This document shows, piece after piece, positions 1 to 64,000 of a DNA stretch of 64,000 nt; within the stretch, counting starts at the first letter, position 1; each line of letters begins with the position of its first letter. Below the pieces are notes generated by a model that saw only the letters and a list, made by a program, of their open reading frames with translations, was not told where the DNA came from and searched no databases. Made by a program: the position numbers and the translations under genes. Source of the stretch: a bacterium. GTDB taxonomy: Bacteria; JAGOBX01. The stretch lies in NCBI GenBank assembly GCA_029551925.1, contig JAKPEO010000109.1, positions 1-64,000 of the forward strand. The letters are read 5' to 3'.

Positions 1-26
1 TTTGCGTATTTGCGCAAATACGCAAA
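1..26. repeat. perfect 26-bp palindrome with TTGCGCAA core
   Basis: The first 26 bases equal their own reverse complement. The palindrome lies just upstream of the tatD start at 46 and resembles a larger palindrome at 55606-55639; both have flanking TTTGC and GCAAATG arms. There is no T-tract, so it is not an intrinsic terminator. It may be a protein-binding site or an interspersed palindromic repeat. The window edge may cut it. Confidence 0.6.
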
Positions 27-45
27 TGCAAGAGTCATTACATAT

Positions 46-768
46 ATGTTTTTTGATTGCCACTGTCATATTAGCGAATTAAATATTTTTGAAGAACTGC
101 TGACATTTACAGAAAATTTTTATTGCAATAGTTTACTTACAATCGCAGACTTTGATGAAGCGCTTCCATTAAAAACAAAATTCAAAAATTTATTGTTCAG
201 TTTTGGACTTCATCCTTTATATTTAAAAACAGAGCATTTTAATAAAAATTGGGTGATTGATAATATTAAATATATTGATGCGATAGGCGAAATAGGTCTT
301 GATACATTTTCTCAAAGTAATATTGAATTTCAAAAAAAGGTTTTTATCGAACAATTAGAATTTGCAGATTGTTATAATAGACCTGTTATTATTCACAGCA
401 GAAAAACATATTATGAAATTTATAAGATTTTTAAAACGCAAAAGTTTCAAACAAATATCGCATTTCATAATTTTACCGGTAATATTGATATTGCCGAGAA
501 ATTATTGGAATTCGATAATGTATTTTTTTGTTATACTTCTAAATTCCAGAATTTTAATTTTTCAAAAAAAAACGCTGTAAATTTAATGCCAATAGATAAA
601 ATATTATTTGAAACCGATGCGCCGTATATTTCAAATTATGCAATTGACGATGTGTCGAAAAATTATGAAATTTTTATAAAAGAATTAGCGCAAATAACAA
701 AATTAAATAGCGATTGTTTAAAATCTAAAATTTTTGAAAATTCAAAGTTATTCTTTAAAATCAATTAA
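46..768 (+). CDS. tatD: TatD family metal-dependent hydrolase / DNase
   Basis: A 240-residue TIM-barrel amidohydrolase of the TatD family, whose members are Mg-dependent 3'-5' DNases. Visible metal-site motifs in order are DCHCH at residues 4-8, GEIGLD, the IIHSRK strand with its histidine, AFHNFTG and the C-terminal ETDAPYI. Length is slightly under the usual 255-265. I chose the ATG at 46 because the family begins directly at M-x-x-D-x-H-x-H; the in-frame TTG at 10 would add residues translated from the upstream palindrome. The 3' end overlaps the convergent xseA stop by 21 bp, so the two DNA-processing genes meet tail to tail. The family is secure; the substrate is not determined. Confidence 0.88.
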   Translation: MFFDCHCHISELNIFEELLTFTENFYCNSLLTIADFDEALPLKTKFKNLLFSFGLHPLYLKTEHFNKNWVIDNIKYIDAIGEIGLDTFSQSNIEFQKKVFIEQLEFADCYNRPVIIHSRKTYYEIYKIFKTQKFQTNIAFHNFTGNIDIAEKLLEFDNVFFCYTSKFQNFNFSKKNAVNLMPIDKILFETDAPYISNYAIDDVSKNYEIFIKELAQITKLNSDCLKSKIFENSKLFFKIN

Positions 769-2169
769 TTGAGTTTTTATATTTTTTACTTCGCATTGAA
801 TATTTCCATCTTTTAGACGAACATTTATATTGTCGCTAATATTAAGATTTTTTATAGTAGTCAGCGGCTTATCGTCTTTTGAAAATACTGCGGCATACCC
901 GCGCTCTAAAATATTCAGAGGATTGAGATGTATCAAATTATTATTCAAATTTTTGACCGCTATCTTTTTTTTGTCAATTTTATTTTTTAGAGCAGTTTGC
1001 ATTTTTTTATCTAAATAATCTAATTTTTCAAAAATGCTTTTTGTCCGATTTTGAAAATTTAATGTTATAATTTTTTTAAGATGTTTAATTCCGATTTTTT
1101 TTAAAGATAAATAACTTAATAATTTTTTTTCTAAATCTATCGAGACTAATATTTTTTTGAAATATGAATGTTTGGCAATCAAAGAATTTCCTAATCGATT
1201 TTTATAATCGTCTAATAATAATTTATAATAATCGATTTTATTTGTCGGCTGTAAAAATATTCTGCTATTTTTGAGAGTATTTAGTTTTTCGGAAAGCAGC
1301 GAAATTTTATTTTTTAATTTTAATGTCAGAGTTTCTTGCAAATTTAATAATCGTAAAATTACCTCTTTATAGTCAGGTACAGCGCGTTCAACTGCAGCAG
1401 TAGGCGTTGGTGCTCGTAAATCGGCGACCATATCAGATATTGTAAAATCTGTTTCATGACCAATGCCAGTAATTACAGGTATCGCGGAATTATATATTGC
1501 TTGCGCTGTTAATTCTTCATTAAACGCCCATAAATCTTCAAGAGATCCGCCGCCTCGCGCTAATATTATCACATCGACTATCGGATTTTGGTTGAAATAT
1601 TCAAACGCTTCGTTTATTTCGTATTTTGCATTCTCACCTTGAACAGTTACAGGATATAAAAATATTTTTACTTTTGGAAATCTGCGTTCTATAGTATTTA
1701 ATATATCTTGCAGCGCCGCGCCTGTTGGCGATGTGATTATTCCAATATTTTCAGGTATCCATGGAATTTTACGTTTACGCGTTTCATCAAACCAACCTGC
1801 GTTCCGCAATTTTTCTTTTAATTTTTCTAATTCTAATTGCAAAAGCCCCAATCCAGCGGGCATAATATTTTCAATATTTATTTGATATTCGCCACGCGGA
1901 TCGTATACTGTTATTCGTCCGCTTGCTATTACTTTCAGACCATTTTCTAACTTGAATTTCACATTCCCTAATCTATTTTTAAAAATCACTGCTGATATTG
2001 AGGCATTAGTATCTTTTAATGTGAAATATAAATGACCATTAAAAGAATAACGCATATTAGATATTTCGCCTTCAACTGCGATATTCAAAAAATTTGCTTC
2101 TAACAAATTTTTAATTTTGTGCGTTAGTTCTGTGACGGTTAATGGCTTGGCTTTGATATTATATATCAT
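748..2169 (-). CDS. xseA: exodeoxyribonuclease VII large subunit
   Basis: 473 residues, normal for XseA. An N-terminal OB-fold (about residues 5-105, with VEGEISN and GHLYFTLKD) precedes the nuclease domain carrying SPTGAALQDI, RGGGSLEDLWAFNEE and GIGHETDFTISDMVADLRAPTPTAA. A lysine-rich helical region and a conserved tail (LNILERGYAAVFS) follow. It acts with XseB on single-stranded DNA ends. Its start overlaps the stop of the upstream LCP gene by 4 nt, so it is the last cistron of a leftward operon. No xseB is in this window, which is unusual because the two are often adjacent. Confidence 0.93.
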   Translation of the reverse strand: MIYNIKAKPLTVTELTHKIKNLLEANFLNIAVEGEISNMRYSFNGHLYFTLKDTNASISAVIFKNRLGNVKFKLENGLKVIASGRITVYDPRGEYQINIENIMPAGLGLLQLELEKLKEKLRNAGWFDETRKRKIPWIPENIGIITSPTGAALQDILNTIERRFPKVKIFLYPVTVQGENAKYEINEAFEYFNQNPIVDVIILARGGGSLEDLWAFNEELTAQAIYNSAIPVITGIGHETDFTISDMVADLRAPTPTAAVERAVPDYKEVILRLLNLQETLTLKLKNKISLLSEKLNTLKNSRIFLQPTNKIDYYKLLLDDYKNRLGNSLIAKHSYFKKILVSIDLEKKLLSYLSLKKIGIKHLKKIITLNFQNRTKSIFEKLDYLDKKMQTALKNKIDKKKIAVKNLNNNLIHLNPLNILERGYAAVFSKDDKPLTTIKNLNISDNINVRLKDGNIQCEVKNIKTQLIDFKE

Positions 2170-3425
2170 TTTAAAATCTCCGCTATATCCTTTCCTAAAA
2201 TTATTCGTATATCTACAACAGCAGATACATTTATATCAGTTTGTATTTCGCCAATTTTCAAAATGTCCTTTATTCTCTGCGCTGATTTTAAGTTTCCTTT
2301 TCTATCTATTATCAATGTGTTCGTATAATCTTTTTTTCGAGCAGCGCTTATTATCTGAACATCGATATCTTCATAATTTTGTAAATATTTTCGACAGCGT
2401 TCGGCTAATCCGGAAATATTTGTGCCGTTCAGTATTTCTACGATTATGTTTTCGCTTTTTTCAAGCGATTCTACTTTGTATCTAAAACTTTTAGGTAAAA
2501 TACTCGCGGCTTTAGTAATGCTGATGCGCAGCCCGAATTTATCTTTAAAATGCTCTTCTCCACCTATCGCGCTGTCCAATACTATATCATATTGCTTAAC
2601 ATCTTTTACATTATAAATCAATTCGCAAAAGTCATTAAACGAAATATTTTTTTGAGTTATCAGCCAGTATATATTTTTTAAATAATTTTCTTGCGTTTCT
2701 AAATATTCTAAATTATTTAATTTATCAAACAGTGCTTTGACAAAATTTTCTTTGCGTTTTATTAGATTAATCTCATCGTATATATCTTTATCGTATTTTA
2801 AATATTCGCTGATTTTATAGCCGCAGAGATTGACATTTCCGCGCGGTATCAGATACCATTGATTGGCGTATCTATCATAGAATTTTATTTCTTCGTCTAT
2901 ATCCATTTCAATTCCGCTTAATAAATCTATGATACTTATTAAATCAGAATTTTTTAATCCTAAATAATACGGCGCTTTGATTTTAAAGTCGTTTTCAATA
3001 CTGTCTCTTAAATATTTCCACCTGCCTTTTTTATATAATTCGTCTATTGTGAATAATTTATTTTGACCTGCGCGTGAAATTTGCAGCAGTAAAGTATTTT
3101 TAGGAAAGTATAATATTCCTATTTTTCGAGTATTCGGCTCAAAACTGAATAAATACAAACTCATAAGTTCGTCTTTATCGCTTAATGCTCCTATTAGAAT
3201 ATTGATGCTCACATCTTTGTCGAGCGCCACAATTTGCGGCGTGCCTTGAAATATATTTACTATATTTTGCCAAAATAAAAATCCTAAAACTATTATCAAA
3301 GTTATAGATAAATACAATGCAGAATATTTTTTTAAATGATCGATTGATTTTTTTGTTATAGTTGATTCAATAATTTTTTTAGTATATTTTTTGCCAATAT
3401 TAAATATCTTTTTTAAAATTCTCAT
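2166..3425 (-). CDS. LytR-CpsA-Psr (LCP) family protein with LytR_C domain
   Basis: 419 residues: a lysine-rich cytoplasmic tail, one membrane helix at about residues 34-54, an LCP-type domain (about 65-290, starting DKDVSINILIGALSD) and a C-terminal LytR_C domain (about 325-415, with VEILNGTNISGLAERC). LCP enzymes transfer undecaprenyl-phosphate-linked polymers to the cell wall in Gram-positives; homologues also occur in Gram-negatives with unclear roles. The usual arginine-rich pyrophosphate-binding segment is poorly preserved here, so catalysis is uncertain. It sits between yqeK and xseA with 4-nt overlaps on both sides, as LCP genes often sit beside nadD-yqeK. Confidence 0.75.
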   Translation of the reverse strand: MRILKKIFNIGKKYTKKIIESTITKKSIDHLKKYSALYLSITLIIVLGFLFWQNIVNIFQGTPQIVALDKDVSINILIGALSDKDELMSLYLFSFEPNTRKIGILYFPKNTLLLQISRAGQNKLFTIDELYKKGRWKYLRDSIENDFKIKAPYYLGLKNSDLISIIDLLSGIEMDIDEEIKFYDRYANQWYLIPRGNVNLCGYKISEYLKYDKDIYDEINLIKRKENFVKALFDKLNNLEYLETQENYLKNIYWLITQKNISFNDFCELIYNVKDVKQYDIVLDSAIGGEEHFKDKFGLRISITKAASILPKSFRYKVESLEKSENIIVEILNGTNISGLAERCRKYLQNYEDIDVQIISAARKKDYTNTLIIDRKGNLKSAQRIKDILKIGEIQTDINVSAVVDIRIILGKDIAEILK

Positions 3426-4009
3426 TGCATTTGCTTTTTTGTTTTTTTATTGTATTTTTCTTGAATTTTATATATTAATGGATGAACTGCAGCGGTTTGC
3501 TCGTTTTTTTTTAAATATTCCAATTTTTTATTTATAATTTCTAATAATAATGTGTCAATATTTTTATATTGACATATATCTACAATTTGATGTTTTCTCA
3601 ATGGCTCGACATAATCGGCTATATAAATAATTTTCAATAAATTCGACATATTTATATGACCTGTCGTATGATGTTTGACAGCTTTTAAAATATTTGCTTT
3701 TTTTATTTTAAATTTTTTTTCCAATAAATGCGCTGAAATATGACCGTGCCATAAATTTTTATGTTTTTTTTCAAATTCATCAAGTTTAATTTGTTCTTTT
3801 AATATTAAATTTAACATATCTTCATATTTCATACATTTTCCAAAATCATGCGAAATTGCGGTGATTATAATATCAATATCGGAAATTTTCAATTTAAAAA
3901 TTTTTTTTAAGTTTAGCGCAGTTGCTAAAGTTGAATAACTATGCGCTATGCGATGCTCATCTAAATTTTTCATTAAAAAATTTTCAAGTTCTGCAATTTT
4001 ATTTTTCAT
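3422..4009 (-). CDS. yqeK: YqeK-type HD domain hydrolase
   Basis: 195 residues, the usual YqeK size. HD-superfamily metal residues are visible: H in EHRIAHS, the HD pair in AISHDFGK, H in the WHGHISAHLL stretch, HH in VKHHTTGH and D in IADYVEP. Bacillus YqeK is a diiron enzyme that hydrolyses diadenosine tetraphosphate to ADP. The family typically follows nadD, and here the two overlap by 4 nt, with another 4-nt overlap into the LCP gene, so all are translationally coupled. Confidence 0.85.
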   Translation of the reverse strand: MKNKIAELENFLMKNLDEHRIAHSYSTLATALNLKKIFKLKISDIDIIITAISHDFGKCMKYEDMLNLILKEQIKLDEFEKKHKNLWHGHISAHLLEKKFKIKKANILKAVKHHTTGHINMSNLLKIIYIADYVEPLRKHQIVDICQYKNIDTLLLEIINKKLEYLKKNEQTAAVHPLIYKIQEKYNKKTKKQMQ

Positions 4010-4617
4010 TCGTATAATTTATGTTGGACAATATATTCAAAAATTTCAGGATTTAATAATTTTTGTGCTTCATCATATTTTTTTGATTTGATTAATTCTC
4101 GTATTTTAGACGATGAAACCGTAAAATCGAAATCATCTATAAAAAAAAAATTAGATTTGTATTTTTCATAATTTTTAGGAATTTTAGTATGATCGCTGAT
4201 TGCTGAATTTCTGGAAAACACAATAAATTTTGCTGTTTGCAGAAGTTCATTAATCTTATGCCATTCGTCTAAAATTTCAAAATTATCAGCGCCAATAACT
4301 ATATCAATTTCGCTATTTTTATGCGCGTTTTTGAGTTCTAACACTGTGTAATAAGTGTATGAAATTTTTTTTTTTTTTAGTTCAATATCTGAAATTTCGA
4401 TATTATCAATATTTGCAAAAAGCAAGTTTAACATATTCAATCTGTCCTGCGCGCTTATATAATCAGCCAATTCTTTATGCGGCGGCAGATAAGTCGGTAT
4501 GATAAAAATTTTATTGTGTTTTTTGAGCGCTTGTAATTTTTCTATAATTTTTAAGTGTCCAATATGAGGTGGATTAAATGTTCCGCCAAATACAGCTATT
4601 TTAGTCATTTTGCGCAA
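4006..4617 (-). CDS. nadD: nicotinate-nucleotide adenylyltransferase
   Basis: 203 residues; converts nicotinate mononucleotide and ATP to deamido-NAD. The nucleotidyltransferase signature FGGTFNPPHIGHL is at residues 10-22 and the ISSSKIR-type motif appears as VSSSKIRELI near the C-terminus, with PTYLPPHK and GADNF between. The start overlaps the preceding M48 protease gene by 17 nt. It is in the common nadD-yqeK arrangement. High confidence. Confidence 0.93.
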   Translation of the reverse strand: MRKMTKIAVFGGTFNPPHIGHLKIIEKLQALKKHNKIFIIPTYLPPHKELADYISAQDRLNMLNLLFANIDNIEISDIELKKKKISYTYYTVLELKNAHKNSEIDIVIGADNFEILDEWHKINELLQTAKFIVFSRNSAISDHTKIPKNYEKYKSNFFFIDDFDFTVSSSKIRELIKSKKYDEAQKLLNPEIFEYIVQHKLYE

Positions 4618-5449
4618 TTGTAGATTTTATATAATTGAATCTTGCTGTTCGTTTAGACATATCTGTTTGTAAAATATCTGATTTTTTTTCGAGTTTGGCA
4701 ATTCGTTCGACTAACGGTGGATGCGTTTTAGTTAAATATTCTAATTTTGATTTTTTTTCGGTATTGCCTGAATCTTGCGCTAATCTTGCTAAAAAATTTT
4801 TTAATTCAGCATTATAATTATGTTCTTTAATATAATTTAATGAATGTTCGTCCGCTTCGTATTCGTCTTTGCGGCTGCGACCCTTGACTAATAAATTATC
4901 CAATACGAAATTAGATAATCTGTTTATTACTTCGCGATTTTTTTGACCGTGCAATTCTGATAATTCTTTTAATATATTAGATTTTTTGATTTCTCTTATT
5001 TCGTGTTTTAATGTTATATGCGCTATTTCATGCGCTAATATTCCGGCGATTTCATCTTCTGATTCGGCAAATTTTAATGCGCCTAATGTGATGAATATAA
5101 AGCCGCCCGGACAAGCGTAAGCATTGATACTTTCTGAATTCAATATATTGAAATGAAATTTTAAATTTGAGCGTTCGCAATTTTCTGCTAATATATTTCC
5201 GATAAGATTTATATATTTGACCGCCGCGGCATTTTCATATAATCCGAATTTATTAATCAGCGATATACCGGCTGTTTTACCTATTTCTATTTCGTCTTCT
5301 TCGTCTAATGAAATAAGAGTTTTTACTATGTTTACAGCAGCTTTTGCTCGGTCATTATCAAGTTTATCTAATTTGTCAAATATTCCGGCAGTAGCGATAT
5401 TTGACAATGCGATTAGTAAAATAAATATTAATGTTATTATTTTTTTCAT
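4601..5449 (-). CDS. secreted M48 family zinc metalloprotease
   Basis: 282 residues. A signal peptide occupies about residues 1-21 (ends ATAG) with no lipobox cysteine, so the protein is probably a soluble periplasmic enzyme. The zinc site is HEIAH at 140-144; the distal glutamate lies in the DEYEADEHS stretch near residue 195. The layout matches BepA/YfgC-type periplasmic M48 proteases that handle outer-membrane proteins, but without the C-terminal TPRs of BepA. The ATG overlaps the stop of the upstream GVRGL-repeat gene by 4 nt, suggesting that the two products work together. Confidence 0.85.
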   Translation of the reverse strand: MKKIITLIFILLIALSNIATAGIFDKLDKLDNDRAKAAVNIVKTLISLDEEDEIEIGKTAGISLINKFGLYENAAAVKYINLIGNILAENCERSNLKFHFNILNSESINAYACPGGFIFITLGALKFAESEDEIAGILAHEIAHITLKHEIREIKKSNILKELSELHGQKNREVINRLSNFVLDNLLVKGRSRKDEYEADEHSLNYIKEHNYNAELKNFLARLAQDSGNTEKKSKLEYLTKTHPPLVERIAKLEKKSDILQTDMSKRTARFNYIKSTIAQND

Positions 5450-5838
5450 TTTAGGTTTCCTTGTTTTTTAAAAAGTTCTAATTCGTTTTTTAAAATTTCA
5501 AAATATGGAACTTTATCAATTTGCGCATTGTTATTTTCTGCGCCGCCCACCTCATTTAATCCGCGCACGCCAGTTGTTTTTGCCGCTGTTTTTACTTCGT
5601 AATTTTCTTCTGTTTTATTTTTTTTAAAAAGCCCAAATATATTATCATTTTCTTTTTTTTCGGTCTTTTCTTCCTCTAATCCGCGCACGCCGACAGATTT
5701 TGTAGGCGCTTTAACTTCATAATCTTTTTTTTCTTCTTTTCCAATATCTTTTCCTTTTAATAAATCTTTTAATTTTAATCCGTTGAATAATAAAAATACA
5801 GTCGCAGCAAAAATAAAAACTAATATTATTTTTTTCAT
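5446..5838 (-). CDS. small membrane-anchored protein with two GVRGL repeats
   Basis: 130 residues, not recognised. A short basic start and a hydrophobic helix (residues 4-19) form an uncleaved anchor or signal peptide. The rest is charged and contains a 17-residue repeat at residues 40-56 and 80-96, period 40, pattern YEVK-x3-K-x2-GVRGL-x-E. No cysteines and no catalytic motif. It is translationally coupled (4-nt overlap) to the M48 protease and lies only 13 bp downstream of the chemoreceptor gene. A role as substrate, adaptor or regulator of the protease is inference from the coupling alone. Confidence 0.65.
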   Translation of the reverse strand: MKKIILVFIFAATVFLLFNGLKLKDLLKGKDIGKEEKKDYEVKAPTKSVGVRGLEEEKTEKKENDNIFGLFKKNKTEENYEVKTAAKTTGVRGLNEVGGAENNNAQIDKVPYFEILKNELELFKKQGNLK

Positions 5839-5851
5839 ATTTTTTTTGTCC

Positions 5852-8098
5852 TTATTTATTTTTTAATATTTCAAATAATTTATTGGCATTTGTCCGTAAT
5901 GTCTTGCCTTTTTCCTGTAAATTCAGAGATTTAGCGGAAATTTCTTTTGAAATGTTTTTTAGTTTGTCAGTTGTTTTAGATATTTGCGCTATTACCTTAC
6001 TTTGTTCATTAATTGAATCTGTAATATTGGCTATTGAATTATTAGATTCATTTATAGCGTTTGAAATTTCTTTAAATGAGTTAGATGCCTGTTCAACGAT
6101 TTCAACGCCGCTTGATACTAACGATAGCCCTTTATTCATTGATTCAACAGACATTTCTGTTTGTAGTTTTATTGTATCAACGAGCATAGATATTTCTTTT
6201 ACTGATTTATGCGTCTGTTCGGCTAATTTATTGACTTCGTCTGCAACTACCGCAAAGCCGCGTCCAGCTTCGCCTGCGCGCGCCGCTTCTATTGCGGCAT
6301 TTAATGCTAATAATGCTGTTTTTTCACTGATACTTGTTATTATATCAACTATATTGACTATTTTTCTACTGCTTTCATTAAGTTCTTGTAATTTTGATGC
6401 AGTTGCTTTTATGCTGTCGTTAATGCTTTCCATCTGCTGACTTACTTTGTTAATTAACGCATAGCCCTGCTCTGCTAAACTTCCGGTTTTATCCGCATTT
6501 TCTTTGTTTTTAGCAGATTGGTCGCTGACATTATTTATTGAAATTGAAAGTTCATTAAATGCCGTACTTGTATCTTCCGCTAATACTTCTTGTTTTTTAC
6601 TGCTTTCAATAAAATCTTCTGTAGTCTGATCTACTATTTTCGAGCAGCCCTCAATATCAACAGAAACATTTTTAATTTCAGCGAGCATATTTTCTAATTT
6701 ATTGATTAATTTACGAAGTTGCTCGGTCATTATACTGAATGCGCTGCCTAATTCACCAGGTATTTTTTCATTTAAAATTCCAGCAGTTAATTTTCCTTCG
6801 GCAATAGCATTCGCTTGAGCCGCTAATTTTTTTAAATTTACAATCATATTATAAAACGCTGAATTTAACGCGCCGCCATTATTTTTTAAATTTAATCTGT
6901 TATCTGAAAGTTGACCGAGCGCTATTAGATTTGCTAACTCAGCAAAATTTCGTAAATTATTAATCATTTCTTTAAATGCGCTGCCTAGTGCACCTGCTTG
7001 AATATTGTCTAATTTTGAATTTGTTAAATCATCGCGAGCTATTATAACTGCGCTGTCAGTTAATGTCCGTAAATTTTTTATCATATCCGCAAAAGATTTA
7101 CTCAGTGCGCCAGACGCATCTGTTTTTAGTTTTTGATTATATAAATCGTCTGACGCTATTATCTGCGCTTGTTCTGCTAATTCCCGTAGATTTTTTACTA
7201 TCGTATTTTTTATTTCTTTAAAATCACCGGGCATATCTTCGTCTAATGATTTGTCGAATAATTTGTCTTCCGCTATTAATTTCATCTTATTACAAAAAAT
7301 TGAAAGTATATTCATAAAATCATTGTATGCTGTTGACATTTCGCCAATTTCATCGTTTGTATTGAAATTTGTCCGAACACTTAAATCGCCAGTTGCGCCT
7401 TTTTTGAAGAGTATTGCAAATTCACGAAGCGGCTTGAACATTCTGTTAAGAACAAATAAACTTATGCAAATTAAAGTGAAGACTATTATAAAATTGGCAA
7501 TAATTATAAAGCGCTTTAATGCGCTGTTACGTTCTTTTACAGCAGCGGCAGTATAATCGCAAGCGAGCGCGCCAACTATTCTATTGTCAAAAGTTTTTAT
7601 AGGTATAAATGCAGATATTAAATCGCCCCATTCGGTTGTTGAATATATGTCTGAAATTAAAGTGTTTCCAGAAAAAAAAACTGTTTCTAAATGCTGAGGA
7701 AAAGTAGAAATACTTTCTATTTTATTATAATCGCTGAATTCTGACGAGGTTGTGTCATTACCGTCAACAATATAGCGAACATCTTTTTTGTTGTCTTGCA
7801 ATACAATTGTGTAGAGATATTTACAACCTGTTGCTCTGCGCACTTCATCTAAATATATTCGCAATTTTTCGTAATAAGTATCTTCGTTTGTGTTGGCTTT
7901 TACTAAACGTTCAAATTCTTCAGTGTTTATATTTACTATTGTTGCATTAAGTATAGACAACGCTTGTTCGCCTAACATTTTTTTCCCTAATGTATCTAAT
8001 CCATAATTAGCGCAAATGTTTAAAACAATACTTGTAATAATCAAAAAAATGCAAGTTAAAATAGATATTTTTATGCCTAATGACATTTTTTGTTTCAT
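5852..8098 (-). CDS. methyl-accepting chemotaxis protein with serial HAMP-like repeats
   Basis: 748 residues. TM1 at about 8-30, a periplasmic sensor of about 160 residues (Cache-like by length and position, ligand unknown), TM2 at about 196-220, a first HAMP (about 220-270), then at least four consecutive 55-residue HAMP-like units, each with an L-x-x-A-x-x-I-A or similar heptad and a GALGSAFxxMIxNL-type second helix, down to about residue 470. The kinase-control hairpin tip [31 protein letters not shown] is intact. Serial HAMPs are known in aerotaxis and Tsr-like receptors but five are many. A GAGGTGG ribosome site precedes the ATG. No other che genes are in the window. Confidence 0.9.
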
Positions 8099-8317
8099 AA
8101 TATAATATTTACCACCTCAATAAATATATATTTTGGGTATAATAAAATAATATGAATATAATACAGCAGCATATTGTTTATTCACTACAAATTTCCTTGA
8201 GCTGATTATATAATAAAAGTAATTTATAATCTTAAAAAAATCAAGAGAAAAAAAACGGAATTTTTATTGAAAATCGCAGTTAAAAATCTAAAAAAAGATT
8301 TTAAGTTAATATTTTTT

Positions 8318-9160
8318 TTATTTATTTTTTGATAAATTTTTAAAGCGCATTTGAAGCGAATAATATTCCACTGGATTTTTTTTTGGTTGTTTATTGTTTT
8401 TTATTCGTTCTGTTATGCCATTGTAGATTTTTTCACCATTGATAATTTCAAATAATTCAAATATTCCGCATTCAGCGGCTAATTTTCCGATTTTGATAGT
8501 TTGCGCAGGATTGAAGCCCCAGCCCGGCGGACAAGGAATAAAAATATATATAAATTTAAAGCCCTGAATAGATTTTGCTTTTAAAAATTTATTATATAAA
8601 TCTACCGGATAAGCTGGCGAGCAAGTAGCAATATATGGAATATTATGCGCTTCCATAATTTTTATTATATCTTTCTTTTTATGCTGTTTGCCGAATAGCG
8701 GCGTTGTGGTAGTCAGCGCATTTTCAGGAGTTGCGCCAGAACGCTGCGTGCCTGTATTCATATACGCTTCGTTATCATAGCATACATAAATTATATTGTC
8801 ATTGCGTTCGGCAGCAGCGCTTAATGCTTGCAGTCCAATATCAACTGTGCCGCCGTCCCCAGCCCAGCCGACTACATTAAAATTATGTTTGTTTTTAGTC
8901 GCTTGCAATCCTGCATAAATGCCAGCAGCAGCTGATGCTGTGGTTTCAAATGCCGTATTAACAATAGTAACTTGCGCTGAACTTACAGGATACATACCTT
9001 GCAGCACAGTCGCGCAGCAAGCGGGTATCACTATAATAGTATTTTTCCCCAATGCTTTTAATGCGTGGCGATAAGCGATAGCAAGCCCGCAGCCGCTGCA
9101 AGCGCGCGTGCCGCACAGTAAATATTCTTGTTCTGACAATTCTGTAATCTGTTTAATCAT
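8318..9160 (-). CDS. porB: 2-oxoacid (pyruvate) ferredoxin oxidoreductase, beta subunit
   Basis: 280 residues. This is the thiamine-diphosphate-binding subunit: an N-terminal cluster-ligand region CGTRACSGCGLA (residues 16-27), the TPP/Mg motif GWAGDGGTVDIGLQAL and the YDNEAYMNTGTQRSG loop typical of pyruvate-type enzymes. It catalyses oxidative decarboxylation of pyruvate or another 2-oxoacid to acyl-CoA with reduction of ferredoxin. It follows porA by 29 nt in the same leftward operon. No gamma or delta subunit lies next to it. An AT-rich hairpin at about 8283-8308 lies just beyond its stop. Confidence 0.9.
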   Translation of the reverse strand: MIKQITELSEQEYLLCGTRACSGCGLAIAYRHALKALGKNTIIVIPACCATVLQGMYPVSSAQVTIVNTAFETTASAAAGIYAGLQATKNKHNFNVVGWAGDGGTVDIGLQALSAAAERNDNIIYVCYDNEAYMNTGTQRSGATPENALTTTTPLFGKQHKKKDIIKIMEAHNIPYIATCSPAYPVDLYNKFLKAKSIQGFKFIYIFIPCPPGWGFNPAQTIKIGKLAAECGIFELFEIINGEKIYNGITERIKNNKQPKKNPVEYYSLQMRFKNLSKNK

Positions 9161-9189
9161 TTATTTTTTCTATCCTTTTTTTAATTAAA

Positions 9190-10389
9190 TTAATCTGTTC
9201 TTAACCAATATTCTCGATTATCTGAAATTTCATTTTTTATTATTTTTTCAGTTGTATCTGCTATTTCATAAAATGACACATTTCTTCCGCCTAATCCGCA
9301 AATTACGCTTTGAATTTTAGGAGCATTATTAATTTCATAAACTGCCGCTTTTATATCTGCTGATAATGCGCCTTCAAAACCATAACTAATATTTTTTTCA
9401 AATACAACTGCGGTCTTTTTATTTTTTAAAATTTCTAATATTTTAGTTTTTGGAAAAGGCCTGTATGTTTTTACATTTACCAGTCCTATTTTAATATTTT
9501 TTTTTCGTAATAATTCTATTGCTTCAAGAGCTTCAGCGCCAAGACTGCCGAGCGTAATAATTAAATATTCAGCGTCGTTTAATTTATAGGATTTTATTAA
9601 GCCGTCGCCATAACAGCGATTGAATTTTTGTAAGTATTCATTATTTATTTGCGGAATGATTGTTAGCGCTTCTAATAAAGTATCTTGTAATTTTTTGCGA
9701 AATTCCATATATCCGTTTTTTAATTCGTTATTTTTATTAAACATTTTTTCTGATAATACAACAGGATTGATATTTTGCGGATTATCGGGATTAAATTCTA
9801 CGAGCGGCTGATATTCAGGTAGAAATTCAGCGATTTTTTTCTGCGTCTCGATTTTTACTGGCATACTGCGATGCGATAAAATAAAGCCGTCATAACACAC
9901 CATTACCGGCAGATACAATGATTCCGCTATTTTATACGCTTGTATCACAGTGTCGTAAATTTCTTGATTATCTTCGCAATACAATTGTATCCATCCAGTA
10001 TCGCGTTGAGAAATTGAATCCTGCTGATCATTCAAAATTGTCCAAGGCGCAGCCATACCGCGATTTGCGCAGCACATCACTATCGGCAGCCGCGAGCCAG
10101 CAGCCCAATGCAATAATTCGTGCATAAGTGCAAGACCATTAGCGGAAGTAGCGGTAAAAACCCGTGCGCCTGCAAGCGAAGCATTTATACATACTGCTAA
10201 TGCCGAATGTTCGCTTTCGACATTTATAAAATTACAATTTAGTTTTTTTTCTTCTACTAATTTTGAGATTAGTTCTACTACCGGCGACTGCGGAGTAATC
10301 GGATAAGCCGCTACTACCTGTGCCATTGCTGAATATGCCGCATAGCCAGCCGCGTAATTTCCAGTTAATATTTTAATATCATCAGCCAT
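9190..10389 (-). CDS. porA: 2-oxoacid (pyruvate) ferredoxin oxidoreductase, alpha subunit
   Basis: About 399 residues. It starts ILTGNYAAGYAAYSAMAQVVAAYPITPQSPVVE, the pyrimidine-binding domain of alpha subunits, and contains ESEHSALAVCINASLAGARVFTATSANGLALMHE and the C-terminal domain (VKTYRPFP near residue 320). I prefer the ATG at 10389 because GGTGG sits about 8 nt upstream; an in-frame ATG at 10404 would add MVEKI. Together with PorB it forms the catalytic half of a multi-subunit enzyme. The gamma (CoA-domain) and delta (2x[4Fe-4S]) subunits must be encoded elsewhere. Confidence 0.9.
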   Translation of the reverse strand: MADDIKILTGNYAAGYAAYSAMAQVVAAYPITPQSPVVELISKLVEEKKLNCNFINVESEHSALAVCINASLAGARVFTATSANGLALMHELLHWAAGSRLPIVMCCANRGMAAPWTILNDQQDSISQRDTGWIQLYCEDNQEIYDTVIQAYKIAESLYLPVMVCYDGFILSHRSMPVKIETQKKIAEFLPEYQPLVEFNPDNPQNINPVVLSEKMFNKNNELKNGYMEFRKKLQDTLLEALTIIPQINNEYLQKFNRCYGDGLIKSYKLNDAEYLIITLGSLGAEALEAIELLRKKNIKIGLVNVKTYRPFPKTKILEILKNKKTAVVFEKNISYGFEGALSADIKAAVYEINNAPKIQSVICGLGGRNVSFYEIADTTEKIIKNEISDNREYWLRTD

Positions 10390-10404
10390 TATTTTTTCCA
10401 CCAT

Positions 10405-11119
10405 ATTTTTATTTTTTTATAATATACCTTTCAATAATAAAAATCAAGAAAAAATTAAATGCTGATTTTTAAAGAACGCAGTCAAAAATTTTTTAAAAAT
10501 AAATTTGACGATATTAGCGATTAAAAAAAAATACCGCAAATACCGCAAAGATTCACGCAAAGTTCGCAAAGGAAAATAATTTCATTTACATTCACTTTTG
10601 TTCGTTTGTTTTTTTATTTTAACATACAAATGAAAGTGAATAGAAGTGATTTTTTAGATATGCCAAAAAAACGCCGAAGGCGTTGAATGATAATAGCCGC
10701 AGGTGAAGACACAAAGTTGTAGTCGCCGATTTTACATCGGCGTGATATATTTTTTAGAAGCGTTCTTTTTTTTGCTTGTTAATTCACCTACAAAGTGAAA
10801 GTGGCTGGATAAAAAATTTCTTTTTCGACGCTTATTTTATCTTAGAATCTTAGTGTTTATTTTTATTTTTTTAACACTAAGACACAAAGGAAGACCAAGC
10901 CAGAAAGAAGAAAAAAATAAACCATAAAAAACCAAAAATTAAAATTTTATCTTTTTATCTAATAAATCTTCGCGCACTTCGCGTCTTTGCAGTGAATTAT
11001 ATCCCGCCGCAGAACCGCAGAGCCCACAAATAAAAATAATTGCACTTACATTCGCATTTGTTAGTTTGTTAATTAATATTGGATTTTTTATAAAAGCGCG
11101 CTTTATTGTTAAAAATTTT
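10405..11119. repeat. intergenic graveyard of decayed interspersed repeats
   Basis: No convincing gene. From left to right: a GAACGCAGTC-containing segment at 10474 that recurs at 23850; a tract of CGCAAA units every 11-12 nt (10531-10573); a sequence with TTTACATTCACTTTTGTT (10580-10617) recurring as a diverged copy at 11042-11080 and partly inverted at 10624-10645; a hairpin AACGCC-GAA-GGCGTT at 10669-10683; a hairpin CGCCGAT-ATCGGCG at 10727-10744; and a CACAAAGG/CCAAG tract at 10865-10910 recurring at 19775-19830. An apparent 103-codon minus-strand frame at 10939-11250 runs through these repeats and into btuD, and is not a gene. Confidence 0.6.
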
Positions 11120-11899
11120 TTATAAAAATATAGGGACTGTATTATTATTAAAGGAATATGTAATTTTTTCAAATTTGACATTAAATACTTTTTCTGCTGT
11201 TTTTGAAAAAATAAAATCGCGCGGCGCGCCACAGTAATATTGTTTTCCATATTTTAACACTAATATTCTATTGCTAAATCTGACAGCGTCATTAATATTA
11301 TGCGTGACAGAAATGATCGTTTTGCCTTGTAAGTTTAGTTTTTTTATAAATTCATCTAATTCCAATTTATGATACAAATCCAAAAAATTTGAAAATTCAT
11401 CTAATAAAATAATTTCAGTATCTTGCGCGAGCGCAGCGGCTAACAGAGTTTTTTGCAGTTCTCCGCCGCTTAATGTAGATAAATATCTGTCTTTAAATTT
11501 TGTGATTTGCAGAGCCGCTAATATATGTTCGACTGTATCATAATCATTTTTAGTAAAGCCGTTTAATCTATCTAAAAATCTAAATCTGCCTGTCAATACA
11601 TAATCAAAAACAGTCCAGCCATAAAAATTTTTTGCTTCGAGTATTTGCGGGATATATGCGATAATTTTAGAAATTTCGAGTTGTGAATATTTTTCAATAA
11701 GTCTGTCTTTAATAAAAATTTCGCCTGATAATTTGCCGTGAATCAAGCCGCATAATAATTTTAAAAGCGTAGATTTGCCGGCGCCGTTAGGCCCGATAAC
11801 AGCAAACATTTCACCTTGCTGAATACTAAAATTTATATCTGTTAATATAGAAATATTATCAATTTTATAATTCAAATTTGAAATTCTTATTATATTCAT
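11120..11899 (-). CDS. btuD: ABC transporter ATP-binding protein, cobalamin/iron-siderophore type
   Basis: 259 residues. Walker A GPNGAGKST (about residues 36-44), Q-loop region, signature LSGGELQ, Walker B IILLDEFSNFLDL and the H-loop VTHNI. It belongs to the FecE/BtuD subfamily that energises vitamin B12, haem or siderophore import. It lies 5 nt downstream of btuF and in a riboswitch-controlled operon with btuB, so cobalamin or cobinamide is the likely substrate. The FecCD/BtuC permease gene expected between the two is absent. The last ~15 residues run into the repeat region, so the natural C-terminus may have been altered. Confidence 0.85.
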   Translation of the reverse strand: MNIIRISNLNYKIDNISILTDINFSIQQGEMFAVIGPNGAGKSTLLKLLCGLIHGKLSGEIFIKDRLIEKYSQLEISKIIAYIPQILEAKNFYGWTVFDYVLTGRFRFLDRLNGFTKNDYDTVEHILAALQITKFKDRYLSTLSGGELQKTLLAAALAQDTEIILLDEFSNFLDLYHKLELDEFIKKLNLQGKTIISVTHNINDAVRFSNRILVLKYGKQYYCGAPRDFIFSKTAEKVFNVKFEKITYSFNNNTVPIFL

Positions 11900-11904
11900 T
11901 ATTC

Positions 11905-12804
11905 TTAATTTTGTAAATTACACTTTTCAAAAATTTTTCTAAAATCTTCTAATAAATTGATTATTCTAGGTCCCGGAATAACAGCATAATCTGCAATTAT
12001 AAAAAATATATTGTTATTTTTTACAGCGTTTACAGTTTTTAGATTTTTCCAGTCGTTTTTTAATTCTAAAATTGTTCTGCGCGCTGTCATTCCCGCATCC
12101 GGCGAATAAATTTCTATTATAATATCAGGATTAATTGCCATTATACTTTCAATACTTATCATCGGATATTCAATATTATTTTCAGCGAGCGCATTAATTA
12201 AACCTAATCGGTTAATTATATCATTATAAAATGTTTTAGCGCCAGCTGCGAAAATTGCGGATAATTTTGTCTGGTCTCTTGATACAATCATCAAGACTTT
12301 TTTATTTTGCAATTTTGAAATTTGTAATTTTACGTTATTTATGCTATCTTCTATTTCTTTAATTAATTTTAGCGCCGTGTCTGTTTTATCTAAATATTCG
12401 CCGATTGTAAAAATGGATTTTTTTATATCGTCAATAGTATCTTGTTTGATTAATATGCAATCAATTTTTAATCTTTTAAAATTTTCTAATTCTTTTTGAT
12501 GGATAGGCAATAAAAATGCCGAATCCGGTTTTAACGCTGAAATCAATTCAAAATTAAAATTTGTAAAGCCGCCGATACGATGTTTGTCTTTTAATAAATC
12601 TTGCGGATATTTGCAATATTCCGTAATTCCTACCAAATTTTCAGAAGCGCCGAGTAATGAAATAGTTTCTGTAATACTCGGCGCCAAAGAAAGTATATGT
12701 AAAAATTGCGCGTCTTTTTTTGTATTATTTGACGATACTGTATTAGTTTTATTCGCGCAATTCGCAAAAAAAATCAAAAAAAACCAAAAAAATAATTTTT
12801 TCAT
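11905..12804 (-). CDS. btuF: cobalamin ABC transporter substrate-binding lipoprotein
   Basis: 299 residues. The signal peptide ends in a lipobox (FFANC, Cys about residue 16), so it is a lipoprotein. The fold is the class III periplasmic binding type: an N-lobe with SLAPSITETISLLGASENLVGITEYC, a long linker helix (about 125-165) and a C-lobe. ASENLVGITEYC and the NPDIIIEI segment are typical of BtuF/FecB. It is located directly downstream of btuB and upstream of the ATPase gene. The cobalamin assignment rests mainly on the riboswitch. Confidence 0.84.
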   Translation of the reverse strand: MKKLFFWFFLIFFANCANKTNTVSSNNTKKDAQFLHILSLAPSITETISLLGASENLVGITEYCKYPQDLLKDKHRIGGFTNFNFELISALKPDSAFLLPIHQKELENFKRLKIDCILIKQDTIDDIKKSIFTIGEYLDKTDTALKLIKEIEDSINNVKLQISKLQNKKVLMIVSRDQTKLSAIFAAGAKTFYNDIINRLGLINALAENNIEYPMISIESIMAINPDIIIEIYSPDAGMTARRTILELKNDWKNLKTVNAVKNNNIFFIIADYAVIPGPRIINLLEDFRKIFEKCNLQN

Positions 12805-14721
12805 CTAAAATTTATATGAGATATTAGCATAATAATTTCGTTCTGGCGACGGATAATAATTTTTGCCAAAACCGTAATCAACTACTATATACTGCGAATA
12901 TTTTTCATTAAATATATTATTAATTCCGCAATTAAAAATCAAGTTGTTAATTTGTTTATTAAAATTCAGATTAACAACGCTGTAAGATTCTGTTTTGCCG
13001 CTGCTGTTAGTAAAATCAGAAATTGGATAACAGCCGTCAGCATAATAATAATTTATCAAAACATTTACAAGTTTCGGAAATTTTGTTAATACTTCATACG
13101 AGAAAATATTATTTGGAACGCCCGGCACTTTTTTATCTTTATACGGTCCATCTGAAAATTTAGCGTATATCCTGCTGTATGACTGACGCGCTGTTATATT
13201 TTCTGTGAATTGCTGTTCTGATAAAAATTCTATTCCCTCTCTTTTTGTTTTGCCCGGCATATTGTCATTAGCCCAAGTAGTAGGATTATAAAAAATTTCT
13301 TTTTCAGTAGCGTTAGTATATGCGCTGACGAAAAAGTTATATTTTTCTTTTAGTTTTGCGCGCAAGCCCAATTCAATATTTGTGCCTTTTTGCGGTTCTA
13401 AATTTTCTAAATATGCGCCCCAAGTATAATATTCATCAGTTACAGGTGTTCGGTAATTTTCTGAAATATTGAAATATACATTAGCGTCATTATTGAAATA
13501 ATAATTTAGCCCTGCTTCATAAATATCTTCGTCATATTTTTTTTGCTTGTTATTTGCGTAATATGTCAATTCAGTTTTTTCTTTTCTGCCGCCCACTGAA
13601 AATGCAAGATTTTCTAATATTCGATAGTTATTTAAAATATACAAGCCCAGATTTTCTTTTTTGATTTTATTGGCATTGTTAGTTTCAGAATTAGAGTTTT
13701 GATAATCTATGCCTGCAATTAATTTTTCGCGGTTTTTTTCAAATTTAAAGGTTAAATGATTTGCGATTTTTTTATTATCGATTTTTTCATTGCCAAAGCC
13801 AAAGCCGAAGCCATACCAACTTACTATTTCATTTTGGATTTTTTGAATATAATAACTCAAATTATTGTCAATAGCAAAATTTCCGTTTTTAAATTTTAAG
13901 CCGAATATCTGCCGAATATTTTTAGTATGCACATTATCGAGCGGATTAATGGACTGTCTGCGATTTGCTTGCATTTGAGCGTAAGTTAATGCGCCGGGCA
14001 AACCATAATCGTCTTTATTATAATGTATTGAATAAGAAGATTTAAGATAATCTGTAATATTGAAATTAAATTTTAGATTTGCGTTATGCGCATTATGCTC
14101 AGAATTTTCTCTGTATCCGTCGAAATTTTTATGATAATATGCCGCAAGAACAGAAAAATTCTGCGATTTGTAATTCAAATCAAAGCCCTTATTGAAAAAA
14201 TTATAACTGCCGAATTCTAATTTTGCCGATGCTTTTACATCTGTTTCTTTTGCTGATTTAGTAATAATATTTATTACGCCGCCAATTGCTTTATCTCCGT
14301 AGAGTATGCCGCCGCCGCCCGGTAAAATTTCTATCCTATCGATCTGTTCAATTGATATTTGCGAATAATCAGGACCGGACATATCTATTGGATTAATACT
14401 CACTCCGTCAATTAAAATTAAAATATTGTTATTTGCCGCTTCGCCCTGTCCGCGTAAATCTATACTGCCTTTTTTGCCGCCGCCTGTCCAATCGCGCGCT
14501 ATTGCGCCGGGCGTAATTTTAAAAACATCAAATATATTTGTAATTCCGCGATTTTTTATGTCGTCAGCAGTGATAATATAAATATTTTTGTTTGAATTAC
14601 GCAGAGTGTTTTCTAATCGCTCGCTTGTTATTACAATTTCGCCGAAATCAATAATTTCAGCGATACCGCTAAATTTAATAAATAAAAATAAAACTAAAAA
14701 TAAACAAATTTTTTTTAACAT
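12805..14721 (-). CDS. btuB: TonB-dependent outer-membrane receptor, cobalamin type
   Basis: 638 residues. A signal peptide (about 1-20) is followed by a TonB-box-like GEIVITSER, a plug domain (about 40-150; GITNIFDVFKITPGAIARD, GILYGDKAIGGVINIITK) and a 22-strand-type barrel ending in the aromatic C-terminal strand (YYANISYKF). Size and plug sequence match BtuB. Expression is presumably repressed by cobalamin through the riboswitch and terminator at 14930-15236. An AAGGAGG ribosome site sits 8 nt before the ATG. No tonB-exbB-exbD genes are visible. Confidence 0.9.
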   Translation of the reverse strand: MLKKICLFLVLFLFIKFSGIAEIIDFGEIVITSERLENTLRNSNKNIYIITADDIKNRGITNIFDVFKITPGAIARDWTGGGKKGSIDLRGQGEAANNNILILIDGVSINPIDMSGPDYSQISIEQIDRIEILPGGGGILYGDKAIGGVINIITKSAKETDVKASAKLEFGSYNFFNKGFDLNYKSQNFSVLAAYYHKNFDGYRENSEHNAHNANLKFNFNITDYLKSSYSIHYNKDDYGLPGALTYAQMQANRRQSINPLDNVHTKNIRQIFGLKFKNGNFAIDNNLSYYIQKIQNEIVSWYGFGFGFGNEKIDNKKIANHLTFKFEKNREKLIAGIDYQNSNSETNNANKIKKENLGLYILNNYRILENLAFSVGGRKEKTELTYYANNKQKKYDEDIYEAGLNYYFNNDANVYFNISENYRTPVTDEYYTWGAYLENLEPQKGTNIELGLRAKLKEKYNFFVSAYTNATEKEIFYNPTTWANDNMPGKTKREGIEFLSEQQFTENITARQSYSRIYAKFSDGPYKDKKVPGVPNNIFSYEVLTKFPKLVNVLINYYYADGCYPISDFTNSSGKTESYSVVNLNFNKQINNLIFNCGINNIFNEKYSQYIVVDYGFGKNYYPSPERNYYANISYKF

Positions 14722-14773
14722 AATTTATTGCCTCCTTATTAAATATTTTTTATTTGTTTTTTTAGATATGCGC

Positions 14774-14805
14774 GTATGTACGAATGTGCGCACATTCGCA
14801 CATAC
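14774..14805. repeat. 32-bp GCGC-centred palindrome in the btuB leader
   Basis: An 18-bp perfect palindrome (14781-14798, centre TGCGCA) extends to 32 bp with one mismatched pair. It lies between the riboswitch terminator and the btuB ribosome site, so it is transcribed in the leader and could form a long hairpin there. It resembles the palindromes at 1-26 and 55606-55639 in architecture (GCGC or TGCGCA centre, flanking ATTTG/CGAAT-like arms). Confidence 0.55.
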
Positions 14806-14929
14806 TACAAAAAATACAAATATAATTTCGATATAACTACCATTAAAATAAATTTTATTTCACCCCCGCACTATTATTAAATTTAAAAAGGCGACAATAA
14901 ATTTCATTCAATAAGAAATTGCTTTTAAC

Positions 14930-14984
14930 AAAAAAAAATCCCGCAATCTGCTGTTTTTGAAAAATCAACAGATTGCGGGATTTT
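14930..14984 (-). terminator. riboswitch expression-platform terminator before btuB
   Basis: On the minus strand a 16-bp perfect stem (AAAATCCCGCAATCTG pairing with its complement at 14935-14950) closes a loop of about 18 nt and runs straight into nine U residues. It lies between the cobalamin aptamer and the btuB start, the position of a transcription-attenuation platform. The bracketing segments TTGTCGCC (15021-15028) and GGCGACAA (14890-14897) are complementary and could enclose or compete with the terminator. Confidence 0.85.
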
Positions 14985-15052
14985 CCCGATTTTAATCCAG
15001 CCAATCTTTTTATATTCAATTTGTCGCCGAAATTGAATATAAGCAAAAATTA

Positions 15053-15236
15053 ATAGTTCAGGTTTTCTGACTTGCGGCTATCTACTTGTCAAACCTTCCC
15101 AAACTTTTATAAGTTCAGTGGCTTTTTTAAATAATCAACTTCTTTTTGATTATTTTTTGACTTTCGCTACCGCTCACAGCTGCGGGCCAGTTGCGGATTT
15201 TCACCGCATTCCCTACAACTATTAGCAAAGCACTTA
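15053..15236 (-). promoter_or_regulatory. cobalamin riboswitch aptamer
   Basis: Read on the minus strand, the segment contains GGGAATGCGGTGAAAATCCGC, then CTGGCCCGCAGCTGTGAGC, and at its 3' end the B12 box AGTCAGAAAACCTG (15059-15074 on the plus strand). These are the conserved core elements of the cobalamin riboswitch in the right order. It precedes btuB-btuF-btuD and is followed by a strong terminator hairpin, so the ligand-bound state should stop transcription. Boundaries are approximate. Confidence 0.93.
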
Positions 15237-15263
15237 ATATATTTTTATAATAAAAAAAATCAA
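15236..15263 (-). promoter_or_regulatory. btuB operon promoter
   Basis: On the minus strand TTGATT (-35, 15258-15263) and TATATT (-10, 15236-15241) are separated by 16 bp, placing the start of transcription at the 5' edge of the cobalamin aptamer. The -35 lies back to back with the glyQ -35 in a TCAAGT-N8-ACTTGA dyad. Confidence 0.55.
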
Positions 15264-15275
15264 GTTTTTTTTTAC

Positions 15276-15303
15276 TTGACTATTATTTTTTATATTTTAA
15301 AAT
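15276..15303 (+). promoter_or_regulatory. glyQ promoter
   Basis: TTGACT (15276-15281) and TAAAAT (15298-15303) with 16-bp spacing, divergent from the btuB promoter. A GGGGGG ribosome-site-like run follows at about 15320, some 12 nt before the glyQ ATG. Confidence 0.55.
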
Positions 15304-15336
15304 TGCTTTTGATTTTTTAGGGGGGCTATTATTTTT

Positions 15337-16182
15337 ATGTATTTTCAAGATGTAATTTTAAAATTGCAAAATTATTGGGCGCAAAAGGGCTGCGCTATTG
15401 TTCAGCCTACTGATATTGAAGTAGGAGCAGGTACATTCAATCCACATACTTATTTAAAATGTTTAGGACAAAAAGAATGGAAAACAGCGTATGTTGAGCC
15501 ATCGCGCCGACCTACTGACGGCCGTTATGGCGAAAACCCAAATAGATTGCAGCATTATTATCAATTTCAGGTTATTATTAAACCAGCGCCAGCTGATATT
15601 CAGCAATTATATCTTGATAGTTTGCGATATATAGGAATAACGCCGGAAGAACATGACATTAGATTTGTTGAAGATGATTGGGAATCTCCGACGCTCGGAG
15701 CTTGGGGACTCGGCTGGGAAGTTTGGCTCGATGGTATGGAAATTACGCAATTTACTTATTTTCAACAGTGCGGCGGTATCGAACTTGTAAAAATACCAGC
15801 TGAACTAACTTACGGATTAGAAAGATTAACAATGTTTATACAAAATGTTAAATCTGTATTTGATATTGATTGGGCGCCTGGTGTAAAATATGGAGATGTC
15901 CATAAACCAACAGAAATAGAATATTCGTATTATAATTTTGAATATGCTGATACTGACCTAATGTATCAATTATTTAATTCATTTGAAAAAGAATGCTTGA
16001 ATATCATTGAAAAAAATTTGGTTTTTCCTGCATACGATTATGTTTTGAAATGTTCGCATACTTTTAATATGCTTGACGCGCGCGGCGCTATAAGCGTATC
16101 AGAACGAATGAAATATATTCTGCGCGTGCGTAATTTAGCAAGAAAAGTAGCGGAAAAATATAATGAATTATATTGCTCTTAA
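15337..16182 (+). CDS. glyQ: glycyl-tRNA synthetase alpha subunit
   Basis: 281 residues, typical GlyQ. It begins [19 protein letters not shown] and contains the class II motifs ([56 protein letters not shown]). The alpha subunit holds the aminoacylation site of the alpha2-beta2 enzyme. The beta subunit gene glyS, usually next in the operon, is not downstream: 664 bp of non-coding sequence follow. It is the only plus-strand gene between 0.8 and 30 kb. Confidence 0.95.
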
Positions 16183-16485
16183 TTTTTATTTTTTTTTGGC
16201 AATATTTAATCTCTGCTTTTAAAGACTGCGCGCGTTTCCAATAATTTCCAAAATTTTTAACACACAAATATGCAATATTGTATGTCAGGCAAGATGCTTG
16301 ACATAAATATATTGGAGCAACTGTGATGCAATTAAAAAATATTAGTCGCAGGTGTCCATCCCCTTCGGAACAAAGATAAAAATCAATATCAACACTCACA
16401 GGGTTGAATAATGCAAAGTTGTTTGAAAAGAAGTGAAGAGGTGACGCCTGTCCCTTTATTTGTCCCTTTATTTTGCAATGAATTA
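16183..16485. repeat. non-coding stretch with decayed repeats after glyQ
   Basis: No gene. It holds a near-perfect palindrome TGTCAGGCAAGATGCTTGACA at 16283-16303, which matches a perfect version at 19637-19655; a TAGTCGCAGGTGTCCATCC segment at 16352 that resembles TAGCCGCAGGTGAAGACAC at 10693; and a CCTGTCCCTTTATTTGTCCC stretch at 16447. The last resembles sequences often seen next to REP-type elements, but no transposase is present. Confidence 0.5.
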
Positions 16486-16529
16486 CGATAAAATAAAAAA
16501 GGCAGTTGTCGGCCCTTTTGACAACTGCC
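16486..16529 (-). terminator. intrinsic terminator (leftward)
   Basis: Perfect 10-bp stem GGCAGTTGTC/GACAACTGCC (16501-16510 with 16520-16529), 9-nt loop, followed on the minus strand by TTTTTTATTTTATC. It would terminate the small RNA candidate or read-through from the hsp20 genes. Confidence 0.8.
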
Positions 16530-16604
16530 TACATAAAAAATATAATAAAAACATTTAGCAATAAGTTGACCTTTGAGGGAGGGATAATCAACTTACTACT
16601 TATT
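16486..16604 (-). ncRNA. candidate small RNA with C-rich loop
   Basis: On the minus strand: a possible promoter (TTTACG at 16633-16638, ATAAAT at 16611-16616, 16 bp apart), then a hairpin AAGTTGA...TCAACTT (16563-16594) whose loop contains ATCCCTCCCTC, an AU-rich linker and a terminal 10-bp hairpin followed by a U-rich tract. A C-rich single-stranded loop complementary to Shine-Dalgarno sequences is a common feature of regulatory small RNAs. Alternatively these are only 3'-UTR structures of the hsp20 operon. No known RNA family recognised. Confidence 0.35.
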
Positions 16605-16766
16605 TATTACATTTATATTTATCGGCAATATTCGTAAAAACTTTAATGATTTTAAGATTAGTAATTTAACTATTTATTTATCAAATAGAAAAAAATAACA
16701 TTTTAGCGGTAATAGCAGTTATCTGGCAGGAATTATAAATGAAAAAATAATCTGATATTTTTCGCT

Positions 16767-16803
16767 GAGCAGCGAGAAATTATTAGATTTTCACTCGCTG
16801 CTC
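16767..16803. repeat. 10-bp inverted repeat downstream of hsp20
   Basis: GAGCAGCGAG (16767-16776) and CTCGCTGCTC (16794-16803) form a perfect stem with a 17-nt loop. No U-tract follows on either strand, so it is not a classical terminator. It may stabilise the hsp20 mRNA end. The GAGCGAG motif recurs in the large hairpin at 20042. Confidence 0.5.
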
Positions 16804-16846
16804 GCGCTAATCAAAATTATACTGCTTAAACTTGATATTCTGCGTT

Positions 16847-17227
16847 TTATTTGACTTGGATTTCTATTGCTTTTGGCTTAACCTCTTGTTTTTTATGCAA
16901 TACAACCTTTAAAACGCCATCTTCATAACTTGCTTCAATTTTATTCGGGTCTATCACATCGGCAAAAGTTAACATTCGTTTATAGTTATATATTCGATAT
17001 TCTTCGTTTATAACAGACCATTTTTTGTTAATATAGTCAATCGCTTCGGCTTCGACTGTTAATCTTGATTTTTCAAAATTCACTTTGATTTTGTCTTTTT
17101 CTGTTCCCGGCATATCAAATACGCAAACTATCTCATTTTCAGTTTCGTAAATATCTACTTCCGGCTCGTAATGTCTGTCGATTTTTTCAATCTTATTTTC
17201 TTCTTTCTTCATTAATTCCTGTTTCAT
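16847..17227 (-). CDS. Hsp20 / alpha-crystallin small heat-shock protein (second of pair)
   Basis: 126 residues with one alpha-crystallin domain (about 18-115: EVDIYETENEIVCVFDMPGTEKDKIKV ... YEDGVLKVVLHKK) and the tail KPKAIEIQVK. The IxI-type tail motif (IEI) used for oligomer assembly is present. The N-terminal arm is very short. It is 18 bp downstream of another hsp20, with GGAGG before the ATG. ATP-independent holdase; the tandem copies may form hetero-oligomers. The GVLxVxL core motif supports the call. Confidence 0.9.
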   Translation of the reverse strand: MKQELMKKEENKIEKIDRHYEPEVDIYETENEIVCVFDMPGTEKDKIKVNFEKSRLTVEAEAIDYINKKWSVINEEYRIYNYKRMLTFADVIDPNKIEASYEDGVLKVVLHKKQEVKPKAIEIQVK

Positions 17228-17245
17228 AATTCTCGCCTCCTTTTT

Positions 17246-17668
17246 TTATTTTATTTCTATTGCTTTTGGTTTAATTTCTTCGGCTTTTGCTAACGTAATC
17301 AATAAAACGCCATTTTTCAGTTCAGCTTGAATTTTGTTTTTGTCAATTGATTCGCTTAATGAAATACTGCGTTTGAATTCGCCATATACTCTTTCGCTGC
17401 GATAATATGTTTTCTTTTTCTTGTCTTCTTTTTGTTCGCGTTTGCCTTCAATTGACAATGTGTCGCCAACTAAACTAATCTTTAAATCTTTTTTTTCTAC
17501 GCCAGGTAATTCCGCGCTGATATAATAATTATTTTCATCTTCGTAAATATTCAGCATCGGAAAAACCTTTGTGTTGAAAAATCTGCTAAAATTACGCTGA
17601 ATTGGAAAATCCCAATTAAATAAATCATCAAAGAAATCATCATTAAATAAACTTCTTGTAAGAAACAT
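17246..17668 (-). CDS. Hsp20 / alpha-crystallin small heat-shock protein (first of pair)
   Basis: 140 residues from the ATG at 17668, which has GGAGG 8-12 nt upstream; an in-frame start 63 nt earlier lacks this. The N-terminal arm (FLTRSLFNDDFFDDLFNWDFP) is rich in Phe/Trp, as in substrate-binding arms. The alpha-crystallin domain follows (NIYEDENNYYISAELPGVEKKDLKI to ELKNGVLLITLAK), then IEIK. The A-x-x-x-N-G-V-L-x-I motif is intact. The shared KPKAIEI ending shows that the two genes are paralogues. Confidence 0.92.
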   Translation of the reverse strand: MFLTRSLFNDDFFDDLFNWDFPIQRNFSRFFNTKVFPMLNIYEDENNYYISAELPGVEKKDLKISLVGDTLSIEGKREQKEDKKKKTYYRSERVYGEFKRSISLSESIDKNKIQAELKNGVLLITLAKAEEIKPKAIEIK

Positions 17669-17939
17669 ATCAACCGCCTCCTTTTTTTTATTTTTGTATT
17701 TTTTATTTTTTTCACTTTCGATATATTGCAAACATTCTTCAAAATTATTTTTCTAAAAAATATCTTATTGTTTTTCAAAATATTAGGCGGGCGCCAAAAA
17801 ATCTTTTCTGAAAAAATAATGACAATTTTTATATTTTTTTATGAAAATTTGCTATGTCAATTTTTCAAAAAATATTTTGGCTATATTATGATAAAAATAA
17901 CGCGGCTAATAAAGAAAAAAAGTTTTAGATCAATATATT

Positions 17940-19508
17940 TTAATTTGCCGCGATATATTTGTAAATCTGAAAATCAGGATTAAAAATATCGCGCTGATTA
18001 ATTAGAATATAATCAACCGCTATATTCTGAATACGCTCAATACTTTCATTAGACGGATAAGTATTTAATATATTATAAAGTTTAACATAATCGCTGTTGA
18101 AATGTTGAGTAAAGCCATTGACCAGCAAATTATCAGAAATGAAAATAAAGTAATTTAGATAAAAAACATCATACGCAGGTCCTATTGGTAAAAATAATAG
18201 AACTGAATTTTGTTTGTTTTCAAATGCTTCTATAATTTTTTTATCTAATTCTTGTTTTGTTTTTAAAAAAAAACTTGGCGTTAAAGTGATCTTATCGCCG
18301 GGATATGCGGAAATCCAAATAAAAATTAAAAAATAAATCAGTAGAATTATTTGCCTGCCGGGTTTATTGATTTTTTTTAGCCCTGTAATCAAACAATTAA
18401 CTGAAATTACAGCGAAACAAATATTGAATAAATGCATAATGCGATTGTAATTTCTAAATTGCTTGAATAACGGATAATTTATTAAATTTTTGTATATGAC
18501 ATCTGTATTCAATAATATTATAACTATGCACATAATAATTGGAAATATCATTTTTTCGCGGGTATATTTATAAAATAATAATATTGGAATTAACAGCGCA
18601 ATATAATGAGCATTTATACGCAGATACATAGAATTAGAAGTTTCTGGTATTTCTAAATTGCTTATATATCTCAAAATATCAACAAAAATATTAGAAATAT
18701 TATTATATTGATCAATATGCCAATTATATGTGTCCGCTTTTATATGTATTAGATTTAATAAAATAAAAGGCAGGATAAAAACAAAAATTAAAAACATAAA
18801 ACACGAAAAATATTTGATATGCTGATATTGGCGGTTTGATAAAAATATAATATATGCAATTGGCAGAATATGAATAGCGGTAAAAAACAAATATATCGAA
18901 CTATAAAATTGCAGAGTAAATAATAAACAAAGAATAAAACTATATTTGATTATATTTGCGCGATTTTCTGATTTTATCAAATACAACATAGAAAAAACTA
19001 TTAATATTATAAAACCGCTGAAGTAAGCATGCCATCGCGCATATTCGCCTGTTCTGAAAAGAAACTGATTGACAAATATTGAAAATAGCAGAGCGGCAGT
19101 TATAGATTTGAAATAAAAATATCCGGCAAATAACGCTGTCAGCGCAGTAATAAAAGTCATTAAAATTATTGCGCCGTTAAATACAAAATTCGGATTATCT
19201 TTATTCCATATATAAAACGGCAGCGCAAAGCAATTAGTTATCATACTCGGGTCGCAAATCAACATAGAAAATTTATTATTAGGATAGAATGTTTTTGTGT
19301 CAAGAATATTTTTTAAATTAAAGGAACTTATACTTTTGCTCGTATGATAAGCTAAATAAGTATAATTAAAAATATCTGGGTCGTCGATAAGCGGTTTATT
19401 GATATTTTTAATAAAAATAAATACGCTGATAAATGTTATTATTATTGCCGCGCTTAAAAGAAAAATGGATTTTTTTGAAAAGATTCTTAAATTTGTATTT
19501 TTTTGCAT
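17940..19508 (-). CDS. multi-pass membrane protein, GT-C-like, function unknown
   Basis: 522 residues with about 11-12 hydrophobic segments, the first at about 15-33. A DDPD acidic motif follows TM1 (about residue 37-40), as the catalytic Asp motif does in the first periplasmic loop of GT-C glycosyltransferases and their non-enzymatic relatives. A periplasmic C-terminal domain (about 430-522, with FLPIGPAYDVFYLNYF and VDYILINQRDIF) resembles the soluble domain of such proteins. Fold class is inferred from topology only; no donor or acceptor can be named. It stands alone with 950 bp of non-coding DNA upstream. Confidence 0.5.
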   Translation of the reverse strand: MQKNTNLRIFSKKSIFLLSAAIIITFISVFIFIKNINKPLIDDPDIFNYTYLAYHTSKSISSFNLKNILDTKTFYPNNKFSMLICDPSMITNCFALPFYIWNKDNPNFVFNGAIILMTFITALTALFAGYFYFKSITAALLFSIFVNQFLFRTGEYARWHAYFSGFIILIVFSMLYLIKSENRANIIKYSFILCLLFTLQFYSSIYLFFTAIHILPIAYIIFLSNRQYQHIKYFSCFMFLIFVFILPFILLNLIHIKADTYNWHIDQYNNISNIFVDILRYISNLEIPETSNSMYLRINAHYIALLIPILLFYKYTREKMIFPIIMCIVIILLNTDVIYKNLINYPLFKQFRNYNRIMHLFNICFAVISVNCLITGLKKINKPGRQIILLIYFLIFIWISAYPGDKITLTPSFFLKTKQELDKKIIEAFENKQNSVLLFLPIGPAYDVFYLNYFIFISDNLLVNGFTQHFNSDYVKLYNILNTYPSNESIERIQNIAVDYILINQRDIFNPDFQIYKYIAAN

Positions 19509-19636
19509 TTTTATTTTTTAGAAAAAATTAGAGTTGATTATATTAAAATAGAGATATTTTGTCAATTGAAAAAGCGCGTTTCGCGTCTTTTGCTGTTAAA
19601 AAAAATCACTGTAAACCCGCAAAAAGAAAATAGTAA

Positions 19637-19655
19637 GTCAGGCATCTTGCCTGAC
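19637..19655. repeat. palindromic repeat GTCAGGCA-TCT-TGCCTGAC
   Basis: Perfect 8-bp arms with a 3-nt loop. A second copy with one change lies at 16283-16303. Both are in non-coding DNA and neither has a T-tract. Confidence 0.6.
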
Positions 19656-19728
19656 ATATTATTTGCACTACAATAATCTAAAATAATCATATCCCATCAA
19701 CCGCAAAGCTGCTGAATAGTAAAAAATA

Positions 19729-19835
19729 TTTTCTTCTTTGTGTATTTATTTTATCTTCGCGGCTTCGTGTTAAAAAAAAAAAAATAAACACAAAGAGACA
19801 AAGGAAGCCCAAGACACAAAGAAGAAACAACAATA
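19729..19835. repeat. CACAAAG-type repeat tract in inverted arrangement
   Basis: TTCTTCTTTGTGT at the left and ACACAAAGAAGAAA at the right form an imperfect long hairpin around a 13-A run. The right part repeats CACAAAG, GACAAAGG and CCCAAGACAC and aligns with 10865-10910. A 73-codon minus-strand frame (19687-19908) crosses this tract and is low-complexity (Leu/Phe) translation of it, not a gene. Confidence 0.55.
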
Positions 19836-19881
19836 AAAAAAATTTTTTTAATAAATAAAAAGATTGGTTATTCAGCAAATC

Positions 19882-19993
19882 GTAATTATCCCCTAAAAGA
19901 CGGGTCAATGTTTTCGATTATCAAAAACTTTCTGAAAAATTCATAGAAAAACATTCGTCGCAATCCCCTAAAAGACGGGTTAATGTTTTCGAT
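19882..19993. CRISPR. two-repeat CRISPR-like remnant, no cas genes
   Basis: A 31-nt sequence starting ATCCCCTAAAAGACGGG and ending TGTTTTCGAT occurs at 19888-19918 and 19963-19993 with a single C/T difference. Aligned as a 37-nt repeat starting GTCGCAATCCCC (full version at 19957-19993, diverged first six bases in the other copy) it leaves a 38-nt unique spacer, 19919-19956. Repeat and spacer sizes, the short CCC/GGG dyad and the GATTGCGAC end on the reverse strand fit CRISPR repeats. No third repeat is seen at the expected 75-nt steps and no cas gene is in the window. Confidence 0.55.
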
Positions 19994-20041
19994 GGCACTA
20001 TGCGTAAGATATTGAAAAACAGAAAATTATAAGCCGTTTTG

Positions 20042-20137
20042 CGAGCGAGAATTTCAGTAAATTATAAAAAAACTTTTTATCTTATTGCCTATCAATATTT
20101 TACAAAAAAGTTTTATATAAACTGAATTTCTCGCTCG
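20042..20137. repeat. 96-bp imperfect inverted repeat (MITE-like or hairpin)
   Basis: CGAGCGAGAATTTCAGT (20042-20058) pairs with 20121-20137 at 16 of 17 positions, and inner AT-rich arms (ATAAAAAAACTTTT near 20063 and AAAAAGTTTTATAT near 20104) also pair. A T-run follows the right arm. It is either a long structured RNA end or a small non-autonomous element. Confidence 0.5.
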
Positions 20138-20200
20138 ATTTTTTCCGATTTTTCCTCTGTGTTTTTAATATATTTGTAAAAATAAAATGCATGGTCAAGA

Positions 20201-20462
20201 TTTATTAAATGTCAACTAATCGCTGATGATTTTGTCAAACGCAGTTCAAAAAATTTATTTTAAGTTTTGCGACTATCAATAAATTTGGTTTTTAAACTTA
20301 ATGCGACTAAATTTTAAATTTGCGACTAATGTTTCAATATTAAATTGTCAAATATTTTTTTTTATTTTTTCTGTGGTTTGCAAAAGCAATCCAGAACATA
20401 TAACAACAATTTAATAATATAATAGTGAGTTAATATAACATATCTTACAAAAAAAATTAAGT
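20201..20462. other. AT-rich non-coding sequence downstream of glgC
   Basis: No gene or clear terminator. The heptamer GCGACTA occurs three times (20269, 20303, 20322), and CGCAGTTCAAAAAATTT at 20240 resembles the GAACGCAGTC repeats at 10474 and 23850. Confidence 0.4.
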
Positions 20463-21698
20463 TTATTTATCTATTATTTTATTCATTGGCACAACAGTAA
20501 TACCGCGTTCAGAAATAGTAAAACCGCGGGATTTATCTAATTCTTTGTCATATCCGATAGTTAAGTTATCAGCGATTCTAACATTTTTATCAATAATAGC
20601 ATTTTTTATTTTTACATTTTTGCCTATATTGATATGTTCAAACATTATGCTATTTTCTACTAATGCGTCTTGATGAATTACAACTCTATAAGAAACAATG
20701 CTGTTAATAACAGTTGCACCTTCGATTATACAGCCGCCGCTAACCATTGAATTTACAATTTTGGCTTCTTTGCCATTAGCGGCATTAACGATTTTAGCAG
20801 GCGCTGCTTGTTCTTGTAAAGTGCGTAATTGCCAAAATTTATCATAAAAATCAAATTTTGGGTCGCGTTTTAATACTTCCATATTAGCGTCAAAGTAAGC
20901 GTCAATAGTCCCGATATCGCGCCAATAGCAAGGGGTATTTTTTTTATTATCATAGAAGTTATAAGCATAGACCTTATAATTTTCTTGAATCATCATAGGA
21001 ATAACATTTTTTCCGAAATCGTGGTCAGATTTTTTTCGAGCGTCTTCAACGAGCGCTTTGATTAATGGCTGTGTTGAAAAAACATAAATTCCCATATTAG
21101 ATAATGATTTATCAGGTTTTGAAGGTATTGGTTTAGGATTTTTTGGTTTTTCTTCAAAACCTACAATACGCCAATCGTCGTTTACTTCTACGATGCCAAA
21201 TTGATGCGCTTCGCTGCGCGGATATTCAATAGTAGCGACAGTCAAATCTGCATTTTTTTCTTTGTGATAATTTATTAATTCCCAATAATTCATTTTATAC
21301 AAGTGGTCGCCAGATAATATTAAGACATATTCAGGACACCATTGTTCTATTAAATGGATATTTTTATAAATAGCGTCAGCTGTGCCTGTATACCATTCGC
21401 CTACTGCATTATGCTGCGGCGGCACTATATGTATAAATTCTTTGAGCTCATAGTTAAAAATATTCCAAGCCAAATGAATATGATTGTCTAATGATTCAGA
21501 ACGATATTGAGTAAGCACAGCAATTTTGCGCAAGCCGGAATTTAAGCAATTGCTCAAAACAAAATCGATAATTCTATATTTACCTGCAAATTTAACAGCA
21601 GGTTTAGCGCGCTCAATTGTCAAAGGCGCTAATCTTGTGCCCTGACCGCCTGCTAAAATTATAGTTAATGTTTTATTAAGCGTGTCATATTTTGTCAT
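20463..21698 (-). CDS. glgC: glucose-1-phosphate adenylyltransferase (ADP-glucose pyrophosphorylase)
   Basis: 411 residues, normal for bacterial GlgC. The nucleotidyltransferase domain begins LNKTLTIILAGGQGTRLAPLT (GGQGTRL with the P-loop-like signature) and includes the YWRDIGTIDAYFDANM substrate motif and RIIDFVLSN. A left-handed beta-helix follows from about residue 300 (VSGGCIIEGATVINSIVSYRVVIHQDALVENSIMFEH). It makes ADP-glucose for glycogen. The ATG overlaps the stop of the upstream receiver-domain gene (ATGA), so the pair is co-translated. No glgA or glgB is nearby. Confidence 0.95.
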   Translation of the reverse strand: MTKYDTLNKTLTIILAGGQGTRLAPLTIERAKPAVKFAGKYRIIDFVLSNCLNSGLRKIAVLTQYRSESLDNHIHLAWNIFNYELKEFIHIVPPQHNAVGEWYTGTADAIYKNIHLIEQWCPEYVLILSGDHLYKMNYWELINYHKEKNADLTVATIEYPRSEAHQFGIVEVNDDWRIVGFEEKPKNPKPIPSKPDKSLSNMGIYVFSTQPLIKALVEDARKKSDHDFGKNVIPMMIQENYKVYAYNFYDNKKNTPCYWRDIGTIDAYFDANMEVLKRDPKFDFYDKFWQLRTLQEQAAPAKIVNAANGKEAKIVNSMVSGGCIIEGATVINSIVSYRVVIHQDALVENSIMFEHINIGKNVKIKNAIIDKNVRIADNLTIGYDKELDKSRGFTISERGITVVPMNKIIDK

Positions 21699-22078
21699 AG
21701 GACCCCTCTATTTTTTAAAACTTTAATTACTTGTTTTTTAAGTTCTTCAAGATTTGATGATTTAACAACATAAGCGTCAGCAGCCCAACTCATAAAATTG
21801 TCTTTATAATGAGAATAAGCTGTATGTAAAATTATAGGCATTTGTTTATTGTAAGTTAAAATTTCATTCATAGTTTCCAGACCATTACTATCGGGCATTT
21901 GTATATCAAGAATAACTAAATCCGGCTTATACATTAATATTTTTTCTATTGCCTCTTTGCCATTGACAGATTCAATAACAGTAAAGTTTTCTTCCATTAA
22001 TTCTTCTTTATATAATAGCCGCTGATTTTCGTCGTCGTCAATGATAAGTATTCGTATATTATTTTTTGAGCCGGACAT
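21695..22078 (-). CDS. single-domain response regulator (receiver only)
   Basis: 127 residues from the ATG at 22078; a GGAG site lies 11 nt upstream. An ATG seven codons earlier has no ribosome site. Receiver landmarks are all present: the acidic pocket IDDDEN, the phospho-acceptor in VILDIQMP, the Thr of LHTAYS and the Lys of VVKSS. There is no output domain, so it acts by protein contact or in a phosphorelay. No histidine kinase is adjacent. Translational coupling to glgC suggests that it influences glycogen synthesis; that is inference. Confidence 0.85.
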   Translation of the reverse strand: MSGSKNNIRILIIDDDENQRLLYKEELMEENFTVIESVNGKEAIEKILMYKPDLVILDIQMPDSNGLETMNEILTYNKQMPIILHTAYSHYKDNFMSWAADAYVVKSSNLEELKKQVIKVLKNRGVL

Positions 22079-22099
22079 AAAATGATTTGCTCCAATCAT

Positions 22100-22608
22100 T
22101 TATTTTTTTTAATTATAACTAAAACAAATAAAAAAATCAAGTTTTATTTTTTATTAATAAATTTTTTTGTTGTTTTTTTTGTGTTTTGTTTTTGGTATTT
22201 TTTTGTATTAAAAAAAACAACTTTCGAATTACCAATGTTAAATAAAAACGCTGCGCGCAGAAATTAAAAGTTTAGCGGATAAAATTAATTAAATTATTTG
22301 GGGAAAGGATAAGTGATATATTGAATTTTATTAAATTATTGATATTATTATGTCAATTACAAATTTTTATTAAATTTTATTTGACAGGAATAAAACATAC
22401 TTGAAGATAAAATAGAACTCGAAGAAGAAAAAAGTAAAAAAAAATGAGAATTTTTAAACATTAAAATAATTAATATTTTTTTTTATTTTATTTCTTTACT
22501 TTGCGGGCTTGGCATCTCTACGGTAATTTTTTTTAACCGCTTTGTTAAAATAGTTTGTTGATGATATATATGGCAGGAGCAGTATATGTAGAGATTTCAA
22601 TAAAATAG
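22100..22608. other. AT-rich intergenic DNA upstream of the regulator, no convincing gene
   Basis: Mostly poly-A/T tracts. A TTG-initiated frame of 27 codons at about 22322-22402 (hydrophobic, NFIKLLILLCQL), preceded by AAAGGATAAG, might be a tiny membrane peptide. A charged frame ending EEEKSKKK-stop follows in another phase. Neither can be called. A GCGGGCTTGGCATCTCTACGG segment at about 22502 resembles the decayed CTTTGCG repeats elsewhere. Confidence 0.35.
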
Positions 22609-22697
22609 TGGCGGAGAGACAGGGATTCGAACCCTGGGTGAGTTGCCCCACACACGCTCTCCAGGCGTGCACCTTAGACCATCTCGGTCATCTCTCC
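22609..22697 (-). tRNA. tRNA-Ser (GGA anticodon)
   Basis: Minus-strand cloverleaf of 89 nt: acceptor GGAGAGA/TCTCTCC, D-arm GACCGAGATGGTC, anticodon loop CTGGAGA with anticodon GGA, a long variable arm (serine type), T-arm GGTTCGAATCC, discriminator G and encoded CCA. Confidence 0.95.
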
Positions 22698-22710
22698 TGA
22701 AAATAAGAAT

Positions 22711-22759
22711 GCAGCCGCAGTTTTTTAATAAAAACAAATATGTATAAAACTGCGGCTGC
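22711..22759. terminator. 14-bp hairpin between fba and tRNA-Ser
   Basis: GCAGCCGCAGTTTT (22711-22724) pairs perfectly with 22746-22759. It lies 16 bp beyond the fba stop and before tRNA-Ser, both on the minus strand. The downstream U-richness is modest, so termination is likely but not certain. Confidence 0.55.
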
Positions 22760-22774
22760 TAAAATTTTTATTTA

Positions 22775-23746
22775 TTAATATCTATCAGCGCTGCCTAAAA
22801 CATTGCGGTTTTTATGCATATACAATTGCATTAATGCATCTCGCGCAGGACCTAAATATTTACGCGGGTCAAATTCTTTTGGATTTTCTGCAAAGCATTT
22901 TCTTATTGCGCCAGTCATTGCTAATCTTCCGTCGCTATCTATATTTATTTTACAAACAGCAGATTTTGCAGCTTTGCGCAGTTGCTCTTCTGGTACGCCA
23001 AAAGCGTTTTCTAATTTTCCGCCGTATTTATTTATTATTTCTACCCATTCCTGCGGCACTGATGATGCGCCGTGTAAAACGATTGGAAAGCCGGGCAATC
23101 GTTTTTCGCATTCTTCTAAAATATCAAATCTCAATTCTGGGATATCTTCCTGACGAGATACTTTAAATTTATATGCGCCGTGCGATGTTCCGATAGAAAT
23201 TGCCAAACTGTCAACGCCTGTTTGTTTTACAAATTCTTCGACTTGCGCTGGGTCAGTATAATGAGATACTTCTGCTTGAACATCATCTTCGATACCAGCC
23301 AATACCCCTAATTCACCTTCAACTGTAACATCATATTTATGCGCATAATCAACAACTTGCTTTGTTAATTTGATATTTTCTTCAAATGATAAATGCGAGC
23401 CATCTATCATTACAGATGAAAAACCGGATTTTATACAAGACACGCAAAGTTCATAAGAATCTCCGTGGTCCAAATGCAGGGCTATTGGAATTTTAGATTT
23501 TGCAACTTTCACCATTTCTACAGCGCCCATAGCCATATATCTTAATAGTGTCTGGTCGGCATATTTACGTGCGCCTGATGATACCTGTAAAATAACAGGA
23601 GAACGAGTTTCTACGCACGCTCTAATTATTGCCTGCAACTGTTCCATATTATTAAAATTATAAGCTGGCACAGCATATCCTTCCTTCATTGCTTTTTTAA
23701 ACATTTTTTTTGTGTTTACTAATCCCAAATCTTTATAACTCACCAT
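22775..23746 (-). CDS. fba: class II fructose-1,6-bisphosphate aldolase
   Basis: 323 residues. Class II (zinc) aldolase of the Fba/GatY type: zinc ligands in IALHLDHGDSYELC and VLHGASSVP, the GFSSVMIDGSHLSFEENI segment, EGELGVLAG and the NIDSD motif for phosphate binding. It splits or forms fructose bisphosphate in glycolysis and gluconeogenesis. An AAGGGGGCT ribosome site precedes the ATG. Single-gene unit by its spacing, with a hairpin after the stop. Confidence 0.95.
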   Translation of the reverse strand: MVSYKDLGLVNTKKMFKKAMKEGYAVPAYNFNNMEQLQAIIRACVETRSPVILQVSSGARKYADQTLLRYMAMGAVEMVKVAKSKIPIALHLDHGDSYELCVSCIKSGFSSVMIDGSHLSFEENIKLTKQVVDYAHKYDVTVEGELGVLAGIEDDVQAEVSHYTDPAQVEEFVKQTGVDSLAISIGTSHGAYKFKVSRQEDIPELRFDILEECEKRLPGFPIVLHGASSVPQEWVEIINKYGGKLENAFGVPEEQLRKAAKSAVCKINIDSDGRLAMTGAIRKCFAENPKEFDPRKYLGPARDALMQLYMHKNRNVLGSADRY

Positions 23747-23991
23747 TTTAAACAGCCCCCTTTTCTAATTTTTGATTTAGCGGTATTTTACAATAATAAT
23801 TATTTGAAGTCAATAAAATAAATAATAAAAAAATAGATTTTTTTTTGATGAACGCAGTCATAAATTGTTCTAAAAAATTAATAGATATTGGCAATAAAAA
23901 AAATACAGTCACCAAGCGCAAAAAATAAAAAAACTTAGTAAAATAAACGCAGCAAAAAAATCAACTAAAAAAATGTAAATTTAGCGCAAAA

Positions 23992-24870
23992 TTAATTATT
24001 TACATATAAACTTATTGAATTATTAAATTTAATTTCTAATGGCGTGTATAATCCGGCGTCGCCGTCGAATTGTATAGGTAATTTATTTGAATTTTCTGAA
24101 TGACTGATTTTTGAATAATCAATATATATTTTTTTTATAAAATTTAATTTAGCAGTATTGGAATTAAATAGAACAAATAAAGCGAATAACAGCAATTTTA
24201 TATTTGAATATTCGTTAAAATAAATTAATTCTAATTTTTTGTCATTATAATTTAACGGCTTTGTCAATTTAAAGTTTCCAGCATATTTTGATATATTCAT
24301 CAAAAAAAATTGTTTTGTTTTTATTTTGGAATTATTGAAATCTAATATATATTCATTTTTTGGCGAGAAAAACAATTCTTTGAACGCTTGATAAATATAT
24401 GAAAATTTTCCGGTATATTTTTTTAAAGTTAAATTGATGTTTTCTACGCTCATTGAATCTATACCGCCGCTTAGCATTAAAAGAAATATTCTATCATTTG
24501 CCAGCCAAGTATTAATTCTGATTTTTTTGTTTTTTATAATAGTGTCTGCAGCTTTAAAAAGATTTGTTTCGCAAATATTAAATTCTTTTGCTAATACATT
24601 AGCCGTGCCTGTTGGAATAATGGCTAAATTAAATGATTTATATTTAGATAATTGTATAACTTCATTTATTGTGCCGTCGCCGCCCACAGCGATAAAATCA
24701 TCATATTTATCCTTATTTTTTATGCAGTATTCTGTTATTGAATTTTTGTATTCGCTTAAATATAAATTTGTTTGTATATTATTAGCAAGCAAATAATTTT
24801 GTAGTTTTTGGAGTTTTTTTAGACCAATAAAATTTCCAGATTTGGGATTGGTTAATATTAAACAATTCAT
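23992..24870 (-). CDS. diacylglycerol kinase catalytic-domain protein (YegS/DagK-like)
   Basis: About 292 residues. The DAGK catalytic domain (residues 1-130) shows NPKSGN and the nucleotide-binding VGGDGTINEV, with PTGTANVLAKEF. A beta-sandwich C-terminal domain ends in PIQFDGDAGLYTPLEIKF. Members phosphorylate lipids such as diacylglycerol, undecaprenol or sphingoid bases; the substrate cannot be told. I use the ATG at 24870 rather than the TTG immediately before it. A bidirectional terminator separates it from rpmA upstream. Confidence 0.85.
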   Translation of the reverse strand: MNCLILTNPKSGNFIGLKKLQKLQNYLLANNIQTNLYLSEYKNSITEYCIKNKDKYDDFIAVGGDGTINEVIQLSKYKSFNLAIIPTGTANVLAKEFNICETNLFKAADTIIKNKKIRINTWLANDRIFLLMLSGGIDSMSVENINLTLKKYTGKFSYIYQAFKELFFSPKNEYILDFNNSKIKTKQFFLMNISKYAGNFKLTKPLNYNDKKLELIYFNEYSNIKLLLFALFVLFNSNTAKLNFIKKIYIDYSKISHSENSNKLPIQFDGDAGLYTPLEIKFNNSISLYVNN

Positions 24871-24877
24871 CAAACCT

Positions 24878-24937
24878 AAAAAAAATGACCGACTAAAAAA
24901 TAAAATTAATATTGTTTTTTAATCGGTCATTTTTTTA
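24878..24937. terminator. terminator after rpmA
   Basis: ATGACCGA (24885-24892) pairs with TCGGTCAT (24923-24930), extended by A/T arms, and is flanked by A8 on the left and T7 on the right, so it can work on both strands. It ends the L21-Prp-L27 operon on the minus strand. Confidence 0.75.
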
Positions 24938-24940
24938 TTG

Positions 24941-25201
24941 TTAAATTAATGAGTCAGTAATTTCGACAAAAGTGCGGTCGCCGCTTTTAGTTGAAAATTT
25001 TACATAGCCGTCGCGTAAAGCAAATAAAGTATCGTCTTTGCCTCTGCCGATGTGTTTGCCCGGATGAATTTTTGTGCCGCGCTGTCTGACAATTATATTT
25101 CCAGCTTTAACGAACTGTCCGCCGTATCTTTTTACACCTAAATATTGCGGATTGCTGTCGCGCCCGTTTCGCGAACTGCCAACGCCTTTCTTATGTGCCA
25201 T
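24941..25201 (-). CDS. rpmA: 50S ribosomal protein L27
   Basis: 86 residues beginning [29 protein letters not shown], the canonical L27 start, with no Firmicutes-type N-terminal extension. L27 reaches the peptidyl-transferase centre with its N-terminus. It is the last gene of the rplU-prp-rpmA operon, 6 bp after the Prp-like gene. Confidence 0.97.
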
Positions 25202-25207
25202 AGTTTA

Positions 25208-25501
25208 TCACACCTCTTTAATATTTATTTCAGTTGGGTATTTTGTTTTCAGCCAATACAAAGTTTTTATAAATGTCAATATCAAAATTTCAGATTTTTC
25301 TGTCTGTTCAAATTTAATATCAAATATTCCTTCTTTTGGCTTAGATACCCGACAATTATTTGCAAATTCAATTAATCCTAATTCTAAATATTTTAACAAT
25401 ATCGATAAAGCATTGCATACTTCTGATATTTTTGAATGTCCGTTTGCTTTTATCAATGTTTCGTTATTAGTTTTATTTTTTTTTATACTAATAACAACCA
25501 T
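25208..25501 (-). CDS. Prp-like ribosomal-processing cysteine protease homologue
   Basis: 97 residues between L21 and L27, the position of prp/ysxB in Firmicutes, Fusobacteria and Thermotogae. Prp removes the N-terminal extension of L27 with a His/Cys pair. Here the motif reads [14 protein letters not shown]: His and Cys are present, but the loop between them is about four residues shorter than the usual GHA-x-G-x3-G-x-D-I-V-C-A-A-V-S. As L27 has no extension to remove, the function is either different or structural. It directly abuts the rplU stop. Confidence 0.7.
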
Positions 25502-25816
25502 TTAAACAACTATATCAGTGATTACAATTTTGCTATAATTTTGTCTGTGCCCTGTTCGTTTGTCATATCTTTTTCTGCGTCTGAATTTTTGGATAATCAC
25601 TTTTTTGTCTTTTATATGAGCGATTAATTTTGCCTTTACTGACGCATTTGATAATGACGGATTTCCTATTTGAATTTTATCACCGTCTTGAACGAGCAAT
25701 ACTTCGTTAAAAATCAGTTCATCGCCCTTTTTATTTTCAGCAAGATACGGGATAGTTAATTCTTCGCCTTTTTCCGCTTTAAATTGTTGAGCGCCGCATT
25801 TGAATATAGCATACAT
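25502..25816 (-). CDS. rplU: 50S ribosomal protein L21
   Basis: 104 residues starting [25 protein letters not shown] and ending with the [29 protein letters not shown]-binding tail typical of L21. A GGAGGT site precedes the ATG. It heads the rplU-prp-rpmA operon. Confidence 0.97.
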
Positions 25817-25860
25817 TATTTTAATACCTCCAAACCTTCTTATCGTATATTCGCTTTCGC

Positions 25861-25889
25861 TTTATATATAAACTAAAAAATAAGGTTAA
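25861..25889 (-). promoter_or_regulatory. rplU operon promoter
   Basis: On the minus strand TTAACC and TATAAA are 17 bp apart, with the start about 40 nt before the rplU ATG. A GCGAAAGCG element lies between the -10 and the ribosome site. Confidence 0.45.
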
Positions 25890-25927
25890 GAATTATATTA
25901 GAAAAAATAAAATTGTCAATATTTTTT

Positions 25928-26374
25928 TTATAATGCGATTAATAATAAAGCTAATCCGCCTAAAATATAAAAGAATGTGTAATTTTTCTTGGTTTTTATT
26001 TGCGGTTTCATTTCCGAAATTTTATCAGTTTTAATTTCTTCTTTTACCGAATAATTTTCAGTGAACGCTTTTTTTGGATAATCTTGCGCGTCATCGGATT
26101 TTTTTATAGATACGCCTTGCGTGTCTGTAAATACAGCGGCAGGTATAATATTTTTTAGTTCTGCAGATGTATCAATTAAATTTATTTTTTTTTGTTCTAA
26201 TTCTATTGGCTTGATAGTTTTGTCCGGCGCAGTTTGGTCTGTTCCGTATATTATGCCTTTATATTCTAATTCTGTTTGGGTATCGGAATTTTTTTGCTGC
26301 GCGAAGATTATCGTTGTTTTAAAGATTGGTAAGATTGTCAGAAAACAAAAAATTAAAATTAATTTTTTTTTCAT
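25928..26374 (-). CDS. small periplasmic protein with C-terminal membrane anchor
   Basis: 148 residues, not recognised. A signal peptide (about 1-25, ends IIFAQQ), a charged, low-complexity central region (about 26-125) and a single C-terminal helix (NYTFFYILGGLALLLIAL) that ends at the last residue. The topology is therefore a signal-sequence protein held by its C-terminus, with almost nothing in the cytoplasm. Its start overlaps the stop of the giant TPR gene by 4 nt, so the two products are made together and may form a complex at the envelope. Confidence 0.6.
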   Translation of the reverse strand: MKKKLILIFCFLTILPIFKTTIIFAQQKNSDTQTELEYKGIIYGTDQTAPDKTIKPIELEQKKINLIDTSAELKNIIPAAVFTDTQGVSIKKSDDAQDYPKKAFTENYSVKEEIKTDKISEMKPQIKTKKNYTFFYILGGLALLLIAL

Positions 26375-29300
26375 TTTAACACCTCATATTTTGATAGAGA
26401 TTCAATATATTTAGATTTAGGATATTCAGCGATAAATTTATTATATTGAATTTTCGCTTTTTGAATGTCATTAAGATTGATATAAGCCAAAATAATTTTA
26501 TAATATGAATATTCAAATAAGTTTTTAGCATTGTTTTCTAATATGATTTTCCAATAAAATAATAATGCTTCAGAATAGTTTTTGTTCTCAAATAGCGTAT
26601 CTGCAAGTTTGACTGTCAAATCGTTTAATGCGTTGTTATTAGCAAATTGTTTGGTTTCTAATACAGATTTTAAAAAATTTTGGTAAGTAGTTTTGTTAGT
26701 AGCATTATAATGATTAATTAATTTATTTAAAAATTCAATATTAGCATCAGTTATTAAATTTGTGCTATTAATGAAATCCTCGTATAATTTAATAAGAGCG
26801 TTAATATCGCCGGATTTTTCTAAAACAGCGGCTTTTAATTTTATATATTCATTAGATTTTTTGTTTGATATTAATTCTGCGATTTCATTTGCTTTAATTA
26901 AATTTGCAGAGTTTATATAAGAATAAATCAGTTTAGATAAAATTTCAGTATTGTTTTTGGCTGGCGGATAAAGTTCTATCAGTTGTGAAAATGTATTTAT
27001 TGCGTTTTGATAATCTTTCCAATCATAATAAATATTTGCTAATGAAAGTAAAGAATCATATTCCGGAGTAGCTTCTAATTTTATTGATTTTTCAAGCCAT
27101 TTTGCGGTGTTTGCCGCGTCTTTTTTTGATGAATAATAATCTGAAATAATTTTTGCCGCAATTTTTTTATTAGTCTCATTATTGATTTTGTCAAATGTCT
27201 GAATAAAAATATTTACTGCTTTTTCTAAATTATTTTTTTTGTGATATGCAAAAGCTAGTAAATAATTTATTTCGTGAATATATTGAGAATTTTGAAATTT
27301 TTTTATAAAGTTTTCAGATTCTTTTATTATATTATCAAAATCTTCTAAATTAAAATAAACGAGCGTTTTTTTATAAGTTAAATAATCTTCAATTTTCGGA
27401 TTTCTTGTGGAATTGTAATGTTTTAATGCTTCATTAAAGTTATTTAAAGAAAAATAACTTTCAGCCAATAATAATAAAAATTCGTTTTTGACAGTCTCTG
27501 AAATATTAGGATTATTATTCAAAAATATATTGGTATAGTTTATAGCATTTCGAAAATCTTTGGTGTTATAATATGAGTTTATCAAAGTGCGATAAGATTT
27601 TTCTAAATGTATTTTTGATTGGGTTGTATCTATTATTTTTTTTGAATAAAATATAGAGGAATCTAAATTGTCGTGCTGATAATAAAAATTCGCTAATTCA
27701 ATTATTGATTCGTTTTTTAAATCAAAATCTGAAATATTGTTGATAATATTCAAAAGCGAGAGTTCGTAATTTTGGGTATCGCCGATTAATTTATAATTTT
27801 GCGCGAGCGCCAATCTAATGTCTAATTCATAGCGGCTGTTCGGAAAATTATTTAAGATTGTCAAATATAATTTTATCGCGTTGTGATAATTTTTTTTGTT
27901 GAAATGAGCGTTTGCGATTAACAATTCTTTTTCTAATTGGAAATTCGCGTCTTGATAGTTTTTAGCGCTCAAATATTTTATTGTTTCATCGTATTTAGTT
28001 AAAAGAAATAGAGATTTAGCGTATTGCAATTCTAAATTAATTTTTTCGTCGTTGGTTATTTGCGGAGATTTTTTGAAAAAATTTTCAGTGTAATTTACGC
28101 AGTCATTGAATCTTTCGAGTTTGAAGAGATTATTAATAATTGTAATTTCAACTTTTACAATTGCAGATTTATCGTCTGCGATTTTTAAAAATTTTTCATA
28201 GTTTTCATTTGCTTTGGCGTATTGAAATAGCGCTTGATGAATTTCTGCGTATAGCAGATAATATTCTTTTTGAAACGGCAGATTTTCAGGTTTGCTTATT
28301 TTGGCTATAAAATTCAGCGCTTGATTGTAATTTTTTTGTTTGAAATATATTTGAGTTTTGATATAGTTAATTTCGTTTCGTAAAGTTTCTGTCAGCGTAT
28401 TTTTGAAGTTATTTTCAAAAGCATTTATTGCCTGCAATGCTTTTGAATTTTGGTTATCTTGCAAATATAGATATGCTAAATATTTTTGATAATCAAATTT
28501 ATTTTTTTCTGGCGATGCGTCTAATCTTAAAAATAGAGATAACGCAGAATCATAATTTTTGAGATTAAATTCGCAGACCGCTAAATAATATAAAGTTTGA
28601 TAATAATAAGTAGAAATATTGAAATTTTCTAAAAATTTTTCAAATAGCGTTTTTGCTGTGCTGAATTCTTTGAGATAGTAATGAGCAATGCCCGAATAAA
28701 ATAATTTATTTTCAAGTTCTGCTGCATCTGATAATAAATTTGCTTTTTCGATTATATTTCGATAATTTTGAAGTTCGTAATAATTAAGTATATACAATTT
28801 TGCAATTTTATTTGTATCATTAGAATAATCTGAAATTTTATCGAGATTTTCTATTGAATTTACATAATTTTTCAGATTGTAATAATTTAAAGCGAATAGA
28901 TAATATCTGTCATTTGTTAAATAATTCTCGCTGATTTTTTTGAGATTGTTGATGCTAATATTGTAATTTTTATTTTTGAAATTAAGTTGAGCGAGCATAA
29001 AATTTGCCTTATCGGAAATTATAGCGTTATTAGTTATTTTTAATAATTCATTTAGATAATATTCGCTTTTTATTTCGTTGTTAATAGTTTCGCAGAATAA
29101 TAAAATAAACTGCTGAAATTTCAGAGATGTCTGCGTATTTTCAGCCAAGATATTTTTAATTAATAATTCAGCGAAATCAAATTTATTTTGTTTGAGATAA
29201 GTGACGCCGAGCGCGGCTAATATATCGTAATGATTGAATTCAGGATGCTCTAAATTTATAAGTTCAGTATAGTGTTTTTCAGCTGCGCCGTAATCTTTAA

Positions 29301-30642
29301 TGTCAAAATAAGAATCAGCCAATAGTTTTTTGAATTTGTATTTGAAAGAATCTGATAATTTGTCATCGAGCAATAATAATTTTATTTCAGTGATTACTCG
29401 GAAATAATCTTTAAGATTATAGTATGCTAAAAGTTCAATATATTTGAGATTATAATATTGTGGAGATTTACTGATTGTCAGATTACTGCTTAATTGCAGA
29501 GCTTGTTCAAACTGATTAATTTTGAAATAGGAATATGCTATTTTTATTCTCAAATCTATATTAGTTATTAAATTAAATTTTTCGTTTGATTTTATGTGTT
29601 TTTCATAGGTTTCAGCGACTTTTTGATAATCATCGATAGTATAATAAAGATTGACTAAAATATTGATTTTTTCAGAGAATCTGTCTTCTGGATAATTTTC
29701 TATACTTTTTTTTAAATGAAATATTGCGCTATGATAATTTTTTAGTTCATAATATATAAGAGCTATTTTATAATCAGCTTCACTTTTAAAATTTTCAAAT
29801 TTTGAATTTGCTAATTTTTTTAAAAATTCAATAGATTCATCGGGTTTTTTTAGAGAATAATAAATTTGCGAGAGTTTTAAAAATATTAGGTTTATTAATT
29901 CAGAATTTTCATTAGCCAATGCTTTTGAATAATAAGAGATAGCTTCGTTAAAATTATTGAGAGCCGCGGCAATATCGCCTAAATAGATTGAAAATTTTAT
30001 ATATTCAGAATCGTCAAAGTTAATAGCTGTATCAAATTTTGTTAAATTATAGAAATTATATGCCGCCTGATAATTTTTATTGTGAATGAGCGCTTTGAAA
30101 TATTTATATTCTACCTCTGGATTTTTTGAAAGCGCTAAATATTCAAAATAAGTTTTTTCCGCATCTTGATATTTTGCCAAGTTGAAATAGCAGTCTCCTA
30201 AATAATTTAGAGCAGCTGCAAAAAAATCTGATTTTTTTGTTTTGTTTTTTTCGATATTAATGAATTTTTGAAAATATTCGGCGCTTAAAAGAAAATTAGA
30301 TAATTTGTAGTAAGTCAATCCTAAATTATATAAAGCAGGCGAATATTTATCGCTTTTTGAAAAGTTGTCAACTATAAACTGAAATTTTATCGCCGCGTCT
30401 TGAAAATTTTCTAAATTAAGATGACCGATGCCAATCCAGAAATAAGCGTCTTTTAAATAACTGCTGCGCGGATATTTTTTGATAAAATTTTCAAATTGTT
30501 CAATTGCTAAATTAATGTCTTTATCAAACAGTTCGACAGCAAAATTAAAATCACGTGTTTCGCGCGTATTTAAAATATTAGCGTTTGAAATGCTAAATGT
30601 ATAAAAAAAACAAAATATCAAAATTAGAGTTATTTTTTTCAT
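26371..30642 (-). CDS. giant secreted TPR protein
   Basis: 1423 residues. A signal peptide (about 1-21, ends SNA) is followed by end-to-end tetratricopeptide repeats, many with the W/L-G-Y-A-F-A-P-like pattern reduced to YYxLxxYxxAIxxFxxFI; by eye some 35 or more. The first (NYLKDAYFWIGIGHLNLENFQDAAIKFQFIV) and last (NLFEYSYYKIILAYINLNDIQKAKIQYNKFIAEYPKSKY) resemble the YbgF/BamD type that contacts envelope proteins. No enzyme domain. It is likely a periplasmic scaffold, possibly for outer-membrane assembly. The codon composition is like that of its neighbours. Confidence 0.8.
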   Translation of the reverse strand: MKKITLILIFCFFYTFSISNANILNTRETRDFNFAVELFDKDINLAIEQFENFIKKYPRSSYLKDAYFWIGIGHLNLENFQDAAIKFQFIVDNFSKSDKYSPALYNLGLTYYKLSNFLLSAEYFQKFINIEKNKTKKSDFFAAALNYLGDCYFNLAKYQDAEKTYFEYLALSKNPEVEYKYFKALIHNKNYQAAYNFYNLTKFDTAINFDDSEYIKFSIYLGDIAAALNNFNEAISYYSKALANENSELINLIFLKLSQIYYSLKKPDESIEFLKKLANSKFENFKSEADYKIALIYYELKNYHSAIFHLKKSIENYPEDRFSEKINILVNLYYTIDDYQKVAETYEKHIKSNEKFNLITNIDLRIKIAYSYFKINQFEQALQLSSNLTISKSPQYYNLKYIELLAYYNLKDYFRVITEIKLLLLDDKLSDSFKYKFKKLLADSYFDIKDYGAAEKHYTELINLEHPEFNHYDILAALGVTYLKQNKFDFAELLIKNILAENTQTSLKFQQFILLFCETINNEIKSEYYLNELLKITNNAIISDKANFMLAQLNFKNKNYNISINNLKKISENYLTNDRYYLFALNYYNLKNYVNSIENLDKISDYSNDTNKIAKLYILNYYELQNYRNIIEKANLLSDAAELENKLFYSGIAHYYLKEFSTAKTLFEKFLENFNISTYYYQTLYYLAVCEFNLKNYDSALSLFLRLDASPEKNKFDYQKYLAYLYLQDNQNSKALQAINAFENNFKNTLTETLRNEINYIKTQIYFKQKNYNQALNFIAKISKPENLPFQKEYYLLYAEIHQALFQYAKANENYEKFLKIADDKSAIVKVEITIINNLFKLERFNDCVNYTENFFKKSPQITNDEKINLELQYAKSLFLLTKYDETIKYLSAKNYQDANFQLEKELLIANAHFNKKNYHNAIKLYLTILNNFPNSRYELDIRLALAQNYKLIGDTQNYELSLLNIINNISDFDLKNESIIELANFYYQHDNLDSSIFYSKKIIDTTQSKIHLEKSYRTLINSYYNTKDFRNAINYTNIFLNNNPNISETVKNEFLLLLAESYFSLNNFNEALKHYNSTRNPKIEDYLTYKKTLVYFNLEDFDNIIKESENFIKKFQNSQYIHEINYLLAFAYHKKNNLEKAVNIFIQTFDKINNETNKKIAAKIISDYYSSKKDAANTAKWLEKSIKLEATPEYDSLLSLANIYYDWKDYQNAINTFSQLIELYPPAKNNTEILSKLIYSYINSANLIKANEIAELISNKKSNEYIKLKAAVLEKSGDINALIKLYEDFINSTNLITDANIEFLNKLINHYNATNKTTYQNFLKSVLETKQFANNNALNDLTVKLADTLFENKNYSEALLFYWKIILENNAKNLFEYSYYKIILAYINLNDIQKAKIQYNKFIAEYPKSKYIESLSKYEVLK

Positions 30643-30719
30643 AGTTTAAAAAGATACTAAAATTAAAAATATTTTGGATAAATTATAATAATCAAAAAAA
30701 AAATGTCTATTGAAATTTA

Positions 30720-30748
30720 TTGATTTTTTTGGGAAAATTATATAAAAT
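30720..30748 (+). promoter_or_regulatory. promoter for the right-hand gene cluster
   Basis: TTGATT (30720-30725) and TAAAAT (30743-30748) with 17-bp spacing, followed by AAGGAG at 30776 before the ATG at 30792. It lies in the divergent gap where transcription turns from leftward to rightward. Confidence 0.4.
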
Positions 30749-30791
30749 TAAAACTTATTTTTAAATTTTGTTTTTAAGGAGCAGATGACCT

Positions 30792-31439
30792 ATGACAGAT
30801 GAAAAACTAGAAAATAATGAAACATTAGAAAAAAAAGAAAGAGTATTAACTGTGAAAGATCCAAAATATGTTGCGCCTGTCCGTGCGAAAATTGATGAAG
30901 AATTGAAAAAGGTTTCAAATTTTACTGATGACGAATTAGCGATTATGGGCTGGTCGTCAAAATATAAGGCGCATAGTTTGATAGTGAAATACGGCGAAAA
31001 AGGAGTAGAAGACGAATTTAGAAATTACGAGTGGTTCAAGCCAGCGTTAGAAGAATATTTAGATAAGAAAGCAAAAGGTTTGCTGCCGCAGCCAAATCAA
31101 AAAGATGATGAAGACGAAGAAGGACTTGACAAAGAAGAGCGCAAACGCAGAGAAAAAGAGCGGAGACGCAGAGAAAAAGAAGAGCGGCGCAAAGAGAAAG
31201 AATTGGAGCGCGAACGCAAAAAAAGAGTAAAAGAACTCAAAAAGAAATTTGAAGATACGCGCGAGTTTAGCATCAACGAATTTTATGGATTTTTAAAAGA
31301 ATTAGGAATGAGCAAAGGCAAAGTATTTGAATTGTCATTAATTGATAAAGCATATATACAAGTTAAAAGAGACGGCAAATTATATTTTAATATATTTATC
31401 GATAACGGTCGTATAGTTTACAAACGCGGCAATTTATAA
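30792..31439 (+). CDS. charged coiled-coil protein, function unknown
   Basis: 215 residues, not recognised. An N-terminal domain (about 20-95, with TDDELAIMGWSSKYKAHSLIVKYGEKGVEDEF) is joined by a very charged helix of Arg/Lys/Glu (about 113-157) to a small C-terminal domain (about 160-215: FSINEFYGFLKELGMSKGKVFEL...IYVKRDG-like ending). No signal peptide, so cytosolic. The highly basic helix could bind nucleic acid, but nothing proves it. A good AAGGAG site precedes the ATG. Confidence 0.6.
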   Translation: MTDEKLENNETLEKKERVLTVKDPKYVAPVRAKIDEELKKVSNFTDDELAIMGWSSKYKAHSLIVKYGEKGVEDEFRNYEWFKPALEEYLDKKAKGLLPQPNQKDDEDEEGLDKEERKRREKERRRREKEERRKEKELERERKKRVKELKKKFEDTREFSINEFYGFLKELGMSKGKVFELSLIDKAYIQVKRDGKLYFNIFIDNGRIVYKRGNL

Positions 31440-31457
31440 TTTTTAATCATTGTTTGT

Positions 31458-31524
31458 TTGCCGCCGCAAATTTAATTTTTGGCAGAAAATAAATCAACTG
31501 CCAAGATTAAATTTGCAGCGGCAA
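31458..31524. repeat. 27-bp-stem inverted repeat
   Basis: TTGCCGCCGCAAATTTAAT...GGCAG (31458-31485) pairs with CTGCC...GCAGCGGCAA (31498-31524) with one mismatch and one unpaired base. There is no T-tract. It sits between the charged protein gene and the folK fusion, and is either an mRNA-end structure or a palindromic insertion. Confidence 0.6.
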
Positions 31525-31555
31525 TAATTGTAAATAAATGCACATCTGAAATTTA

Positions 31556-32608
31556 ATGAATCATACTCATATTATAGATTATATTCAAAAAATAGAAAAT
31601 TATTGTAAGTCAAATAACTTGTGGAATATCCCGCGGAAAGAAGCGGAATATTTATTTGAACTAATAAAAACAAATAAATTTACGAATATTTTAGAATGTG
31701 GCACAGGTGGCGGTTATTCTACTTTATGGCTTGCGTATGCCGCAAGTTTTAATAATGGAAAGGTATTGACTATTGAATCGCACAAAGAACGCTATAATAA
31801 TGCAAACGCAATTTTTCAAAATAGCGGATTAACAAATATCGCTCAAATTAAAGGGCATTGTCCGGGCTATTTTGAGAATCTTAATGAAAAATTCGATTTT
31901 ATTTTTATAGATGTAGTAAAACATCTTTATCTTGAAACATTCAAAAAATCAGTAAATTTATTAAAAGCAAATGGCATAATTGCTGCGGATAATATTAAAA
32001 CGCATAAAGCTGAAACAGCAGAATTTATTGAATATCTGCTGGCATTAGCAGATTATAAAACGGAAATAATCGATGTTGGCAATGGTTTGAGTATCACTTC
32101 AAAAAAAGAACATATAGTATTTTTAGGATTAGGCGCAAATATTGCTCCTGAATTAGAAAATATCCGCCAAGCGCTTAAACAATTGGAAAATAATCCGAAT
32201 ATAAAAATTTTACAAAAATCGAGTATTTATATTAGCGAGCCGATAGGATATACAGAACAGCCGGAATTTTATAATTGCGCGTTAAAAATAAAAACCGAAT
32301 TTAAGCCGTTGGAATTATTGGAATTTATAAAAAAAATAGAAAAGGAACTTTGCCGCGTTTCGTCTGAAATACACTGGGGTCCGCGAACGATAGATGTAGA
32401 TATTCTATTATATGACGATTTAATTTTGGAAACTGAAAATTTGACAATTCCGCATAAGGAATTGACTAATCGCAGATTTGCAATCGAACCGCTTTTAGAA
32501 ATCGAGCCGCAGATATTTTATCCTAATAAAGACATTAATTTAACTAATTTATATTTTTCAGAAAAAATTCAGCGGCAAAAAGTAAAAAAGTTAAATATAT
32601 TATGGTGA
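31556..32608 (+). CDS. folK: SAM-dependent O-methyltransferase fused to HPPK (FolK)
   Basis: 350 residues, two domains. Residues 1-183 are a class I methyltransferase of the O-methyltransferase type (SAM motif ILECGTGGGYSTLWLAY, acidic FIFIDVVKHLYLE). Residues 187-350 are a full 6-hydroxymethyl-7,8-dihydropterin pyrophosphokinase with VFLGLGANIAPELENI, EPIGYTEQPEFYNCA and WGPRTIDVDILLYDD. FolK activates pterin for folate synthesis. One open frame covers both with no internal start of note, so this appears to be a true fusion. Methyl acceptor unknown. It lies 9 nt upstream of ispE. No other folate gene is in the window. Confidence 0.85.
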   Translation: MNHTHIIDYIQKIENYCKSNNLWNIPRKEAEYLFELIKTNKFTNILECGTGGGYSTLWLAYAASFNNGKVLTIESHKERYNNANAIFQNSGLTNIAQIKGHCPGYFENLNEKFDFIFIDVVKHLYLETFKKSVNLLKANGIIAADNIKTHKAETAEFIEYLLALADYKTEIIDVGNGLSITSKKEHIVFLGLGANIAPELENIRQALKQLENNPNIKILQKSSIYISEPIGYTEQPEFYNCALKIKTEFKPLELLEFIKKIEKELCRVSSEIHWGPRTIDVDILLYDDLILETENLTIPHKELTNRRFAIEPLLEIEPQIFYPNKDINLTNLYFSEKIQRQKVKKLNILW

Positions 32609-32617
32609 CAAAATTTT

Positions 32618-33553
32618 ATGAAGAAAAATAGTATTACAATAAAAGCGTATGCAAAACTAAATCTTATATTGCAAATAGTAGGGAAACGCGCAGATGGCTA
32701 TCATTTATTAAATTCATTTATGCAGTCAATTGATTTATACGATACGATTACTGTAAAGAAAAAGAAAACATTAAATTCTCAAATAATAATTAAAACTGAA
32801 TATTCTAAAAAATTATTGCCATATATTACAGATGAATTTAATGCGCCGGAAGATGTTGAAAAGAATATTTGCGGAAAAGTAGCGAAGAAAATAATGTCTA
32901 TAAATAACATAAAAAACGATATAGAAATAAAAATATTTAAGAGAATACCGATAGGCGCGGGATTAGGCGGCGGCAGCAGCGACGGCGCGGCAGCAGCAAA
33001 TGCTATTAACGAATTATTTGACTTAAATCACACAAAACAGCAATTATGCAATATAGTAAAAGATATAGGCGCGGATATTCCATTTAATATTTACTGCGGC
33101 AGCGCGATAGTGCAAGGAATAGGCGAAAAAATTAAATTGATAGATGCTGAATTTTTGAAAGATTATAAATTTATTTTGATTTATCCAAATATTCACTCTT
33201 CAACAGTAGAAGTTTATCGAAATTTTAAAAAACGCTTGACAGATACAGCGGATTATGTTAAATTATTATTAAAAAATAATAAAAATGATATTGAGAGTTA
33301 TTTAGTGAACGATTTAAGTGAGACAGTTTATTGTCTCTACGGAAAAATAAAAATTGTAAAGGAGAAAATTGAAAATTCAATAAACAAAAAAATATTTATG
33401 TCAGGCAGTGGCTCAACTTTATTTTTGATTTTTAATGATGCTCAACTAATGAATAAAACTTATAAATTATTAGTTAAAAAATTGAGCGATTGCTTGATAC
33501 TAAAAACAGCGCCTTTAATAAAAAAATATAAAGGAGAATTTTATGAAGATTAG
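32618..33553 (+). CDS. ispE: 4-diphosphocytidyl-2-C-methyl-D-erythritol kinase
   Basis: 311 residues, a GHMP kinase. It begins with the substrate motif AYAKLNLILQIVGKRADGYHLL, and the ATP-binding loop PIGAGLGGGSSDGAAAANAIN is at about residues 110-130. A C-terminal MSGSGSTLF motif is present. It catalyses the fourth step of the MEP isoprenoid pathway. The 3' end overlaps the spoVG start by 11 nt, as in many bacteria where ispE and spoVG are neighbours. Confidence 0.95.
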   Translation: MKKNSITIKAYAKLNLILQIVGKRADGYHLLNSFMQSIDLYDTITVKKKKTLNSQIIIKTEYSKKLLPYITDEFNAPEDVEKNICGKVAKKIMSINNIKNDIEIKIFKRIPIGAGLGGGSSDGAAAANAINELFDLNHTKQQLCNIVKDIGADIPFNIYCGSAIVQGIGEKIKLIDAEFLKDYKFILIYPNIHSSTVEVYRNFKKRLTDTADYVKLLLKNNKNDIESYLVNDLSETVYCLYGKIKIVKEKIENSINKKIFMSGSGSTLFLIFNDAQLMNKTYKLLVKKLSDCLILKTAPLIKKYKGEFYED

Positions 33554-33812
33554 TGAAGTGCGCGTAAAAACCGTCGATGGAAAAAAAGGTAAACTAAAAG
33601 GTTGGGCATCAATAACATTTGACGGTGAATTTGTAGTGCATAATTTAAAAATTATCGAAGGTCAAAAAGGCGTATTTGTAGCAATGCCAAATAGAAAAAC
33701 AAAGGATGGTGAATATCGCGATACAGCGCATCCGCTGAATAATGAAATGCGTAAAAATATCGAACGCGCTGTTATTGAAGAATATAATAAAATCGCAGCT
33801 GAGCAAAAATAA
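33543..33812 (+). CDS. spoVG: SpoVG family RNA/DNA-binding regulator
   Basis: 89 residues of canonical SpoVG: MKISEVRVKTVDG, WASITFDGEFVVHNLKIIEGQKGVFVAMPNRK and YRDTAHPLN. SpoVG is a small nucleic-acid-binding regulator first found in Bacillus and also present in spirochaetes and other non-sporulating phyla. The ATG overlaps ispE and a GGAG site lies within the ispE end. No sign of sporulation genes here. Confidence 0.95.
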   Translation: MKISEVRVKTVDGKKGKLKGWASITFDGEFVVHNLKIIEGQKGVFVAMPNRKTKDGEYRDTAHPLNNEMRKNIERAVIEEYNKIAAEQK

Positions 33813-33819
33813 AAAATAC

Positions 33820-33847
33820 TTGACTTTTTTTTGAATATAAATATTTT
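33820..33847 (+). promoter_or_regulatory. tRNA-Gln promoter
   Basis: TTGACT and TATTTT separated by 16 bp, 20 nt before the tRNA. The context AAAATACTTGACTTTTTTTT closely matches the rplY promoter region at 36427. Confidence 0.5.
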
Positions 33848-33867
33848 ACTCAAAATAATTTAAGCGT

Positions 33868-33942
33868 TGGGATGTAGCCAAGCGGTAAGGCAACGGGTTT
33901 TGATCCCGTCATTCGCAGGTTCAAATCCTGCCATCCCATCCA
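33868..33942 (+). tRNA. tRNA-Gln (TTG anticodon)
   Basis: Cloverleaf of 75 nt: acceptor TGGGATG/CATCCCA, D-arm AGCCAAGCGGTAAGGC, anticodon loop TTTTGAT (anticodon TTG), T-arm GCAGGTTCAAATCCTGC, CCA encoded. The U1-A72 opening pair is characteristic of glutamine tRNA. Confidence 0.95.
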
Positions 33943-33956
33943 TAAAAATTTTTATT

Positions 33957-33982
33957 AAGGAGCGTAATGCTCCTTTTTTTTA
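33957..33982 (+). terminator. terminator after tRNA-Gln
   Basis: AAGGAGC-GTAAT-GCTCCTT stem followed by T8: a classical intrinsic terminator 15 nt beyond the tRNA. Confidence 0.85.
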
Positions 33983-34052
33983 TTAGCAGTGTAAACAGCG
34001 AGAAAGCCGAAGAAACTTTAAATAAAACTAAAAAAAATATATTTTTGTTTTT

Positions 34053-35438
34053 ATGAATGACGCAGAAAAATTAGGAATAATAATATTAGCCGCAGGATTA
34101 GGCAAACGAATGAAATCGGATTTGCCGAAAGTTTTACAAAAATTATGCGGTAGACCTTTAATAAATTATGTATTAGATACTGCGCTGGCATTAAATCCTG
34201 AAATTTGTGCTGTTGTGCTGGGGTTTAAGAATGAGTTAGTCCGTCCTTTTATTTCAGAAAATGTTAAAATAGCAATACAGGAGCCGCAATTAGGCACAGG
34301 GCATGCTGTTATGCAGACCGCTGAAATATTTGAAAAATTCAGCGGAAAGATATTGGTATTATGCGGGGATGTGCCGTTATTAAAATTATTGACTTTAAAA
34401 AAATTAATTAATCAATACGATAAGCAGGAATCTGATGCTGCAATTTTGAGCGCGGAATTAGATGATCCGAGCGGCTATGGTAGAATTGTAAGAAACGAAC
34501 ATAACGAAGTATCGGCGATAGTAGAAGACAAAGACGCGGATAAAAATATAAAAGCTATTAAGGAAATAAATTCTGGTATTTATTGTTTTAATTCTAAATA
34601 TTTATTCAAATATCTTCCTAATATAAAAAATACTAATGCTCAATCGGAATATTATTTAACAGATATAATTGATATAATGGTAAAAAATAAACATAAAGTT
34701 ATAGCGGTAAAATCAGCGAATAAAATAGAAATCGAAGGGATAAATAATCGGCTGCAATTAGCGCGATTAGAAAAAGAATTGTATGCAGATACCGCCAAAT
34801 CGCATTTAGAAAATGGAGTAGTTATAAATGATATAGAAAATGTCTATATTGATACTCTTTCAAAAATCGGCGCTGAAACAGTGATAATGGCTGGTAGTGT
34901 TATTATGAATTCGATATTAGGGAAAAATTGTGTAATTGACGGTGGCGCGATATCTGATAGCGAAATAAAAGAAAACTGCAATATTGGCAAATCAACTATA
35001 AGCAAAACAAAAATATTTGCTAATGTTTCTATAAATGATTATAATGTAATCGGTGATTGTGAAATAAAAAACAATTGTGCGATAGGAAATAATAACACAA
35101 TTAAAAATTCTTGTATAGATGTTAATACTAAAATTCAAAATAATTGCAATATTGAAGATATGGAAATAGGAAAAAATTGTTATATTTCTAATGGCTTTAG
35201 TGTTTGCAATTTTGACGGATTTAATAATCATACAAGTAAAATATCAGATTTTGTATTTGTTGGCGCGGGCTGTCAGATAGTATCGCCTGTGAATATCAAT
35301 AGCAATAGTTATATTACTTCTGGCTCGACAATAATAAAAGATGTGGAAGAAGATAGTTTAATAATGGCGCGTTTTGATGTTGTGGCAAAGCGCGGATATA
35401 TGGATAAAATTAAGAAAAAAATAAATGGCGGTGAGTAA
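34053..35438 (+). CDS. glmU: GlmU-type UDP-GlcNAc pyrophosphorylase with atypical acetyltransferase domain
   Basis: 461 residues, full GlmU length. The N-terminal uridyltransferase domain is standard (LAAGLGKRMKSDLPKVL, LVLCGDVPLL, EINSGIYCFN). The C-terminal left-handed helix is present (VGAGCQIVSPVNI), but alignment by eye with E. coli GlmU suggests loss of key acetyltransferase residues: the RLRPG arginine (R333) is not found, the GHLTY histidine and tyrosine (H363, Y366) align with Asn, and NYDGANKHK reads NFDGFNNHT, losing K392. The protein may be a uridyltransferase only, with acetylation done by another enzyme. It is followed 3 bp later by prs, a common pair. Confidence 0.88.
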   Translation: MNDAEKLGIIILAAGLGKRMKSDLPKVLQKLCGRPLINYVLDTALALNPEICAVVLGFKNELVRPFISENVKIAIQEPQLGTGHAVMQTAEIFEKFSGKILVLCGDVPLLKLLTLKKLINQYDKQESDAAILSAELDDPSGYGRIVRNEHNEVSAIVEDKDADKNIKAIKEINSGIYCFNSKYLFKYLPNIKNTNAQSEYYLTDIIDIMVKNKHKVIAVKSANKIEIEGINNRLQLARLEKELYADTAKSHLENGVVINDIENVYIDTLSKIGAETVIMAGSVIMNSILGKNCVIDGGAISDSEIKENCNIGKSTISKTKIFANVSINDYNVIGDCEIKNNCAIGNNNTIKNSCIDVNTKIQNNCNIEDMEIGKNCYISNGFSVCNFDGFNNHTSKISDFVFVGAGCQIVSPVNINSNSYITSGSTIIKDVEEDSLIMARFDVVAKRGYMDKIKKKINGGE

Positions 35439-35441
35439 TTT

Positions 35442-36422
35442 ATGAGTATAAGTGTAATAAAAAAAAATCCGAAAATTGTATTATTTGCAGGGTCCGCGCA
35501 TAGAGAATTAGCGGAAGAAATAGCGAGACATTTGAAAATAAAATTAATGCCGAACGATATTCGAAGATTTGCTGACGGCGAGACTTATGTTCAATTTAAA
35601 GAAACATTTCGTGGCGATAATGTTTTTATAATTCAGCCGACTTGTAAGCCGGTAAATGATAATTTAGTAGAATTATTATTGACAATAGACGCTGCGCGCC
35701 GCGCATCAGCCGGCACTATAACTGCAATAATACCGTATTACGGTTATTCTCGGCAGGACAGAAAAGACAAGCCACGCGTGCCAATCAGCGCAAAACTTGT
35801 AGCAAATCTTATTACGGAAGCTGGCGCTGATAGAGTAATTGCGATAGACTTACATACTGGCCAGCTGCAAGGTTTTTTTGATATACCACTTGACCATATA
35901 AGCGCAAAACATATAATAGCGGAATACTTTACAAAAAAACTCAAAAAAGAATTAAAAGAAAATAAAGTAGTAGTGGTTTCGCCTGATGCAGGCGGCGTGG
36001 AACGTGCGCGCGGATTCGCGCAATTATTAAAAGCGTCAATGGCTATAATAGACAAACGCAGACCGGAAGCTAATAAAGCCGAAATAATGCATATTATAGG
36101 CGATGTCAAAAATAAATCAGTAATATTATTTGATGATATGATAGATACCGGCGGGACAATGTGCGAATCTGCGAGCGCTTTATTAAAGCGCGGTGCATCA
36201 GAGGTTTATGCTGCTTGCACGCATCCAGTATTTTCCGGTCCGGCAATAGGACGAATAAATGCGTCTGAATTAAAGAATATTGTTGTAACGAATACAATAC
36301 CATTGAGTGAAGAAGCGCGAAAAAGCAAAAAAATTGTGCAACTTTCAGTGGCGCAGTTGTTGGCTGGCGCTATTGACTGCGTGCAAAAAGGAATTTCAAT
36401 GAAGGTATTGTTTAAAAATTAG
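35442..36422 (+). CDS. prs: ribose-phosphate pyrophosphokinase (PRPP synthetase)
   Basis: 326 residues, class I PRPP synthetase. It has FAGSAHRELAEEIARHL, the ATP loop RQDRKDKPRVPI, DLHTGQLQGFFDIPLDHI, SPDAGGVERARGFA and the PRPP loop LFDDMIDTGGTM. It makes PRPP for nucleotide, NAD and tryptophan synthesis. The operon with glmU is the usual arrangement. Confidence 0.97.
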   Translation: MSISVIKKNPKIVLFAGSAHRELAEEIARHLKIKLMPNDIRRFADGETYVQFKETFRGDNVFIIQPTCKPVNDNLVELLLTIDAARRASAGTITAIIPYYGYSRQDRKDKPRVPISAKLVANLITEAGADRVIAIDLHTGQLQGFFDIPLDHISAKHIIAEYFTKKLKKELKENKVVVVSPDAGGVERARGFAQLLKASMAIIDKRRPEANKAEIMHIIGDVKNKSVILFDDMIDTGGTMCESASALLKRGASEVYAACTHPVFSGPAIGRINASELKNIVVTNTIPLSEEARKSKKIVQLSVAQLLAGAIDCVQKGISMKVLFKN

Positions 36423-36432
36423 AAAAAAATAC

Positions 36433-36460
36433 TTTACTTTTTTTAAAAGATAAATATAAT
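36433..36460 (+). promoter_or_regulatory. rplY promoter
   Basis: TTTACT (36433-36438) and the consensus -10 TATAAT (36455-36460), 16 bp apart. GGAGG at 36511 precedes the ATG. Confidence 0.55.
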
Positions 36461-36523
36461 ATTTTGTCTTTTATTTTTTGATTAGAAATTTTTTATTAGA
36501 AAAGAATTTGGAGGAATAAGACG

Positions 36524-37201
36524 ATGAAGCAATTGAGTTTAACAGCGATGAAGCGTGATAAAGTTAAAACTAATACATCGTATAAATTAAAAAAAGAAGG
36601 AAGGGTGCCGGCGGTAATGTATGGTCCTGGCAAACCAAATATGAATTTAAGTTTGAATACCCGCGATGTTTTAGAGATAATAAATGATGAATCTGCGACT
36701 AATGCTATTATTAATTTAACTATTGAAAATGACAATATCCAAAGAAAAGTAATGCTCAAAGATTATCAAGTAGATCCGGTGAAAAATAAATTGTTGCATG
36801 TTGATTTATATGAAATATCAATGGATAAAGAAATGACTGTTACTGTTCCGATACATTTAGTAGGCAGACCTAAGGGATTAGCAGACGGCGGAATATTAGA
36901 GCAAAAGATTCGCGAAGTAGAAATAAGATGTCTGCCTGATAGAATTCCAGAATATATAGAAGTGGATGTTTCAGCGCTCGGTATCGGCGATAATTTACAT
37001 TTGTCTGATGTTAAATTTTCTGATGATATAAAAGTTTTAACTGATTTATCAAGAACAGTTGCGGTTGTAACGATTGTTGAAGAAGAAAAACCAGCGGCAG
37101 AAGAAGGAGCGGTTGAAGGAGCAGAAGCAACTACCGGCGCTGCTGCAACTTCTGAAAGCGCTGAAAAATCTTCGTCATCTGACAGCGAAGTAAAGAAATA
37201 A
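36524..37201 (+). CDS. rplY: 50S ribosomal protein L25 (TL5/Ctc type)
   Basis: 225 residues. The L25 5S-rRNA-binding domain (about 1-95; EGRVPAVMYGPGKPN) is followed by the TL5 beta domain (about 96-185; VPIHLVGRPKGLADGGILEQKIREVEIRCLPDRIPEYIEVDVSAL). A 40-residue Ala/Glu/Ser-rich disordered tail ends in SEVKK. The long Ctc form is common outside Enterobacteria. It is a monocistronic unit with its own promoter and terminator. Confidence 0.94.
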   Translation: MKQLSLTAMKRDKVKTNTSYKLKKEGRVPAVMYGPGKPNMNLSLNTRDVLEIINDESATNAIINLTIENDNIQRKVMLKDYQVDPVKNKLLHVDLYEISMDKEMTVTVPIHLVGRPKGLADGGILEQKIREVEIRCLPDRIPEYIEVDVSALGIGDNLHLSDVKFSDDIKVLTDLSRTVAVVTIVEEEKPAAEEGAVEGAEATTGAAATSESAEKSSSSDSEVKK

Positions 37202-37244
37202 TTTCTTTCTTAAATATTAATTTTATCGAATAAATTTATTAAAT

Positions 37245-37282
37245 AAGCGGATTGTTTTAATTAAGCAGTCCGCTTTTTTTTT
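37245..37282 (+). terminator. terminator after rplY
   Basis: AAGCGGATTG pairs with CAGTCCGCTT (one G-U pair) and is followed by a run of nine T. Confidence 0.85.
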
Positions 37283-37290
37283 GGAAAAAT

Positions 37291-38394
37291 ATGGATATAG
37301 AAAATATAAAAAAAATTTTGGTGATTAGATTAGGCGCGGTCGGCGATATTATTAGGACGCTGCCTGCTGTTAAATATATTTTTGAATTTTATAAGAAACA
37401 GAATAAAGAAATTATTATTCATTGGCTTGCGGAAAAACATAATTCTAATATTTTAAAAGATTTGCCGTATATAGATAAGATTTATAAATTACCGCGTAGA
37501 GATTGGCAAAATCGTTTAATATCCAAAGATTTTTTTAAAGTATTGCGAGAATTTAATGAATTTATAAAAAAAATTAAAAATGAAAAATACGATGCGGTAA
37601 TTGATTTTCACGGAATTTTTAAAAGTGGATTGCTTTCGTATTTAAGCGGCTGTCCTGTTCGGATAGGTTATACAAAAGAATATTGCAAAGAATTGAATTT
37701 TATGTTTAACAATGTTCGTATTGCGGCGAAATCTCAAAAAATTACGCGCATCGAGAAAAATTTTGCATTAGTATCGTATTTTGACACTTCTTATGAGATA
37801 CCAGAAAAATTTGATAATTTATTGAATATAACAGAGCCGGATAAATTTGTAGTGGATAATTTTTTAAAAGAAAAAAAAATTAATAATTTTATTTGCATTA
37901 ATCCGGCAGTGAGTAAATTCGGTAAATATAAGGAATGGCGTGAAGATTATTATGCAAGATTAACAGAATTAATATTGAATTTTGCTGGCGAAATAAATAT
38001 AATTTTCACTTGGGGACCTGGTGAATTAGAAAAAATAAATAGAATTATAAAAGGAATAGATTTTAATAAAATTGCGCAAAAAACCGAGCGGATTTTTATA
38101 GCGCCGCAAACTACTCTTAAAGAATTAGCGTATTTGATTTCGTTGAGTAAATTTATTATTACGGGCGATACAGGACCAATGCATTTGGCTGCTATTTTGA
38201 ATGTGCCGATTGTTGCGTTGTTTGGTCCGTCAGATCCGATAATTAATGCGCCTTTTGGCAAAAATAATATTGTGATATTTGAAAATGTCGGCTGCAATCC
38301 TTGCCGGCGTAGAACCTGTAAAAAATTAAAATGTCAAGATTTATTGACTCCTGAAAAAGTTTTGAAAAGAATTATTGAAAATAAATTTATCTGA
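37291..38394 (+). CDS. glycosyltransferase family 9 (heptosyltransferase-like)
   Basis: 367 residues, GT-B fold. The N-terminus KKILVIRLGAVGDIIRTLPAVKYI is the ADP-heptose binding start of family 9. The C-terminal domain has ITGDTGPMHLAAILNVPIVALFGPSDP, the signature for donor sugar binding. Such enzymes add heptose to the lipopolysaccharide core. A CNPCRRRTCKKLKC cluster near the end is also usual in this family. It overlaps exoA by one base (TGATG). Confidence 0.87.
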   Translation: MDIENIKKILVIRLGAVGDIIRTLPAVKYIFEFYKKQNKEIIIHWLAEKHNSNILKDLPYIDKIYKLPRRDWQNRLISKDFFKVLREFNEFIKKIKNEKYDAVIDFHGIFKSGLLSYLSGCPVRIGYTKEYCKELNFMFNNVRIAAKSQKITRIEKNFALVSYFDTSYEIPEKFDNLLNITEPDKFVVDNFLKEKKINNFICINPAVSKFGKYKEWREDYYARLTELILNFAGEINIIFTWGPGELEKINRIIKGIDFNKIAQKTERIFIAPQTTLKELAYLISLSKFIITGDTGPMHLAAILNVPIVALFGPSDPIINAPFGKNNIVIFENVGCNPCRRRTCKKLKCQDLLTPEKVLKRIIENKFI

Positions 38395-39185
38395 TGATTT
38401 TTATGATTAAAAAAGATAGTGTCAAAAAATTTGTATCGTGGAATGTTAATGGAATTAGAGCGGTTGCCAAAAAGAATTTATCAAAAATAATTAATGATTT
38501 AGACGCGCATATTTTTGCTGTGCAGGAAACGAAGAGTCAGAGAGCGCAATTAACAGATGATATTGCGAAAATTTCCGGGTATTATAGTTATTGGTTTGAC
38601 TCTGTAAAAAAGGGCTATTCAGGCGTAGGCGTTTATTGTAAAGAAAAACCAAAAGAAATAATTTATGGTATAGAAAATAAAAATTTTGATAATGAGGGCA
38701 GAACGATTACATTAGAATATGACGATTATTTTTTTGTAAATTGTTATTTTCCTAATGCTCAACACGAATTGACAAGATTAGAATATAAACTTGAATTTAA
38801 TAAAGAATTTCATAAATTTATTGATAAATTAGCAAAACAAAAAATGACTGTCATTTGCGGGGATTTTAATGTTGCGCATAAACCGATAGATTTAGCAAAT
38901 CCAGAGAAAAACCGCAAAAATCCCGGATTTACAGAACAGGAATGCAATTGGTTTGATGAATTTATAAAATCCGGATATATCGATACATTTAGAAAATTTA
39001 ATCAAGAACCAGGCAATTACACTTGGTGGAGTTATAAATTTAATGCTCGCGAGAAAAATATTGGGTGGCGTATTGATTATTTTTTTGTAGATTCGAAAAA
39101 TGCAGATAAGGTTATTAGCGCTGAAATTTTGAAGGATATTTACGGCTCTGACCACTGTCCGGTAAGCGTGAAAATAAAGTTGTGA
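38394..39185 (+). CDS. exoA: exodeoxyribonuclease III / AP endonuclease
   Basis: 263 residues, an ExoIII-type fold: VSWNVNGIRA, FAVQETKSQ, GVGVYCKEKP, VNCYFPNA, CGDFNVAH, YTWWSYKFNAREKNIGWRIDYFFV and SDHCPV, i.e. all metal and catalytic residues (the N-D pair, the D-x-N in CGDFN, the final D-H). It repairs abasic sites. The first ATG overlaps the preceding stop by one base; a second ATG three codons on is an alternative start. Confidence 0.93.
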   Translation: MIFMIKKDSVKKFVSWNVNGIRAVAKKNLSKIINDLDAHIFAVQETKSQRAQLTDDIAKISGYYSYWFDSVKKGYSGVGVYCKEKPKEIIYGIENKNFDNEGRTITLEYDDYFFVNCYFPNAQHELTRLEYKLEFNKEFHKFIDKLAKQKMTVICGDFNVAHKPIDLANPEKNRKNPGFTEQECNWFDEFIKSGYIDTFRKFNQEPGNYTWWSYKFNAREKNIGWRIDYFFVDSKNADKVISAEILKDIYGSDHCPVSVKIKL

Positions 39186-39323
39186 ATATTAAAATTAATG
39201 AAAAATACTCGATAGTTAAAATATTATTTTCTAATAATAGAAATATTTTGAACAAATCACGAAATTTATAAAATCAATATCTTTTAAATTAATTTTTAAA
39301 TATTAATTGTCTATATTCAAATT

Positions 39324-39640
39324 ATGAAAAAACTGATACCGATAGGCAAATCTGATTTTAAAGATATAATAGAATCAGGCGATTAATATTAATTTGACAA
39401 AACGTTATTTATAAAAAAAAATGACATCTGACTGCTCTGAAATAATGTTATTTCAGCGGCGGCGTAAGATTTGGCAAGACATTGAATTTATCGCCACAGC
39501 GTTATTTTTTGATAGAAAAGATTCTGATTTCATTCATTAATAATTAAATCCATTGATATACAGTATCTGTTTGAAAAAAATATCAAAAAAACGCTGAAAT
39601 ATCAGTCCTATAATGGAATTTGTCTTGACTTTAATGAATA
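39324..39640 (+). pseudogene. decayed AAA-ATPase-like / PD-(D/E)XK protein (PF09820 type)
   Basis: Translation from 39324 gives MKKLIPIGKSDFKDIIESGD, then stops, then FDKTLFIK; after frameshifts come FGKTLNLS (39470-39494), YFFDRKDSDFI and ICLDFNE. These are the ordered landmarks of the N-terminal AAA-ATPase_like family (IG-x-x-DF, Y-x-DKT-L-x-I, RRFGKTL-N-x-S, YFF, LDF), seen in many anaerobes as multicopy genes. Several in-frame stops and at least three frameshifts show that it is dead; the rest of the gene is missing. Confidence 0.7.
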
Positions 39641-39765
39641 AAACAAATAACAAGACATCTGATTTTATAATTATATATTTTATTGTAGTTTTATTTTATT
39701 TTATTTTATTTTGCAGTTGTTGGTGAATTTTTACTTTCTAATAATAAATTTCCGAATTGGGATAG

Positions 39766-40116
39766 CGCGGTCTGTCATTAAATTATCTATATGATCAAAA
39801 TTTAGTTTTTTTAGCAAATGTTTTATATTATAAAAATAATTTTTTTCAAACTATTATAGATAATAAAAAAAAAATTATATTAGATTTAAATCAAATTTAT
39901 TCTAATAATATTTTTTTTAAAACAGAAACAGATAATTTTATTATGTCTTTAAACAAAGATTTGAATTTTACAAACATTCAATTAAATGAACCTACAAGAG
40001 AGTATAACTATGTTTGTATTATAAAAAAAGATTGGTATTCAGTTGTTCCTATAATATATAATATTTTTTATATGCTGATAGTAATTTATTTTATAACGAT
40101 CTTTTCTGAAAAGTAG
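39766..40116 (+). pseudogene. fragment of a membrane protein, probable gene remnant
   Basis: A 116-codon open stretch ends at TAG 40114-40116 with no ATG or GTG near its beginning; the first ATG is about 56 codons before the end. The translation (LNYLYDQNLVFLANVLYYKNN ... YNYVCIIKKDWYSVVP) ends in a clear hydrophobic segment (IIYNIFYMLIVIYFITIF). It looks like the 3' end of a larger membrane-protein gene whose front has been lost. Family not recognised. Two tandem copies of AACAAAGATAATG follow at 40118-40143. Confidence 0.4.
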
Positions 40117-40301
40117 CAACAAAGATAATGAACAAAGATAATGAGAACGCTTCGTTTGTTAAAATATTAGATTTTTTGGAGCGTATCCAGTCCGCCGCTG
40201 AAAAATCACTTTTAAAAAAAATAAAAAATTATTGTTAATTTTTTAGAATAAAATATAATTAAAAATTTTAAGAAAAATTTTTCAAGCAAAATTTGATTTT
40301 A

Positions 40302-43300
40302 ATGAAGTTAATTAAGCGAATAATATTTTTTATTATAATTTGCTTTACAATAATTATACCGCTATTAATAACAGCATCAACGCAATTAAATTTTTCAGAT
40401 GAAAATTTAAAAAACGCAATTAAAAATAAGATAATTTTAATTAACAATGATATAGCTAAATTGTCAGAAAATCAAAAATTTGAGATAGCGAATAGATATT
40501 TAGAAAAATCCGAATTATTATATTATTTACTGCAATTAGAAAAATTCGAAAATACCGACGGATTAGAGCAGTTGAAAAATGAGTATATCTCATCATTAAA
40601 ATTGTCGCAGAAATTTTATGAAGAAAGCGAAAATAATTCGGGCGTATTTTTATGTAAAAGTAAAATTTTAAGATTTGAAATTGTCGGAATAGAAGAAATA
40701 AACGACATTGAAAAATTTAAAGTCGAAATTTCAAAAAAGATTAATCAGGATATTTTAGCAAAACCAATCGAACAAGTTGCGCAAGATATAAAGAACTCGG
40801 CAGCAGCGCAGCAGAATTCTGAAAACTCAGAAAAATCTGACACAATAATCGCAACAGTTGTTTCAGAAGATTTGCAAGCGTCAAATGATAGTCAAAAACC
40901 AGACACATTTTATTCGGAAGCGGTTGATACTTCTGTGAATATTACAGCTGACACAATACAGGAAGCCTTTAAACCTATTGCAAAATATGAAAAAATCGAA
41001 CCGAAATATATGATAAATGAACAGTCGCCTATTTCGCCTGTTTTGCGAAAAATATTGTTCACAGAAAAATTAGAAAAGGAATATGAAATCGAGCAGACAC
41101 GCGGATTATTGGGTTTTCGCGATAGAGAATTCGGTAAAACAAAATTAACAATCAGCGGTCAAAAGACAATAGATTTTATTTACAGCGGCAGAAAATACAA
41201 TAAGCGCAACGAGAGCATTAGCAATACGAGTGATTTTAAAATTGACCAATCATTAGAAGTAAAAGTGCGAGGTAAAGTCGGAGATAATGTCGAAGTAAAT
41301 ATAGATTACGATGATAAACGCACAGCTGCGAATCGCCAGCAATTAAGTATTGAATATAAAAGTGATGAATATGTTTTATCAAAAAGCAAAAACAAAAATA
41401 TTTTTTCTGCGACTGCAAGTTTCGGCGATATCGTTTTGTCATTGCCGTCAACTGAATTTGTATCATATCGCAGAAATTTATTCGGTATCAAAGGCGGTTT
41501 AAAATTGAGGAATGTAGAATATTCATTATTTAAAGCAGACCAATTTAATTTGGATTTAATTGTTTCTCGCACAAAAGGCGAGCCGGGCTATAAAGAATTT
41601 TATGGGTCAAGCGGCACGCGGATAATAACCCTGCGCGATATTGATTACACAAAAAATAAATATTTTAGAATTGTTACAGGGATAGGCAATGACACTGATA
41701 TACTTGCCGGCTCTTTAAAGGTTTATATTGACGATAATTTAGCGTATAACAATCAGGGCAATATTGACACGCGCGGAATAATTGTAACGCCTACTAATCC
41801 TAATTATACAGAATTAAGCAGTGAAACTTTTTCATTTACATTATTGCAAGAGATACGAGATTATGTTTATGATTTAAAAGAACAAATACTAACATTCAAT
41901 AGATACATAGACGACGGCTATACAATATCTGTAAGTTATCAAACAAAGAGCGGCTATTCAGTTAATTATAAAATTATAAGAAAAGATAAGCAGACGCAAT
42001 ATACTGACACATTTGCAATTTATGCGGTTAGAAATTATTACAATTTAGGTGTGACTAACATCAACAAAAATGACCCTGATTTGCTTATAAGAATACAAGA
42101 CACATACAATGGCAATATAAGCGATACGATGGTCGGCGCTGACACGCGGTCGTTTTTATATATATTCGGATTAGATAGGACAGGTCCGGGATTTGATGGG
42201 TTATTAGGAACAGTTGACGATGCGCCGGACGGTAAAATTGACGACGAATATATTGACTATGAAAACGGCATAATAAAATTTCCTGATAACCAGCCATTTA
42301 ATAATTCATTAGCGCAGACATTAGGATTAGCGCGTTCTGAAATTTATACGCGCGATAATCCAGCAAGCAGATACAGATTTTATGTTCAAGTCAAAGCGCA
42401 ATTGCAATATTATCCATTAGACGCATTTGACATTGTGCGAAATAGCGAGATTGTAAAAGTTAATGGCCGCACGCTTTCGCGTAATGTTGATTATTATATA
42501 GATTACGAAAGCGGTATGTTGATTTTTCTGGATCCGTCGTTAATCACTTCATCAAGTAAAATTACAGTCGAATATGAAAAAGTGCCGTTTGGCGCGTCAG
42601 CAAACAAAACGCTGTTTGGCACAAGATTTGAAGGGATATTAAATCAGAATTTTCGATTTGGCACAACGCTTATAAAGAATCAAAATGACAAACCAAATGA
42701 AATGCCGACAATTGACGCTACGCCGCAGGGCTCGTCAGTGCGCGAAGTAGATTTTGAAATTAAGCCGGTAAATTATTTATTTGATTTAATCAATAGTTCG
42801 TTTAATACTAAAATATCAGCGCCGTCAGCGCAGTGGTTTGATATAAAATTAATGACCGAAGTAGCGCGCAGCGAATTTGATCCTAATATTTACGGGTCTG
42901 CGATGATAGACGATATGGAATCGTCAAAAGATGCAATTGATATAAATTTGAGTTATAAATCGTGGAATAACACATATATTAGCGAATCGACTTTACCGCA
43001 GAGATTGCGCGGATTTATTGAATTTGAAGAAACAGATATAAACGAAAATATCGGGCATAAAACAGAATTGGATAAAGATGAAAGCAATCAAAAATCATTA
43101 AGATTAAAATATGATTTGGATAACGGCGCAGGAATAGATCCTGACACTTGGTTTGCCGCGCGGACATTAATATCAAAAGACGGCGTAGATATTTCTAAAA
43201 AAAAATATTTAGAATTGTGGATACATAATGCGGATAGTTTTTATTTAACAATCGATTTAGGGCAAATAAATGAAGATGTTGACGGAGATGGATTATTGGA

Positions 43301-46300
43301 TCAAGAAGACGGATTGTTTGTTGATGGTTCGCCTACAAGCCCGCAAACATTAGACGGCAAATTAAATAAGACGCCAAACGAAGATATAGGCATTATATAT
43401 AATACTTTTTATGATACAAAAACTATTGGAGCAGGCAATGGCAGATTAGATAGCGAAGATATGAACAGCAACGGCAGATTAGATCAACTTGAAGCATATT
43501 ACAGATACGCCAAAATCAATCTTGACAATTTTGCAGATGATACTGGCATCGGAAAAGTTATTAATGGCGTGCCTTATAGATTTTATAGAATAAATTTAGA
43601 TAAATTTACAGAAGCGATTAATACCCCGTCAAAAACTAATATAAAGCATATTCGATTATTATTTGTTCAAAAAGAAAATGTCAGTGCGCCGCCAAATGCA
43701 AATATACACATTGATTATATTTCAATAGTAGGCAGCGTCTGGGAAGATGCAAATATTACAGACACATATTTTATAGTAGGCACAAAAAATAATATAGACG
43801 ATAATTATGCAAGATTTGAAACAGAATTACAGATGCGAAAAATAGAAACAGTCGAAGGCGATAGAGCAGCGCGCGAACAAGCGTTATATTTGAATTATAC
43901 AAATTTAACAAATAACAATTACGACGCATCGAATTTTGAATATTATACAAAACGCGAGTATGCGAGAGCAATCAATATTTCAAAATATAAAAATTTTATT
44001 TTTTATGTCAAGACCGAAGATAATAATGATAATGGCGAGACGGTATTTATTAGATTAGGCGATAAAAATAATTTTTTTGAATATAAGTTTCGCGCACCTA
44101 TGCGCGAATACGGCTGGCGAAAAATTGAAATACCGTTAGACAGATTTCGTGCAATGATACAAGAAATTACAACTAACGATACTCGTGTGCCATTTGATAT
44201 AACTTTTGGCGAAAATAATGAATATCGTATCAGAGCGCAAAGCGTGCGTCCATCATTTTATAATATTAAAATGATACAAATTGGAGTAATAGGCGATTCG
44301 CTGAATCCAATAACAGGCGATTTGTTTATTAATACAATGTATGTTGACGGCGCTATGAAAGAAACAGGGATTGCACGTAAAACTCACTGGCAGACAAAAT
44401 TTTATAAAGATATATTCACTTTTAATATGCGCGAAGATTATAGAGAAAACACATTTCGCAGCATTGATGAAATTTCGTCATCAGTAAATCAAACATTTAT
44501 CCCGGAAAAAAGCGCGCAGAAAAAATACGATGGCACTATTGCATTCGGCAGATTATTACCTGAATCGTGGAAAATAACAATGCCGATGAGCGGGTCATAT
44601 ACAAAAAGTGAAATAGAAGTAGAGCCGGACGCTGCGCAAGAAGTAGAGCGCGCGAAAATAGGCAATACATTAACTACTAACAAAACATTTTCAACTTCAT
44701 TTTCTAAATCTAAGTTGCCGTTATTATCATTAAATTATTCGCAAAATGAGACTACAAAAGATTTGATTGAATCAAAATACAATATTTTAAATGAATCATT
44801 GAATTCGTCCGCGAGTTATTCAATAGATTTTCAAAAGACGATTTTTGGTGAAATGATTGGATTTAAGTATATACCGCTTTTAAATAAAATACCGGCTGGC
44901 AAAGAATTGAAAGTTAATTTGAACTATCAATACAATTATACTATCGATGATAAAAATTATATATTAGGCAGCGAGCAATCTGCTTTTGATAAATTTACAA
45001 CATACTACAAAAAAATCGGCGTGATTTCGCGCCCGTTTAATTGGATAAGATTGCAACCGGAATTGGCGTTAACTGACAAATATCATCGCACAAAATTGTA
45101 TGATGGTTTAGAAAATAAAATTCAGCAAGCATCGCTAAATGTCGATATCAACAAATTTTTAGGGTTGAAACCGTCATTTGATTTTGGCCGAACCGAAGAT
45201 TTAAGATATGATATTTCGCGGCCAGATTCAGAACCGACAGAAAATTATAATTATAATGCCGGAATAAGATTAGATGTGTATCCTGTTGACTGGTGGAAAT
45301 TGTTGAAATTTATAGACAGCAGATTTAATGTAAGCGGCAAATACACTGAAACTCTTAATGTTGACCAGATAATAAAAACAAAGGATTCTTCAATAAACGG
45401 TACATTTGGAGTAGATGTGTCATTAAGACCAAAAGAAATTTGGAAATATTTAGAATTCATAACAATGACATATTCATACAATAATAATGTTTCTGCTGTT
45501 TATAGTAAAATATCAAATAATTATGATTTTAATGATATTTTTAAAGATTATTTTGATAAATATTTCTGGCTCTGGAAAGATAAAGCATACACTCAATTAA
45601 GCGATACTATTGATTTACAATTCAATCGTACTTCTGCAAGTAATGCGCAGACGCATTCATTTAATGGTCAATTATTTTTATGGTCGCCATTAAATTTGCG
45701 TTATAATTATAATTTTAAAAATAGTTTTTCACAAGTTCAGGGATCAGAAAATTATAATAATACAAGGAATATTCAATTGAATTCAAGATTGGATTTAGTG
45801 AAGGGCTTGAAATGGTTTAAAAATACGCGGCGTTCAAGTTTAAATTTAGATTATTCATATTCTGAAGATGAAAACGGAAATTTTAAACAGTCAATTACAG
45901 AAGTATTAACGCACAACACCACATTGGGATTAGAAGTGGTGTGGACTGAAAAATTCAATACTTCATTTTCAATGAATTTTCCGCAGAGCAAAAAAAATAT
46001 GCAGACAGAATACGGCGTGAGTGTAGAAAAAAGTTTTAGTTATTCTCCGAAAATTTCGTGGAGTTATTATACTGCTAATCCTTTTAAGTTATTTAAACCG
46101 TTCACTAAAAAACAATGGCTTTTCCAAAATAAACTTAATCTTAACGGTTCTTTTTCTTATAGTTTACAAAAAGCGGAATTGTTAAGAACAGATAATATTT
46201 TACAAAAAACGCAAGATGCAATGCAATACGGCGCCACTTTCGGCGCGCAATATGATATGAGCGATTTTTTGAGATTAAGTGCAGATTCAAAATTTAATAT

Positions 46301-46376
46301 AAACAAAGACAATATAAACGAAAACAATGATTATACTGAATATTCTTTTAGCATAAAAACTATAATAATTTTCTAA
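40302..46376 (+). CDS. sprA: SprA/Sov-like giant outer-membrane protein
   Basis: About 2024 residues. A signal peptide (about 1-30) and a linker with coiled-coil and Ser/Asp-rich segments are followed by repeated beta domains with SprA features: FRDREFGKTKLTISGQKTIDF, VKVRGKVGDNVEVNIDYDDKRT, LARSEIYTRDNPASRYRFYVQ, GSAMIDDMESSKDAIDINLSYKSW and a long barrel-like C-terminus ending IKTIIIF with a terminal Phe. SprA/Sov of Bacteroidetes is the outer-membrane translocon of the type IX secretion system, usually near 2400 residues, so this is shorter. I prefer the ATG at 40302; a TTG nine bases earlier also opens the frame. No other T9SS gene is visible. Confidence 0.85.
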   Translation: MKLIKRIIFFIIICFTIIIPLLITASTQLNFSDENLKNAIKNKIILINNDIAKLSENQKFEIANRYLEKSELLYYLLQLEKFENTDGLEQLKNEYISSLKLSQKFYEESENNSGVFLCKSKILRFEIVGIEEINDIEKFKVEISKKINQDILAKPIEQVAQDIKNSAAAQQNSENSEKSDTIIATVVSEDLQASNDSQKPDTFYSEAVDTSVNITADTIQEAFKPIAKYEKIEPKYMINEQSPISPVLRKILFTEKLEKEYEIEQTRGLLGFRDREFGKTKLTISGQKTIDFIYSGRKYNKRNESISNTSDFKIDQSLEVKVRGKVGDNVEVNIDYDDKRTAANRQQLSIEYKSDEYVLSKSKNKNIFSATASFGDIVLSLPSTEFVSYRRNLFGIKGGLKLRNVEYSLFKADQFNLDLIVSRTKGEPGYKEFYGSSGTRIITLRDIDYTKNKYFRIVTGIGNDTDILAGSLKVYIDDNLAYNNQGNIDTRGIIVTPTNPNYTELSSETFSFTLLQEIRDYVYDLKEQILTFNRYIDDGYTISVSYQTKSGYSVNYKIIRKDKQTQYTDTFAIYAVRNYYNLGVTNINKNDPDLLIRIQDTYNGNISDTMVGADTRSFLYIFGLDRTGPGFDGLLGTVDDAPDGKIDDEYIDYENGIIKFPDNQPFNNSLAQTLGLARSEIYTRDNPASRYRFYVQVKAQLQYYPLDAFDIVRNSEIVKVNGRTLSRNVDYYIDYESGMLIFLDPSLITSSSKITVEYEKVPFGASANKTLFGTRFEGILNQNFRFGTTLIKNQNDKPNEMPTIDATPQGSSVREVDFEIKPVNYLFDLINSSFNTKISAPSAQWFDIKLMTEVARSEFDPNIYGSAMIDDMESSKDAIDINLSYKSWNNTYISESTLPQRLRGFIEFEETDINENIGHKTELDKDESNQKSLRLKYDLDNGAGIDPDTWFAARTLISKDGVDISKKKYLELWIHNADSFYLTIDLGQINEDVDGDGLLDQEDGLFVDGSPTSPQTLDGKLNKTPNEDIGIIYNTFYDTKTIGAGNGRLDSEDMNSNGRLDQLEAYYRYAKINLDNFADDTGIGKVINGVPYRFYRINLDKFTEAINTPSKTNIKHIRLLFVQKENVSAPPNANIHIDYISIVGSVWEDANITDTYFIVGTKNNIDDNYARFETELQMRKIETVEGDRAAREQALYLNYTNLTNNNYDASNFEYYTKREYARAINISKYKNFIFYVKTEDNNDNGETVFIRLGDKNNFFEYKFRAPMREYGWRKIEIPLDRFRAMIQEITTNDTRVPFDITFGENNEYRIRAQSVRPSFYNIKMIQIGVIGDSLNPITGDLFINTMYVDGAMKETGIARKTHWQTKFYKDIFTFNMREDYRENTFRSIDEISSSVNQTFIPEKSAQKKYDGTIAFGRLLPESWKITMPMSGSYTKSEIEVEPDAAQEVERAKIGNTLTTNKTFSTSFSKSKLPLLSLNYSQNETTKDLIESKYNILNESLNSSASYSIDFQKTIFGEMIGFKYIPLLNKIPAGKELKVNLNYQYNYTIDDKNYILGSEQSAFDKFTTYYKKIGVISRPFNWIRLQPELALTDKYHRTKLYDGLENKIQQASLNVDINKFLGLKPSFDFGRTEDLRYDISRPDSEPTENYNYNAGIRLDVYPVDWWKLLKFIDSRFNVSGKYTETLNVDQIIKTKDSSINGTFGVDVSLRPKEIWKYLEFITMTYSYNNNVSAVYSKISNNYDFNDIFKDYFDKYFWLWKDKAYTQLSDTIDLQFNRTSASNAQTHSFNGQLFLWSPLNLRYNYNFKNSFSQVQGSENYNNTRNIQLNSRLDLVKGLKWFKNTRRSSLNLDYSYSEDENGNFKQSITEVLTHNTTLGLEVVWTEKFNTSFSMNFPQSKKNMQTEYGVSVEKSFSYSPKISWSYYTANPFKLFKPFTKKQWLFQNKLNLNGSFSYSLQKAELLRTDNILQKTQDAMQYGATFGAQYDMSDFLRLSADSKFNINKDNINENNDYTEYSFSIKTIIIF

Positions 46377-46381
46377 AATAA

Positions 46382-48496
46382 ATGAACGAAAATAAAATTG
46401 AAACAAATAAAGAAGAAGCATATGAAGTAATACACTGCTTAGCGAATAATGGTTTCGAAGCGTATTTAGCTGGCGGCTGCGTGCGCGATGAATTATTGAA
46501 TAATGCGCCAAAAGATTATGATGTCGCCACAAATGCCAAACCTGCCGAAATAGAAAAAATATTTTCTAAAACTTTAAACTTTGCGAAAAAATACGGCGTG
46601 ATAATAGTATTTTTTTCAAAAACTAAAAAGACCGTGGAGGTCACGACATTCAGAAAAGATTTTGGCTATAAAGACGGCAGGCGACCTGATTATGTTGTGT
46701 TTGGCTCTTTGGAAGAGGATTATCAGCGCCGCGACTTTACAATCAATGCTTTATATAAAGATATTTTTAAAAATCAGATAATAGATTTTTGCGGCGGATT
46801 AGACGATATAAAAAATAAAATCGTGCGCTGCGTAGGCAATGCCGAAGAGCGTTTTAACGAAGATAAATTGCGGATTTTGCGCGCAGCGCGATTTGCCGGG
46901 AATCTCGGATTTACAATAGAGCCGCAAACTTACAGCGCAGCCCAAAAATTCATCGGGCAATTTCAATGTGTAAGTTTTGAACGGATAAACGAAGAATTGA
47001 CAAAAATGTTCACGCGTAAAAATGCTGATTTATGTTTGAAAATTTTAGATGAAATAGGAATATTAAAAATAATATTGCCGGAGATTGCGGATTGCAAAGG
47101 CATCAGCCAGCCGTTAGAATATCATCCGGAAGGCGATGTATTTGAGCATATTTTGAAAATGTTTGAATTTGCAAATTATCCGATCTCTAAAATATTAGCG
47201 TTTTCTATATTATTACACGATGTAGGTAAACCGCTGACTTATTCGCAGACAGATAGAATCAGGTTTAATGGCCACGATAGAAAAGGCGCGGAACTTGCTG
47301 AAAAAATTTTAAAGCGTTTGCGCTTTTCAAAAAAAGAAATTGCAATTATAAAAAATATAATAGCAAATCATATGAAATTTATTAATGTGCCAAAAATGAA
47401 AAGTAGCACAATACAGAAATTTGTATTATCAGAAAATTTTGATATTGAATTAGAACTGCATAGATTAGATTGTTTGGCGAGTCATCAAAAACTTGATACT
47501 TATAATTTTTTAGTTGAAAAACGCAAAGAATTTGAATACTTGAAAAAACTGCCGAAACCTCTGATTACAGGAAAAAATTTAATTGATAACGGATTAAAGC
47601 CCGGGCCTATATTCAAAAAAATTTTGAATGATGTTTATAATTGGCAATTAGAAAATAAAATAGAAGACAAACAGCGCGCACTTGATTATTTAAAAAACAT
47701 TATTTCAGAAAAATCTAAAAAAGATAATAATGAAAAGTTCCATAATTATTTGATTGATATTTTGCAAGTAAAAAAAGAAAGTATTAGCAAAATAAAAATT
47801 GAAAGTGTAAATCAAAAACAAGAAAAACGCAGTATATTGAAAATTTTTGAAAATAAACGAACGCCTGTGATTATCGCAGAAATAAAAAAAGCATCGCCAT
47901 CATTAGGAATAATTGCCGATGATTTTAATTTTGAAAATATTTTTGAAGTTTATAATACGCATAAAGCAGTTGACGCCGTATCTATTCTAACGGAAGAAAA
48001 ATTTTTTCATGGAAATATCGAATATATAAAACAAGCAAACAAAACAAGCGTCAAACCGCTATTACGCAAAGATTTTATAATTGACGAAAAACAAATATAC
48101 GAGACAGCGTCAAGCGGCGCTGATTTATTGCTGTTAATAGCAAGTATTTTAACAGAATATGAATATAAACATTTTTATGAATTAGGCAAATCATTAGGGC
48201 TGGAGATAATCACAGAAATTCATACGCTTGAAGAATTGAAGATGGTCGAAAAATATTCGCCTGAAATTATTGGGATAAATAACCGTAATTTAAAAACATT
48301 TAAAGTTGACTTGACAATAAGCGAAGAATTATTAAAATATTTGAAACGCCGTCAAATAGTTATTTCAGAAAGCGGTATAAAATCTGCTGATGATATAAAA
48401 AAATTGTTTCAATTAGGCGCGCGCGGTTTTTTAATTGGCGAACTAATTATGAAAAATAAAAACATTCATCAAATTTTGGATAATATTACACTTTAA
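46382..48496 (+). CDS. fusion: tRNA nucleotidyltransferase (Cca) + indole-3-glycerol-phosphate synthase (TrpC)
   Basis: 704 residues, two complete enzymes. Residues 1-445 are a class II CCA-adding or poly(A) polymerase: LAGGCVRDELL, DYDVAT metal motif, RRDFTINAL, EDKLRILRAARFA and an HD domain with ILLHDVGKP and NGHDRKGAELAE. Residues ~455-704 are TrpC with all catalytic motifs: AEIKKASPSLG, LTEEKFFHG, LRKDFIIDE, LLLIASIL, TEIHTLEE, GINNRNLKTF, ISESGI and GARGFLIGE. One frame, no stop or ribosome site at the joint. Cca repairs or adds 3' CCA; the tRNA-Gly at 54802 does not encode CCA and needs this. No other trp gene is present. Confidence 0.88.
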   Translation: MNENKIETNKEEAYEVIHCLANNGFEAYLAGGCVRDELLNNAPKDYDVATNAKPAEIEKIFSKTLNFAKKYGVIIVFFSKTKKTVEVTTFRKDFGYKDGRRPDYVVFGSLEEDYQRRDFTINALYKDIFKNQIIDFCGGLDDIKNKIVRCVGNAEERFNEDKLRILRAARFAGNLGFTIEPQTYSAAQKFIGQFQCVSFERINEELTKMFTRKNADLCLKILDEIGILKIILPEIADCKGISQPLEYHPEGDVFEHILKMFEFANYPISKILAFSILLHDVGKPLTYSQTDRIRFNGHDRKGAELAEKILKRLRFSKKEIAIIKNIIANHMKFINVPKMKSSTIQKFVLSENFDIELELHRLDCLASHQKLDTYNFLVEKRKEFEYLKKLPKPLITGKNLIDNGLKPGPIFKKILNDVYNWQLENKIEDKQRALDYLKNIISEKSKKDNNEKFHNYLIDILQVKKESISKIKIESVNQKQEKRSILKIFENKRTPVIIAEIKKASPSLGIIADDFNFENIFEVYNTHKAVDAVSILTEEKFFHGNIEYIKQANKTSVKPLLRKDFIIDEKQIYETASSGADLLLLIASILTEYEYKHFYELGKSLGLEIITEIHTLEELKMVEKYSPEIIGINNRNLKTFKVDLTISEELLKYLKRRQIVISESGIKSADDIKKLFQLGARGFLIGELIMKNKNIHQILDNITL

Positions 48497-48517
48497 AATA
48501 ATAAATAAGAAAAAAAT

Positions 48518-50557
48518 ATGAAAAAATTATTGATTTTAATTTTATCTTTTTTATTTTTTTATAACATCGAAATTTTTTCTTATCAACTAATCAACAACAC
48601 TTTCAAGCCAGGACAACAAAAATTAACTGGAATAAAAAATAAAGATTTAGACCAACCGATAATAGTCAAATTAACAGATAAAGAAGGTAAACCGGTAATA
48701 AACGAACCGATTTATTTTTCGATTTATAAAACGCCGAGCAAAGCAAACGGTCATAATTTAAGCGATACGATTGTTTATACAGATACTAATGGTATTGCGC
48801 AGACATATTTTAAATTAGGTGATAAGGAAGGCAACTATTTGCTTTTAATTTCCTCTAAATTAACTCCGCAAAAAAATATAATTTTAGAAATTGAATCATT
48901 AAGTAAATGGTGGATAACTATTACCATAGTTGCGTTATTAGGTGGACTTGCTTTATTTTTATATGGAATGGATTTAATGGGCAAGGGCTTGACAAAATAT
49001 GGTGGCGCGCAATTATCTGGAATTTTGCGAAAATTAACAGCAAATAGATTTTTAGGTGTGATTGTCGGGGCAATAGTCACAGCTATTATTCAATCTTCAT
49101 CTGCTACGACAGTTATAGTAGTTGGTTTTATTAATGCTGGTTTAATGACATTATCACAATCAATAGGTATAATATTAGGCGCTAATATCGGAACAACTAT
49201 CACAGCGCAAATAGTGGCATTCAAATTGACTGATTACGCTTTATTATTTATAGCAATTGGTTTTGCGTTTTTATTTATTGGCAAAGAAAATAGAACTAAA
49301 TATATAGGCGAAATAATTTTGGGCTTTGGTATTTTATTTTATGGCATAAAAATTATGGGCGAAGTAATGGAGCCGTTTAGATACTATCAGCCGTTTATCG
49401 AATATATGCATTCGCTTGAAAATCCAGTTACTGGCATTTTAGTAGGAATGATATTTACTGCTATTATTCAATCGTCATCAGCGGCAACGGGCGTATTTAT
49501 TGCGCTCGCTTTTCAAGGTATGCTCACTTTAAAAGCCGCGATTCCTTTAACTTTTGGCGCTAACATCGGGACTTGCGTAACTGCTATGCTCGCGTCAATG
49601 AATGCTAATCGCGAAGCGAAACGCGCAGCATTAGCGCATATTTTATTTAATGTATTAAGCACGATTATATTTTTTCCGTTTTTTGACCATTATGAAAGAT
49701 TGATAGAATATATATCTTTTAACGGTATCCATGCTCTAAATCCGCAAGACATTGCAAACTATGTTCCTCGACAAATAGCGCATGCACATTCTATTGCTAA
49801 AATAATTGCTGTTATTTTATTTTTGCCGTTCACTAATATTCTTGCTAAATTCTGCATATGGATACTACCTTATAATAAAAATGAAAAGAAAGTGACTACT
49901 AAATTTCTTGACGAGAAAGTTTTGTTATTTCCAGAAACTGCGCTTTCTTTGTCAAAACGTGAAATTATAAGAGTGGCGTTTTCTACTAAAAAAATGTTTG
50001 ATAATGCTATGATTGCTATTGAAACAAAAGATATTGAATTAATTAATCAAGTAATAAAATACGATGATAAAATTGATTATTTAGAAGATATTATAAAAAG
50101 ATATTTAATGCAAATAGGGAAAACTCAATTAACAGAACAACAAGCAAAAATGCAGATTTCTTACTTGTATATTACCGAACACATTGAACATATAGCTGAT
50201 ATTATTTATAAAGAAATGATGAAATTAATCCAAAAGATGATTGATAAAAAAATCAAATTTTATAGTAAAGATTTAAAAAATTTAATGGAATATCATAAAT
50301 TAACAGAACAAATTTTTCAAAAATTATTTACGGAATGGGAAAAAGAAAATTTATCTGTGGTTGATGAGATTATCTCTCTAAAAAATCAATCTATTAAATT
50401 AGAAAATACTATTAAAAAAGAACATTATAACTATATCTTTGAAAATATTCAGGAGGCGCTTGATACTGATTCGATAGTCCTCGATCTTATAAATTGTTAT
50501 AGACAAATAAATTCGAAATTAGCATCAATCGCATTTATTTTAAAAGGAGATTTGTAA
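48518..50557 (+). CDS. Na/Pi cotransporter family protein with N-terminal Ig-like domain and PhoU-like tail
   Basis: 679 residues. A signal peptide (1-21) and a Big-1-like domain (about 30-125; VKLTDKEGKPVINEPIYFSI ... TDTNGIAQTYFKLGDKEGNY) precede the membrane domain (about 130-455), which carries the inverted duplication with QSSSATT and QSSSAAT and two GANIGT motifs of NptA/YjbB transporters. A cytoplasmic PhoU-like helical domain (about 470-679) follows. It is likely to move phosphate with sodium. The extracytoplasmic Ig-like front is uncommon. The operon lies between cca-trpC and thiL. Confidence 0.85.
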   Translation: MKKLLILILSFLFFYNIEIFSYQLINNTFKPGQQKLTGIKNKDLDQPIIVKLTDKEGKPVINEPIYFSIYKTPSKANGHNLSDTIVYTDTNGIAQTYFKLGDKEGNYLLLISSKLTPQKNIILEIESLSKWWITITIVALLGGLALFLYGMDLMGKGLTKYGGAQLSGILRKLTANRFLGVIVGAIVTAIIQSSSATTVIVVGFINAGLMTLSQSIGIILGANIGTTITAQIVAFKLTDYALLFIAIGFAFLFIGKENRTKYIGEIILGFGILFYGIKIMGEVMEPFRYYQPFIEYMHSLENPVTGILVGMIFTAIIQSSSAATGVFIALAFQGMLTLKAAIPLTFGANIGTCVTAMLASMNANREAKRAALAHILFNVLSTIIFFPFFDHYERLIEYISFNGIHALNPQDIANYVPRQIAHAHSIAKIIAVILFLPFTNILAKFCIWILPYNKNEKKVTTKFLDEKVLLFPETALSLSKREIIRVAFSTKKMFDNAMIAIETKDIELINQVIKYDDKIDYLEDIIKRYLMQIGKTQLTEQQAKMQISYLYITEHIEHIADIIYKEMMKLIQKMIDKKIKFYSKDLKNLMEYHKLTEQIFQKLFTEWEKENLSVVDEIISLKNQSIKLENTIKKEHYNYIFENIQEALDTDSIVLDLINCYRQINSKLASIAFILKGDL

Positions 50558-50574
50558 ACTTTACTGTTCAAAAA

Positions 50575-51543
50575 ATGAATGAATTTCAGTTAATTGATTA
50601 TATAAAAAAACTTGGTTCTGCAAAAATACGCGAATCTTCGCAGAATAATTTAGTCAAAGGTATCGGCGACGACGCGGCAGTCATAAAAATTAAAAAAAAT
50701 AAATTTTATTTGATTACTACTGATGCATTAATTGAAAATGTTCATTTTTCATTAGACACTATTACTCTTTATAATCTCGGATATAAATCTGTAATTGTTA
50801 ATGTCAGTGATATTTTATCAAAAAACGGGCTGCCACTGTATTTATTGGGTTCTATCAATATCCCGCCAAAAATAAAAAATATCCACCAATTTATTAAAGG
50901 CATAAATGATGCTTGCAAGAAATATAATATTACTTTAATTGGCGGCGATACGACATCATCAAAAAATGATTTTTGCATATCATTAACTTTAATCGGCGAA
51001 ACAAATAAAGCGCTATATCGCAGTGGTTATATTGAAAACGGCGATTTAATTTGCGTATCTAATACAGTGGGGTTATCTGGCGCTGGATTTTATGCGCTTA
51101 ATGAGTTAAACAAATATCAAAAAAAAAAATTTAAAAAAGCTATTGCGCATCATCAAAAGCCGCAGTTATTGAAACAGTCAATTTACAAACAAATTACTAA
51201 AATCGCCAAATGCGGTATGGATAACAGCGACGGCTTGTTTTTTTCAGTTTGCGAATTATGCGAACAATCGCAATGCGGCTGCGAATTGTATTTTGACCGC
51301 ATACCGATTCATTATGAAACAAAAAAAATAGCGGAATTATTAAATATTAAAATTGAAGATATTATTAATTTCGGTGAAGATTATAATTTTGTCGGAATAC
51401 TACCTAAATCTTCAAACAAAATTATTGAAGCAAATAAAAATATAATTAAAATAATTGGAATAGTGACTAATAGAAAAAATAAATATTTAATCAAAGATAA
51501 TAAAAAATTAGAACTTTTGAAAAAGGGCTATGAGCATAAATGA
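50575..51543 (+). CDS. thiL: thiamine-monophosphate kinase
   Basis: 322 residues, a PurM-like ATP-binding fold: GIGDDAAVIKI, TTDALIENVHF, KSVIVNVSDI, IGGDTTSSK, RSGYIENGDLICVSNTVGLSGAG and MDNSDGLF. It phosphorylates thiamine monophosphate to the diphosphate, the cofactor of enzymes such as PorB. It overlaps queH by 4 nt (ATGA). Confidence 0.93.
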   Translation: MNEFQLIDYIKKLGSAKIRESSQNNLVKGIGDDAAVIKIKKNKFYLITTDALIENVHFSLDTITLYNLGYKSVIVNVSDILSKNGLPLYLLGSINIPPKIKNIHQFIKGINDACKKYNITLIGGDTTSSKNDFCISLTLIGETNKALYRSGYIENGDLICVSNTVGLSGAGFYALNELNKYQKKKFKKAIAHHQKPQLLKQSIYKQITKIAKCGMDNSDGLFFSVCELCEQSQCGCELYFDRIPIHYETKKIAELLNIKIEDIINFGEDYNFVGILPKSSNKIIEANKNIIKIIGIVTNRKNKYLIKDNKKLELLKKGYEHK

Positions 51544-52067
51544 AAAAAAAATGTTTGCTGCATATTTGTTGCGCGCCGTGCGCTACTCAAACTATCGAAT
51601 GTTTGAATTCTGAATATAGTATCACCGGCTATTTTTATAATCCTAATATCGAGCCGCTCGCCGAATATAATTTGAGATTAGATGCATTATTTAAATTAAA
51701 TTCTATTGTAAATATCGATTTATTTATCGGAGATTATGATAATAGATATTGGCGTAAAGTGATTAAAGGTTTTGAAAATGATAAAGAAGGAGGTAAACGC
51801 TGCGAATTGTGTATTGATTTAAGATTAAAAAACGCTGCGTATTTTGCTTCCGCATTAAAAATAAAATATTATACTACTACTTTGTCTATTAGTCCGTATA
51901 AAAATTATGAATTAATAAAAACACTTGGAGAGCAATACGCAAAAGAATATAATATTGTTTTTATTGCCGAAGATTTCAAAAAAAACGGCGGCTATAAAAA
52001 AAGTATTGAACTTTCAAAAAAATATGAATTATACAGGCAAAAATATTGCGGCTGTAAAATACAATAA
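51540..52067 (+). CDS. queH: epoxyqueuosine reductase QueH (DUF208)
   Basis: 175 residues, small as QueH is. Metal/Fe-S cysteines: LLHICCAPCATQ at the start, GGKRCELCIDLRL and the terminal YCGCK; also FYNPNIEPLAEY. QueH replaces QueG in the last step of queuosine tRNA modification. It starts in the thiL stop codon. No other que genes are present. Confidence 0.92.
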   Translation: MKKKCLLHICCAPCATQTIECLNSEYSITGYFYNPNIEPLAEYNLRLDALFKLNSIVNIDLFIGDYDNRYWRKVIKGFENDKEGGKRCELCIDLRLKNAAYFASALKIKYYTTTLSISPYKNYELIKTLGEQYAKEYNIVFIAEDFKKNGGYKKSIELSKKYELYRQKYCGCKIQ

Positions 52068-52069
52068 TT

Positions 52070-53305
52070 ATGAATGCTGAAATTATAAATATCGGAAATG
52101 AATTATTATTAGGCGATACATTAAATACTAATGCTCAATATTTGTCGCAGAAATTAACGGAATTAGCAATACAAGTGAATTATCATACGACTGTTAGCGA
52201 TGACGAAGAAAAATTACTGCAATTATTGAACATCTCCCAACAACGTTCAGATATTATAATTTTGACCGGCGGTTTAGGCCCTACGCCAGATGATTTAACA
52301 AAAGAAACGCTTACAAAATTTCTTAATAAAAAATTAATATTACATCATCCCACTCTCAATAAAATCAAAAAATATTTTCAAAAAATAAAATTTCAAATGC
52401 CTTCAGTGAATAAAAAACAAGCGTATTTTCCAGAAAATTCTATAATTTTAGAAAATCAAAACGGCACTGCGCCTGGCTGTATAATAGAAGAACAAAATAG
52501 AATTTTTGTAGTGTTGCCGGGCCCGCCGCGCGAATTGATTCCGATGTTTGAAAATGTTATTAATTTCTTAAAAAAAAAAATAAAAGGTCCGCGGCTTTAT
52601 GTTAGACAATTAAAATGTTTAGGACTTGGCGAAAGCGCGATAGCCGAAAAAATTAAGAAATTTTTAAATTTAACTAATCCGTATATTGCAACTTACGCCA
52701 AACAAGATTGTATATTGATAAAAATAATGTATCGCTCAGAGTCAGAGAAAAAAGCGCTGCCAGCGATTAATTCGTTTAAAAAAAAAATAAAAAAAATACT
52801 TGGAAATATTGTATTTACTGATGATGACAAAAATATTGAAGATGTAGTAGCAGAATTATTAATTTCAAAAAATGAAACTATTGCTATTGCCGAGTCTTGC
52901 ACAGGCGGATTAGTTACATCAAAATTAGTCAATTATCCAGGAATATCGAAGGTATTAGTTGAAGCCGTAGTTGTATATAGCAATATTTCAAAAATTAGAA
53001 GATTAGGAGTAAAAGAAAAAACAATTATAAAACACGGCGCTGTTAGCAAACAAACAGCAAAAGAAATGGCGCTCGGCATAAAAAATACCGCATCAGCAGA
53101 TATAGGTATATCTATTACTGGTATTGCAGGTCCAGCAGGCGGTTCAAAAACTAAACCTGTTGGCTTAGTGTATTTCGGATTGGCAATACAAAATAAAGTA
53201 TTTACATATAAATATATTTTTAACGGCAACAGACAAACTATCAGACAGCGCGCAGCTTTGACTATTCTCAATATTTTACGCTTGCATTTATTAGAAGCAA
53301 ATTAA
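52070..53305 (+). CDS. cinA: CinA: competence/damage-inducible protein, nicotinamide-nucleotide amidase
   Basis: 411 residues. An N-terminal MoCF (COG1058) domain (1-~170: IGNELLLGDTLNTNAQYLSQKL, GGLGPTPDDLT, LPGPPREL) and a C-terminal amidase domain (~255-411: AESCTGGLVTSKL, GAVSKQTAKEMALG, SITGIAGPAGGSKTKPVGLVYFG). It deamidates NMN and may hydrolyse ADP-ribose in the pyridine nucleotide cycle. It starts 2 nt after queH. Confidence 0.94.
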   Translation: MNAEIINIGNELLLGDTLNTNAQYLSQKLTELAIQVNYHTTVSDDEEKLLQLLNISQQRSDIIILTGGLGPTPDDLTKETLTKFLNKKLILHHPTLNKIKKYFQKIKFQMPSVNKKQAYFPENSIILENQNGTAPGCIIEEQNRIFVVLPGPPRELIPMFENVINFLKKKIKGPRLYVRQLKCLGLGESAIAEKIKKFLNLTNPYIATYAKQDCILIKIMYRSESEKKALPAINSFKKKIKKILGNIVFTDDDKNIEDVVAELLISKNETIAIAESCTGGLVTSKLVNYPGISKVLVEAVVVYSNISKIRRLGVKEKTIIKHGAVSKQTAKEMALGIKNTASADIGISITGIAGPAGGSKTKPVGLVYFGLAIQNKVFTYKYIFNGNRQTIRQRAALTILNILRLHLLEAN

Positions 53306-53947
53306 ATGAACTACCAAAAAAAAATCAGATTATTAAATGTTTTATTTTTATCTGTGATTTTAATAATTTTCACTAATCAAATTTCTACTTTTATTTTTTT
53401 TGCGCTGCTTATTTTATTTGTGGTTTTTTATGAAAAAATTAAAGTGAACAAATTATTTTCAAAGTTTTGGCTTTTTGCAATTTCATCGATTTTAATTGCG
53501 GTGACATCTTATTATTTTAAAAATTTTGTCAATTATGATTGGAAATTGCCAATATTGAAATATATGTTTTTGATTATAACTTCAAAGTTAATTAATCTTA
53601 CAATTGACGAAAATATATTTTTTGCGGTAATCGAAAAATATATAAATTTTCTGCCGATCAGTAAAACTAAAAAAAACAATATTTTTGAAATTTTCGCGAC
53701 AAGTTATTCGGTTGTTAGCGCGATTATTTTATCAGACAAATTGAAGTTTAGATTAAACGGAAAATTAATCGAGAGTTTTGCTGATTATCTGAAAAGAATC
53801 GAAATGGAAATTGATAAATTTTTGGAACAAAAAAATAATATTGTCAATCCGCAAATTAAATTATATTCTTTTTATGATTTGATAATTTTAATTATTTTTT
53901 TATGCTGGTGGTGCGAACTTGAATATTCTGTGTTCGGTATCGTATGA
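53306..53947 (+). CDS. membrane protein, possible EcfT-like remnant
   Basis: 213 residues with three hydrophobic segments in the first 100 residues (about 8-30, 32-45, 52-68), further ones at about 85-100 and 125-140 and a C-terminal helix rich in Trp/Leu. In Firmicutes the energy-coupling-factor transmembrane gene ecfT sits directly before truA, as here; the topology is also similar. The conserved Ala-Arg-Gly coupling motifs of EcfT are not visible and no ECF ATPase genes are near, so the function is uncertain. The 3' end overlaps truA by 29 nt. Confidence 0.5.
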   Translation: MNYQKKIRLLNVLFLSVILIIFTNQISTFIFFALLILFVVFYEKIKVNKLFSKFWLFAISSILIAVTSYYFKNFVNYDWKLPILKYMFLIITSKLINLTIDENIFFAVIEKYINFLPISKTKKNNIFEIFATSYSVVSAIILSDKLKFRLNGKLIESFADYLKRIEMEIDKFLEQKNNIVNPQIKLYSFYDLIILIIFLCWWCELEYSVFGIV

Positions 53948-54650
53948 CGGTTTTGAATTCAGCGGCTGGCAGAAACAGCCTAATAAAATTACAATACAGG
54001 AAACTATTGAAAATGCTCTATCGCAAATTTATAACCAAAATATTAATATAGTCGGCGCAGGCAGAACTGATTCAGGCGTGCATTCGTTCCGCAATTATTT
54101 TAATTTTAAAATTAATGATAATAAAATTCCACTCGAAAAAATACCAATAGTCATAAATAATCAATTACCTAAATCTATACGAATTATAGACGCCAAACTT
54201 GTAAGCGATGATTTCAGCGCGCGCTATAATGCGACTCGCAGAATTTACGAATATTATATTGAGCAAACTCCGCCAACGCCATTTTTAAGAAATTATCGGA
54301 TGTTTTATGAAAAATATTTAGATGTTCAAAAAATGAACGAAGCGGCGAAATACTTGATTGGCGAATATGATTTTTCGGCATTTAAAGCGTCAGACTGCGA
54401 TTCTAAAACGCAAATAAGACAGGTGTTTGACGCGTATGTCAAAAAATCGGAAAATACCATTATTTTTCATATTGAAGCAAATGCTTTTTTAAAAAATATG
54501 GTTAGAATAATTGTTGGGACATTATTGAATATCGGCGCAGGTAAACAATCGATTGATTATATAGATTTTTTGATTAAATCGCGCGAGCGTGTGCGCGCTG
54601 GCAAGACAGTAGAGCCAAATGGATTGTTTTTAATAGATGTTATTTTTTAG
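53919..54650 (+). CDS. truA: tRNA pseudouridine synthase A (38-40)
   Basis: 243 residues with an apparent TTG start followed by NILCSVSYDGFEFSGWQ, the family's beginning. The catalytic aspartate lies in GAGRTDSGVHS (about residue 52); RRIYEYYI, FKASDCDSKTQIRQV and FLKNMVRIIVGTLLNIG follow. It modifies the anticodon stem-loop of tRNAs. No ATG exists upstream in frame near enough; the TTG overlaps the preceding gene. Confidence 0.93.
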   Translation: MNILCSVSYDGFEFSGWQKQPNKITIQETIENALSQIYNQNINIVGAGRTDSGVHSFRNYFNFKINDNKIPLEKIPIVINNQLPKSIRIIDAKLVSDDFSARYNATRRIYEYYIEQTPPTPFLRNYRMFYEKYLDVQKMNEAAKYLIGEYDFSAFKASDCDSKTQIRQVFDAYVKKSENTIIFHIEANAFLKNMVRIIVGTLLNIGAGKQSIDYIDFLIKSRERVRAGKTVEPNGLFLIDVIF

Positions 54651-54693
54651 ATGTTTCTGATTGTTTGCATTAAAATTTAAAAAAAATTGTGAA

Positions 54694-54722
54694 TTGACAA
54701 TTTTAAGGAAGTATGATAATAT
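54694..54722 (+). promoter_or_regulatory. near-consensus sigma70 promoter for tRNA-Gly
   Basis: TTGACA (54694-54699), 17 bp, TAATAT (54717-54722): the best promoter match in the window. The tRNA begins 80 bp downstream. Confidence 0.65.
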
Positions 54723-54801
54723 AATATGTTTTATGTTAATTGAATACAATAATTGATTATAATTTTTTGCGGAGAGATTATTTTAAGATACAAAAAAAAG
54801 C

Positions 54802-54873
54802 GCGGGCGTAGTTCAGGGGTAGAACGTCAGCTTCCCAAGCTGAATGTCGTGGGTTCAATTCCCATCGCCCGCT
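54802..54873 (+). tRNA. tRNA-Gly (CCC anticodon)
   Basis: Cloverleaf of 72 nt: acceptor GCGGGCG/CGCCCGC, D-arm GTTCAGGGGTAGAAC, anticodon loop TTCCCAA (anticodon CCC), T-arm GTGGGTTCAATTCCCAT, discriminator T. The 3' CCA is not encoded (TCGAAG follows), unlike the Ser and Gln tRNAs. Confidence 0.92.
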
Positions 54874-54934
54874 CGAAGCGTCTGACAAATATTAGAGTTA
54901 TAGATTTAAAATTTTTTAAGGAGTAGTGGTAGTT

Positions 54935-55576
54935 ATGTTAACGAAATATAAATATGTATTTATGTTAGGGCGACCGGGCTGTGGAAAATCAGCGGTTTAT
55001 CGTAAATTAGAAAAAAGATTAAAGGAAGAAAATTTAGCGAGTTCATTTGAACGAGTTGATGATTTTCCAAAATTATGGAATAAATTTGTAACAGACGATA
55101 AATTACAAAAAGAAGGCAAGCCTCGTGTGTATTCCAGACCGACAGACGATGGCGGTTATAAAGTGACAAATGATGCTGTATGGAATGATATATTAAAAGA
55201 AGTGAACGCTGATATTTTAAAGATAAATAAAGGCGCTGGACATATAGTATTTATTGAATTTTCTCGTTCTAATTATATTGAAGCGCTTTCAAATTTTGAC
55301 AAAAAGATATTGGCTAATTGCTTGGCAATTTATATAGATGTATCTTTTGAAATATGCTGGCAGCGTAATGTAGCGCGTCATGAAGCTGCGCTCGCAGCAG
55401 GCGGTGACGATCATTTAGTATCGCGCGAAGAGATGGAGGCGACATATTTGTATGATGACAAAGAAAAATTGCTGAAAATCAAAGAATATCCGGTAGTAGT
55501 GATAAATAACGAAGCGCAGGGCGAAGAACATTTGGATACGCAAGTAGAAAAGGTTATTGAATTTTTAAAAAAATAA
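54935..55576 (+). CDS. P-loop kinase, adenylate-kinase-like
   Basis: 213 residues from the ATG at 54935, where AAGGAG is 11 nt upstream; an in-frame GTG at 54926 is too close to it. Walker A is GRPGCGKSAVYRKL (about residues 9-22). IVFIEFSRSNY resembles a Walker B strand, and WQRNVARHEAALAAGG a lid with arginines. The overall shape is that of nucleoside/nucleotide kinases or AAA_17-type NTPases; no substrate can be named. It lies between tRNA-Gly and the Clp1-like kinase gene with the unknown 143-residue gene between. Confidence 0.65.
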   Translation: MLTKYKYVFMLGRPGCGKSAVYRKLEKRLKEENLASSFERVDDFPKLWNKFVTDDKLQKEGKPRVYSRPTDDGGYKVTNDAVWNDILKEVNADILKINKGAGHIVFIEFSRSNYIEALSNFDKKILANCLAIYIDVSFEICWQRNVARHEAALAAGGDDHLVSREEMEATYLYDDKEKLLKIKEYPVVVINNEAQGEEHLDTQVEKVIEFLKK

Positions 55577-55605
55577 AATATAATAACAAATTAATAAAAA
55601 AGCTG

Positions 55606-55639
55606 TTTGCATATTTGCGCAATTGCGCAAATCCGCAAA
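55606..55639. repeat. 34-bp GCGC-rich palindrome
   Basis: ATTTGCGCAATTGCGCAAAT (55613-55632) is a perfect 20-bp palindrome; with the outer TTTGC and GCAAA arms it spans 34 bp with a 2-nt mismatch on each side. It is related to the palindrome at 1-26. It lies between two codirectional genes and has no T-tract. Confidence 0.6.
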
Positions 55640-55709
55640 TGTAATAAGTTAGTTATTAAAAAAGTAGATTTTGATTTTTAAATAATAAAAGAAAAAGGGA
55701 TTGTGTGTT

Positions 55710-56141
55710 ATGGCATTTAACGAATCAGATTATATTGAACTTATAAGAAAAATTGATGAAATACTGGAAAATGACGAATCTGGTAATTTAAAGAAATTAT
55801 TTTTTTTAAAAAAATTAATGGCTTTATATAAAAAATATCCTGTATATCCGTCGCTTGCAGTGAAGATATTCGAGCAATCGCAAGAAAAGACTATTGAATA
55901 TTCAGATATTGAAAAAGGCGATGTTTTGTTGTTTGATACTGATAAGGAGACCTATTTAGCGGCAGTAAAAGATGTAAACGCTGAAATAATAAAATTATCA
56001 GAAATTTCAAAAGAGACGGAATATCGGAGCAAAACATTTGAAAAATCGCAATTAAAGACAATTTATAGTTTAGTAGATAAACAATTAAATCCAGAAACGC
56101 GGAAAGAAAACGCAGAAGGCGGTGCATCTGATAATGCTTAA
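55710..56141 (+). CDS. conserved-looking small protein of unknown function
   Basis: 143 residues, not recognised. I use the ATG at 55710, with AAAAAGGGATTG upstream; three codons earlier there is a TTG. Helical N-terminal half (about 1-55, LIRKIDEILEND ... KLMALYKKYP) and a small beta-rich part (about 65-115, DIEKGDVLLFDTDKETYLAAVKDVNAEIIKLSE) resembling a small barrel domain. The tail is charged. No signal or membrane segment. It overlaps the Clp1-like gene by 8 nt (ATGCTTAA), indicating translational coupling, so it is probably a partner of that kinase. Confidence 0.55.
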   Translation: MAFNESDYIELIRKIDEILENDESGNLKKLFFLKKLMALYKKYPVYPSLAVKIFEQSQEKTIEYSDIEKGDVLLFDTDKETYLAAVKDVNAEIIKLSEISKETEYRSKTFEKSQLKTIYSLVDKQLNPETRKENAEGGASDNA

Positions 56142-57387
56142 AAATGTGTATGAAAATAAAACATTATTTTTTAAAGGGCCATATACAATAACTTTTAAAG
56201 AAGGCATATTTGAAATATTTGGCGCTCAACCTGACCGCGACGAAAAAATTGTTATTCCAGAAAATAAGCAAGTTCCTGTAATGGTATTGAAACAGGGCAA
56301 AATCGAAGTGGCGGAAAATTATCCGAAAGGCGTTACGGAAGTAAACGGTTATCCGATACCTGTAAGTTGGGATAAATTAGTTGAAAAAATTGTAAAAAAT
56401 AATTTGAATACGATATTAATTTTAGGCGCAACAGACAGCGGAAAATCAACATTAACGCATTATTTAGTGAATAGATTAGTAGCGCAAAACAAAAGCGTCG
56501 GAGTAGTAGATGCGGATTTAGGGCAATCTAATATAGGCGTGACAGGGACGCTTGGTCTTGCGATATTTGAAAATAAAATTTATAATATGCAAGATGCAAA
56601 GATTTTTAAATCTCATTTTGTCGGCGGATTTTCGCCGTCTTTGCATTGTATGGAAGTATTGATTGGCTTGAAAAAATTAGTTGCTACTGGTTTAATGAAT
56701 TCTAATGTTGTTTTGATTGATACTACTGGCTTAATAGATGGAGATAATGGCAGAGCATTGAAATTAGCGAAGATAGAATTATTGAATCCTGATTTAGTAG
56801 TGGCTATACAAAAAAAAGATGAATGCGAACATTTGTTAAAAAATTTGAATAATCAGCGGATTTTTAAAGTAGGTTTGTCTTATTATGTCCGCGAAAAAAC
56901 AACAGAAGAACGTAAATTGAATAGAAAAGCAGCTTTAGCGAAAGCATTGGCGAATAGCAAGAGTATGAAATTGTCAATAAATAAAATAAAACTTCGCGGA
57001 TGTTATTATACGACTGGCGAAAAATTGGAAATACCTGAAAATTTCAGCAATATAATTTTGCATTTAGAAAAATACAGCAAGCGCGAAGGAACATTAGTAG
57101 TATTGAAAAAACAGATAGATTCTAAAAAGAAAAAAGAATTAGCTGAAAAATTTGGGAAATTAAAAATATTCGTTGCTGGGCAAGAAGCGAATGTTTTAGT
57201 AGGATTATTAAATGAAAATAATGATTATATAGGCAGCGGTATTTTAGAAAAAATTGATTTTGCGCGAGAGAATATTTATTTGCAATCAAATGTAGATGCT
57301 TCTCAAATTAAAAGCATTGTTATTGGTTCAGTTCGTTGCGATTTAGAAGGAAATGAATACGGTTATTTTGAGCCTGGTATTTTCTAA
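56134..57387 (+). CDS. Clp1/Grc3-type polynucleotide 5'-hydroxyl-kinase
   Basis: 417 residues from the ATG at 56134. An N-terminal beta domain (about 1-75), a central P-loop domain with GATDSGKST at 98-106, the VDADLGQSNIGVTGTL (Walker B / clasp-like) segment and IDTTGLIDGDNGRALKLAKIELLNPDLVVAIQ, and a C-terminal beta domain ending VRCDLEGNEYGYFEPGIF. This three-part plan and the DADLGQSN motif define the Clp1/Grc3/Nol9 RNA kinases of eukaryotes and archaea, which phosphorylate 5'-OH RNA (or DNA) ends; they are scarce in bacteria. The G-x-x-D-x-G-K-S/T loop and the Asp of DxDxGQ are intact, so activity is likely. Confidence 0.82.
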   Translation: MLKNVYENKTLFFKGPYTITFKEGIFEIFGAQPDRDEKIVIPENKQVPVMVLKQGKIEVAENYPKGVTEVNGYPIPVSWDKLVEKIVKNNLNTILILGATDSGKSTLTHYLVNRLVAQNKSVGVVDADLGQSNIGVTGTLGLAIFENKIYNMQDAKIFKSHFVGGFSPSLHCMEVLIGLKKLVATGLMNSNVVLIDTTGLIDGDNGRALKLAKIELLNPDLVVAIQKKDECEHLLKNLNNQRIFKVGLSYYVREKTTEERKLNRKAALAKALANSKSMKLSINKIKLRGCYYTTGEKLEIPENFSNIILHLEKYSKREGTLVVLKKQIDSKKKKELAEKFGKLKIFVAGQEANVLVGLLNENNDYIGSGILEKIDFARENIYLQSNVDASQIKSIVIGSVRCDLEGNEYGYFEPGIF

Positions 57388-57494
57388 AAAAATCATTTGA
57401 TTTTTTTTTTAATATTTATAAAATAGAATTTAATTAACATTTAGCGGGCGGCTAACACAGTCAGTTAAGTATCTAAAAAAAGGCGCATATTTTT

Positions 57495-60400
57495 ATGAAG
57501 TTGTTTAAGAAAAAAGAAAATCTGTTAGCAATAGATATTGGCTCTTCATCAGTTAAAATGCTTGTAATGGAAGGTACTGCCAAGAAAGTAAAAACGACTT
57601 TTGAAAATTCTGTTTCATTTCGTATTGAGAAAAACGAAGAGCCGGAGCGAGAGAAAGAAATAATTGCTTCAGCAATAAAAGAATGCGTGGCGTCATTAAA
57701 TCTCAAAAAATATAATAAAATTATTTTTTCAATACCAGTTCAAAATGTAATTGCGAGAATAATAACAATTGCAGCAGTGCCTCTTGATAAACTCGACAGC
57801 ATAATTAGTTATGAAGCAGAGCAACATATACCATTTCCATTAAGCGAAGTAGCGTTCAAATATCAATTAATCAGTTATGACGATGAAAATATGGAAATCC
57901 TGCTGACAGCAGTAAAACAAGATAGATTAAATGATTTAATGGATATAGTGACGAGTGTTGGCTTTGAGCCGGAGCTTGTAGATGTCACTTGTTTTTCGCT
58001 TTTTAAATTATTATGTTTTCAAAAAGGTTTATTAGATGAAAAACTAAAAACATACACTCCTAAAAAGCGCGTTAGCGGACAAGCAGCTAATGAAAATGAA
58101 ATAATTGCAATGGTAGATATAGGCAGCGCTACGACAGATATAACGATAGGCAGCGGAAATTCATTTTATTTTACGCGCAGCGCTTTGATAGCCGGCGATC
58201 ATTTTACAGAAGCGATACAGAAAAAATTAAATGTAACTTTTGATATAGCGGAAAAAATAAAAAAAGAGAAATTTGAAATTGATTTAGACAGCATCGCTGC
58301 AGAGAAAACAGGGCAATCTCAACCAGTAAAAAATATATTTTCAACCAAACTTGGTAAGCCGTCTGCTGATACAACAGAAACGGGCGCAGGACAGTCATTA
58401 TTAAAATCTCCATCAGAAAAAACAGAAAGCGAAGCATCTGCGGTAAGTAAACCCGTTATACCATCAAAACCGCTAATTGCCGCGAAACCGTCAATTGTTA
58501 AACCGTCTATTCCCAAAATAGAATTATCTAAACCAAGTGTTAGCGCGGCGGCAGAAACCGAAGACTCAAAAGAAAATATCGAGGTTCAGGAAAAAAAAAT
58601 AGAACAGCAGGTAGCGTCACAGCCGGAAGCGGAACAACAGCAACCATCTGAAAAATTAGAATTACAGAAGCCGCCGGTAGATATAGCGCAACCGCAAATA
58701 GGTATAGGCAAACCACCAATTGGATTAGGCGGATTGAAGCCGGCTGCCGGTTTGAATATTCCGAAGCCGCCGGTTCAGCAGCCGAGCGTGGACAAACCGC
58801 AGGCCGGCATTGGTTTTCCGAAACCGCCGATTGGTTTGGCAAAACCGAGTATAAGCAGCGAAGAAACAAAAGACAGCAGCGTAAAAGAAAATGTCAAAGT
58901 TCAGGGAACAAAAATAGAACAGCCGGAAACTGACCAACAGCAATCAACTGAAAAATTAGAGCAGCCGAAAGCACCGGTAGATATAGCGAAACCGCAAATA
59001 GGTATAGGCAAACCGCCAATTGGATTAGGCGGATTGAAACCGGCTGCCGGTTTGAATGTTCCGAAGCCGCCGATTGCGCCGCAGAGTGCGGAAAAACCGC
59101 AGGTCGGCATTGGTTTTCCAAAACCGCCGATTGGTTTGACAAAGCCGAGTGTAAGCAGCGAAGAAACAAAAGGCAGCGGTGCTGTCGCAGAAGTAAAAGA
59201 ACAAACTATACAATCAAATCTTCCGCCAAAACCGCCGATAGGCGGATTGCCGAAACCTGATATAAGCGCAGCAGCAGAAAATAAATCATCTGATAATATT
59301 GAGCAGCCACCGGCTAAACCGCCGCAAAGCCCTGCGCCGGGTGGATTATTAAAAGGAATGTTAAAAAAACCGGAAATAAAGCCATTAGGCAAACCTGGTT
59401 TATTGAAACCGCCGAGTTTGTTAAAAGGGTCTGATAATTCTACCAATACTAATCAAAATACCGAAGGCGCTAATAAACCATTAAAATTGAATTTACCGCC
59501 AAAACCGCCGGGCAAATCATTAGGCGCAGCGGCATTAGATGCTATTTCAACAGAAAGCGAATTGGATGTAAATTCATTAGATGGCAAAGAAATTTTTGGT
59601 TATGTTAAGCCCACGCTTGATAAATTAGTGACTGAACTTAAACGATCATTTGATTTCTTCAAATCACAGATGAGCGGTATGCAAGTTAATAAAATTTTGT
59701 TGACTGGCGGTTCAGCGAAATTGAACGGACTTGACAAATATTTAGAAAAAAAATTGGGTCTGCAAGTAGAAATATTTAATCCGGTATTGAATATAGAAAC
59801 AAAAAATATTAATGAAACTTCAAATGAATATAGCGTCGCATTAGGTTTAGGAATGCATAATATTTTCCCGGTATTTCCGATAAATGTTAATTTATTACCA
59901 GAAGAAATTATTTATAAAAGAATACAAGCGAAGCAAAAGAAAAATGTTGTATTATTAGTAATATTTTTAGTATTAGCATTACTCGAATACAGCGTAAAAT
60001 TTTATTTTGAATTAAAGCAAAAAGAAGCAGAATTAAGATATTTAGAAGAAGAATATCGCGCGCAGCGCATACCGAGCGGCGAACCCGGCGTGAATTTTAG
60101 TTATGAACAAATAATAAACGAAGTCAACAAAGCAAAAGAAAAGAAAGCAAATTTTGAAAAAATAAAAGGGATAATTGAAAATATCCAAAATGAAAAAGCG
60201 CGGTGGCTTGATGTATTAGCGGAATTATCTGAATTATTGAATAATAAATTTGACGGAATATATACTGGCAACATTTGGATTGACAGAATAAATTTTCAAG
60301 AAAAGAAAAGTATCACCATAGTAGGTTATACAAAGACATATAATATGATTACGAATTTTATTAGGGCATTGAATAAATCTAAACATTTTTCAGTTCCTGA

Positions 60401-60629
60401 AAATGAACGACCGCAGCAGCAGGAAAAAGTTATAGACGGCGAAACATTCATAGAGTTTACTTTAAAAGCCGATGTCAAGCATTATATTGAAAGCGCAAAA
60501 ACGGAAGAAGAAAAAAACGAAGTGAAGAAAGAAGAATCTCCGAAACAACCAGCAGCAGCGGCGCAAGAAGAAAAAGAAACTAAAAAAACTGATAATAGCG
60601 AAGATGATTCTGAAGCCGAAGAAGAATAA
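57495..60629 (+). CDS. fusion: PilM (interrupted by a large Pro-rich insert) + PilN
   Basis: 1044 residues. PilM actin-like ATPase halves lie at about 1-270 (AIDIGSSSVKML, AMVDIGSATTDITI) and 698-790 (ILLTGGSAKLNGLDKYL), split by about 425 residues of Pro/Lys/Gln/Ser-rich low-complexity sequence. PilN follows: NVNLLPEEI near 792-800, a membrane helix at about 815-838, a periplasmic coiled-coil and ferredoxin-like part, and an acidic tail. PilM binds the cytoplasmic N-terminus of PilN in type IV pilus and type II secretion alignment complexes, so fusion of the two is functionally sensible. The gene begins a pilus operon. In most bacteria PilM is about 350 residues and PilN about 200. Confidence 0.85.
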   Translation: MKLFKKKENLLAIDIGSSSVKMLVMEGTAKKVKTTFENSVSFRIEKNEEPEREKEIIASAIKECVASLNLKKYNKIIFSIPVQNVIARIITIAAVPLDKLDSIISYEAEQHIPFPLSEVAFKYQLISYDDENMEILLTAVKQDRLNDLMDIVTSVGFEPELVDVTCFSLFKLLCFQKGLLDEKLKTYTPKKRVSGQAANENEIIAMVDIGSATTDITIGSGNSFYFTRSALIAGDHFTEAIQKKLNVTFDIAEKIKKEKFEIDLDSIAAEKTGQSQPVKNIFSTKLGKPSADTTETGAGQSLLKSPSEKTESEASAVSKPVIPSKPLIAAKPSIVKPSIPKIELSKPSVSAAAETEDSKENIEVQEKKIEQQVASQPEAEQQQPSEKLELQKPPVDIAQPQIGIGKPPIGLGGLKPAAGLNIPKPPVQQPSVDKPQAGIGFPKPPIGLAKPSISSEETKDSSVKENVKVQGTKIEQPETDQQQSTEKLEQPKAPVDIAKPQIGIGKPPIGLGGLKPAAGLNVPKPPIAPQSAEKPQVGIGFPKPPIGLTKPSVSSEETKGSGAVAEVKEQTIQSNLPPKPPIGGLPKPDISAAAENKSSDNIEQPPAKPPQSPAPGGLLKGMLKKPEIKPLGKPGLLKPPSLLKGSDNSTNTNQNTEGANKPLKLNLPPKPPGKSLGAAALDAISTESELDVNSLDGKEIFGYVKPTLDKLVTELKRSFDFFKSQMSGMQVNKILLTGGSAKLNGLDKYLEKKLGLQVEIFNPVLNIETKNINETSNEYSVALGLGMHNIFPVFPINVNLLPEEIIYKRIQAKQKKNVVLLVIFLVLALLEYSVKFYFELKQKEAELRYLEEEYRAQRIPSGEPGVNFSYEQIINEVNKAKEKKANFEKIKGIIENIQNEKARWLDVLAELSELLNNKFDGIYTGNIWIDRINFQEKKSITIVGYTKTYNMITNFIRALNKSKHFSVPENERPQQQEKVIDGETFIEFTLKADVKHYIESAKTEEEKNEVKKEESPKQPAAAAQEEKETKKTDNSEDDSEAEEE
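58621..59180. repeat. 300-bp tandem duplication inside the PilM insert
   Basis: The segment from 58621 to 58880 and that from 58921 to 59180 align with exactly 300-bp offset and high identity, coding for two versions of a 100-residue unit with DIA(Q/K)PQIGIGKPPIGLGG, LKPAAGLN(I/V)PKPP and GIGFPKPPIGL. Differences are mostly silent or conservative, which indicates an old but purified duplication. The GC-rich coding gives long but meaningless minus-strand frames. Confidence 0.85.
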
Positions 60630-60653
60630 AATTTATTTATAAAAATATAACTT

Positions 60654-61226
60654 ATGGCATTACAAGAAAAAGAAAAGAAAATGTTGATTTTTTTAGGCGT
60701 GTTTGTCGTAATAGCGGCATTATACTATATTTATGATACTATAATGCCTAAATATAATGAATTGACAGAAAAAATAAAAGAGCATCGCGAAAAAATAAGC
60801 GAAGCGCAAAAGAATTATAAGACATTAAATCAATTGCGCGAAGATATTTTAAAATTAGATGCAGATGTCCAAAAATTAAAACAGTATTTTCCAGAAGAAG
60901 AGCCGGGCAACAAACGCACATATGAATTAATAGGCAGATTAGAGGAGTTAGGCGAAAGATTAGGAATAAAATTTAGTTCATTGTCGTATGCTGGCGAAGT
61001 TGAAGGCACAGAAGGCGTATATAAAGAAGTGAAGATGAATATAAAGCCGTCAGCGCCACTGCCAATAGAGACATTGATAAAATTATTATACGCATTCGAT
61101 AAATACGACAATATTTTGGATATTAAACAATTTAATTTTTCGCCAACTAACGAAGAGAAAACAATATTTAATGTAGATATGAGTGTTTCGTTTTATATGT
61201 TAAAACCAAATGCTTTACAGGAATAA
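60654..61226 (+). CDS. pilO: PilO-like type IV pilus alignment protein
   Basis: 190 residues. A short cytoplasmic start, one membrane helix (about 10-28, MLIFLGVFVVIAALYYIYDTI), a coiled coil (about 38-75) and a PilO-type ferredoxin-like periplasmic domain (about 85-190, with FSSLSYAGEV and LLYAFDKYDNILDIKQFNF). PilO pairs with PilN and binds PilP. It lies 24 nt downstream of pilMN. Confidence 0.82.
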   Translation: MALQEKEKKMLIFLGVFVVIAALYYIYDTIMPKYNELTEKIKEHREKISEAQKNYKTLNQLREDILKLDADVQKLKQYFPEEEPGNKRTYELIGRLEELGERLGIKFSSLSYAGEVEGTEGVYKEVKMNIKPSAPLPIETLIKLLYAFDKYDNILDIKQFNFSPTNEEKTIFNVDMSVSFYMLKPNALQE

Positions 61227-61228
61227 AA

Positions 61229-62005
61229 ATGGAATCATTAAAGAAAATTTGGCAGAACATTAATAAAAAGATAAATGTTGTATTAACATTAGCCATAATT
61301 TTTATATTGATAGATGTATATTTATTAATGGGGATATTTGACACTTATTCAAACAGAGAAAATTATGAAAAGATTTTACATCCGCGACCGATTGAATTAA
61401 AAAAGATAGAAATCGAGCCGCATGAAGCATTTGATATAGCGCAAGAAATACAGATACCAGAAGAATATCAAATAATTATAAAAAACAATATTTATATTAA
61501 TCCTGAATTACAAGCGAAACGCGAGGCGGCTAAAAAATTAGAAGAAGAAAAAAAGAAAGACAATAAAAAAGAGCAGAAGAAAAAAATAGTAGAGCAAGTT
61601 CAAGAAGAAGATGACGACGGATTAATTTCATTGCCGACTGAATTACCGCCATTAGAGGGCTATACTATAAAAGGAATAGTTTACGGTAAAGCGAATACTC
61701 CGGGCGCTGTATTTATTCAGAGACCTACTGGCGAATCTTATTACGGTAAAGAAGGCAGAAGATTAGTCGGGACTTCAATACTTGTTAAAAAAGTATATAA
61801 AGACAGCGTGCTATTATCTCGACCAGGGTATAAAGATACTCTTATTAATTTTCCGGCAGAAGAATTTTTATCAAGATGGAAACGCGGCGAGACAATAGAT
61901 CCGTTTAAAATAGATACAGCGGCGCAGCAGATGAAAAGCAACAGCAGCGATATGGCAGTTGGAGCAGAAAAAACAGAAACTAATGAAGCAGATGACGAAG
62001 AATAA
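61229..62005 (+). CDS. PilP/GspC-like inner-membrane protein
   Basis: 258 residues. One N-terminal membrane helix (about 13-38), a Lys/Glu-rich linker (about 90-125) and a small beta domain (about 140-215: PLEGYTIKGIVYGKANTPGAVFIQRPTGESYYGKEGRRLVGTSILVKKVYKDSVLL) that corresponds to the homology region of GspC/PilP which docks to the secretin. An acidic tail ends at the stop. It lies 2 nt after pilO. It is anchored by a helix as GspC is, not by a lipid as in PilP; so the system may resemble T2SS as much as pili. Confidence 0.75.
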   Translation: MESLKKIWQNINKKINVVLTLAIIFILIDVYLLMGIFDTYSNRENYEKILHPRPIELKKIEIEPHEAFDIAQEIQIPEEYQIIIKNNIYINPELQAKREAAKKLEEEKKKDNKKEQKKKIVEQVQEEDDDGLISLPTELPPLEGYTIKGIVYGKANTPGAVFIQRPTGESYYGKEGRRLVGTSILVKKVYKDSVLLSRPGYKDTLINFPAEEFLSRWKRGETIDPFKIDTAAQQMKSNSSDMAVGAEKTETNEADDEE

Positions 62006-63731
62006 TAAGGGACTATTAGTAAAAACAGCGGTTATTTTTTTTTTACTATTATTTTTTTTAAAAGAATTTAATGAAAGCGTTTGTGCTTTCGAGTTGATTG
62101 CTGAATGCGATACGGAAGTAATTGCAGGTCAGAGATTTTATTTGACAATTTATTATGTAGATGATGCTGGCAATGTTGTTGATGCAAATGCCAACGATTT
62201 ATTAGACGGGCAATTTATTTTGCGTTCAACTGGCGATGATAATCAATTAGAGCCTGTGATTATCCCAAAAACGAATTTTGTTGACAATAAATTAAAGGCC
62301 GCGGTGCGTTATAATAAAAGCGGAGTGATAAGCTTAATTCTAATTGACAATGACAACGGCTTGATTACACGAACTGGCAGCATAATAGTAAAATCTGCGG
62401 AATTAAAAAAATGCAGCGTTATTTTGGGAACTGATACAATCAAAGTCGGCGCAGAATTTGAAATCAAATTAATATTTTCAGATGAAAATGATAATGTAAT
62501 ACCAATAACTGAAATTTTTGAAAATCGCGAAATAACAAAGCAGTCAGATTATTTGTTTGCTGGGTTGAATGAACGCGATAATTTAGTTTTGCGAGAAATC
62601 AAAAAAACAGATGATGCCTTGATTTTTGTTTTTTATACTGAAATTGCAGGGCGTAGAGATTTTGCGGTTATTGATAAAATCCAAGGTAGAAAATTAACTG
62701 ATATTTCATTGAATATTGAAGAAGAGCAGCCGTCGAAAATAGAGATAAAATCAGACACTTGTATTAGTGACGAAGGTTATTTGAATTTTACGATTGATAT
62801 GTTTGATAAATTCAATAATAAAATTGAAAAAGCGGCTGGATTCTTAAATTTAAAATTCAGCAGTATGGAATATCCTGATTATTTTGTCGAAAAAAAATAT
62901 GAAAATATAGCGTATATAAAGGATATTATTAAATTAGAAAAAATCAGCGGCTATGAAATAGATTGCGAATATGTTGGCGAAAACGTTGTTATAAAAACAA
63001 GAAAAAAGATAGGCAGCGGTCTTGATTTACCATTATCAAAATCGTCTATAAAAAATGCGCTAATGACTATAAAAAAAAGTAATGATTTTATGGTTGAGTG
63101 TAATTTAAAATTATTTGATTATAATGATAGCCCAATGAGTAATTTAATTGATAATGTGATATTGAAAATAAATAATAAAGATTATTTGATTGACAGGACA
63201 CAGATTGAAAATTTTATAGTATTAAACGAATTTGAAAAATGGGAGCAAATATCCGCTGATTTAGAAATAAAAAATATCAAGAAACTAAATAATTTTTTGC
63301 TGTTAAAAACCAAGAATGAATATAATTATAAAATTATTTTATGCTTTAGCGGCAAAGACAACAGTTTAGAAATAAATAGAATTGAAAATAATAGCGGTGT
63401 GACAATTAAATTTGATACTGCGCTAATTATGCAGGAATATTTGAAAGAAAATATAAATGATAAAATAAAAAAAATTAAGATATTTAACAATTATATGATA
63501 TTAGAAACAGCGGATAATTTTGAAATTTCTAATATGTTATTTGAAAAAAAGTTGAATGTATATATTATTGATTTTGAATTAATAAAGCGCGAAGCAATAA
63601 AAGAACATAATGACTATTTAAAAGATTATGCGCTGTCAAGGAATTTAAAATTAACGGATTTATCAAAAATTTACGATTTAGAATTTGAAAAAATAGAAGA
63701 CAAAAAATTAAAGGAAAAAATATTAAATTAG
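61992..63731 (+). CDS. secreted protein of unknown function in the pilus operon
   Basis: 579 residues from the ATG at 61992, overlapping the PilP-like gene by 14 nt; upstream in-frame starts exist at 61983 and 61959. An N-terminal hydrophobic segment (about residues 8-28) is a signal peptide or anchor ending near VCAF. Several beta-rich, Ig-like parts follow (LIAECDTEVIAGQRFYLTIYYVDDAGNVVDANAND; EFEIKLIFSDENDNVIP; SDEGYLNFTIDMFDKFNNKI), then a region with short repeated motifs (INNKDYLIDRTQIEN, LFEKKLNVYIIDFEL). The second half may contain secretin-associated AMIN-like domains, which I cannot confirm. Position suggests a pilus or secretion role. Confidence 0.5.
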   Translation: MTKNNKGLLVKTAVIFFLLLFFLKEFNESVCAFELIAECDTEVIAGQRFYLTIYYVDDAGNVVDANANDLLDGQFILRSTGDDNQLEPVIIPKTNFVDNKLKAAVRYNKSGVISLILIDNDNGLITRTGSIIVKSAELKKCSVILGTDTIKVGAEFEIKLIFSDENDNVIPITEIFENREITKQSDYLFAGLNERDNLVLREIKKTDDALIFVFYTEIAGRRDFAVIDKIQGRKLTDISLNIEEEQPSKIEIKSDTCISDEGYLNFTIDMFDKFNNKIEKAAGFLNLKFSSMEYPDYFVEKKYENIAYIKDIIKLEKISGYEIDCEYVGENVVIKTRKKIGSGLDLPLSKSSIKNALMTIKKSNDFMVECNLKLFDYNDSPMSNLIDNVILKINNKDYLIDRTQIENFIVLNEFEKWEQISADLEIKNIKKLNNFLLLKTKNEYNYKIILCFSGKDNSLEINRIENNSGVTIKFDTALIMQEYLKENINDKIKKIKIFNNYMILETADNFEISNMLFEKKLNVYIIDFELIKREAIKEHNDYLKDYALSRNLKLTDLSKIYDLEFEKIEDKKLKEKILN

Positions 63732-63762
63732 ATATAGATATTAATTTTAATTGGAGGCAATA

Positions 63763-64000
63763 ATGATAAATTTAAAAAAATCGTTATTTTGCGGAGTAAT
63801 ACTATTGCTGATTTTTAGCGTTAATATTATAAATGCCAATCAACAGAAGAGCAAAAGTCAAATACTATTAGATATGGCAAAACAATATTATGACAGCGGC
63901 AAATACTCTGAAGCAGCGGAATTATTGCAAAAAGCATTTGAAGAAGAGCCGACGAATGATAGAATATTGAATTTATTAGTTGATTCTATTGTCAAACGCG
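63763..64000 (+). CDS. secreted TPR protein, 3' end outside the window
   Basis: 79 codons up to the window edge. TTGGAGGCAATAATG gives a strong ribosome site. The product starts with a signal peptide (about 1-25, ends IINAN), followed by a TPR unit (ILLDMAKQYYDSGKYSEAAELLQKAFEEEPTNDRILNLLVDSIV). In pilus operons such a protein may be a pilotin-like or secretin-assisting factor; the secretin PilQ itself could lie further downstream or this may be its N-terminus. Confidence 0.6.
   Translation, partial: MINLKKSLFCGVILLLIFSVNIINANQQKSKSQILLDMAKQYYDSGKYSEAAELLQKAFEEEPTNDRILNLLVDSIVKR

Follow-up and report, generated by a model that had tools for sequence, protein, structure and literature searches.

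The Clp1/Grc3-type polynucleotide kinase encoded in the analysed window, by which we mean the whole stretch of 64,000 nucleotides, is part of a conserved gene set comprising a small partner protein (SP), in some lineages a second P-loop kinase (P1) and, in most lineages, a phosphoesterase of RecJ-like appearance (DHH). A survey of genomes, which the earlier note had named as the check on whether the three genes of the window form a unit, finds P1, SP and Clp1 conserved together across distant phyla. With some hesitation, since we put the chance at slightly below even, we regard the copy in the window as a divergent representative of this set and the set as a means of kinase-licensed nucleic-acid turnover, in which ends would be primed for degradation rather than for repair.

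The three open reading frames of the locus (Table 1) are all intact and share one strand. While P1 and SP are separated by 133 bp, SP and Clp1 overlap, and direct reading shows that ATGCTTAA contains both the ATG of Clp1 and the TAA of SP. This overlap makes translational coupling of SP and Clp1 plausible, and the earlier reading of SP as the kinase's own partner, translated together with it, is supported. The gap between P1 and SP harbours the perfect palindrome TTTGCGCAATTGCGCAAA, possibly an operator or a dispersed repeat. One exact match and four matches with two to three mismatches add up to five palindromes of this type versus 0.32 expected by chance; such palindromic sequences are present at 1-26 and 55614-55639. 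The next gene 3' of Clp1 is, according to Pfam, a PilM/PilN-type pilus gene which looks unrelated to the set. The fused PilM/PilN-type protein encoded at 57495-60629 comprises 1044 amino acids; its Pfam FtsA match spans 205-784, and a long proline-rich repeat region lies inside the FtsA-like domain. We would also like to mention two further reading frames judged by eye, namely one of 704 amino acids at 46382-48496, which resembles a fusion of a CCA-adding-type tRNA nucleotidyltransferase with an indole-3-glycerol-phosphate synthase (TrpC)-like domain, and one of 2027 amino acids at 40293-46376, which looks like a very large SprA-like outer-membrane protein.

Table 1. Features of the P1-SP-Clp1 locus and its surroundings in the window.
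Feature	Position	Strand	Description
tRNA-Gly(ccc)	54802-54874		precedes P1, SP and Clp1
P1, P-loop kinase	54935-55576	+	ORF, 213 aa from ATG 54935
Perfect 18-nt palindrome between P1 and SP	55614-55631	.	sequence search
SP, small partner protein	55710-56141	+	ORF, 143 aa from ATG 55710, TAA 56139-56141
Overlap of SP stop and Clp1 start, 8 nt	56134-56141	+	read directly from the sequence
Long Clp1/Grc3-type polynucleotide kinase	56134-57387	+	ORF, 417 aa from ATG 56134

The family identity proposed in the earlier note for the kinase is borne out by a match to Pfam CLP1_P (PF16575) at 2.8e-33 and 115.8 bits (cut-off 26.6), the sole CLP1_P match in the 2.96-Mb assembly. The protein consists of an N-terminal domain, the CLP1_P kinase domain and a C-terminal domain, and the profile of the long-Clp1 family can be aligned with both the N-terminal and the kinase domain of human Clp1 (E 2.4e-20). 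The same note had called such kinases rare in bacteria, which is correct insofar as they are uncommon; exceptional they are not, as 49 of 336 sampled genomes contain some match at E <= 0.001 and 15 of them the long form. Nor is a bacterial Clp1 kinase itself new, since Clp1 of Thermus scotoductus (Ts-Clp1) phosphorylates 5'-OH single-stranded RNA in vitro (PMC6777427, Saito et al. 2019). With Ts-Clp1 the window protein shares its bacterial origin and a CLP1_P domain with Walker A and Walker B motifs. In contrast to that short protein of about 27 kDa, which is a kinase domain alone, it possesses 417 residues, N- and C-terminal domains and conserved partner genes.

For SP, no family is found above cut-off; a profile which includes the SP sequence of the window matches within the window's genome at 1.8e-30. 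The AlphaFold2 model of an SP homologue from Riflebacteria (pLDDT 87) features N-terminal helices followed by a barrel, and the Foldseek matches listed for it are Sm/LSm proteins or stem from complexes holding them, with E-values near 1e-3. On this one model of a relative, SP is predicted to combine a helical domain with an Sm/LSm-like barrel. P1 likewise matches no named family above cut-off, AAA_33 coming closest to it with 26.5 bits, just below the cut-off of 27. Its AlphaFold2 model (mean pLDDT 93) retrieves adenylate, APS, PSTK and other small-molecule kinases in Foldseek at TM about 0.5, adenylate kinase with E 9e-7, and no close solved relative. These matches agree with the earlier description of P1 as an adenylate-kinase-like P-loop protein, and its predicted fold is that of a P-loop kinase of the adenylate/NMP-kinase type. 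A second, distant P1-like protein of about 244 aa, belonging to a widespread family, is encoded in the window's genome (G000:C20:80721-81275); for one member of this family, L094, Pfam gives no match at E 0.001.

The arrangement of SP and Clp1 is not due to chance. Among 336 genomes sampled across the domain, 15 harbour a long Clp1, mostly incomplete MAGs. SP occurs in 14 genomes, all among these 15, while DHH occurs in 13, 12 of which carry a long Clp1 (12/15), and close relatives of P1 in nine, eight of them with a long Clp1. As the sampled genomes are related, the corresponding Fisher p-values are a guide rather than exact: 7e-24 for SP, 2e-18 for DHH and 2e-11 for P1 over the 336 genomes and, collapsed to families, 2e-15 for SP/Clp1 and below 1e-8 for the pairs with Clp1. 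The thresholds for strong matches were set after the score gaps had been seen; these gaps are wide, DHH scoring either 1e-133 or better or giving no match at 1e-20. Whole-length (417-aa) relatives of Clp1 occur in distant bacteria, and the first two examined had an SP relative just upstream. In the contig scan of named genomes an alignment query found long Clp1 where the single window Clp1 as query found nothing. The loci belong to Riflebacteria/Ozemobacter, Elusimicrobia/Endomicrobia, Lindowbacteria, Hydrogenedentota, Mcinerneyibacteriota, UBP18 and unclassified MAGs. Once near-duplicates are removed, 38 non-redundant loci leave room for an SP gene, and 36 of them have it immediately upstream of long Clp1; DHH is located upstream in 23 of 36 such named-genome loci, in 19 of them no more than 300 nt from SP. 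The order DHH-SP-Clp1, with short overlaps or gaps, is seen in Riflebacteria, Hydrogenedentota, Mcinerneyibacteriota and others. The order P1-SP-Clp1 of the window is found in a Lindowbacteria contig (L016) of genome G061 and recurs, with P1 homologues adjoining SP-Clp1, in UBP18 and close relatives (L101-L105, L137), in Lindowbacteria (L129) and in a Spirochaetes MAG (L144). Four other loci have a 4-nt overlap between P1 and DHH, which ties P1 to DHH as well. Archaeal loci with a long Clp1 lack the partners SP, DHH and P1, except in one MAG titled Candidatus Hadarchaeum (L138), whose bacterial-type DHH-SP-Clp1 possibly stems from a misbinned contig or from transfer. No long Clp1 was found in viral contigs and no SP in phage records; plasmids yielded one distant P1 match. 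Models of defence systems gave weak matches only, and this line was rejected.

Several traits distinguish the copy in the window from its relatives. Its Clp1 reads TTGL in place of the clasp motif [T/S/L]xGW, the tryptophan of which, important for RNA binding, is found in 40 of 40 long relatives. Given this exchange to leucine, the substrate of the window copy may have been lost or changed, and we file the protein by its sequence as a member of the CLP1_P family, not as a proven RNA-specific Clp1. Besides, Gln-Ser-Asp following Walker B has turned into Gln-Ser-Asn, the C-terminal WPxLVF tail of SP relatives is lost in the aligned SP of the window, no DHH was found in the window's genome, and the terminal branch leading to the window Clp1 measures 1.41 in a quick tree which groups the SP-associated bacterial Clp1 proteins and places the window sequence loosely. 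A kinase in decay, or a repurposed one which may no longer act on RNA ends, could account for all of this. Yet none of the three reading frames is broken, and the kinase retains Walker A (GATDSGKS), Walker B (DADLGQ) and the two lid arginines kept in 39 of 40 relatives, at the spacing RxxxR versus RxxxxR in the lid motif. Moreover, the clasp motif is not universal, other Clp1-family proteins commonly carrying Leu, Phe or Met there, and P1 is about 60% (up to 60%) identical to its homologues from UBP18 and Spirochaetes, which argues for maintenance of the unit. We thus deem decay or repurposing very improbable.

The DHH component, outside the window the most frequent companion of SP-Clp1, is a RecJ-like DHH/DHHA1 phosphoesterase and keeps the motifs HDDPDG, DHH and GGGH. 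As in archaeal RecJ (MjaRecJ1, MjaRecJ2 and relatives), the architecture is DHH/DHHA1, and the DHH profile matches the structures of these enzymes. Unlike them, DHH scores far under the NCBIfam equivalog cut-offs of archaeal RecJ, is encoded together with SP and Clp1 and was not found in the window's genome (86% complete), nor in the long-Clp1 genomes G061 and G210. In four long-Clp1 genomes (G019, G030, G060 and G062) DHH resides on another contig than Clp1, so that the link between the two is not one of neighbourhood only. As the window's genome encodes RecJ, the unit of the window may use another nuclease such as this one. The same genome contains on contig C36 (L184:1036-2433) a reading frame of 465 aa which reads as a fusion of RbfA with an NrnA-type DHH phosphoesterase and is followed by a TruB-like gene.

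It is the linked DHH nuclease, along with frequent neighbours from nucleoside salvage, that leads us to favour turnover. The analysis shows the gene set and its co-occurrence, an operon-like layout, the identities of the domains and predicted folds; we infer every activity, the 5'-to-3' polarity, that the substrate is RNA and not DNA, and that the proteins form a complex at all, as follows. The Sm-like SP would bind single-stranded RNA (or DNA) and hold the kinase, the long Clp1 would phosphorylate 5'-OH ends left by endonucleases, and the 5'-phosphate would license the DHH exonuclease to degrade 5'-to-3'. In genomes lacking DHH, that of the window among them, RecJ or another nuclease would take over this degradation. 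Released nucleotides would feed the salvage enzymes often encoded alongside, and a nucleotide or nucleoside so released, or some other RNA-derived compound, may be what P1 phosphorylates. RecJ2 of M. jannaschii acts as a 5' exonuclease on 5'-phosphorylated, not clearly on 5'-OH substrates (PMC5615345). This enzyme, one of the closest solved relatives of DHH, degrades mainly 3'-to-5' (PMC5615345), for which reason the licensing logic may not hold. Precedents for kinase-licensed decay are Trl1, whose kinase enables Xrn1 (PMC6456296), and Grc3 in the eukaryotic Las1-Grc3/Nol9-Rat1 pre-rRNA machinery. There, a kinase of the same Clp1/Grc3 family provides the 5'-phosphate which enables 5'-to-3' degradation by Rat1 (PMC5702609). 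In contrast to that machinery, the nuclease of the set would be a RecJ-like DHH instead of Rat1/Xrn and the partner is Sm-like; a HEPN Las1 relative was not noticed among the recurrent neighbours on inspection. A narrower version of our reading, namely that the Sm-like protein acts as an adaptor between a Clp1/Grc3-type 5'-OH kinase and a RecJ-like exonuclease and that bacteria lacking RNase J thereby achieve kinase-licensed RNA decay, as an analogue of Grc3-Rat1, seems possible but rather doubtful to us. RNase J has no match above cut-off in the 15 long-Clp1 genomes, as judged by one profile at a strict cut-off in mostly incomplete MAGs.

Kinase and RecJ-like nuclease might instead act on single-stranded DNA, for instance on imported DNA broken down as food. 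RecJ enzymes prefer single-stranded DNA, and in L111, L115 and related Riflebacteria loci genes which read from their sequence as ComEA/ComEC-like, together with a metallo-beta-lactamase gene, are located directly upstream of DHH-SP-Clp1. Such Com neighbours are, however, confined to one lineage, and the predicted Sm-like fold of SP is typical of RNA binding. Thermus Clp1 does phosphorylate single-stranded DNA at high enzyme levels but clearly prefers RNA (PMC6777427), and in sum we consider DNA processing unlikely.

The neighbourhood of the set allows for a further reading. MTA phosphorylase, adenosine deaminase, purine and pyrimidine phosphorylase, cytidine deaminase and RecJ recur next to it, and the fold predicted for P1 resembles that of NMP kinases, so that small nucleosides or nucleotides could be the substrates of the Clp1-like protein and of P1, and the set as a whole could serve purine/pyrimidine salvage. 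This appears improbable, given that the salvage families are present in at most 9-10 of the 41 loci, that an Sm-like protein and a RecJ-like nuclease, and not salvage enzymes, are the partners most tightly linked, and that polynucleotide ends are what the characterised enzymes of the Clp1 family act on.

The earlier note had seen in the locus a 5'-OH end-healing pathway for tRNA or other RNA, in which the kinase would heal the 5'-OH ends of cleaved molecules for a ligase to rejoin them. Eukaryotic Clp1 indeed has a role in tRNA splicing and in end healing. Repair of this kind requires a ligase which joins 5'-phosphate ends, while RtcB seals 5'-OH ends, so that a 5'-kinase would work against it. 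RtcB is present in 12 of the 15 long-Clp1 genomes. The search for an associated ligase, carried out with the single family RNA_ligase (PF09414), gave no match in 14 of these genomes, that of the window (G000) included, and a sub-threshold one in the last; moreover, neither a ligase nor an enzyme that heals 3' ends is a recurrent neighbour of the unit. The position just after tRNA-Gly, to which the earlier note had drawn attention, is real, but tRNA adjacency is not conserved in relatives and the neighbour is a local accident. Since no RNA_ligase match exceeds the cut-off, the tRNA link is not conserved and the neighbours are nucleases and nucleoside-salvage enzymes, RNA repair is a weak reading which we hold to be quite improbable, even though a bacterial Clp1 phosphorylates RNA 5' ends in vitro (PMC6777427).

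Multi-gene RNA repair units with a 5'-OH RNA-end kinase are exemplified by Clostridium thermocellum Pnkp/Hen1 and T4 Pnkp-Rnl. Their kinases, which belong to other P-loop families, are accompanied by ligase modules and by phosphatase or methyltransferase modules, whereas the Clp1 set shows none of these. In the open-access literature searched, subscription papers being outside its scope, we found no description of the multi-gene set and no relevant paper on bacterial Clp1 combined with DHH or RecJ.

Several little-studied bacterial phyla thus have in common a gene set in which a relative of Clp1/Nol9, the RNA-end kinases of humans, is encoded nearly always beside SP and often near a RecJ-like nuclease. 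The fixed, putatively Sm-like partner and the linked RecJ-like nuclease provide a concrete and testable context for the cellular role of bacterial Clp1-type RNA kinases. If the decay reading is true, a route of RNA decay in bacteria would involve an Sm-like adaptor that is not Hfq, and bacteria and eukaryotes would have in common the strategy of priming 5'-OH ends for degradation.
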